DNA of 48,875 nucleotides, from positions 1-48,875 of the forward strand of contig JAIDNJ010000053.1 in the NCBI GenBank assembly GCA_029063895.1, given 5' to 3'. The notes beneath the pieces are model-generated. The model had not been told where the DNA came from and did not search any database. It worked only from the letters and a program-made list of their open reading frames with translations. The DNA comes from Muribaculaceae bacterium (GTDB lineage: Bacteria; Bacteroidota; Bacteroidia; Bacteroidales; Muribaculaceae). A program made the position numbers and the translations under genes. Positions 1 through 48,875 of this stretch are shown piece after piece; position 1 is the stretch's first letter; every line of letters begins with the position of its first letter.

Positions 1-1
1 G

Positions 2-607
2 GCAATTATTCGACTGCTGCTGGAAACTGTAAATCTGCTCATTCTCGACGAGCCAACCAACCACCTCGACATGAAGACCAAAGACATACTCAAACAGGCC
101 ATCAAAGATTTTGACGGCACGGTCATTGTCGTGAGCCACGACCGTGAGTTTCTTGACGGACTGGTCGAGAAAGTCTATGAATTTGGAGGTGGTCAGGTCA
201 AGGAATGTCTCGGAGGTATCTATGATTTCCTTGAAAAGAAAAAGCTTGCGTCACTCCAGGAACTCGAACTCTCGCGCAACACCGCGCCACGCAACGAGAA
301 AACAGCCCCTGCTCAATCGGCAGCTCCAACCAAAGAACCGGCACGCCAGCCCGAAGCTCCGCGACGAAATTCGTATGCCGAGCAGCGCGAACATGAAAAA
401 TTGGTGAAACGCGCCCGCAAAAAGGTGGAGGAAGCCGAAGCCGAGATTGCCCGTATAGAACAACTCATAAAGGAAACCGAGGACGAGATTGCGGCCGGAC
501 GTTCCGATTCGGAAATATTTGAGCGTCACTCGTCACTCAACAAACAGCTCGAAAACGCTATGAGCATGTGGGAACTCGCATCGATGAATCTTGAAAAATT
601 CAGTTGA
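2..607 (+). CDS. ABC-F family ATP-binding protein, C-terminal part (5' end outside window)
   Basis: Frame is open from position 2: AIIRLLLETVNLLILDEPTNHLD...VIVVSHDREFLDGLV (Walker B, H-loop), then a coiled-coil charged C-terminus. Confidence 0.93.
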   Translation, partial: AIIRLLLETVNLLILDEPTNHLDMKTKDILKQAIKDFDGTVIVVSHDREFLDGLVEKVYEFGGGQVKECLGGIYDFLEKKKLASLQELELSRNTAPRNEKTAPAQSAAPTKEPARQPEAPRRNSYAEQREHEKLVKRARKKVEEAEAEIARIEQLIKETEDEIAAGRSDSEIFERHSSLNKQLENAMSMWELASMNLEKFS

Positions 608-609
608 AA

Positions 610-1638
610 ATGGCAAAATCAGATAAAAAAAATCCGCTCACAGCGGTCTACATCTCGGCTATCGTAGCGGCAGTCATCATTGTCGCGGGATGTATCGTCT
701 ACAATTTTCTCATGACCAGCTATCATGGTGAGGCCCGACGACTATACATTCCGGCCGGAGCGACCGAACAGTCGATAGCCGACTCTCTGAAAAGCTTTGA
801 TCCAGACTTCGGACCCGACGTCTACAAATTGTGGAATTTGTCAGGAGGAAAGCCGGCAATAGCCCGCGGTTCCTATCTCATCGAACCGGGAGATAAGGCA
901 CTACAGGTTGCCAAGCGAATCAAAAACGGACGTCAAACCCCGGTAAAGATCACGTTTAACAATGTCCGCACCATAGATCAGCTCAGCGAGAAGATTGCCG
1001 AGCGAATGGATTTCACAGCCGACGATTTCACATCGGCTCTTGACTCGATATTACCCGCGGCCGGATTTAAAAAGCCTCAATATGTTGCCGCATTTATTCC
1101 TGACACATATGAATTTTACTGGACAGCATCACCCCAAAAGGTGATTTCAACACTGCTCGATTACCGCAACCGATTCTGGAATGACGAACGACGGGCCCGA
1201 GCCGCTTCACTCGGTCTGACCCCGGTCGAGGTTGCCACGGTAGCGTCGATTGTCGAGGAAGAATCGGCCAAGACCGACGAGCGTCCCACCATAGCCCGTC
1301 TATATCTTAACCGTCTCGATAAAAAAATGCCACTGCAAGCCGACCCGACGGTCAAATTTGCGGTAGGCGATTTTGCCCTGCGCCGAATCACAGCCAAACA
1401 TCTGGCTGTAAATTCACCTTACAATACCTACAAGGTCAACGGATTGCCTCCGGGTCCAATCAGGCTTACCGACCGCAAGACTCTTGAGCAGGTGCTTGAT
1501 GCCCCAAAAAACGACTATCTGTACATGTGTGCCCGCGAGGATTTTTCAGGATATCACAACTTTGCCCGTGACCTCGACACCCACAACCGCAACGCGGCCC
1601 GCTACCGGGCCGAGCTCAACCGCCGCGGAATAAAATAG
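610..1638 (+). CDS. mltG: Endolytic transglycosylase MltG (YceG-like)
   Basis: N-terminal TM helix; IPDTYEFYW, VATVASIVEEES, LYLNRL...MPLQADPTVKFA, SPYNTY...GLPPGPI motifs. Position 604 is a TTG; ATG is at 610. Confidence 0.93.
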   Translation: MAKSDKKNPLTAVYISAIVAAVIIVAGCIVYNFLMTSYHGEARRLYIPAGATEQSIADSLKSFDPDFGPDVYKLWNLSGGKPAIARGSYLIEPGDKALQVAKRIKNGRQTPVKITFNNVRTIDQLSEKIAERMDFTADDFTSALDSILPAAGFKKPQYVAAFIPDTYEFYWTASPQKVISTLLDYRNRFWNDERRARAASLGLTPVEVATVASIVEEESAKTDERPTIARLYLNRLDKKMPLQADPTVKFAVGDFALRRITAKHLAVNSPYNTYKVNGLPPGPIRLTDRKTLEQVLDAPKNDYLYMCAREDFSGYHNFARDLDTHNRNAARYRAELNRRGIK

Positions 1639-1721
1639 TCATAATTTTTTTTGAATATACCTCACCAAAAAGTCATATATATTGACTACCTTTGCAGTTC
1701 TATAATATATCCTTTGAATAT

Positions 1722-3404
1722 ATGGAAAAACAAAAGTTTGAAATGGTAGCAAAGACCTTTGCCGGTCTTGAAGAAGTGCTTGCCGAAGAATTGCGCAACC
1801 TGGGCGCCGAAAATGTGGAACCCGGGCGCCGCATGGTCTCGTTTGAAGGAGACCTCGAGATGATGTACAAGGCAAACCTGTGCTGCCGCACAGCCCTTAG
1901 AATACTTAAACCCTTCTATAAGTTTACAGCCTCAGATCCCGACACCCTCTATGAAATGGTCAAGGAATTTGACTGGGGTTCGTTGCTGTCGGTCGACAAG
2001 ACGTTTTCAATCGACGCTGTTGTCAACAGTGACGATTTCACTCACTCCCGCTTCGTGACCTATCGCGTCAAAGATGCTATAGCCGACTGGTTTACCGACC
2101 GCTATGGAGCCGGTAAACGTCCAGGGGTGCGTCTTGAACAGGCCGACGCTATCATCAACGTCCACATCACCGACAACCGTGTGACTCTCTCGCTCGACTC
2201 GTCGGGTGAATCGCTCCACAAACGCGGCTGGCGTGTAGCCCAGACCGAGGCTCCAATCAACGAGGTGCTTGCCGCCGGTATTATTCTTCTGTCGGGCTGG
2301 CGTGGCGAATCGCCGTTTGTCGACCCGATGTGCGGATCAGGCACATTCCTTGTCGAGGCTGCCATGATAGCGGCCAACATCAATCCAGGAGTCTACCGCA
2401 AGCATTTCGCATTTGAACTGTGGCCCGATTTTGACCGCGAACTTTTTGAGCAGCTCTACAACGACGACTCACAGGAACGATCGGTCAACTTCCCCATCAT
2501 CGGCGCCGACATGTCGCCCGCGGCTGTCGAGATTGCAACCCGCAACATCAAAAGCGCCGGACTGTCAGACATGATCGAGGTCGAGGTGAAACCGCTGAGT
2601 CATTGGACCGAAGCACCTGAAAACGGCGTGCTGGTAACCAATCCGCCCTATGGCGAGCGCATCAAGACCGACGACATGGAAGGTCTTTACAAACTCATAG
2701 GCACCAAACTCAAAAACGTTTTCAAGGGCTATCACGCATGGATTATAGGCTATAACCGTGATTACTTTGATGCCATAGGACTTGCAGCCTCTCAAAAAAT
2801 CCCACTCTACAATGGTCAGCTTGAATGTGAGCTACGGGAATACATCATTTTTGAGGGGGACATGAAATCGTTCAAAAAAGGCGGTGGCAAGCTTCATGAC
2901 GATGTAGAGAGCGAGAGCCGTCAGCCACGTAAAGATGCCAAGAAAAAATTCAAGAGCGACCGCCAGTGGGCCGATGAAGCCCGTCGCAACGGTTTTGGCG
3001 GACGTCGTGGAGATGACGACAAAAAAAAGCCCTTCAAAAAAGAACATCGTCGTTTTGACGATGACGATTTTGACGGCGACAGCCGCCGCGGAGGTTTCAA
3101 AGGTAAGGCAGGCCGCAAGAAAGAAGATTTTGACCGTCGTCGCGGTGATCGACGTGGTGATGACAAGCCGTCACGCTTCAATCGCGATGACAAGTTTGGC
3201 CGCCGCGACAAATTCAACCGTGAGGACAAGTTTAAACGCGAGGAACGTTTTGACCGCGAGGAACGTTTCAACGAAGACAATCCGCTGGCATCGCGCCGCA
3301 ACGAGCATGCGCTCAAATCAATATCGTTCAAAAAGCCGTCGCTTCCCCCGACCCAGGGTCCGGTGATGCGCAGCCGCGGCTGGAAAAAGAAAAACGACCA
3401 ATAA
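1722..3404 (+). CDS. THUMP-domain class I SAM-dependent RNA methyltransferase (RlmL N-terminal-type) with long charged low-complexity C-terminal tail
   Basis: FVDPMCGSGTFLVEAA and VTNPPYGER motifs; THUMP-like N-terminus; R/K/D-rich tail after about residue 390. ATG at 1722 (1692 is TTG). Confidence 0.92.
   Translation: MEKQKFEMVAKTFAGLEEVLAEELRNLGAENVEPGRRMVSFEGDLEMMYKANLCCRTALRILKPFYKFTASDPDTLYEMVKEFDWGSLLSVDKTFSIDAVVNSDDFTHSRFVTYRVKDAIADWFTDRYGAGKRPGVRLEQADAIINVHITDNRVTLSLDSSGESLHKRGWRVAQTEAPINEVLAAGIILLSGWRGESPFVDPMCGSGTFLVEAAMIAANINPGVYRKHFAFELWPDFDRELFEQLYNDDSQERSVNFPIIGADMSPAAVEIATRNIKSAGLSDMIEVEVKPLSHWTEAPENGVLVTNPPYGERIKTDDMEGLYKLIGTKLKNVFKGYHAWIIGYNRDYFDAIGLAASQKIPLYNGQLECELREYIIFEGDMKSFKKGGGKLHDDVESESRQPRKDAKKKFKSDRQWADEARRNGFGGRRGDDDKKKPFKKEHRRFDDDDFDGDSRRGGFKGKAGRKKEDFDRRRGDRRGDDKPSRFNRDDKFGRRDKFNREDKFKREERFDREERFNEDNPLASRRNEHALKSISFKKPSLPPTQGPVMRSRGWKKKNDQ
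3186..3275 (+). repeat. Five imperfect 18-bp tandem units encoding DDKFGR/RDKFNR/EDKFKR/EERFDR/EERFNE
   Basis: Direct reading of codons in the methyltransferase tail. Confidence 0.85.
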
Positions 3405-3432
3405 TTTAAACACTACCCAAACAAGATAAACA

Positions 3433-4719
3433 ATGGATAAACTCAACATATTACTGCTCGGCTCGGGCGGTCGTGAATCGGCCCTTGCATGGAAAATCGC
3501 TCAAAGTCCCCGTCTCAACAAACTTTATATCGCCCCGGGCAACGGCGGCACCGAAGCCTATGGTGAGAATGTAGCCATGTCGCCGCTCGATTTTGAAGCC
3601 ATCGGCCGTTTTGTCGATGAGAAGTCAATCGACATGATTGTAGTCGGTAATGAAGACCCGCTTGTAGCCGGCATCTATGACGAGTTTGCCAACCGTCCCG
3701 GTCTTCTTGTTGTAGGTCCGTCAAAAGCCGGTGCCGCTCTTGAGGGCAGCAAAGACTTTGCCAAGCAATTTATGGTTGACAACAATATCCCCACCGCACG
3801 TTACCGCAGCTTCACAGCCGAGACACTTGAGGATGGCAAAAAATTTCTCGCTACCCTCAAGGCTCCCTATGTACTCAAAGCCGACGGACTCGCAGCCGGC
3901 AAGGGTGTGCTCATCATCGACAATCTTGACGAGGCGTGCCGCTCGCTTGAGGAGATGCTCGGCGGCATGTTTGGCAAGTCATCGGCTACAGTTGTCATCG
4001 AGGAATTTTTGAGCGGCATCGAGTGCTCGGTATTTGTCCTCACCGACGGTAACGGAGGCTACCGTATACTCCCCGTCGCCAAAGACTACAAACGTATAGG
4101 CGAGGGTGACACCGGCCCCAATACCGGCGGTATGGGTGCGGTCTCTCCGGTTCCGTTTGCCGATGACAAATTTATGGAAAAAGTCGAGGAACAAATCATC
4201 AAACCGACTATCAAGGGGCTTGCCGACCGAGGCATCATCTATCGCGGTTTCATTTTCCTCGGACTCATCAATGTCGAGGGCCAGCCGATGGTGATTGAAT
4301 ACAATGTGAGAATGGGCGACCCCGAAACCGAGGTTGTCATGCTCCGCATCGACTCAGACCTTGTGGAACTGATGGAAGCAGCCGCTTCGGGCAATCTCGG
4401 CGACAAAGAACTTGCCCAAAGTCCAAAAACAGCCGTAACAGTGATGGCCGTCAGTCAAGGTTATCCCGGAAGCTATCCCAAAGGCAAGGAAATCACCGGT
4501 CTTGAAAAAGTGACCGAATCACCAGTTTTCCATGCCGGCACAAAAAAAGATGGCGACCGACTCGTAACCTCGGGTGGCCGCGTTCTTGCTGTCAGCTCGC
4601 TTGGTGACAGCATCGCCGACGCTCTGCTCAAAAGCTACAACTCACTCAAAAATATCAAATTTGACGGTATCGGCTATCGCAACGACATAGGCCGAGACCT
4701 TGAAAAGCTTGAGAAATAA
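3433..4719 (+). CDS. purD: Phosphoribosylamine--glycine ligase
   Basis: NILLLGSGGRESALAWKI, APGNGGTE, KADGLAAGKGV, PNTGGMGAVSP, YNVRMGDPETEVV. Confidence 0.97.
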   Translation: MDKLNILLLGSGGRESALAWKIAQSPRLNKLYIAPGNGGTEAYGENVAMSPLDFEAIGRFVDEKSIDMIVVGNEDPLVAGIYDEFANRPGLLVVGPSKAGAALEGSKDFAKQFMVDNNIPTARYRSFTAETLEDGKKFLATLKAPYVLKADGLAAGKGVLIIDNLDEACRSLEEMLGGMFGKSSATVVIEEFLSGIECSVFVLTDGNGGYRILPVAKDYKRIGEGDTGPNTGGMGAVSPVPFADDKFMEKVEEQIIKPTIKGLADRGIIYRGFIFLGLINVEGQPMVIEYNVRMGDPETEVVMLRIDSDLVELMEAAASGNLGDKELAQSPKTAVTVMAVSQGYPGSYPKGKEITGLEKVTESPVFHAGTKKDGDRLVTSGGRVLAVSSLGDSIADALLKSYNSLKNIKFDGIGYRNDIGRDLEKLEK

Positions 4720-4730
4720 TACCCGGGCAG

Positions 4731-5711
4731 ATGGTTGAGAGCACAATAAACCGGATAATACACTCCCGGTCGACTGTGTCGGGCATGTTTGTGCTGGCCG
4801 TACTCTCCACATGGGTAGCTATCGGCCTTGACAAGGCACCCGTCATCACGGGCGACACCGGCATAGCCGTGACGTCGCCCGACGACTGGCTTGCATCCGA
4901 GCCACTGTCGTTTGCCCTGAACATGACCCTCATCGGACTGGTTGCCGTGATGTCGGTGCTGTTAAGCAAGACCTATAACCCGATGAGATCGCTCTCGGCC
5001 CTGTTTGCCTCGTTTTTTCTACTGTTTGAAGCAGCTACACCGAGCATTCTCGCCCGGTTTTACGGAGGAACGCTGACCGCTGTCGTCATCATCGCCGTGT
5101 CGATTCTGCTCTTTTCCATTTTCCAGAATCCCGACAATCCGCGCCGAGTTTTTCTCGCCTTTTTCCTGCTGGTACTTGGAAGTCTCGCCCAGTATTCGCT
5201 GCTTCTTTACATTCCCATGTTGCTGGCCGGACTGTGGCAAATGAAAATCTTCAACCTGCGCAACGTTCTGGCAGCCCTCCTCGGGGCAATTACCCCGATG
5301 TGGATACTGATGGGATTTGGCATGCTTGATTTCTCGGACTTTGAAGTACCTCAATTTACCGACATCTTTACAGCCTACCGCACCAGCGACCTCGCCGGTC
5401 TGCTCTTTACAACCGGTATCACAATCGTTGGAGGCATCTTTTTTTTCACACTCAATTTTATCAAGATGCTCTCCTACAACTCACGTATTAGAGCTGCCAA
5501 CGGATTTCTGAGCCTGCTGATGTTCTACACGATGATTCTCACCTGTGTGGACTATAACAACATCTACAATTACCTGCCGCTTCTCAACTGGGCGGTCGCC
5601 TATCAGGCCGGTCACTTCTTTGCAACCAATACGGCCCGTCGCTCATTTGTGGGAGTGTTTATCGTGTTACTGGTTTACCTGATGATATACTCATGGAATC
5701 TCGGAAACTAA
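4731..5711 (+). CDS. Multi-pass membrane protein (DUF6427-like)
   Basis: Repeated hydrophobic segments; position between purD and pdxB; family name is a recollection. Confidence 0.65.
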   Translation: MVESTINRIIHSRSTVSGMFVLAVLSTWVAIGLDKAPVITGDTGIAVTSPDDWLASEPLSFALNMTLIGLVAVMSVLLSKTYNPMRSLSALFASFFLLFEAATPSILARFYGGTLTAVVIIAVSILLFSIFQNPDNPRRVFLAFFLLVLGSLAQYSLLLYIPMLLAGLWQMKIFNLRNVLAALLGAITPMWILMGFGMLDFSDFEVPQFTDIFTAYRTSDLAGLLFTTGITIVGGIFFFTLNFIKMLSYNSRIRAANGFLSLLMFYTMILTCVDYNNIYNYLPLLNWAVAYQAGHFFATNTARRSFVGVFIVLLVYLMIYSWNLGN

Positions 5712-6724
5712 GAAAAATAGTGATTGAAAATCACATACCCTATATCAAGGGAGTGTTTGACCCTGTATGCAAGGTCGAATACCTTCCTGCCGACCAAATC
5801 ACGCACGAGGCGGTCGCCGATGCCGATGCTCTTATTGTGAGAACCCGTACAAAATGTAACCGGGCTCTTCTTGACGGTTCAAATGTGAGAATAGTTGCCA
5901 CCGCCACAATCGGCACCGACCATATCGACCTTGATTATTGTTGTGAAAACGGTATCGAGGTCGTTAACGTCGCGGGGTGTAATGCACCGGCAGTGGCTCA
6001 ATATGTACTCAGCTCGGTCCTCCGGCTCAAGGGGGGCGATGTCAACGGGCTGACGCTCGGTATTGTCGGTGTTGGACATGTCGGGTCGATTGTAGCCCGA
6101 TGGGCGCGCAGTATCGGCATGAACGTATTGCTGAACGACCCTCCGCGAGCAAAAGCCGAGAGTAATGAAACTTTTACCGACCTTGCCGATATCACCCGAG
6201 AGGCCGATGTCATCACGTTTCACACGCCCATGACACGTGAAGGTGAATTTCCCACATTTCATCTTGCCGACACCACCTTTTTCAATTCCCTTGAAAAGAA
6301 TCCTATTATAATAAACTCGGCCCGCGGGCCAATTACCGACACCGAAGCCTGGATCACGGCTATCGACAACGGGAAGGCCCCTATCGCAGTCGTTGACTGC
6401 TGGGAAAACGAGCCGGCAGTCAACCGGCGTCTGCTCGACCGTGCAATCATCGCCACACCTCACATCGCCGGGTATTCGGATGCCGGTAAACGTCGCGCCA
6501 CTCTCGGAGTCATCAAGGCCGTAGCCTCGTACTTTGGAGTCGATACTGAAATAACCGTCGACCTTCAATCCATCCCCGATGTCGCCGATAAAGTGACACC
6601 TGAAATGCTGCTCGGAAGCTATGACCCGTTTATCGACACGGTTGCTTTAAAATCGGCTCCAGACCGGTTTGAAAAGTTGCGCGACAATTATAAACTTAGA
6701 ACCGAACCAATCACAAGGTCATGA
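5693..6724 (+). CDS. pdxB: Erythronate-4-phosphate dehydrogenase
   Basis: ALIVRTRTKCNRALLDGSNVRIVATATIGTDHIDLDYC, GIVGVGHVGSIVARWA, ATPHIAGYS. Confidence 0.95.
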   Translation: MESRKLRKIVIENHIPYIKGVFDPVCKVEYLPADQITHEAVADADALIVRTRTKCNRALLDGSNVRIVATATIGTDHIDLDYCCENGIEVVNVAGCNAPAVAQYVLSSVLRLKGGDVNGLTLGIVGVGHVGSIVARWARSIGMNVLLNDPPRAKAESNETFTDLADITREADVITFHTPMTREGEFPTFHLADTTFFNSLEKNPIIINSARGPITDTEAWITAIDNGKAPIAVVDCWENEPAVNRRLLDRAIIATPHIAGYSDAGKRRATLGVIKAVASYFGVDTEITVDLQSIPDVADKVTPEMLLGSYDPFIDTVALKSAPDRFEKLRDNYKLRTEPITRS

Positions 6725-7551
6725 AAGATATCAACCGCATCACTGTCTTTGACAGCGATAATTACATAGGACGATTTGTCACCCATCACCTCAGATCGCT
6801 GATAGCCGACCCCGAGAATTATCACAATTTAAACGGTGTCGGGGAGGGCCCGTTCAAGATCGGCGGGTTGCTTGTTTGGGCCAGTGACAACCCAAAAGCC
6901 GGGACTGCACGACGTTTCAGTGAAATCATTCAGGATGTAAAGCCCGACGCTGTAGTGATGTTGTCAACCGTAGCGGTATATGACGTTGAAAGCGGTGAAA
7001 ATCTAAACGAACTCACTCCGGTAAAAGAGACTCACGAAGTGGCTGAAGCTGAAAGAATCGTCAAAGAGGCAACCGGCACTATACCGCTGGTAATTTTGAG
7101 ACTTCCGCTACTGACTGTCGGCACGGGCATGGACGGCATCTTGCGAGACATGGTAAACGCGATAAGCCGTAGCACCTACAACACAATCAAAGACAAGGAT
7201 GCCCGCGTTTCGGTCATACACGCAACCGACATCGGCACCGCGATAGCAACGGTAGCCGGGGCTGACGGTGTTTTTAATCTGACCGACCGTGCAGACCCGA
7301 CGGTAGCCGACCTTGCCGACGCACTAAGTTATCGTATAGGCAAACGCATATTCAGGACAACCGACAAGGCTGCGCGCCGCATAGCCAAGCTTGCATCGGC
7401 GTTTGGATTTACCCGTCCCGAAAAAATGTACCGCTTCAAAACCACCACCCTGACGTTTTCGTCCGAAATGTTTTACTCAAAATTTGATGTGAGGCCGACC
7501 GATACTGTCAACTATCTGAAGACCCACAACTATGACGAAAACTCGCTTTGA
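6721..7551 (+). CDS. NAD-dependent epimerase/dehydratase-like (extended SDR fold) protein
   Basis: Overall SDR-like pattern (VVMLSTVAVYD, EAERIVKEATGTIPLVILRLPLL, VIHATDIGTAIATV); ATGA overlap with pdxB. Confidence 0.7.
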   Translation: MKDINRITVFDSDNYIGRFVTHHLRSLIADPENYHNLNGVGEGPFKIGGLLVWASDNPKAGTARRFSEIIQDVKPDAVVMLSTVAVYDVESGENLNELTPVKETHEVAEAERIVKEATGTIPLVILRLPLLTVGTGMDGILRDMVNAISRSTYNTIKDKDARVSVIHATDIGTAIATVAGADGVFNLTDRADPTVADLADALSYRIGKRIFRTTDKAARRIAKLASAFGFTRPEKMYRFKTTTLTFSSEMFYSKFDVRPTDTVNYLKTHNYDENSL

Positions 7552-7573
7552 CAATTTCAAACAGTAACAACCA

Positions 7574-8617
7574 ATGGCCGATGTAATCACATTCAGTTCA
7601 CTCTCAAAACAGATCAAAGAGGGTCGTAACCTTGCCGAAGTCTACCTGCTTCACGGCGAGGAGGGTTACTATACCGACCGACTTGTCGAGCTTTTTGAGA
7701 ATCTTCTCCCCGAAGAAGACCGAGATTTCAACCTGACGGTTCTATATGCACCCGAGACCGATCCCGACACTGTGATTGACGCCTGCCGCCGTTACCCGAT
7801 GATGGCCGACCGTCAGCTTATAATCATCAAGGAGGCACAATCGGGTGGAGCTACATTTCTCAACGCGCTTGCAAAATATATTGCCGCACCGACACCATCG
7901 ACAATACTTGTCATCGCTTGTCGCGGCGCCGAAGCCAAAGGTAAAGACCTGTCGGCGGCCCTGAAAAAGAGTAATTCGGTTGTCTATGAATCAAAACGGT
8001 TGACCGAACGGACCGTAGGACCGGTGATTCTCGATATGCTCAAGGAAAAAAATCTTTCAATCGAACCAAAAGCCCTCGAGATGTTCCGCGACTATGTCGG
8101 TACCGACCTGTCGCGTCTATACAACGAGATAGGGAAACTGACTGTCGCACTCCCCTCAGGAGCCGTAATCACCCCTGAAGCAATCGAGCAGAATATAGGC
8201 ATCAGCAAGGACTATAATAACTTTGAACTTGTCGGAGCCATCGCCAACCGCAATTACAGCAAGGCCATGACCATCTCGCGCTATTTCAGGAGCAATCCCA
8301 AAAACAGTTCGCCATTTCAGGCCGTGAGCATGATTTTCAATCTGTTTTCCAATTTGCTGGCGGCGTTCTATGCCACCGACAAGAGCGACCGATCACTCAT
8401 GTCCATGTTTGGCTTCCGCAGTCCCTATCAGCTGATAGACATCAAAACTGCGATGCGTCAATACTCGGCATGGCAGACAATCGAGATAATATCGGAACTG
8501 AGACGGTTTGACACCAACTCAAAAGGCGTCGGGAGCCGCATGGATCCCTATGACCTTTTTGACAATCTTATATTCAGAATAATGACCGCCCCCGGCAAAA
8601 TAGAGCTTAAAGCATGA
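7574..8617 (+). CDS. holA: DNA polymerase III subunit delta
   Basis: VYLLHGEEGYYTDRLVELFE, RRYPMMADRQLIIIKEAQ, MFRDYVGTDLSRLYNEIGKL. Confidence 0.92.
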   Translation: MADVITFSSLSKQIKEGRNLAEVYLLHGEEGYYTDRLVELFENLLPEEDRDFNLTVLYAPETDPDTVIDACRRYPMMADRQLIIIKEAQSGGATFLNALAKYIAAPTPSTILVIACRGAEAKGKDLSAALKKSNSVVYESKRLTERTVGPVILDMLKEKNLSIEPKALEMFRDYVGTDLSRLYNEIGKLTVALPSGAVITPEAIEQNIGISKDYNNFELVGAIANRNYSKAMTISRYFRSNPKNSSPFQAVSMIFNLFSNLLAAFYATDKSDRSLMSMFGFRSPYQLIDIKTAMRQYSAWQTIEIISELRRFDTNSKGVGSRMDPYDLFDNLIFRIMTAPGKIELKA

Positions 8618-9465
8618 CCGAACAAGAAGCAAACGAAAAGGTAATGAAGATAGACCTGGATGCCGTTTTGAAATCGAGAGCGGGCAAGTATAACCGGTTT
8701 ATCCCCCGATTTATGGTATCATGGCTCAAGAAAGTCATCTGTCAGGATGATCTTAACCTGATGCTGAGTGTCAATGCCGGGAAAACCGGCGGAGATTTCT
8801 GCCGCGGTGTCATTGACCATCTTGAAGTAAATCCAATATTTCACGGTGAGGAAAATTTGCCGTCGACTCCGCGCGTCACGTTTGTCTCAAACCATCCGCT
8901 TGGGGGTCTTGACGGGATGATACTCATCGACTATGTTTGCCGCCGGTATCCCGGTACCGAACCTAAATTCATTGTCAACGATTTGCTCACAGCAATCGAA
9001 CCGCTCAATAATGTTTTTTTACCGGTGAACAAGCACGGTGCCCAGTCACGTAAAAACAGCCGGATTATTGACGAGGCATTTGCCGGAGACTCGCCCATGC
9101 TCGTTTTTCCTGCCGGACTTTGCTCGCGCCGCGGCGACAACGGGCTCATCGCCGACCTGAAATGGCACAAGATGTTCGTAAAAAAATCGATTGAACATAA
9201 CCGAATTGTCATTCCTGTGTATTTTAGGGGGCAAAATTCATCTTTTTTTTATAATTTTGCACGTCTTCGCTCTTTGTCGGGTATGAAGTTCAACATCGAG
9301 ATGGTGCTTTTGCCATCAGAGGTGTTTAAAAGCCGGGGAAAAACGTTTGATATTTTCTTTGGCACCCCGCTGTCGACCGATGCGCTTAAGAACGGAAGCG
9401 CCGAAGAGGTCGCAGCCGAGATACGCAAACTTGTGTATGGTCTCAATCCCGACCGTCATAAATGA
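8614..9465 (+). CDS. glsA: Lysophospholipid acyltransferase-like O-acyltransferase; candidate glycine-lipid GlsA
   Basis: VTFVSNHPLGGLDGMIL (NHxxxxD-type), PMLVFPAGLCSRR; ATGA overlap with an OlsB/GlsB-type GNAT gene. Confidence 0.75.
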   Translation: MTEQEANEKVMKIDLDAVLKSRAGKYNRFIPRFMVSWLKKVICQDDLNLMLSVNAGKTGGDFCRGVIDHLEVNPIFHGEENLPSTPRVTFVSNHPLGGLDGMILIDYVCRRYPGTEPKFIVNDLLTAIEPLNNVFLPVNKHGAQSRKNSRIIDEAFAGDSPMLVFPAGLCSRRGDNGLIADLKWHKMFVKKSIEHNRIVIPVYFRGQNSSFFYNFARLRSLSGMKFNIEMVLLPSEVFKSRGKTFDIFFGTPLSTDALKNGSAEEVAAEIRKLVYGLNPDRHK

Positions 9466-10466
9466 CCTTAACGAAGACATTCGATTTTTTAAACCGAATA
9501 ATAAAGATGCAGAATAATCAGCCCATAATACCGCCGGTCGAGGTAGGACTCCTGAGGTCGGAACTGACTCACGAACGTTTTCTGAGGAAAACCAACCGGG
9601 GAAACAATGAGATATACATTGTAGACGCGCACACGGCTCCAAATGTGATGCGCGAGATTGGCCGTCTCCGTGAAGAAGCGTTCCGCACCAGCGGTGGAGG
9701 CACCGGCAAGGAGTGTGATATCGATGAATTTGACACGATGACCCCGCCATGTCGCCAGCTTATAGTTTGGGATCCCGAAAATGAGATGATTCTCGGCGGT
9801 TACCGATTTATTCTCGGCAAAGACATCAAGCTCGAAAACGGAGTACCCCGAATAGCTACATCTCACATGTTCAGGTTCTCTGATAAATTTATCAACGAGT
9901 ATCTCCCCTACACCATCGAGCTGGGCCGATCTTTTGTGCGTCTCGGCTACCAGTCATCACGTCAGGGAGCAAAAGCGATTTTTGCGCTCGACAATCTGTG
10001 GGACGGCCTGGGAGCCCTCACGGTTGACAATCCCGAGATAAAATATCTGTTTGGGAAAGTGACCATGTATCCCGACTATAATACAGACTGCCGCGACATG
10101 ATTCTGTATTTCATCTCAAAGCATTTTCCCGATAAAGAAAACCTGGTATCGCCTATCCACCCGCTGCAAACCACCGTCGATTTGAAAGCTATGGAAAGCA
10201 TCTTTACCGGTACAAGCTATGCCGAGGACTACAAGATTCTCAACGGCCGCATCCGCGAATATGGCTTCAACATACCACCGCTCATCAATGCCTACATGAG
10301 CCTGTCGCCCACAATGAAAATGTTTGGGACAGCAATCAACGACTTGTTTGGCGACGTGGAGGAAAGCGGAATCCTCATCAAGATTTCCGATATATTTGAA
10401 GAAAAGAAAAAGCGTCATATAGGCTCATATCGCCACGATGACGAACCACAATCCTACATTCAATGA
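9462..10466 (+). CDS. glsB: OlsB/GlsB-type N-acyltransferase (hemolysin/GNAT-like)
   Basis: MREIGRLREEAFRTSGGGTGKECDIDEFD, LIVWDPENEMILGGYRFILG, ELGRSFVRLGYQ. Confidence 0.75.
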   Translation: MTLTKTFDFLNRIIKMQNNQPIIPPVEVGLLRSELTHERFLRKTNRGNNEIYIVDAHTAPNVMREIGRLREEAFRTSGGGTGKECDIDEFDTMTPPCRQLIVWDPENEMILGGYRFILGKDIKLENGVPRIATSHMFRFSDKFINEYLPYTIELGRSFVRLGYQSSRQGAKAIFALDNLWDGLGALTVDNPEIKYLFGKVTMYPDYNTDCRDMILYFISKHFPDKENLVSPIHPLQTTVDLKAMESIFTGTSYAEDYKILNGRIREYGFNIPPLINAYMSLSPTMKMFGTAINDLFGDVEESGILIKISDIFEEKKKRHIGSYRHDDEPQSYIQ

Positions 10467-12019
10467 AATTCAAGTTATTAAACCCGACTGTCATCAGGAC
10501 AGCCGGCGTCACAGCCATCGCCTTTGTCATGACCGTGACCGGTGCCCGGGCCCAATATAAAATAGATGCCGATGCCGAGTTGATTTTCAACGCCGGAAGC
10601 GGGCAATTAGCGCCTTATTACATGTCGGCACTCAATCATGGTATATTGTCTCAAAGCAAAGGAGGATTGCTTAAAGCGGGAGTTTTCCGTCAAATGGATG
10701 AGTCAAAACGCTTCTCCTACAGCTTTGGAGCCCAATTCGTCACCGGGATGACTTCAAAAGCCGATTATGACCGATATAATGTCGAAAACGGGTGGAGTCT
10801 CAATCCACAGAAGCCCGCGGCAATATGGCTCCAGCAGCTCTACGGAGATATCAAATACCGTTCACTTTTCCTGTCGGCGGGAGTCAAGGAACGCGGGTCG
10901 CTACTGGTTGACAACTCGCTGTCGACCGGCGATGTCATAGAGAGCGGAAATGCACGCCCGATAGCACAGGTTCGTGCCGGATTTATCGATTATCAGAACA
11001 TCCCGTTTACCAACGGCTGGCTCCAGATAACAGGTCAGATTGCCTATGGAAAATTTTTCCAGGACAACTATATCAAAGACCATTTCAACTACTCATGGGG
11101 TAATTTTAACCTGGGCACTCTCTACCACTACAAACGCTGCTATTTCCGCACCAAACCCGACGCGCCGTTCTCGGCAACATTCGGAGGGCAATTTGCCTGT
11201 TTATTTGGCGGCGACACCTACACTTATTATCTTGGCAAGGAGTCACGATACACAAGTAACCGTAAGAACCTCAAAGCCTTCTGGCAAGCTCTGATTCCAT
11301 TGAACAACGGCATCGAGGGTTGGTATGAGGGTCAGCATCTGGGCAGCTGGGACATTCGTTTCCGTTACCGCATCAGGTCGGGCGCCGAGTTTAGCGCCTA
11401 TGTGCAAAACCTGTGGGAAGACGGCTCGGGCATGGGTAAACTTAACGGCTGGGACGGATTATGGGGCTTCGAATATAAAGCGGCCCAAAAAGGTTATGTA
11501 TCGGCTGTCGTGATCGAGTATCTTGACTTCACCAACCAAAGCGGCCCTACCAACTACAATGATCACGACTATCCGGGCACCAATCTCACCGGATATGACA
11601 TCACCGGCTGTGACAACTATTATAACAACGGTTATTATAACTCTTATACCAACTACGGTTTTGCGATAGGCAATCCGTTCAGCAAGGAGCCTATTTACAA
11701 TCTCGACGGATCGCTCACTTTCAACAACAACCGCGTGAGAGGGTTTCATGCCGCTGTAAAAGGTAATATAATCGACAATCTTGACTATCGCGTGATGGGC
11801 GGTTATCGTGTGTCATACGGTACATACAGCTCCCCGGCTCTCACCCCGCGCCGCGACACCTCGTTCATGGCAGAGGCCATCTACAGCGTCGAGTGTGTAA
11901 AAGGGCTTAAAATCAAAGGACAGTTTGCACTCGACCACGGCGAATTGTTTGGGAACACGACAGCCGGATGTATCACTGTTGCCTATCACGGCAATCTCTC
12001 GTTAAACTTCAAAAAGTAA
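10463..12019 (+). CDS. Capsule assembly Wzi-like outer membrane protein
   Basis: Signal peptide ending GARAQ; aromatic/amphipathic beta-strand pattern; NAGSGQLAPYYMSALNHGILSQSKGG. Confidence 0.75.
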   Translation: MKFKLLNPTVIRTAGVTAIAFVMTVTGARAQYKIDADAELIFNAGSGQLAPYYMSALNHGILSQSKGGLLKAGVFRQMDESKRFSYSFGAQFVTGMTSKADYDRYNVENGWSLNPQKPAAIWLQQLYGDIKYRSLFLSAGVKERGSLLVDNSLSTGDVIESGNARPIAQVRAGFIDYQNIPFTNGWLQITGQIAYGKFFQDNYIKDHFNYSWGNFNLGTLYHYKRCYFRTKPDAPFSATFGGQFACLFGGDTYTYYLGKESRYTSNRKNLKAFWQALIPLNNGIEGWYEGQHLGSWDIRFRYRIRSGAEFSAYVQNLWEDGSGMGKLNGWDGLWGFEYKAAQKGYVSAVVIEYLDFTNQSGPTNYNDHDYPGTNLTGYDITGCDNYYNNGYYNSYTNYGFAIGNPFSKEPIYNLDGSLTFNNNRVRGFHAAVKGNIIDNLDYRVMGGYRVSYGTYSSPALTPRRDTSFMAEAIYSVECVKGLKIKGQFALDHGELFGNTTAGCITVAYHGNLSLNFKK

Positions 12020-12026
12020 ATTCGTT

Positions 12027-12470
12027 ATGAAAATCATATTTCAGGTATGTGTAGTTCTGCTGTTGCTTTTCGGATTGGCGGCATGCACCCAGAGCGGCGG
12101 ACACATAGGTAAACGTTTTGGCATGTGGAAAGTAACCAAGATAACAATCGACGGCGCAACCGACACAACTTATGACGAAACGATGTTCTGGAGCTTTCAG
12201 TCAGACATCATCGACATGAAATCGTCAAAAGGACATTCGTTCGGGCTATGCAAGGAGGAGAACGGAACTCTTGTTCTCGACTATCGTCACACCGACACGG
12301 AACATCCCGAACCGGGATCCGATTTATACTCACCGCTGCCCCAGTCACTCTTACCGGCCAACTCGGTTATCGTGCTTGAAATATTGAAAATGGAGTCTCA
12401 TCACATGGAATTGAGATATACATCACCCGACAATACCGTTATAACATACTCGCTAAAGAAATGGGGATAG
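12027..12470 (+). CDS. Lipocalin-like lipoprotein
   Basis: Lipobox LFGLAAC; GMWKVTKITIDG...FWSFQSDIIDM. Confidence 0.6.
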   Translation: MKIIFQVCVVLLLLFGLAACTQSGGHIGKRFGMWKVTKITIDGATDTTYDETMFWSFQSDIIDMKSSKGHSFGLCKEENGTLVLDYRHTDTEHPEPGSDLYSPLPQSLLPANSVIVLEILKMESHHMELRYTSPDNTVITYSLKKWG

Positions 12471-12477
12471 TCAAACT

Positions 12478-13332
12478 ATGGACGTAAACAAGATTAAAGA
12501 TTTCGGTTCCAAATTTGAGCAGACACTGCTGAGTCTCGTTAAAATCCCGTTGATGTCAAGGGGAGGGTCACCATTGCCTCGCGACTTGTCAAATGCCGAC
12601 GAACTTGTCATCCTCGCCAACGGACCGTCGCTCAACAAAACTGTCGAGACTCAAAAAGAGTTTCTCGACAGTCGCACCCTTATGGCTGTGAATTTTTGTG
12701 CAACATCGTCAATATATACCGAATTACGCCCCGAGATATACCTGATAGCCGACCCTCTTTTTTGGATTGTCGATGAAAAGATGAACCGACTGTTTGGCGC
12801 TTTAGCTCAAAAGACGACCTGGCCTATCCACTTTTTCATCCCTTATAAAGCCAATAAAAAGCCTCAGTGGAAAAATATTCTGAAAGATAACGGCAACATC
12901 AAAATTCACTACTATAACACCACCCCGGTAGAGGGCTTTGACGGGTTCACCGATATGGTTTACAAATCGGGGCTTGGCATGCCACGCCCTCACAACGTTC
13001 TGATACCGGCGATAGCGGTTGCGCTGAGAATGTCGTTCAAAAAAATATATCTTGCCGGGGCCGACCATTCATGGCTTCCCGAGATTGTCGTGACCGACAA
13101 CAACGAGGTGCTTATGAATCAGAAGCATTTCTATGACCATAACACATCGAGCGCCCAGAAGGTTTCAAAGGAAGATTTGTCATCAAGCAATCTCCACACC
13201 ATCCTCTATCACATGCACGTAGCATTCAAATCCTATTTTGTTTTACAACGGTATGCGCTAAAAATGGGGAAGGAGGTCATCAATATAACCCCCGGCAGCT
13301 TTATCGATGCATTCCCGAGATTGAAGCTTTAA
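12478..13332 (+). CDS. MptE/DUF115-like protein, possible glycan/nonulosonate-related transferase
   Basis: ELVILANGPSLNKT, IYLIADPLFW, KIYLAGADHSW; lies next to nonulosonate genes. Confidence 0.55.
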   Translation: MDVNKIKDFGSKFEQTLLSLVKIPLMSRGGSPLPRDLSNADELVILANGPSLNKTVETQKEFLDSRTLMAVNFCATSSIYTELRPEIYLIADPLFWIVDEKMNRLFGALAQKTTWPIHFFIPYKANKKPQWKNILKDNGNIKIHYYNTTPVEGFDGFTDMVYKSGLGMPRPHNVLIPAIAVALRMSFKKIYLAGADHSWLPEIVVTDNNEVLMNQKHFYDHNTSSAQKVSKEDLSSSNLHTILYHMHVAFKSYFVLQRYALKMGKEVINITPGSFIDAFPRLKL

Positions 13333-13368
13333 ATATCAAATAACGGATATCACCCGGTGTATCATCCA

Positions 13369-14908
<1,540 letters not shown>

Positions 14909-14912
<4 letters not shown>

Positions 14913-15703
14913 TTTTTGTTGCTGTTAATAGTTTTTTTCATGACATCATACATCTCGGGATGGTGAGTGTCAATAAACTCGATGATATTGGCGGGAACAA
15001 GCGGAATGTCACGTTCAGTCAATTGGCGGTAGAGGGTCTGTTGCACTTCAAAATCGTCTTTGGTGTCAAGAGTGAGTCGTAAATAGGGATGCTCCTCCAA
15101 ACCGTCGACCTGCTCGCCCATCGGCATAAGCTTTATGTTGAAAATGTCGGGGTTATTATAGATGTAATTGGTGACGTGCTCGTGATAGAGAGGTTCATCG
15201 GTCAAGCCGACAACTTTTTTTAGGGCCGATGTCTTGACACCCTCGGCAAAGAAACCGTAATGGGTGAGAATAGAGGGAGTGCCGTCGGGCTTGCAAAAAG
15301 ATACATAATCATCATCACCACCGGCAAGCGTCAACGATAGTTTACGCAACGAGTCTATGTCGATAAACACATTGTCGGCACAGATGCGGATTATTTTTTC
15401 ATGGCCATAATAGTCAGCGGCCCCGATAAAACGGCTGATAACGTCGTTTTCGCTTCCGCGGAAAACATTCAGACCCAAACGACGGGCCAGGTCGGCAATA
15501 CCGTTGTCGGCCTCAGATGTTGTTGTGGCAACGATAATGTCAGCGACATCAATATAGTCACGCGCCTCAACAAGCCGTTCCAGCAAAATCTCAAGAACCG
15601 ATTTTTCGCCATAGAACGGCATGAGCATTTTGTCGGGCAAACGTGTTGACCCGGTGCGGGCTTGCAAAATAGCAGCAGGCTTCATTTCATTTGTTTTCAT
15701 CAT
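14909..15703 (-). CDS. SpsF/NeuA-like cytidylyltransferase (CMP-nonulosonate synthetase type)
   Basis: AAILQARTGSTRLPDKMLMPFYGEKSVLEILLERL. Start may be 15703 or internal ATG at 15685. Confidence 0.85.
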
Positions 15704-15835
15704 TATTGCAAAGATAGTATTATTTTGTCAAATAATGATAATAAATTACTGATTAATATATTTGAACTTTAACCGTCGGGGCGACGTTAGATTACTGGAA
15801 TATAATTTAAAGTAACATCAATTAAGACATAAAAT

Positions 15836-16588
15836 ATGAAATCAGTAATCGAGACTCTCATGGATCGCCGGTCAATACGCCGATATGAACGCGAACCGCT
15901 CACCCCCGAGCAAATTGAACTTATCCACGATGCCATTCACAATACACCCACAAGCTATAACGGCCAACAGTTTTCGGTAATCGAGATAACTGATCAGGAT
16001 TTGAAAGAAGAGCTTTACAAGCTGACAAACCAAAAACAGATAAAAACCTGCAACCGTTTTTATCTTTTCTGTATAGACTATTACAAGATACGCCTGATTG
16101 CCGAGGCCAAAGGTGTGGAGATGCCTCGTGTCGAGGACACTGCCGACGGTTTGTTTCTCGGCATAATCGATGCCTCACTGGCAATGATGAACGCCATCAC
16201 CGCAGCCGAAGCCTGTGGCCTTGGAACATGTCCTATCGGATATGCCCGCACAGCGGCTCCCGAGGAATTTGCCCGGATTCTCAAACTTCCCAAAGGTGTA
16301 TTTGTAGTTTGCGGTCTCGCTGTAGGTGTTCCCCGCGAGATGCCCGACATCAAGCCCAAACAGCCGGTCAAGAGTCAGATTTTCCAGAACACCTATCCCA
16401 CCGACAACGCCGAGCTGCTTGAGACACTCAAGGAGTATGACAACACGGTGAGCCATTACAACCGCACCCGCTCGGGATCGACCAGCGAGAACGACTGGGC
16501 AGCTCACATCGTCAGCTACTATGTGGAATCAACCCATTTCAATCTTCTTGAAGACCTGCGTAAACAGGGATTTGACATCAAGAAATAA
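15836..16588 (+). CDS. Nitroreductase family protein (NfsA-like)
   Basis: METLMDRRSIRRYEREPLTPEQIELI, TPTSYNGQQFSVIEI, AAEACGLGTCPIGY. Confidence 0.88.
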   Translation: MKSVIETLMDRRSIRRYEREPLTPEQIELIHDAIHNTPTSYNGQQFSVIEITDQDLKEELYKLTNQKQIKTCNRFYLFCIDYYKIRLIAEAKGVEMPRVEDTADGLFLGIIDASLAMMNAITAAEACGLGTCPIGYARTAAPEEFARILKLPKGVFVVCGLAVGVPREMPDIKPKQPVKSQIFQNTYPTDNAELLETLKEYDNTVSHYNRTRSGSTSENDWAAHIVSYYVESTHFNLLEDLRKQGFDIKK

Positions 16589-16596
16589 CCGACCGT

Positions 16597-17244
16597 TTAA
16601 AAGGCAAATGACGCTGAAATGAACGCACCCTGTCTGAAGGATGTTTTGTCATAGAAATTTTTAAACGAGACGCCGTCATATGACATATGGCGAAACATAC
16701 TGAACGTATCAAGATTTGACATAAGGTATCCGATGGTTATTCCAAAGGAATCAAAGTCAGCCGAAATACCAAGACGTAAATCAAGGGCCAGCCACTGGCC
16801 CTTGTTTGTGCTCACACGTTTATATTCATTATTAGGGAAATGATCGATCAGCTCGACATCGACTTTTTGATAGGGGATACTCATCATTATGCCGGGTTCG
16901 GCATAGAGTGAGAAAATGTTGAGTTTTGGTGATTTGATAATGACCGATGGTCTTAAACAAAGACTGGACGGATCATTATCTTCTTCATCAACCCACCAGC
17001 CTTTGCCCGAGGCTCGGCCACCGGATAAAAACGTTCGCCAGTAACCAAGTGTACCACCAACGCCAATATAATTTGACAGCATATAGTGATAACCTACTTC
17101 ACCTGAATATGTATCATATGTAATCCAGCCGTTAAAAACAATACGATTACGTTCAAAATCATCCTCAATATGTTTTTTTGCGTGAACATCCCCGCAAAAA
17201 AGCAATCCGATGGTCAAGAAAATAGCGAAAATATAATACTTCAT
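16597..17244 (-). CDS. Putative outer-membrane beta-barrel protein
   Basis: Signal peptide; GVGGTLGYWRTF, LRLGISADFDSFGITIGY; terminal aromatic ASFAF. Confidence 0.6.
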   Translation of the reverse strand: MKYYIFAIFLTIGLLFCGDVHAKKHIEDDFERNRIVFNGWITYDTYSGEVGYHYMLSNYIGVGGTLGYWRTFLSGGRASGKGWWVDEEDNDPSSLCLRPSVIIKSPKLNIFSLYAEPGIMMSIPYQKVDVELIDHFPNNEYKRVSTNKGQWLALDLRLGISADFDSFGITIGYLMSNLDTFSMFRHMSYDGVSFKNFYDKTSFRQGAFISASFAF

Positions 17245-17420
17245 TCCGCAGTAAAAGATTGGTTAAATGTAATAATTAAACTGAGCAAAGGTAACGTTAA
17301 AATCCGATAGGCAAGTAATAAAACAGTCAAAAAAACTTAACTTTACATTAGTAGAAAGCAATGTACTCTCATCACCATTAAAAAATCGACCCGGATGTCG
17401 AGAAATTTTTTAACAAAAGG

Positions 17421-17451
17421 TTGAAAATTACATTTGTTTGAGCTAACTTTG
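17421..17451 (+). promoter_or_regulatory. Bacteroidota-type promoter for fur (TTG ... TAACTTTG)
   Basis: -33-like TTG at 17421 and perfect TAnnTTTG at 17444-17451, just 5' of the ATG at 17461. Confidence 0.6.
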
Positions 17452-17460
17452 TGACCTGTT

Positions 17461-17931
17461 ATGACCGAACTCAAACAGAAGAACAGTTCACGCGAGGCTT
17501 TTGTACAGTTTCTAAAGGAACGAGGCCTGCGCCGGACGCCCGAACGCTTTGCCGTTGTCGACAAAGTCTTGAGCATGAATGACCATTTTTATGTGGAATC
17601 ACTGCGCGAGGCGATGGAGGCCGACGGGTACAGAGTGAGCCGGGCGACGCTCTACAACACCATTCAGCTGTTGTTGGAGTCGGGGCTGGTGAGACGACAT
17701 CAGTTTGAGGGGCAACCCGCTCAATATGAGCGAGTATCAACTCAGGCAGGTGCCAATCATCACCATCTCGTGTGCCGCAAGTGTGGCAAGGTCAAGGAGG
17801 TGAAAGACCCGGAACTTATCAAGTTGCTTTCGAGCCGTCGATACCGCACGTTCCAACCTGAGTTTTTCACTCTATATGTCTATGGCACATGCTCGACGTG
17901 TCAACGCAAACTAAAGAAACCAAACGGCTGA
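17461..17931 (+). CDS. Fur family transcriptional regulator
   Basis: RRTPERFAVVDKVLSMNDHFYVESL, VSRATLYNTIQLLLESGLV, HHHLVCRKCGKV, CSTC. Confidence 0.94.
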   Translation: MTELKQKNSSREAFVQFLKERGLRRTPERFAVVDKVLSMNDHFYVESLREAMEADGYRVSRATLYNTIQLLLESGLVRRHQFEGQPAQYERVSTQAGANHHHLVCRKCGKVKEVKDPELIKLLSSRRYRTFQPEFFTLYVYGTCSTCQRKLKKPNG

Positions 17932-17977
17932 CATCAGCCATGATTTATAATAAAAACCAGAACAATAAACAACAATC

Positions 17978-19243
17978 ATGAAGGTAGACGTTCTTTTAGG
18001 CCTGCAATGGGGCGATGAAGGAAAAGGAAAAGTAGTTGACGTGCTCACTCCGCGATATGACGTGGTGGCTCGCTTCCAAGGCGGTCCCAACGCCGGCCAT
18101 ACCCTTGAATTTGAGGGCAAAAAATACGTACTCCGTTCAATTCCCTCGGGAATTTTTCAGCAAGGCCAGACCAACATCATAGGTAACGGCGTGGTGCTTG
18201 ACCCGGTTCTTTTCCGCGAAGAGGCCGAAGCGCTTGAAAAAAGCGGTGTTGACCTGCGAAAGAACTTAAAAATAAGTAAAAAAGCTCATCTCATTCTCCC
18301 CACTCACCGACTGCTCGACGCTGCCAACGAGCGTGCCAAAGGCTCGGCAAAAATCGGTACGACAGGTAAAGGAATCGGCCCGACCTACACTGACAAAATC
18401 AGCCGTAACGGCCTGCGTGTGGGTGACATTTTCAATGATTTCGAGGCTAAATATACAAAAGCTCGCGACCTCCATGTGGCCCGACTCAAACAGATGGGCG
18501 AAAATCCTGATTTTGCCGAACTTGAGGCCAAATGGCTTGATTCGCTCGAATATCTGCGCAAGTTTGACATCATCGACAGCGAGTATGAAATCAACAATTA
18601 TTTGAACGACAACAAGTCGGTGCTTTGTGAAGGCGCCCAGGGCACGATGCTCGATGTTGACTTTGGTTCATATCCTTTTGTGACCTCAAGCAACACGGTG
18701 TGTGCCGGCGCATGCTCGGGTCTCGGTGTGGCTCCTAACCGCATCGGTGAGGTGTTCGGTATTTTCAAAGCCTACTGCACCCGCGTTGGTTCGGGTCCGT
18801 TCCCCACTGAGCTTTTTGATGAAACCGGCAAGAAAATACGCGACATCGGTCATGAATATGGTGCAGTCACCGGTCGTGAGCGTCGCTGCGGATGGATTGA
18901 TCTCGTTGCTCTCAAATATGCAATAATGCTCAACGGTGTCACTCAGCTTATAATGATGAAGAGCGACGTGCTCGATTCGTTTGACGAAATCAAAGCATGT
19001 GTAGCCTATGAAATCGACGGCAAAATTACCGACCGTTTCCCGTTTGATGTCGAAGACGTTGAAATCAAACCGGTTTACAAAACTCTTCCGGGCTGGAAAA
19101 CCGACATGACCGCCATCAAATCGGAAGATGAGTTCCCCGCCGCATTTGTCGACTATATCAAGTTCCTTGAAAACGAACTCAAAACTCCAATCACCATTGT
19201 ATCGGTAGGCCCCGACCGCGCCCAGACAATCGTGAGAAAATAA
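17978..19243 (+). CDS. purA: Adenylosuccinate synthase
   Basis: DVLLGLQWGDEGKGKVVD, GGPNAGHT, GTTGKGIGPTYTDK, EGAQGTMLDVDFGSYPFVTSSN. Confidence 0.98.
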   Translation: MKVDVLLGLQWGDEGKGKVVDVLTPRYDVVARFQGGPNAGHTLEFEGKKYVLRSIPSGIFQQGQTNIIGNGVVLDPVLFREEAEALEKSGVDLRKNLKISKKAHLILPTHRLLDAANERAKGSAKIGTTGKGIGPTYTDKISRNGLRVGDIFNDFEAKYTKARDLHVARLKQMGENPDFAELEAKWLDSLEYLRKFDIIDSEYEINNYLNDNKSVLCEGAQGTMLDVDFGSYPFVTSSNTVCAGACSGLGVAPNRIGEVFGIFKAYCTRVGSGPFPTELFDETGKKIRDIGHEYGAVTGRERRCGWIDLVALKYAIMLNGVTQLIMMKSDVLDSFDEIKACVAYEIDGKITDRFPFDVEDVEIKPVYKTLPGWKTDMTAIKSEDEFPAAFVDYIKFLENELKTPITIVSVGPDRAQTIVRK

Positions 19244-19377
19244 TCCATAACCCGCTCCTGAGACCCGGAATCAGACATATTTTTCCGGGTTCTCACGAGA
19301 GTCGGTTATCGCCTGAATATTTAATTACACAACTATAGTAACCTTAACAATCACATTTAAAACATTTTACTTTTACC

Positions 19378-20625
19378 ATGGCAAAAGTTAAACCTTTCCG
19401 CGGCGTTCGCCCGCCCAAAGACATGATTACCGAAGTGGCTTCACGCCCCTACGACGTCCTCAACTCGGAAGAAGCACGCAAAGAGGCCGACGGCAATCCC
19501 AAATCACTCTATCACATCATCAAACCTGAAATCGATTTCGAACCCGGAACCGACGAACACGACCCCAAAGTCTATGACAAAGCAGTTGAGAACTTCAACG
19601 CTTTCCAGCAAAACGGTTGGCTCGTTCAGGATGATAAGGAACATTATTACATCTATGCCCAGACAATGGACGGCCGTACACAGTATGGTATCGTCGTTGC
19701 CGCCAACGTAGACGACTACATGAACGAGCGCATCAAAAAACATGAGCTTACCCGTCGCGACAAAGAGGAAGACCGTATGAAACACGTGCGTTGCAATAAC
19801 GCCAATATCGAGCCGGTGTTCTTTGCATTTCCCGACAATCCCGCTCTCGAGGAAGTTATCAAGACCGTTACCAAAAACGATCCCGAATATGACTTCACTG
19901 CCGAGGATGGCTTCGGCCACCACTTCTGGGTTATTGATGACCCCGAAATGATCAAGACTGTAACCGAAGAATTTGAAAAAATTCCGTATCTCTACATTGC
20001 CGACGGTCACCACCGCACAGCCGCAGCCGCTCTCGTCGGTAACGAAAAAGCAAAAGCCAATCCCAACCACACCGGCGACGAGGAGTATAACTACTTCCTT
20101 GCCGTGGCATTCCCCGCTTCTCACCTCAAAATCATCGACTACAACCGCGTTGTAAAAGATCTTAACGGTCTCACCCCGGCCGAGTTCCTCAAAAAAATCG
20201 AGGAAAACTTTATCGTTGAGCCCAAAGGCACCGAAATCTATCATCCCGACCGTCTCCACAACTTCTCGCTCTATCTCGACGGCCAGTGGTACTCGCTGAC
20301 CGCCCGCGAAGGCCGCTACAACGATGCCGACCCCATCGGTGTGCTTGACGTTACAATCTCGTCAGACCTTATCCTCCGTGATATTCTTGGTATACATGAC
20401 CTCCGTTCGGACAAACGTATCGACTTTGTCGGCGGTATCCGTGGTCTTGAAGAACTCAAACGTCGTGTTGACAGCGGCGAAATGAAGATGGCCCTCGCCC
20501 TTTATCCCGTGTCGATGGACCAGCTGATGAACATTGCCGATACCGGCAACATCATGCCCCCGAAAACCACATGGTTCGAACCCAAACTCCGTTCGGGTCT
20601 CGTTATCCACAAACTTGAAGACTAA
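19378..20625 (+). CDS. DUF1015 family protein
   Basis: KPFRGVRPPKDMITEVASRPYDVLNSEEAR, YIADGHHRTAAA; characteristic of DUF1015. Confidence 0.92.
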   Translation: MAKVKPFRGVRPPKDMITEVASRPYDVLNSEEARKEADGNPKSLYHIIKPEIDFEPGTDEHDPKVYDKAVENFNAFQQNGWLVQDDKEHYYIYAQTMDGRTQYGIVVAANVDDYMNERIKKHELTRRDKEEDRMKHVRCNNANIEPVFFAFPDNPALEEVIKTVTKNDPEYDFTAEDGFGHHFWVIDDPEMIKTVTEEFEKIPYLYIADGHHRTAAAALVGNEKAKANPNHTGDEEYNYFLAVAFPASHLKIIDYNRVVKDLNGLTPAEFLKKIEENFIVEPKGTEIYHPDRLHNFSLYLDGQWYSLTAREGRYNDADPIGVLDVTISSDLILRDILGIHDLRSDKRIDFVGGIRGLEELKRRVDSGEMKMALALYPVSMDQLMNIADTGNIMPPKTTWFEPKLRSGLVIHKLED

Positions 20626-20648
20626 TCAAAGGTCGACTAATAAAATAT

Positions 20649-20684
20649 GTGTGCCTCGGTCACGTACCGGGGCACATTTATTTT
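20649..20684 (+). terminator. Rho-independent terminator after DUF1015 gene
   Basis: TGTGCCTCGGT-CACGT-ACCGGGGCACA stem (one G-U) followed by T-rich tract. Confidence 0.75.
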
Positions 20685-20692
20685 GTCTACTT

Positions 20693-20723
20693 TTTGAAAA
20701 ACAAATAAAAATTGTTAACTTTG
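20693..20723 (+). promoter_or_regulatory. Bacteroidota-type promoter (TTTG-N19-TAACTTTG) for DUF805 gene
   Basis: TTTG at 20693-20696; TAACTTTG at 20716-20723; exact 19-bp spacing. Confidence 0.75.
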
Positions 20724-20766
20724 CGACAATAAACTATATAAAAACAACAACTAAAACAAAATAGCT

Positions 20767-21144
20767 ATGTATCAACGTCAAATCGATTTTGGAGAGGCAA
20801 TCAAACGTGCCCTCACTATCAACTACTGCAACTTTAACGGACGTGCATCGCGTTCGGAATACTGGTGGTTTATCCTTTTTCAGTTTATCGTCGGAACTGC
20901 TTTAGGCTTGATCCTCGGAAGCGGTACAACAGCTCAGGTCATCTCAGGTCTTGTAAACCTGGCATTCTTCCTTCCCGGCCTTGGTCTCTGTGTTCGCCGT
21001 CTTCACGATATAGGTAAAAGCGGATGGTATGTACTTCTCGCTCTTATTCCCATTGTAGGTGCCATCATCCTCATCATCTGGTATACCAAACCGAGCCTCC
21101 CCTACCCCAACGAATATGGTCCGGTGCCCTTCCTCAACGAATAA
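20767..21144 (+). CDS. DUF805 family membrane protein
   Basis: NFNGRASRSEYWWFILFQF, RRLHDIGKSGWYVLLALIPIVG. Confidence 0.92.
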   Translation: MYQRQIDFGEAIKRALTINYCNFNGRASRSEYWWFILFQFIVGTALGLILGSGTTAQVISGLVNLAFFLPGLGLCVRRLHDIGKSGWYVLLALIPIVGAIILIIWYTKPSLPYPNEYGPVPFLNE

Positions 21145-21276
21145 CTCGACTATTTTTTGACATTTTAAGATACTGAAAATCAAGAAAGATTCCAATATCT
21201 TTGATATAACTGCACGAGTTACATTTTTTTTTCGTAACTTTGCAGCCGGAATTCCACAATAAGGATTCCGAAAGAT

Positions 21277-21350
21277 GGTCCGGTAGCTCAGCTGGATAGA
21301 GCATCTGCCTTCTAAGCAGACGGTCCCGCGTTCGAGTCGCGGCCGGATCA
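21277..21350 (+). tRNA. tRNA-Arg (anticodon TCT)
   Basis: Cloverleaf: GGTCCGG/CCGGATC acceptor (one G-U), D arm GCTCAGCTGGATAGAGC, anticodon loop CTTCTAA, T arm CGCGTTCGAGTCGCG. Confidence 0.96.
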
Positions 21351-21356
21351 CAGGAA

Positions 21357-21383
21357 ACAGGCCACTGAAAAGTGGCCTGTTTT
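21357..21383 (+). terminator. Rho-independent terminator after tRNA-Arg
   Basis: ACAGGCCACT-GAAA-AGTGGCCTGT perfect 10-bp stem plus TTT. Confidence 0.88.
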
Positions 21384-21584
21384 GTCTGAATATCAGCCAG
21401 TTTAGACATAAGTCTTTATTAAATATACAATTAACAGGTCTCGAATAGAATTATGGTCCATGTGTATTAATAGGAATTAATGCACTTCTATAGGCACAAT
21501 TTTGAGCCCTTTTGATACTGTCTTGATACCGCTTGATACCAAAAAATGTCATAAATTTGCAGTAATCAACTATGTAATTAAGAC

Positions 21585-22193
21585 ATGGCAACTCTTTTTG
21601 TTATATGTTAGTTACAATGTGAGATAAGAGGGCAAAAGGTCATGCTTGATTTTGACCTCGCAGAGTTATATGGTGTCGAAACATCGCAACTCAAAAGAGC
21701 TGTCAGAAGAAATATAAGCCGGTTTGACGGTGAGGATTTTATGTTTGAGCTCACGAAAGAGGAAATTTCAAGATACCAAATTGGCACCTTGAACGGTGGA
21801 CGCGGAAGTAATTTTAAATATTTACCTTTTGCGTTCACAGAATTAGGGGTCGCAATGCTTTCAAGCGTGTTAAGAAGTGAAACTGCTATTGAGATTAATC
21901 GTGGAATAATGCGAGCATTTGTCACAATTAGACAAATGATTGCAAATAATTCACCAATCAAACGCTTGTCAACTCTCGAAAAGAACTTTAACGAACTTAA
22001 GTAGGATTTAGAAGAGATATTTGCCGACTACAACGCCATCAACGAAGATACCAGGGCCCAAATTGAAGCCATCAACAACTCAATTGCCGAGCTTCAGACA
22101 AAACACAAGACATTTCCTCGACGACCGGTAGGATTCATACCTCCCAAAAATAGTTTAACTAATCGGGCCGATATGACAATTAAAGTATTCTAA
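21585..22193 (+). pseudogene. ORF6N-domain protein, interrupted by two in-frame TAG codons (21609-21611, 22002-22004)
   Basis: Single frame: [46 protein letters not shown]...LPFAFTELGVAMLSSVLRSETAIEINRGIMRAFVTIRQ...LEKNFNELK*DLEEIFADYNAINEDTRAQIEAINNSIAELQTKHKTFPRRPVGF... Confidence 0.8.
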
Positions 22194-22481
22194 TCCCACA
22201 TTGGAATATTCCTTTTATTCGATACCGCTATTTGTGGTGTCTTTATACATTATACATTCTGAAGAATTAACCATTGTGTGAGTATATTGATTTCACTTTC
22301 AATAGATCTATATAATGAGTGAAGCGCCTATTCACTTAATCATAAATTAAAAAGATGGCTTGATAAATGCGATAAGATATTTAATACTAAGAAAGCAATA
22401 ATACTAATTTTAAGTATTTTACCACAGGACATTATATTTATTAACAAAGCTTTTCATGGCGCCCACTCCAAAATCTGTATT

Positions 22482-24497
22482 TCAGAGTCTAAAGCACCCG
22501 TCGCGGCGGACTGAGTAAACGGGAATTGAGGCAGCAGTGAGTTCACTGAGATAGCGGTCGTGTCGACGGCGGTTGAGGTCGTTGCTTAAAATGACTGTGG
22601 CGCGTGGTGAGAGTTCACTGACAAGGGTGAGAATATCGCCGCGGAAGCCTCGGCAAACAAGGATATAATCGGGAGATTTTGACCGAGAGTCGTCATCCCT
22701 GATATAATCATTGTCGGCAATGACGGCGATTGTATGGCCGTTCCAATAAAGGACGGCGGGATAGGATTCAATGGTGAAGCCGGTGATTGTATCACACTCA
22801 CGGCGGCTCATGTATCGCTTATATCGGGTCTCGCACAACTCGATTATAGATGGAAGCTGAGATTGACGAGCGGTTGTATACAGTCGCATTTCATGGTCGC
22901 GGCGCGTAACAACATTAGTATGATTTTTTTCGGTCGTTATGTACAACTCGTCACCGACAGGGATGAGCGACAGGCGTGTGACGGCTATGCCCGAAGCAAT
23001 GAGACAGACAGTCGCAATAGCCCAGACAACGCGCCGACGCCAAAACCAGGCGGCAAGGGCGACCGGAACGAGGGTAAACAGAATCACAGCTAACGGAGGT
23101 AGGTATATGTTGTCTACAATACCCCACGGGACAGATGTTGTCATCTCAATAATCCACGATAACAACCGGTCAAGCGCGTTCAGAATCCAAGCAATAAACC
23201 CGACATCAATACCAATGACTGCAAATGCAAGATAGACGGCACCAATGGCGAGCATCAGGGTCATGATAAGCGACGCGGGTATAGATGACAATAGAAACAG
23301 GAGTGGAAAGATGCCGAAATAGTAGACCGACAAAGCCCACGTGCCCGCCATCGCGGCAACCGGAAGTGCAATCAATTTCACAACAGTTATCACAACTCGA
23401 TTTCGCCCTGTAAATGACATAAATCCGCTCATAAGCAAAAGAATTGATGCAGCCGCCAGAAATGAGAGCTGAAAACTGACCTCAAAAAGCGCCGTAGGGT
23501 TGAAAACGAGTATTAGAATGGCAGCAGCAAAGAGAGAATTCATCGATGACCGCCGGCGGTTGAATATATAGGCTCCGGCCACAAACGTAGCCATAATCAC
23601 AGCCCTGACAACCGATACCGAGAAGCCTGTCATCAGCACATAAATCCAGAGCATGACAACGAGAACGACATAACCGGCTGATTCTCTTCGCGCCAATTGT
23701 AACGGCATGATCACAACGCTCAGAATCATGATGATAACGGCGACATGGGCACCGCTAAGCGCGAGGAGATGAGCCAGACCTGAAGCCGAGAATGATGCCC
23801 GACGAGTCGAATCGATCATAGTGCTGTCACCAAGCAGAACAGCAGCAAGAAGATTGGCTGTTGATGGAGACAGAGTTCCGGTATAAAGTCGGTCAACAAG
23901 CCAATCCCTTACACCGAGCAAGATAAATAACAGTGAATGAGACCGGCCGATGACCGTTACTTCCCCTTCGTCGGCAAATGCGGCAGGTTTTTCGATTGAC
24001 TGAAACATGTTACCGGTATCCGGAAGGTCGACCGACCGATTTCGTTCAAAAAAGAAAGGGCTACAACTGATGATATCTCCCGGACTAATCGCGGGGAACA
24101 ACGAGCCAAGATAAAGAGTGATATCAAAGTGCCTGACATTTCCTGGCTTCGTGACCGAATCCACACCCATCTTATCGACCGTTATATCAAGACGCCGGCC
24201 CGACGGTGTTTCAGTAATATCGTTAACAATCGCTATCAGCCGTAGCCGATGATCATGTGAAGCCGTGGAGAAAGCGCTTATATCAGGTGGTCTTGCAACA
24301 AACATGGTGGACCAGCCAAGCGCGACGCCGACTGTCAGGGCCGAATAGACCGGTTTCTTTAACAGTAACAGCGCAAGCAATAATACCCACAGGACGATGC
24401 CAATATAGATTCCACCGGGTAAAAGTGAAAACAAAATCCCTGATGCCAGCGCTATAAACACGGGCATCAGGGGTACGTAGGAGAACGGCGGTTTCAA
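22482..24497 (-). CDS. comEC: ComEC/Rec2-family competence protein
   Basis: DUF4131-like N-terminus, LLGDSTMIDSTRRASFSASGLAHLLALSGAHVAVI, many TM helices, QLSFLAAASILL. Confidence 0.9.
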   Translation of the reverse strand: MKPPFSYVPLMPVFIALASGILFSLLPGGIYIGIVLWVLLLALLLLKKPVYSALTVGVALGWSTMFVARPPDISAFSTASHDHRLRLIAIVNDITETPSGRRLDITVDKMGVDSVTKPGNVRHFDITLYLGSLFPAISPGDIISCSPFFFERNRSVDLPDTGNMFQSIEKPAAFADEGEVTVIGRSHSLLFILLGVRDWLVDRLYTGTLSPSTANLLAAVLLGDSTMIDSTRRASFSASGLAHLLALSGAHVAVIIMILSVVIMPLQLARRESAGYVVLVVMLWIYVLMTGFSVSVVRAVIMATFVAGAYIFNRRRSSMNSLFAAAILILVFNPTALFEVSFQLSFLAAASILLLMSGFMSFTGRNRVVITVVKLIALPVAAMAGTWALSVYYFGIFPLLFLLSSIPASLIMTLMLAIGAVYLAFAVIGIDVGFIAWILNALDRLLSWIIEMTTSVPWGIVDNIYLPPLAVILFTLVPVALAAWFWRRRVVWAIATVCLIASGIAVTRLSLIPVGDELYITTEKNHTNVVTRRDHEMRLYTTARQSQLPSIIELCETRYKRYMSRRECDTITGFTIESYPAVLYWNGHTIAVIADNDYIRDDDSRSKSPDYILVCRGFRGDILTLVSELSPRATVILSNDLNRRRHDRYLSELTAASIPVYSVRRDGCFRL

Positions 24498-24524
24498 AAC
24501 CGGCGCATATTTATCGTTAAAAAA

Positions 24525-25520
24525 TCAAACCACGGTATTGATCACCACCACAAGGCTCGACACACCAATGATAATCCAAAGCAGCACAGCAAGCAGCAAT
24601 GGCTTGACTCCTACCTGCTTAATCATCGAGATCGAGAGACTTGCACCGATAAAGAACAGGGTGACAACGAGCAGCTTTTTGGCAATGTAAACAAGCGTGC
24701 CGGTCAGGACTGATGGAAGACCGCAATAAGTGTTGACAATCATAGCAAGCACAAAATAGAGAATAAACCAGGGAATTGAAATCTTGCTCGATTTTTCGCG
24801 GAAAATAAACATGGTTACAAAGGCAAGCGGAATAATCCAAAGGGCACGTGTACACTTGATAAGAGTCCCTATCTGGCAGGCCTCAGGACCATAGGCGTCG
24901 CCCGCACCAACAACCGAAGAAGTATCGTGGATAGCAATTGCAGCCCATGTACCAAACTGATTTTGAGACAAATCAAGATAGTGTCCGATAGGCGGGAAAA
25001 TGAACAGGGCGATAGCATTAAGGATGAAAATGACACCGAGCGACACCGCCATTTCGTTTTCATTAGCTTTTAAAACGGGGCCGACAGCAGCAATCGCACT
25101 CCCACCACAAATCGCCGTACCCGACGAAATCAGGTAAGAGGTCTTGCGGTCGAGACGCAGCCACATACCGAGCAACACGCCAAAAACCATTACACCGATA
25201 ACCGATACAATAGTAAATGCCATTCCCTCGGCTCCTGATCGGAGAGATTCGGTCACATTCATGCCAAATCCGAGCCCGATAACCGAAATCTGAAGTAATT
25301 TTTTTGATGCTTTTTTATTGAATGAAGCATTTGGCATTGTAAAAAAGAAAGCGAAAACGAGTCCGGCAAAAAGAGCGATAGCCGGGCTGACAGCCAAAGA
25401 GGGTAATCCGATTTTATCCCACGGCATCAGCATGAAAAAGATAGCGACAATATAAACTATTTTGCTTGGCAAGGCTCCAATATAGTTCTCTTTTGGAGCC
25501 GATTTTTTATCGGTAGACAT
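24525..25520 (-). CDS. YeiH/UPF0324 putative sulfate exporter family transporter
   Basis: LLQISVIGLGFGMNV, SSGTAICGGSAIAAVGPVLKA, IAIHDTSSVVGAG. Confidence 0.92.
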   Translation of the reverse strand: MSTDKKSAPKENYIGALPSKIVYIVAIFFMLMPWDKIGLPSLAVSPAIALFAGLVFAFFFTMPNASFNKKASKKLLQISVIGLGFGMNVTESLRSGAEGMAFTIVSVIGVMVFGVLLGMWLRLDRKTSYLISSGTAICGGSAIAAVGPVLKANENEMAVSLGVIFILNAIALFIFPPIGHYLDLSQNQFGTWAAIAIHDTSSVVGAGDAYGPEACQIGTLIKCTRALWIIPLAFVTMFIFREKSSKISIPWFILYFVLAMIVNTYCGLPSVLTGTLVYIAKKLLVVTLFFIGASLSISMIKQVGVKPLLLAVLLWIIIGVSSLVVVINTVV

Positions 25521-25549
25521 TGTTGTCAGTTTTTATTTATGTGATAATG

Positions 25550-26308
25550 TTATTTATGCCATATATTCCACGACTCAAAAGCCTGAAGAAGAAGCATTTC
25601 AAGTCCGTTTTTTGTTTGTGCCCCACGAGCAGCCGCACGTCTCATAAACTCGGTGGTGTCGGGATTGTAAATGAGGTCATAACAAATATGTTCGGGAGTC
25701 AGGAGGTCATAGGGAATGTCGGGAGCTTCGTCGACATGAGGATACATTCCTACAGGCGTCGTGTTAACAATCACCTTGTTTTGAGCCATCACCTCAGGTG
25801 TGAGGTCGGCATAGGTAATGACGCCAGGGCGAGACGTGCGTGAAACATATATCGGTTTCAATCCCAGATTTATAAGCCCTGTATAAATAGCCTTTGAGGC
25901 GCCCCCGGTTCCGAGCACCAGCGCGCCGCGATGAGCGTCACCAAGCATCGGAGCAATCGAATCGGAAAAACCGACAATGTCACTGTTATAGCCCACCAAA
26001 CGCTTGCGGCCCGACTTTTCAGGTATGATTTTGATAACATTTACTGCACCTATTTTACGAGCCACGGGATCAATATCGTCAAGCAAAGGCATTACTTTTT
26101 CTTTATATGGTATAGTCACGTTGAGCCCCGACAGATTTGGATTGCCGGCCAGGACATCGCGCAACAAGTCAACCGATTCAATCTCAAAGTTGACATATAC
26201 TGCATTAATTCCCTCTCCCTCAAACTTGGTATTAAAGTAATTTTTTGAGAAGGAATGACCTAATGGATAGCCGATTAGGCCATAAATCTTTTTCTTTCCC
26301 GAATTCAT
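25550..26308 (-). CDS. aroE: Shikimate dehydrogenase
   Basis: YGLIGYPLGHSFSKNYFN, LSGLNVTIPYKE, GALVLGTGGASKAIY, VNTTPVGMYP. Confidence 0.95.
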   Translation of the reverse strand: MNSGKKKIYGLIGYPLGHSFSKNYFNTKFEGEGINAVYVNFEIESVDLLRDVLAGNPNLSGLNVTIPYKEKVMPLLDDIDPVARKIGAVNVIKIIPEKSGRKRLVGYNSDIVGFSDSIAPMLGDAHRGALVLGTGGASKAIYTGLINLGLKPIYVSRTSRPGVITYADLTPEVMAQNKVIVNTTPVGMYPHVDEAPDIPYDLLTPEHICYDLIYNPDTTEFMRRAAARGAQTKNGLEMLLLQAFESWNIWHK

Positions 26309-26633
26309 TTAAATGTATATAAAAGAATTTGTACTTGCAAAGATAGTGTTTTTCAGCGAGATTTGATTCCAATTATGACTCCAAAATATTTCCTTAAGAC
26401 AATGAAGGGCATAAAAATGACGAGATTATTTTATCTTGCTGACATACTGATATAGACTGATACATGAATAATTTTGAGTCTTAGGGATGATAAATGGAAT
26501 AAAATGACTATATTTGCAGTTCATATAATCCTAAATTGAATGATATGGATTCAAAAAAATGATTTCATAGAGTTTAACCTGTCAGGAGTCATATCAATTA
26601 ACATTATTAACTTAAAACAAACCCGATTAACTG

Positions 26634-27776
26634 ATGAAACTTTTTGATGTCTATCCTCTGTTTGACATTGAGATAGATCGTGGCGAGGGTTGCCACGTCT
26701 ATGACAAAGAAGGTAAAGAATATCTTGATTTATATGGCGGCCATGCCGTTATTTCGATTGGTCACAGCCATCGACGATACCTTGATGCTCTTGCCAGTCA
26801 GGCCTCAAAACTTGTTTTTTACAGTAATTCGGTTATCAATCCGCTTCAAGTCAAACTTGCCGAAAGAATGGGTAAAGTCGCCGGAATCGACGACTATCAG
26901 CTTTTCCTCGTCAACTCGGGAGCCGAGGCCAATGAAAATGCTATAAAACTGGCTTCGTTTGTCACCGGTCGCAAACGGATCGTGGCATTTGACAAGGCTT
27001 TTCACGGACGTACATCGGCTGCTGTCGAGGCTACCGACAATCCTAAAATCCAGGCTCCGGTCAACTGCAATGACAACGTTACATTTGTACCGTTGAACGA
27101 TATCGATGCTGTCAAGGCCGAGCTTGCCAAAGGTGATGTTGCCGCTGTAATCATCGAGGGTATTCAGGGCGTGGGAGGTATCCGCGTAGCTGATGACAAC
27201 TTCCTCAAAGAACTTAGCCAGGCAACAAAAGAAGCCGGAACAATGCTTATCCTTGATGAGATTCAAAGCGGTTACGGACGCTCGGGCCGGTTCTTTGCTC
27301 ACCAATATTCGGGTATCAAACCCGACATGATTACCATGGCCAAGGGCATCGCCAACGGATTCCCGATGGGCGCGGTGGCAATCGCCGGCGATATCGCCCC
27401 GGTTTACGGACAGCTCGGCACTACATTTGGCGGAAACCATCTGGCATGTGCCGCCGCTCTTGCCGTCCTTGACGTTATCGAAGATGAAAAACTTGTCGAG
27501 AATGCCGAGAAAGTCGGTCAGTATCTCATTGACAACCTGAAAGGGCTCCCCGGAGTCAAAGAGGTGCGTGGACGCGGACTTATGATAGGAATCGAGATGG
27601 AGAAGCCGGCCAAAGAGCTGCGCCGCCGCCTCATTTTTGACCGCCACATTTTCACCGGTGCCTCGGGCACAAACACCATACGCCTCCTGCCACCGTTATG
27701 CGTGACAAAAGAGGATGCCGACCGCTTTATCGACAACTTTAAAGAAGAGCTTAAAGCCGAGGGGTATGTCGGTTAA
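26634..27776 (+). CDS. argD: Acetylornithine/succinylornithine-type class III aminotransferase
   Basis: FLVNSGAEANENAIKLA, AFHGRTSAAVEAT, LILDEIQSGYGRSGRFFA, MAKGIANGFPMGAV, GTTFGGNHLACAAAL. Confidence 0.9.
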   Translation: MKLFDVYPLFDIEIDRGEGCHVYDKEGKEYLDLYGGHAVISIGHSHRRYLDALASQASKLVFYSNSVINPLQVKLAERMGKVAGIDDYQLFLVNSGAEANENAIKLASFVTGRKRIVAFDKAFHGRTSAAVEATDNPKIQAPVNCNDNVTFVPLNDIDAVKAELAKGDVAAVIIEGIQGVGGIRVADDNFLKELSQATKEAGTMLILDEIQSGYGRSGRFFAHQYSGIKPDMITMAKGIANGFPMGAVAIAGDIAPVYGQLGTTFGGNHLACAAALAVLDVIEDEKLVENAEKVGQYLIDNLKGLPGVKEVRGRGLMIGIEMEKPAKELRRRLIFDRHIFTGASGTNTIRLLPPLCVTKEDADRFIDNFKEELKAEGYVG

Positions 27777-28107
27777 CAGGGTCATACTTGTAGGTAATGT
27801 CGGAGCCAAGCCCACCGTCAAGATGGTTGACGGCGGTATGATCGCCACATTCACACTCGCTACAACCGAGCCGCCCCAGACCACTTCAAACGGGTCGGTA
27901 ATACCGGAACGTACCGAGTGGCACCGGCTTGTAGTGTGGGGCCCGACAGCCGAGTTTACCGACCGATATGTCGACAAAGGGTGTCGGCTCTATGTAGAGG
28001 GACGTCTCCGCACCCGCGTGTGGCAGGACACAAATGCCCTGAAACACTCGGTTACCGAGATACTTGTCGAGAAGCTTGAGATTCTTCAGCGGCCGGCACG
28101 CCAATAA
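27766..28107 (+). CDS. ssb: Single-stranded DNA-binding protein (short, 113 aa)
   Basis: MSVNRVILVGNVGAKPTVKMVDGGMIATFTLAT...EWHRLVVWG...YVEGRLRTR OB fold; start chosen at MSVNRV, overlapping argD by 11 nt. Confidence 0.85.
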   Translation: MSVNRVILVGNVGAKPTVKMVDGGMIATFTLATTEPPQTTSNGSVIPERTEWHRLVVWGPTAEFTDRYVDKGCRLYVEGRLRTRVWQDTNALKHSVTEILVEKLEILQRPARQ

Positions 28108-28164
28108 AACGTATACCTTACAATCAAGACAACATTCCACAAATTAAATCAATATCACTATCAC

Positions 28165-30186
28165 ATGAAAAAAAGTAAACAGAAAACGGTCGTACCTCCC
28201 GGACAAGCGACTGTTCAGCCCGACCCGATAGCGGCGGCTGAACTCGACCCGGTACAGTTGCCCGAGAACGCGTTCCGCGAACTCGCCGCCAACGAGAAGT
28301 ACCGCCCCATGATGCATCCCGACAGGGATTATCAGGAAGTGACCCCCTACTCGGTAGGTATGGGTTTGTTGCTGGCTGTAATTTTCAGCGCGGCAGCTGC
28401 CTATCTCGGACTTAAAGTAGGTCAGGTTTTTGAAGCTGCAATTCCAATCGCAATCATTGCCGTTGGACTTTCGGGCGCTCTCAAGCTCAAAAATCCGATG
28501 GGACAAAATGTCATCATCCAGTCAATCGGTGCATGCTCGGGCGTAATCGTTGCCGGTGCAATCTTTACCCTCCCGGCTCTCTACATTCTTCAGGCGACCT
28601 ATCCTGAAATCACCGTCAACTTCCTTGAGGTGTTCCTCAGCTCACTCTTTGGCGGTGTACTTGGTATTTTATTCTTCATCCCCTTCCGCAAATATTTTGT
28701 GAAGGACATGCACGGCAAGTATCCTTTCCCCGAGGCTACAGCCACCACCCAGGTGCTTGCAAGCGGTCAGGCAGCCGGCAGCAGCGGCCAGGCCAAAACC
28801 CTTGTAATCGCATCGCTCATCGGTGGTCTCTATGACTTCATTGTCGAGACATTTGGCTTCTGGGCCGGCACAGTGTCGACCTATGCGACCCAGTGGGGAC
28901 AGGCTCTCGCAGCCAAAACCAAACTGGTATTAAGCTGTAACGTATCGGCCGCAGTCCTTGGTCTCGGTTACATCATCGGTATCAAATATGCGTTTATCAT
29001 CTGCGCCGGTTCATTTTTTGTTTGGTGGGTAATCATTCCCGTTATGGGAACATATGGCGCTCCCAACATTTGTGTGATGTCTCCCGACATGATCTTCTCC
29101 AATTATGCCCGCATGATCGGTATCGGCGGTATCGCCATGGCCGGTGTGCTCGGCATTATCAAATCATGGCCTATCATCAGCCAGGCAGTCGGCCTTGCCC
29201 GTCGTGAATTCAAAGGTCAGGGTGACGGTGCAAAAGTGGAGCGCTGGCAGCTCGACATCTCGATGAAACACATCGTGTTCTTCATTGCAATCGCGCTTGT
29301 AGCCGTGTTCCTGTTCTTCTACTTTGGCGTTATCCACAACTTCTTCCAGGCTCTGGTTGCATGGATCGTTGTTGTCATCATCGCATTCCTATTCACGACA
29401 GTGGCAGCCAACGCGATCGCAATTGTCGGCACCAATCCTGTATCGGGCATGACTCTCATGACCCTCATCGTTGCCTCGGCAATCCTCGTCGGAATAGGTC
29501 TCAGCGGTACATCGGGCATCGTAGCATCGATGGTTATCGGTGGTGTTGTCTGCACCGCCCTGTCAATGGCCGGCGGCTTTGTCACCGACCTTAAAATCGG
29601 TTACTGGCTCGGCACAACACCCAAACGTCAGGAACAGTGGAAATTCCTCGGCACTCTCGTATCGGCTGCCACAGTCGGCGGCGTTATGCTCGTGCTCAAT
29701 CAGGTATATGGTTTCAGCGGCCCCAATGCTCTTGTAGCACCTCAGGCCAACGCGATGGCAAAAGTTATCGAACCTCTCATGATGGGTGGCGAAACTCCGT
29801 GGATTCTCTACATGGCCGGCGTTGTTCTCGCACTACTTCTCAACTGGCTCGGCGTACCTCCGTTGGCATTCTGCCTCGGCATGTTCATTCCCCTGCAGCT
29901 CAACACTCCGCTGCTTGTCGGTGGTGCTATAGCATACTTTGTAGAACGTTCGACCAAAGACCCCGAACTCGCAGCCGCCCGCCGCGACCGTGGTACTCTC
30001 ATCTCATCGGGACTTATCGCCGGCGGTGCGCTCTTCGGTGTATTTGCCGCCCTTACCCGATTCTTTGGATTTGAATATGTAGCCGGCATCGATGCCGTTA
30101 CTCTCCAGACCACCGGCTGCATAGCCTATGTGCTTCTCATCGCCTATCTCGTATGGGACAGCTGCAACGCAAAGAAAATTAAATAA
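28165..30186 (+). CDS. OPT family oligopeptide transporter
   Basis: RELTxxxx-like N-terminus, GLLLAVIFSAAAAYLGLKVGQVFEAAIPIAI, FPEATATTQVLASG, multiple TM helices. Confidence 0.92.
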   Translation: MKKSKQKTVVPPGQATVQPDPIAAAELDPVQLPENAFRELAANEKYRPMMHPDRDYQEVTPYSVGMGLLLAVIFSAAAAYLGLKVGQVFEAAIPIAIIAVGLSGALKLKNPMGQNVIIQSIGACSGVIVAGAIFTLPALYILQATYPEITVNFLEVFLSSLFGGVLGILFFIPFRKYFVKDMHGKYPFPEATATTQVLASGQAAGSSGQAKTLVIASLIGGLYDFIVETFGFWAGTVSTYATQWGQALAAKTKLVLSCNVSAAVLGLGYIIGIKYAFIICAGSFFVWWVIIPVMGTYGAPNICVMSPDMIFSNYARMIGIGGIAMAGVLGIIKSWPIISQAVGLARREFKGQGDGAKVERWQLDISMKHIVFFIAIALVAVFLFFYFGVIHNFFQALVAWIVVVIIAFLFTTVAANAIAIVGTNPVSGMTLMTLIVASAILVGIGLSGTSGIVASMVIGGVVCTALSMAGGFVTDLKIGYWLGTTPKRQEQWKFLGTLVSAATVGGVMLVLNQVYGFSGPNALVAPQANAMAKVIEPLMMGGETPWILYMAGVVLALLLNWLGVPPLAFCLGMFIPLQLNTPLLVGGAIAYFVERSTKDPELAAARRDRGTLISSGLIAGGALFGVFAALTRFFGFEYVAGIDAVTLQTTGCIAYVLLIAYLVWDSCNAKKIK

Positions 30187-30188
30187 AC

Positions 30189-31514
30189 GTGCCATCGATT
30201 GAATTGACAAAAAAATCAATCAACCGGCAAATACTGGCGCTCGCCGTGCCATCGATTGTTGCCAATATCACCACCCCGCTTTTAGCGTTGGTCGATACGG
30301 CAATAGTCGGTCACATGGGGAGCGCCATGTATATCGCCGCTATCGCTTTGGGCGGATCGGTTTTCAATATGGTTTACTGGCTGTTCGGCTTCCTGAGAAT
30401 GGGTACGAGCGGTATCACAGCCCAGGAATACGGGCGAGCGGCCAACGGACATACATCGGAAGCACTCACCCGTTCCCTGTTCATAGCTTTGACAGCCGGG
30501 ATTTTACTCATTCTTTTCCGAAAACCTGTCATCGACGGCGTTATCAGTTTCATGGATCCCGACCCGTCGACAGCCGACATCGCCCGCCTTTACTGCCTTA
30601 TCCTGATATTTGGCGCACCAGCCCAACTGGCTTCCTATTCCCTTACCGGATGGTTCATAGGAATGCAGAACTCACGAGCTACAATGTGGATATCGCTGCT
30701 GATCAACATAACCAATATAGCATCGAGCCTTATCATGGTTTATGGACTGAAGACAGGTATCACCGGGGTGGCAACCGGATCACTCATAGCACAATGGACC
30801 GGCGCGACAGCCGGATTTCTTGTCGCCCGACACAACGGCTACCGTTTTCGTCAATCTGACGGTCAGCCCATTTTTGACCGGAACAAGCTGAAACAATTTT
30901 TCTCGGTCAACTTTGACATTTTCCTGAGAACACTATGCCTGATTGCCGTCACTCTATGGTTTACACGTACCGGCGCACGCCAAGGCACATTGATGCTGTC
31001 GGTCAATGCCCTGCTCATGCAGTTTTTTGTCATCTTCTCATACTTCATGGACGGATTTGCATTTGCCGGCGAAGCACTCACCGGCCGATATATCGGAGCC
31101 GGCAACCGACGAGCTACCAAACTTACAGTGAACAGGCTATTTATATTTGGTTTGTCGATTTCAATATTTTTCTCCGTGCTTTATACCGTGGCCGGCGACA
31201 GCGTGCTCACCCTGCTGAGCGATGAAAAAGATGTGCTCGATGCCACGGGTGACTTCAGATGGTGGATAGTCACCGTCCCTCTCACCGGATTTGCCGCCTT
31301 CATATGGGATGGTGTCTTTATCGGCGCCACAAAAACCAGATGGATGCTGCTGTCGATATTCACGGCGATGATAGTATTTTTTATCGTGTTGCATCTCACC
31401 TACGGCACTATGTCTAACCACGGTCTATGGCTCGCGTTTGTGAGCTATCTGGCAATAAGAGGGTTGGTACTGACAATTGCCTACCGCAAAACGATGGGAC
31501 AAAAGAACGATTAA
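30189..31514 (+). CDS. MATE family efflux transporter
   Basis: ILALAVPSIVANITTPLLALVDTAIVGHMG, GFLRMGTSGITAQEYG. Confidence 0.94.
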   Translation: MPSIELTKKSINRQILALAVPSIVANITTPLLALVDTAIVGHMGSAMYIAAIALGGSVFNMVYWLFGFLRMGTSGITAQEYGRAANGHTSEALTRSLFIALTAGILLILFRKPVIDGVISFMDPDPSTADIARLYCLILIFGAPAQLASYSLTGWFIGMQNSRATMWISLLINITNIASSLIMVYGLKTGITGVATGSLIAQWTGATAGFLVARHNGYRFRQSDGQPIFDRNKLKQFFSVNFDIFLRTLCLIAVTLWFTRTGARQGTLMLSVNALLMQFFVIFSYFMDGFAFAGEALTGRYIGAGNRRATKLTVNRLFIFGLSISIFFSVLYTVAGDSVLTLLSDEKDVLDATGDFRWWIVTVPLTGFAAFIWDGVFIGATKTRWMLLSIFTAMIVFFIVLHLTYGTMSNHGLWLAFVSYLAIRGLVLTIAYRKTMGQKND

Positions 31515-31610
31515 ATCGTTTAAAGTTGCATTTTTACCGGCAATTTTAGCAAAACTCTCAAAATATGTTGTAACTTTGTGTTATAAAACAGAACTCTACA
31601 ACATCACCTA

Positions 31611-32309
31611 ATGATAAAGAGTGTATTAGAACAAGTAATGAGCGAAGACCTTGCCGCTCTCTGGACACTACTGGATAATGATGAAAAGCGCCGCATAGTC
31701 GATTCGTTCAGCATCCACAACTTCAAAAAGAACCAGATTATATATGCCGAGCGTGAAACGCCCGAATATCTGTGGTGCCTCCTTCAAGGAAAGGTTAAGC
31801 GCTATAAGGATGGTGCCGGTGGCCGACAGCAGATATTGCGCCTTATAAGACCGGTACAATATTTTGGCTATCGGGCTTATTTTGCCAACGAGCCATATGT
31901 ATCAAGCGCAGCCGCCTTCGAGCCCTCGGTGATAGGGTCCATACCGATGGCGCTTGTCGAGGACATGATCAACAATAACATGAAACTCGCGTGGTTTTTC
32001 ATTCACGAACTGTCGCGCAACCTTGGCGGTAGCGACACCAAAATAGTCAATCTCACCCAAAAACATATACGCGGACGCCTTGCCGAGGCACTTATAATCC
32101 TGAAAGATAACTATGGATATGAGCCCGACAACTCGACGCTCAACATTTATATGGGACGCGAGGACCTTGCCAACCTGTCAAACATGACAACATCCAACGC
32201 CATACGCACGTTGTCGAGCTTCGTTTCGGAAAAACTCATCATCGTCGATGGTCGCAAGATAAAGATTCTCAACGAACCAATGCTACGAAATATCAGTAAA
32301 TTTGGCTGA
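31611..32309 (+). CDS. Crp/Fnr family transcriptional regulator
   Basis: Cyclic-nucleotide-binding-like N-terminus; C-terminal HTH MGREDLANLSNMTTSNAIRTLSSFVSEKLIIVDGRKIKIL. Confidence 0.9.
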   Translation: MIKSVLEQVMSEDLAALWTLLDNDEKRRIVDSFSIHNFKKNQIIYAERETPEYLWCLLQGKVKRYKDGAGGRQQILRLIRPVQYFGYRAYFANEPYVSSAAAFEPSVIGSIPMALVEDMINNNMKLAWFFIHELSRNLGGSDTKIVNLTQKHIRGRLAEALIILKDNYGYEPDNSTLNIYMGREDLANLSNMTTSNAIRTLSSFVSEKLIIVDGRKIKILNEPMLRNISKFG

Positions 32310-32363
32310 TATTCCACTCTATAAAACCAATACAATAACCTATCAAATAAACAATCTGACACC

Positions 32364-33215
32364 ATGGCAGCCGATTACAGACGTAAGCCCGAATGGCTCA
32401 AAATAAAACTCCCCCGCGGAGTCAAGGCGGCAAGTGTCGTTGGTATGCTCAACGACCGCTGTCTACACACAATATGCACCAGCGGTATGTGTCCAAACAA
32501 GGGCGAATGCTGGGGCAATGGGACAGCCACTTTCATGATAGGCGGCAATATTTGCACACGCAACTGCCGCTTCTGCAACGTTACCACCGGTCATCCCCAA
32601 CCACTCGACCCTACCGAAATCGACAATATCGTCAAGTCGGTCAAGGAACTCAAACTTAAACATGCCGTCATCACATCGGTCGACCGCGATGACCTTCCCG
32701 ACGGGGGAGCCGCCCACTGGGCATCACTCATCCGCACCCTAAGAAAAGAATGTCCCGAAGTGACACTTGAGGTTCTTATTCCCGACTTCAACGGTGACCT
32801 GTCGCTCGTCGACATGATAATTGCCGAGCGTCCCAACGTGATTTCACATAATCTTGAAACCGTGCGCCGACTTTCGCCTCAGGTCCGCTCACGAGCCACC
32901 TACGACCGGTCATTGTCGGTCATTGGCCACATAGCCAGCAACGGCATCCGATCAAAATCGGGCATCATGCTCGGTCTGGGCGAAACAGCCGAGGAAATTT
33001 ATCAGACAATGGACGACCTTCTTGCCGTCGGTTGTGAGGTAATGACTATCGGGCAATATCTACAGCCCACCGAAAAACATTATCAGGTTCAGGACTACAT
33101 ACATCCCGACACATTTGCCCACTATGGAGAGATAGGCCGTCAAAAAGGATTCCGCCACATCGAGAGCGCCCCTATGGTGAGGTCAAGCTATCATGCCGAG
33201 CGCCACGTCCACTAA
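32364..33215 (+). CDS. lipA: Lipoyl synthase (radical SAM)
   Basis: CTSGMCPNKGECWGNGTATFMIGGNICTRNCRFCNV; SGIMLGLGET. Confidence 0.98.
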   Translation: MAADYRRKPEWLKIKLPRGVKAASVVGMLNDRCLHTICTSGMCPNKGECWGNGTATFMIGGNICTRNCRFCNVTTGHPQPLDPTEIDNIVKSVKELKLKHAVITSVDRDDLPDGGAAHWASLIRTLRKECPEVTLEVLIPDFNGDLSLVDMIIAERPNVISHNLETVRRLSPQVRSRATYDRSLSVIGHIASNGIRSKSGIMLGLGETAEEIYQTMDDLLAVGCEVMTIGQYLQPTEKHYQVQDYIHPDTFAHYGEIGRQKGFRHIESAPMVRSSYHAERHVH

Positions 33216-33229
33216 AACGATACATAGCA

Positions 33230-33892
33230 ATGATTAACTTCATCGACCGTGGCACGATGCCCTACCGCGATGCATGGGCCCTTCAGACCGAGTTATTTGA
33301 CAGCATCGTTGCACTCAAGCGAGCCAAACGACCTGTTGAAAACGAATATGTTATCATGGTCGAACACACCCCCGTCTACACTATGGGGCGCCATGCCAAC
33401 CCCATGAATATGCTCATGTCACCCGACCTTCTTGCGCAGGACGGCATCGAGTGTATCCCCATTGAGCGTGGCGGCGACATCACGTTTCACGGCCCGGGCC
33501 AGCTTGTGGTCTACCCAATTATCGACATGCAGCTCCATCACCTCGGTGTCAAAGCCTATGTCAACCTTCTTGAAGAAGCGGTTATCCGCACCATCTCCAA
33601 CTTTGGTATCAAAGGAGAGCGCGTCGAGGGGGCAACGGGAGTCTGGATTGACAAAGACACTCCACGCGAGCGAAAAATATGTGCTATCGGTGTAAGATGC
33701 AGTCACTCGGTGACGATGCATGGGTTGGCACTGAACGTCTCGACCGACCTTGCATATTTCAACCGCATCAATCCCTGTGGATTTACCGATAAAGGAGTGA
33801 CATCCATCACTGCAGAACTCGGCCGGGAAGTTGACATCAACGAGGTTAAACCTATAATGCAATCCATTCTCAACGACCTTCTCAACCAATAA
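33230..33892 (+). CDS. lipB: Lipoyl(octanoyl) transferase
   Basis: VEHTPVYTMGRHA, ERGGDITFHGPGQLVVYPI, KICAIGVRCSHSVTMHGLALNV. Confidence 0.97.
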   Translation: MINFIDRGTMPYRDAWALQTELFDSIVALKRAKRPVENEYVIMVEHTPVYTMGRHANPMNMLMSPDLLAQDGIECIPIERGGDITFHGPGQLVVYPIIDMQLHHLGVKAYVNLLEEAVIRTISNFGIKGERVEGATGVWIDKDTPRERKICAIGVRCSHSVTMHGLALNVSTDLAYFNRINPCGFTDKGVTSITAELGREVDINEVKPIMQSILNDLLNQ

Positions 33893-33936
33893 ATTACGAT
33901 CAAGACATCAAAACTTAAATAAAAAGACGACATTTT

Positions 33937-34569
33937 ATGAAACTCATCTCATCTCTTTTAATAGCCGCTATCGCTATCACAAGCGCATGCACCACAACCG
34001 ATTCAAACATCCAGAAACAGTCCGACAGCAATGACAATCCTGTCATCGAGGCTATCATGGCCCGCCGCAGCATACGCCAGTACAAAGATACACCGGTTGA
34101 ACGCGAAAAACTCGAAATCATAGCCACCTGTGGCATCAACGCTCCGACAGGCATGTTCCGCCAGCCATGGGAAGTTAGAATAGTCGATGACCCTGAGTTT
34201 ATCAATGGTATAACTAAAGTCTATTTAGAAGCCGACAGTAATGCTGTTGCCGGTCGCGGATTCAAAAACATGTTCCGCAACGCTCCTGCTGTAATTTTCA
34301 TAGCCCACAACGGCGAGGGTACCAGTGAGATTGACTGCGGTCTGATGGGAGAGAACATGATACTTGCCGCCCAATCGCTCGGACTCGGCACATGCTGTCT
34401 CGGCGGACCGGTCCGATTCATGGCTACAAACGAAAACGCACGCCCCTATGTGGAAAAATTAGGATTATCGGCCGGCTACAAGCTGCTATATGCGATCGCT
34501 GTCGGTTATGCCGACGAAGCACCCGAGGCCAAACCGCGCGATACATCAAAAGTGAAATTTGTCGACTGA
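33937..34569 (+). CDS. Nitroreductase family protein with lipoprotein-like signal peptide
   Basis: MKLISSLLIAAIAITSAC then IEAIMARRSIRQYKDTPVEREKLE, GINAPTGMFRQPWE, LAAQSLGLGTCCLGG. Confidence 0.88.
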   Translation: MKLISSLLIAAIAITSACTTTDSNIQKQSDSNDNPVIEAIMARRSIRQYKDTPVEREKLEIIATCGINAPTGMFRQPWEVRIVDDPEFINGITKVYLEADSNAVAGRGFKNMFRNAPAVIFIAHNGEGTSEIDCGLMGENMILAAQSLGLGTCCLGGPVRFMATNENARPYVEKLGLSAGYKLLYAIAVGYADEAPEAKPRDTSKVKFVD

Positions 34570-34706
34570 CCCGATTAATCATAAATAAGTCGATTTTTTC
34601 TCATTTTTCACATAATTAATTAAATTTGGAGCAAAATATAGAGTCATTATCAAAAAAACTCGCTTACTTTGCAGTTTAAAACAGAACTGACAATATTTAT
34701 AGCCCC

Positions 34707-36227
34707 ATGAAGATTTTCACAACCGAGGAAATTCGGGAAATTGATAAATATACAGTCGAGGTTGAAGGGGTATCGCCGCTCGACCTGATTGAAAAAGTCG
34801 GTGAAGGCATCGTGGCCGAGGTAACGTCGCGATGGCTTCCAACCAAACCCGTGACTATTTTTGCCGGTCCGGGTAACAACGGTGCCGATGCGCTTGCGGC
34901 GGCACGTCTTCTATATGAAAAAGGGTTCAAGCCCAAGACATTTTTATTTAACATTGGCGGTGACCGTCTGAGCCCCGACTGTCAGGCATGCCGTGACCGT
35001 CTCGTGTCGCTTCCCGGGATAGATTTTACCGAGATTATCAACAACTTCTCGTTGCCCGACCTGATGAAAACTCATCTTGTCATTGACGGATTGTTTGGAT
35101 CGGGATTGCGCGACCACCTCACCGGCGGCTTCACCTCGCTCGTACAATATATCAACGAATCGCGTGCGACAGTCATCTCGATTGACGTTCCGTCGGGAAT
35201 GTTTGGCGACTGGAATAAAGACTCGATTCACCGCAATGTGATTCATGCCGATATCACTCTTGCAATTCAGTTCCCTCGTCCGGCTTTCTTCCTACGTGAA
35301 AATGCCGAGCTTGTCGGTGAATGGAAGATACTGGACATCGGTCTCAGCCAAAAAGCATCGGCCACTATCCTGCCTACCTACTACATGATAGAGAGCAACG
35401 ATGTAAAACGCAAACTCAAACGCCGCCATAATTTCGTCACCAAAGCCGACCTCGGTTCAGCCGCTATCATCGCCGGCAGCTACGGCATGATGGGAGCCGC
35501 TGTACTTGCGACAAAAGCCGCTATAAGAGGCGGTGTAGGCAAGGTAACCGCGATATCTCCGCGCTGTGGTTTCAACATATTGCAGTCGACGGTGCCCGAT
35601 GCCCTTTTCCTGGCCGATAAAAATGAGGTGATTCTCACCAATATTTCATTGAGATATGACTACTCGGCCATCGCCATCGGTCCCGGTATCGGCACCCACG
35701 AGCATACAGTCTCGGCTGTCGATGACTTCCTCGCCTCGATGAAACGCCCGCTCATTGTCGACGCCGACGCGCTAAACTGCATAGCCAAACGCCCGGCTAT
35801 GCTCAACAACCTGCCGGTAATGTCGATAATCACACCTCATGCAGGCGAATTTGACCGTCTGTTCGGACATCATTCAACCGATTATGAGCGTTTAACCAAA
35901 GCAATTGAAGTTTCACAACAATATAATATTTTCATAATATTAAAGAGCCACTACACGGCTATCATCCGTCCCGACGGCAAGATTTATTTCAACTCGTCGG
36001 GTACACCGGCGATGGCCACAGCCGGTTCAGGGGACTGCCTCACCGGACTTATAGCGTCGCTACTCGCCCAGGGATATCTCCCCGAAATCGCCGCGATAAT
36101 GGGAGTGTTTATCCACGGACGCGCCGGTGAGATAGCCGAACAACGCCAGAGCCTGTATTCGGTCAGCGCTATGGATATCTGTGACTGCATAGGCCCGGCC
36201 ATCAACTCTATTATGGAATCAGACTGA
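34707..36227 (+). CDS. nnrD: Bifunctional NAD(P)H-hydrate epimerase / ADP-dependent dehydratase
   Basis: FAGPGNNGADALAAARLL; AIGPGIGTHEHTVSAV, LIVDADALNCIA, ITPHAGEFDRLF, ATAGSGDCLTGLIASLLAQG. Confidence 0.96.
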   Translation: MKIFTTEEIREIDKYTVEVEGVSPLDLIEKVGEGIVAEVTSRWLPTKPVTIFAGPGNNGADALAAARLLYEKGFKPKTFLFNIGGDRLSPDCQACRDRLVSLPGIDFTEIINNFSLPDLMKTHLVIDGLFGSGLRDHLTGGFTSLVQYINESRATVISIDVPSGMFGDWNKDSIHRNVIHADITLAIQFPRPAFFLRENAELVGEWKILDIGLSQKASATILPTYYMIESNDVKRKLKRRHNFVTKADLGSAAIIAGSYGMMGAAVLATKAAIRGGVGKVTAISPRCGFNILQSTVPDALFLADKNEVILTNISLRYDYSAIAIGPGIGTHEHTVSAVDDFLASMKRPLIVDADALNCIAKRPAMLNNLPVMSIITPHAGEFDRLFGHHSTDYERLTKAIEVSQQYNIFIILKSHYTAIIRPDGKIYFNSSGTPAMATAGSGDCLTGLIASLLAQGYLPEIAAIMGVFIHGRAGEIAEQRQSLYSVSAMDICDCIGPAINSIMESD

Positions 36228-36234
36228 CTCTCAA

Positions 36235-37323
36235 ATGAAATTCAAGAACCTACTCACAACCGTAGCGGCAGTATCGGCTACACTGACACTGACCGCACAG
36301 ACAACCCAGAAGTTCACGGCCACCAAAGCCAATGAGTATGGTATTGCCTATACTCTCCCCTCGACGATGCTCGACATCACCATCGAGACCGAGACGACTG
36401 TAAAAGAGCCGGGCCGCTTCTATAAATATGCAAAAAAATACCTGAACATCGACAATCCTATATCAGAAAAAAGCGTTGATGTAAAGGTGAAAAGCGTCAC
36501 TGTCACCACTCGCGGAGTCGCAAACCCCGACCGTCGTTATCTGGTCAATTTCAAACCGGGGACAATTCCGTTTATGATGATTAATGACGAGAACCTTCCC
36601 ATCTCGATAAATACCGAGAAAGTGCTAACCACCGATGAGGTGAAGCTGCCGGTTGCAGTCGACGCCAAGCCGACACCACTCGAAACCGACGCCGCCCGTC
36701 AGGTCTTGAATGAAGAAATGCTTCAGAGCCAGTCGACAGCCAAACGCGCCGAGCTTGCCGCCGCCCAGATTTATGCTCTGCGCCAATCCCGCACCGACCT
36801 CATCACCGGACAATCGGAATCGATGCCGCCCGATGGTAAAGCGATGCAGATTGTAATGGACAATATCGAGGCTCAGGAGGCCGCCCTTGTAGCGATGTTT
36901 GTAGGAACGACCAAAGTATCAACCCGAGTATCAACAGTGTCGTTTGACCCGTCGGAAGATGTCAACGACATGATACTTGCCCGCATATCGCCCGACGGAG
37001 TTGTGGAGCCTGACGACTTGTCGGGAGCACCGCTCTACCTGTCGGTAACGACAGTCGAGGAAGGAAAGATGCCGGTTGATGAAAAAGGCAAGGAGATTCC
37101 GTTCCCCAAAAACGGTTTTGCCTACTGCATACCCGGAAAAGCCGAAATCAAAGTAACATTTGACGGCAAGACAATGGCCGACAAGCGTATCGAACTTGCC
37201 CAGGCCGGAGTTGTTTACGGGCTCAACCCCAACTCGTTTACCGACAAAAAAGAACCAATTTACCTGATTTTTGACCCCACTACCGGAGCCGCTGCCGAAA
37301 TCGGCTCGGCCAACCGCCAGTAA
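36235..37323 (+). CDS. DUF4831 family protein (secreted)
   Basis: Signal peptide; AYTLPSTMLDITIETE, YAKKYLN, ELAAAQIYALRQSRTDLITGQ. Confidence 0.75.
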   Translation: MKFKNLLTTVAAVSATLTLTAQTTQKFTATKANEYGIAYTLPSTMLDITIETETTVKEPGRFYKYAKKYLNIDNPISEKSVDVKVKSVTVTTRGVANPDRRYLVNFKPGTIPFMMINDENLPISINTEKVLTTDEVKLPVAVDAKPTPLETDAARQVLNEEMLQSQSTAKRAELAAAQIYALRQSRTDLITGQSESMPPDGKAMQIVMDNIEAQEAALVAMFVGTTKVSTRVSTVSFDPSEDVNDMILARISPDGVVEPDDLSGAPLYLSVTTVEEGKMPVDEKGKEIPFPKNGFAYCIPGKAEIKVTFDGKTMADKRIELAQAGVVYGLNPNSFTDKKEPIYLIFDPTTGAAAEIGSANRQ

Positions 37324-37341
37324 CATAACAACACCCTGCCC

Positions 37342-37662
37342 ATGACACCCGAACAGCGACTTGAGCTTGAAGAAAAAGTAATTAAAATGTTGCGCACTGT
37401 CTATGACCCCGAAATCCCGGTGGACATCTACAGTCTGGGACTCGTATATAAAATCGACATCGACGATGATGCCAATCTCAACATTGACATGACCATGACT
37501 GCGCCCAACTGCCCCATGGCCGACTTTATTCTCGATGATGCCCGCATTAAACTTGAATCAATCGAAGGAATCAAATCGGTTAACATCAACATTGTCTTTG
37601 AACCGGAATGGACTCAGGACATGATGAGTGAAGAAGCAAAACTCGAACTCGGATTTCTTTAA
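37342..37662 (+). CDS. MIP18/DUF59 family metal-sulfur cluster assembly protein
   Basis: LRTVYDPEIPVDIYSLGLVYKIDI, MTMTAPNCPMADFI. Confidence 0.93.
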   Translation: MTPEQRLELEEKVIKMLRTVYDPEIPVDIYSLGLVYKIDIDDDANLNIDMTMTAPNCPMADFILDDARIKLESIEGIKSVNINIVFEPEWTQDMMSEEAKLELGFL

Positions 37663-37682
37663 CCGGTTTTCAAGTCAACCCG

Positions 37683-38456
37683 ATGGGACGAGCCTACTTC
37701 ATATCAGACCTTCATCTGGGAGCGAGTTATCTTGCCAACGACAAAATCAACAGGGAAAAGACAGTATGCAATTTTCTTGAAAGCATCGCCGACGATGCCG
37801 ACAGCCTCTATCTCGTCGGTGATATTCTCGACTATTGGTTTGAGTACCGTAATGTTGTTCCGCGCGGTTATATCCGATTTTTCGGCACGCTTGCCCGTCT
37901 GGCCGACCGTGGTATAAAAATCACGTGGATGATTGGCAACCATGACATCTGGATTTTTGACTATCTGCCGCGTGAAATAGGAATGAGAGTTATCGACGGC
38001 GAGTTAATAGAGGAGATACTTGGCAGCCGCTTTTATATAACCCATGGGGATGGATGCGGTAAACGCACACTCGGATTCAGATTTATCAGAAGTGTTTTCC
38101 GCAATCGGTTCTGTCAAAAAATATATTCCGGAATACATCCGCGATGGACAATTCCGTTTGCCCTTTCATGGTCGAGCCACAGCCGCAAGGCCGATCATTC
38201 TTATGCCGAGCCTATAATCGAGCCTGAAAAAGACTCATACGTCCGGTTTGCAATAGACTATAACACTACTCACGCCAATGAAAAGGTAAGCCGTTTTGTC
38301 TTTGGTCACCGTCACATCGTGCTCGATTATACCACACCCGATGGGTCGGAAGTTATCATTTTAGGAGACTGGATTAACCATTTTACATACGGAGTATTTG
38401 ATGGTAAAACCTTTGAATTGTGTAAGTATAATGGCAAAATGATATTAAACGCATAA
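37683..38456 (+). CDS. UDP-2,3-diacylglucosamine diphosphatase-like metallophosphoesterase (LpxH family)
   Basis: YFISDLHLGAS, LYLVGDILDYWFEYRNVVPRG, MIGNHDIWIFDYL, YITHGDGCG, FGHRH. Confidence 0.9.
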   Translation: MGRAYFISDLHLGASYLANDKINREKTVCNFLESIADDADSLYLVGDILDYWFEYRNVVPRGYIRFFGTLARLADRGIKITWMIGNHDIWIFDYLPREIGMRVIDGELIEEILGSRFYITHGDGCGKRTLGFRFIRSVFRNRFCQKIYSGIHPRWTIPFALSWSSHSRKADHSYAEPIIEPEKDSYVRFAIDYNTTHANEKVSRFVFGHRHIVLDYTTPDGSEVIILGDWINHFTYGVFDGKTFELCKYNGKMILNA

Positions 38457-38682
38457 CATTTAACAATATTTTAGGTTTATACTAATTTTTCGCTCAACTC
38501 CATATAAATCTATAATTCAGACAGTTATCTATACCAGTATAGGCTTCAAATCATTTCAGCTCCAAAAAACATGTTTTATAACATATAAATTTGTTTTGCG
38601 AGACAAGAATTTATCCCGAACTTTGTCACGCAAATCTAAAACAATCTTTTTTACCTTAGAAATTGTACCTATTGGAAACCAT

Positions 38683-38720
38683 AAAGAGGAGCTTAGTGAT
38701 AAGCTCCTTCTTTAGTTTTT
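38683..38720 (+). terminator. Strong hairpin with T-rich tail, GTGA (GNRA-type) loop
   Basis: AAAGAGGAGCTTA-GTGA-TAAGCTCC(T)TCTTT stem with one bulged T, followed by AGTTTTT. Confidence 0.75.
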
Positions 38721-38788
38721 ATAGAGAGGTACAATTATCATCCTATTTATATAAGGTATTAAAATCACATTTATAACTTACTACAATA

Positions 38789-39814
38789 ATGATTGACGGA
38801 CACGGTGACGATATTTTCCGATATGGCGACATGGTTGAAGTAAACTTCAGCACAAATATTCATCAAGGCGTTGACCATTCCAACCTGATGAGACATCTGG
38901 GCACATGTACTCGACTGTTGTCCAACTATCCCGAACCCGAACCTCGCAGCGTCGAGGCAAGACTTGCTCTCAATCACAATATTGATGCCGACAACGTTAT
39001 CGTCACCAACGGCGCAACCGAATCAATATATCTCATTGCCCGGAAAAAGGCCGGAAGCGACTCTGAAATTGTCGTTCCGACATTCCGCGAATATCAGGAC
39101 GCATGTAAAATGTTTGGCCACAATGTAAGTTTCATCACCGAACAGAATTTTTACACGGGCAAACGTCCGGACTGCCGTGATGGTATCGTGTGGTTGTGCA
39201 ATCCCAACAATCCGACCGGGAAAGTCTTTGCGCGCGATTATCTTCTCGACCTGATTGACTCGATGCCCGGCAAACTGTTTGTAATAGATCAGGCCTATGC
39301 CGACTATGCGACAGCCAAAGTCCTGAGCATTGCCGATGTCACAAGTCGCCATAACGTCATCATGCTCCACTCACTTACAAAGCAATTTGCCATCCCCGGA
39401 CTAAGAATAGGATATGCAATAGCTTCAGCAACTATTGTATCGGGACTTAAAAAATTGCGCATGCCATGGGCTGTCAATTCATTTGCAATCGAGGCAGCCC
39501 ATTATCTGCTCAACCATGCCGATGAGTACAGGATTGACCCGACCATGCTTAACAATGAGGCACGCCGTATTGCATCGGCTTTGAAAAGACTTGGAATATC
39601 AAGTGGGCCGACCGACTGTAATTTCATACTTTGCCGGCTCCCCCGCCCAACATCGGCTCACCTTAAAAAGTGGCTTGTAGAGCAACACGGGCTACTCATA
39701 CGCGATGCTTCAAATTTTGAGACACTCGACGACCGTTATTTCCGCATAGCCGCTCAAGACGCCAAAAGTAATGACCGTCTTATAAAATGTATTGAAAAAT
39801 GGATTTCGTTATAG
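38789..39814 (+). CDS. cobD: CobD-like threonine-phosphate decarboxylase / class I-II PLP aminotransferase
   Basis: MIDGHGDDIFRYGDMVEVNFSTNI, WLCNPNNPTGKV, LHSLTKQFAIPGLRIGYAIA; overlaps cbiB. Confidence 0.85.
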   Translation: MIDGHGDDIFRYGDMVEVNFSTNIHQGVDHSNLMRHLGTCTRLLSNYPEPEPRSVEARLALNHNIDADNVIVTNGATESIYLIARKKAGSDSEIVVPTFREYQDACKMFGHNVSFITEQNFYTGKRPDCRDGIVWLCNPNNPTGKVFARDYLLDLIDSMPGKLFVIDQAYADYATAKVLSIADVTSRHNVIMLHSLTKQFAIPGLRIGYAIASATIVSGLKKLRMPWAVNSFAIEAAHYLLNHADEYRIDPTMLNNEARRIASALKRLGISSGPTDCNFILCRLPRPTSAHLKKWLVEQHGLLIRDASNFETLDDRYFRIAAQDAKSNDRLIKCIEKWISL

Positions 39815-40734
39815 CACTTCTACCATTATTAACAGGCAGCCTACTTGACTTAGCATTTGGAGACCCGGAGCGGTTACCCCATCCGATTGTATGGTTTGGT
39901 AAAATCATATCTAAACTCGAGCACCGGTTAAACAACGGTTCAAATAAAAAAATAAAAGGCGGAATTGTCGCTGTCTTTCTAATAGCCGGAGTATTTGCAC
40001 TCACATCGCTATTACTCCATATGATCTCACCGATAGTGTGGCTCAACATTGCCATCCAGGCGATTCTCATTTTCTACTGTCTCGCCGGCACAACCCTTAT
40101 AAGGGAAGTAAAAATGACATTTGAAGCCATCGACAGGTCTCTCGAAGCCGGCAGGAAACAGGTTGGCCGGATTGTAGGACGTGACACGTCTGAACTATCG
40201 GCCATAGAAATAAGGACAGCTGCTCTTGAAACACTGGCCGAGAATCTCAGCGACGGAGTAATCGCACCGCTTTTCTGGTATGCGGTAGCCGGTGTTCCAG
40301 GCATGCTTGCCTATAAAATGGTTAATACTCTTGACTCCATGATTGGTTACCGCAACGAACGCTATCGCGACTTCGGGTGCGTGGCAGCTCATATCGATGA
40401 TATCGCCAACTACCTTCCGGCACGCCTGACAGCTTTACTGATGGTGATTACATCGGGACACATCGGGTTAATTAAATTTGTAAAGAAATTTGGCCGGGAA
40501 CATGCCAGCCCCAACAGCGGGTATCCCGAAGCTGCAATGGCCGGTATCCTCGATTGCCGTTTTGGAGGACCGCACAACTATTTTGGCGAGACGGTTGACA
40601 AGCCTTTTATAGGTGTGACTCAACGTGACTTCTCTACAGCCGATGTCATCAAAGCAATAAATATAAACCGACGTGCCGAGCTAATGGCCATTGTCCTGAC
40701 AGCCATTGTCAAGATATCGGTAGTGCTGATATAA
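39799..40734 (+). CDS. cbiB: Adenosylcobinamide-phosphate synthase
   Basis: LLDLAFGDPERLPHPIVWFGKII, LAENLSDGVIAPLFWYAVAG, NTLDSMIGYRNERY, NSGYPEAAMAG. Confidence 0.95.
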   Translation: MDFVIALLPLLTGSLLDLAFGDPERLPHPIVWFGKIISKLEHRLNNGSNKKIKGGIVAVFLIAGVFALTSLLLHMISPIVWLNIAIQAILIFYCLAGTTLIREVKMTFEAIDRSLEAGRKQVGRIVGRDTSELSAIEIRTAALETLAENLSDGVIAPLFWYAVAGVPGMLAYKMVNTLDSMIGYRNERYRDFGCVAAHIDDIANYLPARLTALLMVITSGHIGLIKFVKKFGREHASPNSGYPEAAMAGILDCRFGGPHNYFGETVDKPFIGVTQRDFSTADVIKAININRRAELMAIVLTAIVKISVVLI

Positions 40735-40743
40735 TACAGCCGG

Positions 40744-41691
40744 TCAATAACCTTTGCGATATTTGTCAGGGTCGATATCGTCGAGAATACTTAAATAGGA
40801 ATTGAAGCGTGATTGAGCGATGAGATTTTCATCAAGAGCGCGTTGCACCGCACACCCCGGTTCTCCCGTGTGAGTGCAGTCACCATACCGGCAGTCGCGT
40901 CCTGTTTCAAATATCTCGGGGAAATAGTGGGACACTTCCTGGCGTGTCATTTCAATGGTACCGAAACCGCGTACACCGGGGGTGTCAATTATCCAGCCTC
41001 CTTTATCACCCGGCAAACGGAACATTTCAGAGAAAGTAGTGGTGTGCATACCGGTATCATGGATATCTGAAATCTCGGCAGTCTTGAGGTCAAGACCGGG
41101 TATGAGAGTATTGATCAGCGATGATTTTCCTACGCCCGAGTTTCCCGAGAATAGCGAAATTTTGCCCTCGATACATTCCTTAAGCTTGTCGACACCCTCG
41201 CCGGTGCGCGCCGAGAGCTCTATGACTTTGTAGCCTATCGAACGATAAAGATATGTCACGGCGTCAAGCAATTCCCGGTCGTCGGGAGTATCGAGCATAT
41301 CGATTTTGTTAATCACGAGAATGGCCTCGACACGATAGGCCTCGGCTGTAGCGAGAAAACGGTCGATAAATGTTGTCGATGTCGTCGGATGGGCAAGCGT
41401 GGCGACCAAGACTGCATAATCGAGATTTGAGGCCAGTATATGGGACTCTTTTGAAAGATTACTGGCACGACGGATGATGTAGTTGCGTCGCTGATGTATA
41501 GCAGTTATAAAGCCCGTACCGTCGGGATTGACTGTCACATCGACAATATCGCCGACCGCAACGGGGTTTGTTGTACGGATTCCCTTAAGTCGGAAATTTC
41601 CCTTTATTTTACAATTTATCTCCTTGCCGGTAGCGCGGTCGAGAGCAACATACCAGCTGCCTGTATTTCTAATGACAAGTGCTTCCATCAA
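40744..41691 (-). CDS. rsgA: Ribosome small subunit-dependent GTPase A
   Basis: VINKIDM, LFSGNSGVGKSSLINTLIPG, IIDTPGVRGFG, CRYGDCTHTGEPGCAV. Confidence 0.97.
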   Translation of the reverse strand: MMEALVIRNTGSWYVALDRATGKEINCKIKGNFRLKGIRTTNPVAVGDIVDVTVNPDGTGFITAIHQRRNYIIRRASNLSKESHILASNLDYAVLVATLAHPTTSTTFIDRFLATAEAYRVEAILVINKIDMLDTPDDRELLDAVTYLYRSIGYKVIELSARTGEGVDKLKECIEGKISLFSGNSGVGKSSLINTLIPGLDLKTAEISDIHDTGMHTTTFSEMFRLPGDKGGWIIDTPGVRGFGTIEMTRQEVSHYFPEIFETGRDCRYGDCTHTGEPGCAVQRALDENLIAQSRFNSYLSILDDIDPDKYRKGY

Positions 41692-41715
41692 TAATATTTT
41701 TACAAATAAAACACC

Positions 41716-42444
41716 TCACGAGCGAAAACGTTGAGGAAGCGACTCATTTATAATTTCAAATGTTTGCTTCATAACCGGTTGCAAATCGGCATCGGGAGCC
41801 GGGGCAGGAATCGGATGATGAATCGTGAGCTTTATCGTGCCGTATCGCGGAAGGAACCTTGTGCGCGGAAGCACCTGAAAAGCACCGTCGATTGTCACAG
41901 GTACAAGCGCGAGGCCAAATTCACGTGAAAGCTGATAGGCTCCGCGTTTGAATCGTCCCATTTTGCCGGTGAAAGTACGCGAGCCTTCGGGAAAGACGAC
42001 GAGTGAATCACCATCCTTGAGAGTATGCTCGGCACCGTGAAACGTATGCAGAACCGCCGCAGAGCTTGAGTTGTCGACAAAAATGTGTCCGGCCTTTTCA
42101 CAAGCTAAGCCGACAAACGGAATTTTACGCAGACTCTTTTTCATCATCCATTTGAAATTATGATCAAGATAGCCATAAATTGAAAAGATGTCATAAGCGC
42201 CCTGATGATTGGCTACAAAGACATATGAAGTGCCTGTATTAATATTTTCGCGACCCGACACACGGACCCTTACAAACATGAGCACACACCAGGCCTTGGC
42301 CCAGATGTGAGGAGGATAATAGCCCCACCATCGACCATTAAAAAGAACTGAACCGACAGCAGTAACAAGAGCTGTAATGATTGTCAGGACAATCAACACG
42401 GGCAAAGCGAAACAAATCTGGTATATCCGATAAAGTACAATCAT
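41716..42444 (-). CDS. 1-acyl-sn-glycerol-3-phosphate acyltransferase
   Basis: VFVANHQGAYDIFSIYG, LVVFPEGSRTFTGKMGRFKRGAYQLS. Confidence 0.94.
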   Translation of the reverse strand: MIVLYRIYQICFALPVLIVLTIITALVTAVGSVLFNGRWWGYYPPHIWAKAWCVLMFVRVRVSGRENINTGTSYVFVANHQGAYDIFSIYGYLDHNFKWMMKKSLRKIPFVGLACEKAGHIFVDNSSSAAVLHTFHGAEHTLKDGDSLVVFPEGSRTFTGKMGRFKRGAYQLSREFGLALVPVTIDGAFQVLPRTRFLPRYGTIKLTIHHPIPAPAPDADLQPVMKQTFEIINESLPQRFRS

Positions 42445-42521
42445 ATTTCATGAGCTTTTATTCCACAAATATAGACAAAAAAACGCAAAAATTTTGTATT
42501 TTTGCACACTGAAATAAAAAA
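42445..42521 (+). promoter_or_regulatory. Divergent promoter region (plsC-like / DUF4105)
   Basis: Minus-strand TATATTTG (CAAATATA on + strand) and plus-strand TATTTTTG -7 motifs in the 77-bp gap. Confidence 0.5.
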
Positions 42522-43721
42522 ATGAAGATTTTTAAAAGCATATTACCGGTTTTGATGGCTGCTCTGATTTTTTTTCAAGGCAACGCCTACGAAATCAAGA
42601 CCGATTCCATACCTGACACCGCCATATCGCTGCTGATATGTTCGCCGGGCTCCGAGATTTACGAGCTGGAGGGACACGCTGCCATGCGCATTGTTCATCC
42701 GATTTATGGCGACGTCACTGTCAATTGGGGACTTTTTGACTTCAACACTCCAAACTTTGCATACCGTTTTACTAAAGGGGAAACCGACTACCGGGCCGGA
42801 GCAACTCCGACCGACCTTTTTGTCGGCCTCTATCAACGGGAAGGCCGCACAGTCACCGAGATTCCTGTAAAACTGACACCCGACGAGGCCAAACGAGTCA
42901 TAGATCTCGTAACCGAGAATCTAAGGCCCGAAAATCGTGTTTACCGATACAACTACCTATATGACAACTGCTCGACCCGCCCTCTTGCCATCATAGAAAA
43001 AGCTACCGGAGACAGCATTTCGCTCAAATTACCCGATGATATCGCCGAGGGGGAAACATTCCGTACACTCATGAGCCGGTATCACCAAAACTACCCATGG
43101 TATCAGTTTGGTATTGACCTTGCCCTTGGTAACGGCATCGATAAAAAGGTAACACCGCGCGACGCGACATTTGCTCCGGTCATTCTTCTCAACCAAATTT
43201 CAGGACAAAATGACCGGTTCGGACAACCGGTTGTCCTTACATCACCCGTCACAACCAACGGTGGACCCGCCGGACCGACACCGTTGTATCTCACTCCTAT
43301 ATTTATTGGCTGGATTGTTTTTGCGATAGCACTTATCCTGACAGTGGCAGGAACGAGACTGAAAAAAGTGGCTCTATGGTTTGACCGCGTCTATTACCTG
43401 GCCGTCGCATTGTCCGGACTTTTACTGACCTTTCTTATATTTGTATCGGTCCACGAAGCCACATCGCCCAACTGGTTATACCTTTGGTTGAACCCTTTGG
43501 CCTTTACAGTTGTTATAGGAATCGGGACAAAACGGCTTGTAACTTTGGTTTTGTTCTACCAATTAATTAACTTTGCATCATTAATTGCACTTTGCATCAT
43601 AGCGGCAACCGGAATCCAATCGCTAAACGCGGCATTTTATCCGTTGATTTTGGCCGATTTGCTCCGCTCCGCAAATTATATTTATAGAAATAAATCATGT
43701 CTGTCAAGAAAAAGCTACTGA
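42522..43721 (+). CDS. DUF4105 / Lnb N-terminal-like periplasmic-domain membrane protein
   Basis: CSPGSEIYELEGHAAMRIV, NWGLFDFNTPNFAYRFTKGETDY, YLYDNCSTRPLAIIE, C-terminal TM helices. Confidence 0.88.
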   Translation: MKIFKSILPVLMAALIFFQGNAYEIKTDSIPDTAISLLICSPGSEIYELEGHAAMRIVHPIYGDVTVNWGLFDFNTPNFAYRFTKGETDYRAGATPTDLFVGLYQREGRTVTEIPVKLTPDEAKRVIDLVTENLRPENRVYRYNYLYDNCSTRPLAIIEKATGDSISLKLPDDIAEGETFRTLMSRYHQNYPWYQFGIDLALGNGIDKKVTPRDATFAPVILLNQISGQNDRFGQPVVLTSPVTTNGGPAGPTPLYLTPIFIGWIVFAIALILTVAGTRLKKVALWFDRVYYLAVALSGLLLTFLIFVSVHEATSPNWLYLWLNPLAFTVVIGIGTKRLVTLVLFYQLINFASLIALCIIAATGIQSLNAAFYPLILADLLRSANYIYRNKSCLSRKSY

Positions 43722-45319
43722 CTTCTCGCCTTGGGAGTGTCCTCGTCGCCTCGATGGTGACAATGGGTATCTCGGCTCAACTTCCGGCCAAGCGTCCGAC
43801 GCTTGTGGTCGGAATCGTCGTTGACGGACTTTCGCTTGACCAGCTCAATCTACTCAAAGGATATTTTGGTGCCGACGGTTTCAACCGCCTCATTAACAAA
43901 GGCGTAACCATCACCGACCTTGATTTTGGCTCGGCTCTTGACCCGGCGGCCGCCTCGGCTCTTCTTTATACCGGAGCATCGCCGTCGATCAACGGTGTTG
44001 ACGCTTCGACTGTCTATGACCGCACTTCGCGCCGGGCCATATCGTCGTTTCTCGACCAGTCGACGCTCGGCAACTTTACCGACCAGACTCTGTCGCCCAA
44101 AGCGATGAGAGTGTCGACCATCGGTGACGAGATAAGAATCTCGACCGGCGGGCTGGGTCATGTATATGCCATAGCCCCATCGGCCGAGCAGGCTCTCGCC
44201 CTTGGAGGTCACGCGGCCAACAGCACTTTCTGGATCAACGACGTAACCGGAAAATGGTCTACATCGACTTTTTATAAGGATGTTCCCACTCCGGTCATCA
44301 ACCGCAACCATCGCGACCCGCTCGAATTCAAACTCGACACTATAGCGTGGACATCCCTTCGCGACGCTGCTGATTATCCCGACATGCCGTCCTACAAAAA
44401 GCTGTTCTCGTTCCGTCATGTTTTCCTACGCAACGACCCCGACCGCTACCGCAAGTTTGTAGCATCGCCTATGGTCAACCGCGAGGTTACATCACTTGCC
44501 GGCGAATATATCAAGTCGATGAATCTTGGCAAAGGTGAGAATTTTGATATGCTCAGCCTTGCCTACACGCTGTCACCCTACCTCTATGGCAAAGAGAATG
44601 ATTCACGCATGGAGCTGATGGACAGCTACCTGAGACTTGACAACGAGCTGGCCGCTCTTTTCAAGGCAATCGACACGGCCGGTCCCGGCATGAACAACAC
44701 ACTACTGTTTCTCGCAGGAACACCGGCATCGACGACGACTCGCCGCGAAGAAGAAAAATGGGCTATTCAGTCGGGCGAATTTTCGCCACGACGCGCCATA
44801 GCGTTGCTGAACATGTATCTTATCCCGCTGCTCGGCAACGGCGAATGGATTACAGGTTATCACGATAATAAATTTTACCTTAACCACGAGTTAATAAAAG
44901 AGCGGGACCTCAGCCTGAAGGACGTGCGCAAATCGGCGGCCGATTTTCTCAATCGCATGGCAGGTGTGGCCGAGGCATTCTCTATCGACGATATCATTGA
45001 CGGACGCGCAACCGAGACAATCGCTATTCCGCGCCGCAATGTCAACATCGAGACAGCCGGCGATGTATATGTATCGCTGATTCCGGGATGGGAAGTAGTC
45101 GATGACGGCACTCCTATGCCAAAGACCCCGACCTATCCTATGGCTCAACGCTTTGTCGCTCCAATCGCTCCAGGATTTATTCTTGCACCCGATGTCGCCC
45201 CTACAACCATCACCACTCCGGTTGATGCAAGGGTGATAGCACCGACAATAACATCAATCCTACGCATACGGTCTCCCAATGCGTCGCTTTTGCCACCTTT
45301 GCGCCTCAATGCACGCTGA
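43697..45319 (+). CDS. Alkaline phosphatase superfamily (PafA-like) protein, apparently degenerate active site
   Basis: LVVGIVVDGLSLDQLNLLKGYFGADGFNRLINKGV, ALLYTGASPSINGV, GGHAANSTFWINDVTGKWSTSTFY, DSYLRLDNELAALFKAID. Confidence 0.85.
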   Translation: MSVKKKLLTSRLGSVLVASMVTMGISAQLPAKRPTLVVGIVVDGLSLDQLNLLKGYFGADGFNRLINKGVTITDLDFGSALDPAAASALLYTGASPSINGVDASTVYDRTSRRAISSFLDQSTLGNFTDQTLSPKAMRVSTIGDEIRISTGGLGHVYAIAPSAEQALALGGHAANSTFWINDVTGKWSTSTFYKDVPTPVINRNHRDPLEFKLDTIAWTSLRDAADYPDMPSYKKLFSFRHVFLRNDPDRYRKFVASPMVNREVTSLAGEYIKSMNLGKGENFDMLSLAYTLSPYLYGKENDSRMELMDSYLRLDNELAALFKAIDTAGPGMNNTLLFLAGTPASTTTRREEEKWAIQSGEFSPRRAIALLNMYLIPLLGNGEWITGYHDNKFYLNHELIKERDLSLKDVRKSAADFLNRMAGVAEAFSIDDIIDGRATETIAIPRRNVNIETAGDVYVSLIPGWEVVDDGTPMPKTPTYPMAQRFVAPIAPGFILAPDVAPTTITTPVDARVIAPTITSILRIRSPNASLLPPLRLNAR

Positions 45320-45394
45320 TGTGGCTGCATGGCACTCTCCTACCCCAGCTATCCTCACTTTTTTGAATAACAAATAAATCCCAACATATATAAT

Positions 45395-48300
45395 ATGTCA
45401 TTTTTAGGAATTTTAGGCAAACTCTTTGGAAACAAGTCGCAGCGCGACCTCAAAGAGATACAGCCGATTGTAGACCGAATCAACGCACTCGGTCCCGAGA
45501 TGCAAAAGCTCTCAAACGACCAACTCCGTCAAAAAATCACCGACATCCGTGCCGAGCTCGCCGCAGCCTATGCCGAAGATGAGACAGCAGTAGCTCAGCT
45601 CAAAGAAGAGGTTGAAAACATGCCGTTTGACCAACGTCAACCCCTCTGGGACAAAATCGACGCTCACGAAAAAAATATAATCGAGACTCTCGATACAGAA
45701 CTCGACCGCGTACTTCCCGAGGTTTTTGCCGCCATGCGCGAAACCGCCGCCCGTTTTGCCAAAAACGAGACAATCGAAGTAACTGCCACCGAACTCGACC
45801 GCGAACTCGCCGCCAAAGGAAAGGATTTTGTTTCAATCGAGGGAGACAAAGCCATCTGGAAAAATCACTGGATCGCCGGCGGTAGCGAAATCGTGTGGGA
45901 CATGATTCACTACGACGTTCAGCTCATTGGCGGTATCGTGCTTCACCAAGGCAAAATCGCCGAGATGGCTACCGGTGAAGGTAAAACCCTCGTAGCCACA
46001 CTCCCCGTATTCCTCCGCTCGCTTTCAAAACGCGGTGTTCACGTGGTGACTGTCAACGACTACCTGTCAAAACGTGACTCGGAGTGGATGGGTCCGCTCT
46101 ATATGTTCCACGGAGCTACAGTCGACTGCATCGACAAGCACGAGCCCAATACACCGGCTCGCCGTGCAGCCTATAACTGTGACATCACATTTGGTACAAA
46201 CAACGAATTTGGTTTTGACTACCTGCGCGACAACATGGCGATGACTCCTCAGGACCTCGTGCAGCGTAAACATTATTATGCAATCGTCGACGAGGTTGAC
46301 TCGGTGCTCATCGACGATGCCCGTACCCCGCTTATTATCTCAGGTCCAGTTCCCAAAGGCGACGACCAGCTTTTCAACGATTACAAAGCCAACGTCGAGA
46401 AGGTTGTCAACGCGCAGCGTCGCCTTGTAACCCAGATTCTCGCCGAGGCCAAAGATAAACTGGCATCAGACGATAAAGATGTGCGCAAAGAGGGAGCACT
46501 CCTGCTATTCCGTGCGTTCAAAGGTCTCCCCAAAAACAGCGCACTCATCAAGTTCCTGAGCCAGGAGGGTATGAAAAACGTACTGCTTGAAACCGAAGCT
46601 TACTATCTTCAGGACAACGCCCGTGAAATGCCTGTCGTGACCGACCCGCTTTATTTCATCATCGATGAGAAAAACCGCTCGGTCGAACTCACCGACAAAG
46701 GTATCGACGAGCTCACCGGCAAATCAAATGACCCCACATTCTTTGTGCTTCCCGACATCGCCGCCGAGCTTTCACAACTCGAGACAATCGAAGACAAGGC
46801 CGAACGTCAGGCCAGAAAGGACGCCGCCATGCAAAATTACGCGATCAAGGCCGAGCGTGTCCACACCGTCACCCAGCTTCTCAAAGCCTATACCCTCTTT
46901 GAAAAAGATGTCGAGTATGTAATCGACGACAACAAAATCAAGATTGTCGACGAGCAGACCGGCCGTATCATGGAAGGTCGCCGCTACTCTGACGGACTCC
47001 ACCAGGCAATCGAGGCCAAAGAAGGTGTCAAGGTCGAGGCGGCCACTCAAACGTTTGCAACAATCACGCTCCAGAACTACTTCCGCATGTATCACAAGCT
47101 GGCCGGTATGACCGGTACTGCCGAGACCGAGGCCGGCGAGTTCTGGGATATCTATAAACTCGATGTGGTGACTATCCCCACCAACCGTCCCATCGCCCGT
47201 ATAGACATGAACGACCGCGTTTACCGCACAAAACGCGAAAAATACAAAGCGGTCATCGACGAGATTGTCCGTCTTCACGAGATTGGACGCCCGGTGCTTG
47301 TCGGTACAACATCGGTTGAAATCTCGGAACTTTTGAGCCGTATGCTCAAGATGGCCCACATCGACCACAAAGTGCTCAACGCCAAATATCACCAGCAGGA
47401 GGCCGAAATCGTAGCCTTTGCCGGTCTTCCCGGAGCCGTAACCATCGCGACCAATATGGCCGGCCGCGGTACCGACATCAAGCTTCCCGCCCAAGTCAAA
47501 GCGATGAAAGACACCGGCGTGGAAAAAGGCAAGGAAGTCGGTGGTCTCGCCATCATCGGTACCGAGCGCCACGAATCGCGCCGTGTCGACCGTCAGTTGC
47601 GCGGACGTTCGGGACGTCAGGGTGACCCCGGTTCATCGGTATTCTATGTGTCGTTTGAAGATCAACTCATGCGTCTCTTCGCAACCGACCGCGTCATGAA
47701 AATGATTGACCGTCTCGGTCTTGAAGAGGGCGAGATGATTGAATCGGGAATGGTTACCCGCGCCATCGAAAACGCTCAGAAACGTGTCGAGGAAAACAAC
47801 TTCGGTATCCGTAAACGTCTTCTCGAATATGACGACGTGATGAACAAGCAGCGTACCTACATCTATGCCCGCCGTCATCACGCACTCATTGGTGAGCGTG
47901 TAGGTATCGACCTTGAAAATATGCTTTTTGACGCTATCGAGAACCTCGTCAACAACTATGACCAGCCCGGTGATTACGACGACCTGTCAATGGAACTGAT
48001 GCGCATCTTTACAATCGAGCCGCCGTTTGATGCCGCTACCTTTGCGGGTCTAACCAACGAGGAACGTGTGGAAAGAATCCACAAAGCCGTTGCCGAGACC
48101 CGCGAACGCCGCTCCGAACTCATCGCCGGAGTGGCTATGCCCGTCATCAAAGACTGGGTTGAAAACCGCGGAGCCCAGGGCAAAATCGCCGTTCCCATCA
48201 CCGATGGCAAACGCATCTTCAACATCGTTTGTGATATCAACGAGGCCTATCGCACCGAGTGTCGCTCTATCGTCAAAGAATGGCACAAGACCATCCTGCT

Positions 48301-48808
48301 CGTTTCAATCGACGAGCTCTGGAAAGAGCACCTCCGCGAACTCGACCAGCTGCGTCAGTCGGTTCAGAATGCATCTTACGAGCAAAAAGACCCGTTGGTA
48401 ATCTATAAAGTTGAATCGTTCCACCTCTTTGAAACGATGCTCAACAACCTCAACGTGAAAACCCTCTCGGCCCTCATGCGCGGTCAAATCTTTATACAGC
48501 CGCCACGCCCGCAGGCTCCCGTCGACAACACATCGACCACTGCCGATGTCCGTGACAACAAAGCCGAGGCACCCAAACCTGCCCCCGAGGTCAAAAAAGC
48601 AATGCCTGAGCGTCCTACCGACTACTCGCGCTACCGTACATCCCGCGCCGAGAATCCCGGTGAAGACAACCGTCGCGCCGCATCGGCACGTCAGGGTGAA
48701 CAGTCAGCTCCAAGCCCGGTCAAGGTCGGCCCGAAAGTAGGACGTAACGATCCATGTCCCTGTGGCAGCGGCAAAAAATATAAAAACTGCCACGGACGCG
48801 GACTGTAA
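45395..48808 (+). CDS. secA: Preprotein translocase subunit SecA
   Basis: [70 protein letters not shown]-terminal [18 protein letters not shown]. Confidence 0.99.
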
Positions 48809-48833
48809 TCAACCCAAACATAGGTCGTAGACC

Positions 48834-48875
48834 ATAAATAACAAAGGCGCTGAATTCAGCGCCTTTGTTATTTAT
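48834..48875. terminator. Perfect 42-bp palindrome, likely bidirectional terminator after secA
   Basis: ATAAATAACAAAGGCGCTGAA|TTCAGCGCCTTTGTTATTTAT, both halves fully complementary; A/T tracts on both sides. Confidence 0.9.

Follow-up and report, generated by a model that had tools for sequence, protein, structure and literature searches.

PafA (PDB 5TJ3, NCBIfam NF042991) is the described phosphatase that most resembles the protein considered here, and it has been assigned a role in phosphate mineralisation, with the gut PafA sequences all being placed with Bacteroidales (PMC8812569). PbgA/YejM, a second system of relevance, has a periplasmic domain of the alkaline phosphatase superfamily which lacks the typical catalytic residues and is joined to five helices at the inner membrane, and its structure binds cardiolipin (PMC7018646). 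As YejM was also reported as a metalloenzyme (PMC7576196), its status is debated. The third system is the lipoprotein N-acyltransferase Lnb. A passage of PMC12994826, citing Armbruster et al. 2024, gives DUF4105 as the Bacteroides lipoprotein N-acyltransferase, and conserved catalytic His and Cys residues are used across the superfamily (PMC12994826).

The window, by which we mean the whole 48,875-nucleotide stretch of a Muribaculaceae bacterium contig (JAIDNJ010000053.1) that was analysed, encodes on its forward strand lnb (42522-43721), a gene for a PafA-fold pseudophosphatase (43697-45319) and, 75 nt downstream of the latter, secA (45395-48808). The overlap of 25 nt that the first-pass annotation had reported between the pseudophosphatase gene and a DUF4105/Lnb-like neighbour is exact, and the neighbour contains both Lnb domains, Lnb_N (PF13387, E 9.3e-22) and 5TMH_Lnb (PF25221, E 1e-28). 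The pseudophosphatase of 540 aa is predicted to be exported through a signal-like segment at residues ~7-25, and beyond this segment its chain has no membrane domain. It matched PafA 5TJ3 over residues 32-535 (E 6.3e-31), the PafA model NF042991 (E 5e-63, 213.4 bits, without reaching the cut-off of 650 bits) and Pfam PF01663 (E 4.5e-9). An AlphaFold2 model built with 48 sequences was confident (mean pLDDT 87.8, pTM 0.86), and when it was searched with Foldseek the top solved structures were PafA entries 5TJ3 and 5TOO (TM 0.78-0.83, E about 1e-39), followed by the Sphingomonas phosphatase SPAP. Sequence and predicted structure thus agree that the protein is a full-length PafA homologue, and the PafA-type scaffold that had been read from a few motifs is borne out by the Foldseek search, in which PafA was the best match.

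The resemblance to PafA in full-length homology, predicted fold and scaffold motifs does not extend to the active site. We take D38, T79, N100, K162, R164, D305, H309, D352, H353 and H486 to be the PafA nucleophile (T79), zinc ligands (D38, D305, H309, D352, H353, H486) and phosphate contacts (N100, K162, R164); the mutant PafA entry 5TOO (T79S, N100A, K162A, R164A) agrees with this numbering. At these ten columns, in the same order, the window protein has D, P, S, S, E, P, G, T, P and P, so that nine of the ten are replaced. The sole catalytic or metal residue kept is D43 (43823-43825) in the D38 column, which is D or E, rarely N, family-wide. The nucleophile column is occupied by P83 (43943-43945) and by A, P, R, G, K and others in the relatives, with Thr in only 1 of 115 rows. 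Ser is present in place of N100, S162 and E164 (44180-44188) stand in the columns of K162 and R164, and the zinc ligands D305 and H309 correspond to P294 and G298 (44576-44590) and D352-H353 to T342-P343 (44720-44725). The segment-by-segment loss with only the first Asp retained, as claimed from the letters of the sequence, was therefore correct in detail.

The same losses were seen in the relatives, for which a site table of 115 group rows was compiled (in four rows the sites had no sequence, and another two lack some of them). In these, D305 is replaced by P, N or V, H309 mostly by S, G, T, A or K, D352 mostly by T, and H353 by P or G. The lnb-context homologues that were read keep 0-2 of the ten residues and homologues elsewhere in Bacteroidales 0-6, save a few that are intact or nearly intact (L188, L190, L193, L200, L203, L028), while the class-level homologues outside Bacteroidales that were read (L232-L255) keep 10/10. 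The Bacteroidales orthologues with shared losses and an lnb neighbour, for which the first-pass annotation had proposed a search, were hence found, with the loss being family-wide. As 10/10 residues were recovered by this alignment for each class-level PafA homologue read, we consider it sound and reject a misalignment masking intact residues. The active-site columns had a mean of 4.62 bits in intact PafA, a value that 10,000 random draws of columns never reached, and 1.83 bits in the lnb clade, which equals background (24% of random draws were as low). Positions conserved in the lnb clade were those of the scaffold together with the new G125, T128, N372, R523 and R525. No His or Cys conserved at >=90% was found across the lnb clade, and this speaks against an active site having been rebuilt. 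Judged by sequence and model, members of the window protein family are probably non-catalytic PafA-fold proteins.

The loss of the site is not accompanied by decay of the gene. Its dN/dS was 0.03-0.09 over all computable pairs, about half that of lnb, and in the six close pairs with dS < 1 it was 0.039-0.063 vs 0.127-0.164 for lnb. The reading frame is intact in the orthologues read across Bacteroidales. The pseudophosphatase gene is under strong purifying selection, and decay or a frameshift artefact is ruled out by the open frames and dN/dS. With the conserved scaffold and the confident model of a PafA fold, these values support the earlier suggestion of a selected pseudoenzyme rather than decay.

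The partner Lnb is a separate protein in the window and has no sequence similarity to the pseudophosphatase. Its score against NCBIfam NF051878 was 281 bits, under the cut-off of 550 that only 3 of the 392 genomes of the order pass. H54 was invariant in 166/166 and C152 in 167/167 sequences, and as this Cys/His pair is kept and both Lnb domains are present, Lnb looks active by its sequence, in contrast to the pseudophosphatase. A search of the window's own genome detected Lnb and gave no match for Lnt, the unrelated lipoprotein N-acyltransferase. Lnb was reportedly first described only in 2024, and we found no published description of an Lnb-linked pseudophosphatase in a search of literature and locus tags, the founding Lnb study lying outside that search.

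The order lnb, pseudophosphatase gene, secA was found at almost every locus whose flanking DNA was long enough and in 16 family codes, and this fixed context is a further difference from PafA. Among the 62 top-scoring genomes lnb was adjacent in 60 (57 by coordinates and L153, L175 and L178 by inspection). The two exceptions both belong to family f29, where at L187 the gene adjoins secA and lnb is located not upstream but elsewhere. In f40 the gene accompanies lnb without secA. In f64 (L278, L279, L281) lnb directly adjoins secA and the pseudophosphatase gene is absent, which suggests its clean loss and indicates that Lnb does not need the partner everywhere; the pseudophosphatase gene is likewise missing from two lnb-containing f86 genomes of 1.0-1.2 Mb. 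The distance matrices of pseudophosphatase and Lnb over 117 loci were correlated (r 0.88; partial r given SecA 0.82, permutation p 0.001), the partial correlation of Lnb and SecA given the pseudophosphatase being 0.07. As SecA is slow and partial and the likeness of the matrices may partly reflect similar rates of two fast genes, we use this correlation as supporting evidence only. At two f11 loci (L149:3272-6960 and L260) a pseudo-PafA, with 1/10 residues kept in L149, lies downstream of Lnt, and the order-wide search detected Lnb in both genomes as well. A general association with Lnt, the other acyltransferase, was rejected, as the pair was confined to these two f11 genomes among the ORFs scanned. 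The window also has a probable 1-acylglycerol-3-phosphate acyltransferase gene (41716-42444, reverse strand), divergent from lnb, which was detected by tblastn only in close relatives (L003-L005, L032, L063) among the loci compared.

In f40, lnb and the pseudophosphatase gene form one continuous ORF in five genera (g57, g360, g354, g340, g345). In the fusion L168 (G062), of 924 aa, residues 27-375 are covered by the Lnb domains and 422-861 by the phosphodiesterase-type domain, and further fused ORFs are present in G603, which is near-identical to G062 and counted with it as one fusion, and in the diverged G630, G624, G610 and G615. The catalytic residues are also missing from the fused proteins of G062, G603, G630, G624 and G610. 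In L271, L272 and L273 the two ORFs directly abut, separated by a single stop. An assembly error could explain one lineage, but five genera have fused ORFs that differ from one another (32-45% identity across genera), which argues against it. Hydropathy, taken from a plain scan and not from a topology predictor, gave five helices after Lnb_N and then an extra hydrophobic segment before the phosphatase-like domain, ending in a signal-peptidase-like ATA motif. As read from sequence, the fusions strongly support a partnership with Lnb. The joint envelope function that the 25-nt overlap had hinted at is supported well beyond that hint by the 60/62 adjacency, the fusions and the partial correlation.

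A homologue was present in 32 of the 40 nearby genomes, and PafA-like matches at E 1e-20 were obtained in 239 of the 392 Bacteroidales genomes. In a tree of 118 sequences, from which the catalytic columns were omitted and in which deep nodes are weak, the lnb-context proteins formed one group (SH-aLRT 98) that also contains L152, which is not adjacent to lnb. Partly decayed proteins from other loci form a grade outside this group, L149 is placed apart, and two intact sequences are intermixed with decayed ones. L193 and L203 of f59 keep 10/10 catalytic residues yet fall among the partly decayed proteins. A single clade of pseudoenzymes was not rejected by the AU test (p 0.41). As genomes with deep-branching relatives in Bacteroidales can have Lnt and no detected Lnb (e.g. 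G030, G037, G292), the linkage to lnb seems, on these sequence comparisons, to postdate the loss of catalysis. At L143, L146, L150 and L151, of deep Bacteroidales, partly decayed PafA-like genes lie near an apparent gldD, gldE and a GGGP-synthase-like gene, some of these loci also having an apparent ychF or transketolase nearby (all names assigned by eye from the N-termini). The orthologue L185 (G303) is of ~477 aa and apparently misses a central segment of ~40 residues of the model. Four metagenome-assembled genomes titled Clostridiales, Staphylococcus, Clostridium and Lachnoclostridium (L034, L053, L072, L084) carry the Bacteroidales-type locus, and their titles look wrong.

Taken together, we regard it as fairly probable that an exported, catalytically dead relative of PafA serves Lnb as a periplasmic accessory subunit. 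The partnership itself appears well supported by linkage and fusion in the sequences compared, and the molecular role is what we infer. The two proteins may interact directly on the periplasmic side of the inner membrane, the site of Lnb action, and in the fusions the extra segment after the five Lnb helices would put the pseudophosphatase on the side of the Lnb catalytic domain, although the ATA motif means that this segment could also be cut. PbgA/YejM offers a working analogy for a lipid-related role, which we do not extend to a claim of membership: it resembles the window protein in having a domain of the alkaline phosphatase superfamily without the usual catalytic residues, and it has five helices, as Lnb does, but its helices are in the same chain, whereas here, the fusions excepted, they belong to Lnb. 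By this analogy the pseudophosphatase domain might bring the phospholipid donor or the diacylated lipoprotein into position for Lnb, a detail that we hold to be rather doubtful. Only tentatively do we extend the reading to a two-part lipoprotein N-acyltransferase of Bacteroidales, in which a dead PafA derivative predating the linkage to Lnb has become the dedicated substrate- or lipid-handling subunit.

Several observations count against a subunit of Lnb, and some of them favour other explanations. The f64 and f86 genomes have lnb without the partner, the f29 gene stands beside secA with lnb elsewhere, partly decayed deep relatives are unlinked to lnb in genomes without detected Lnb, and Lnb by itself is said to complement the loss of lnt in E. 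coli. The deep relatives at other loci, such as the gldD/gldE region, in genomes with Lnt and no detected Lnb, and the retention of lnb without the pseudophosphatase gene in f64 would fit a pseudoenzyme under selection for an envelope role of its own (lipid, glycan or phosphate binding) that is older than the Lnb link. The gene would then merely share an old operon with lnb and secA, and the f40 fusions would be a local accident. We consider this unlikely, as in f40 the gene travels with lnb in the absence of secA and is fused to it in five genera, and as its distances to Lnb correlate far beyond those to SecA. The f40 arrangement also weighs against a service to the Sec translocon, for instance as a periplasmic lipoprotein-export factor to which the lnb linkage is secondary, a reading otherwise suggested by secA being the other neighbour at the same loci and by the f29 gene. 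As f64 keeps lnb and secA together without the pseudophosphatase gene, and as SecA is cytoplasmic and the pseudophosphatase exported, such a service appears improbable.

A PafA scaffold that has acquired new enzymatic chemistry might be read from the D38 column, usually kept as Asp or Glu, and from G125, T128, N372, R523 and R525, which are conserved in the lnb clade only. It would, however, have to work with no His or Cys at the >=90% level in that clade, with zinc-ligand columns filled mostly by P/N, S/G/T/A/K, T and P/G, and with an old pocket conserved no better than background, and we consider it highly improbable. That the gene is a decaying pseudogene, open by chance, agrees with the lost active site but is contradicted by the low dN/dS and the intact ORFs across the order, which leave it a negligible likelihood. 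The accessory subunit of Lnb is therefore the reading that we retain.

The findings call for caution in annotation by homology, as automatic calls would tend toward alkaline phosphatase for such proteins, from which the role of PafA in phosphate mineralisation is not expected, and metagenomic counts of gut 'PafA' could include pseudophosphatases. Within one order the active site ranges from intact through partly lost to wholly lost, and this graded series is a useful natural record of an enzyme turning into a pseudoenzyme. Lnb makes triacylated lipoproteins in a dominant group of gut bacteria, in which the nutrient machinery of the surface consists largely of lipoprotein, and if the pseudophosphatase is a conserved dedicated partner of Lnb, the way in which the N-acylation step is reconstituted and studied would change.
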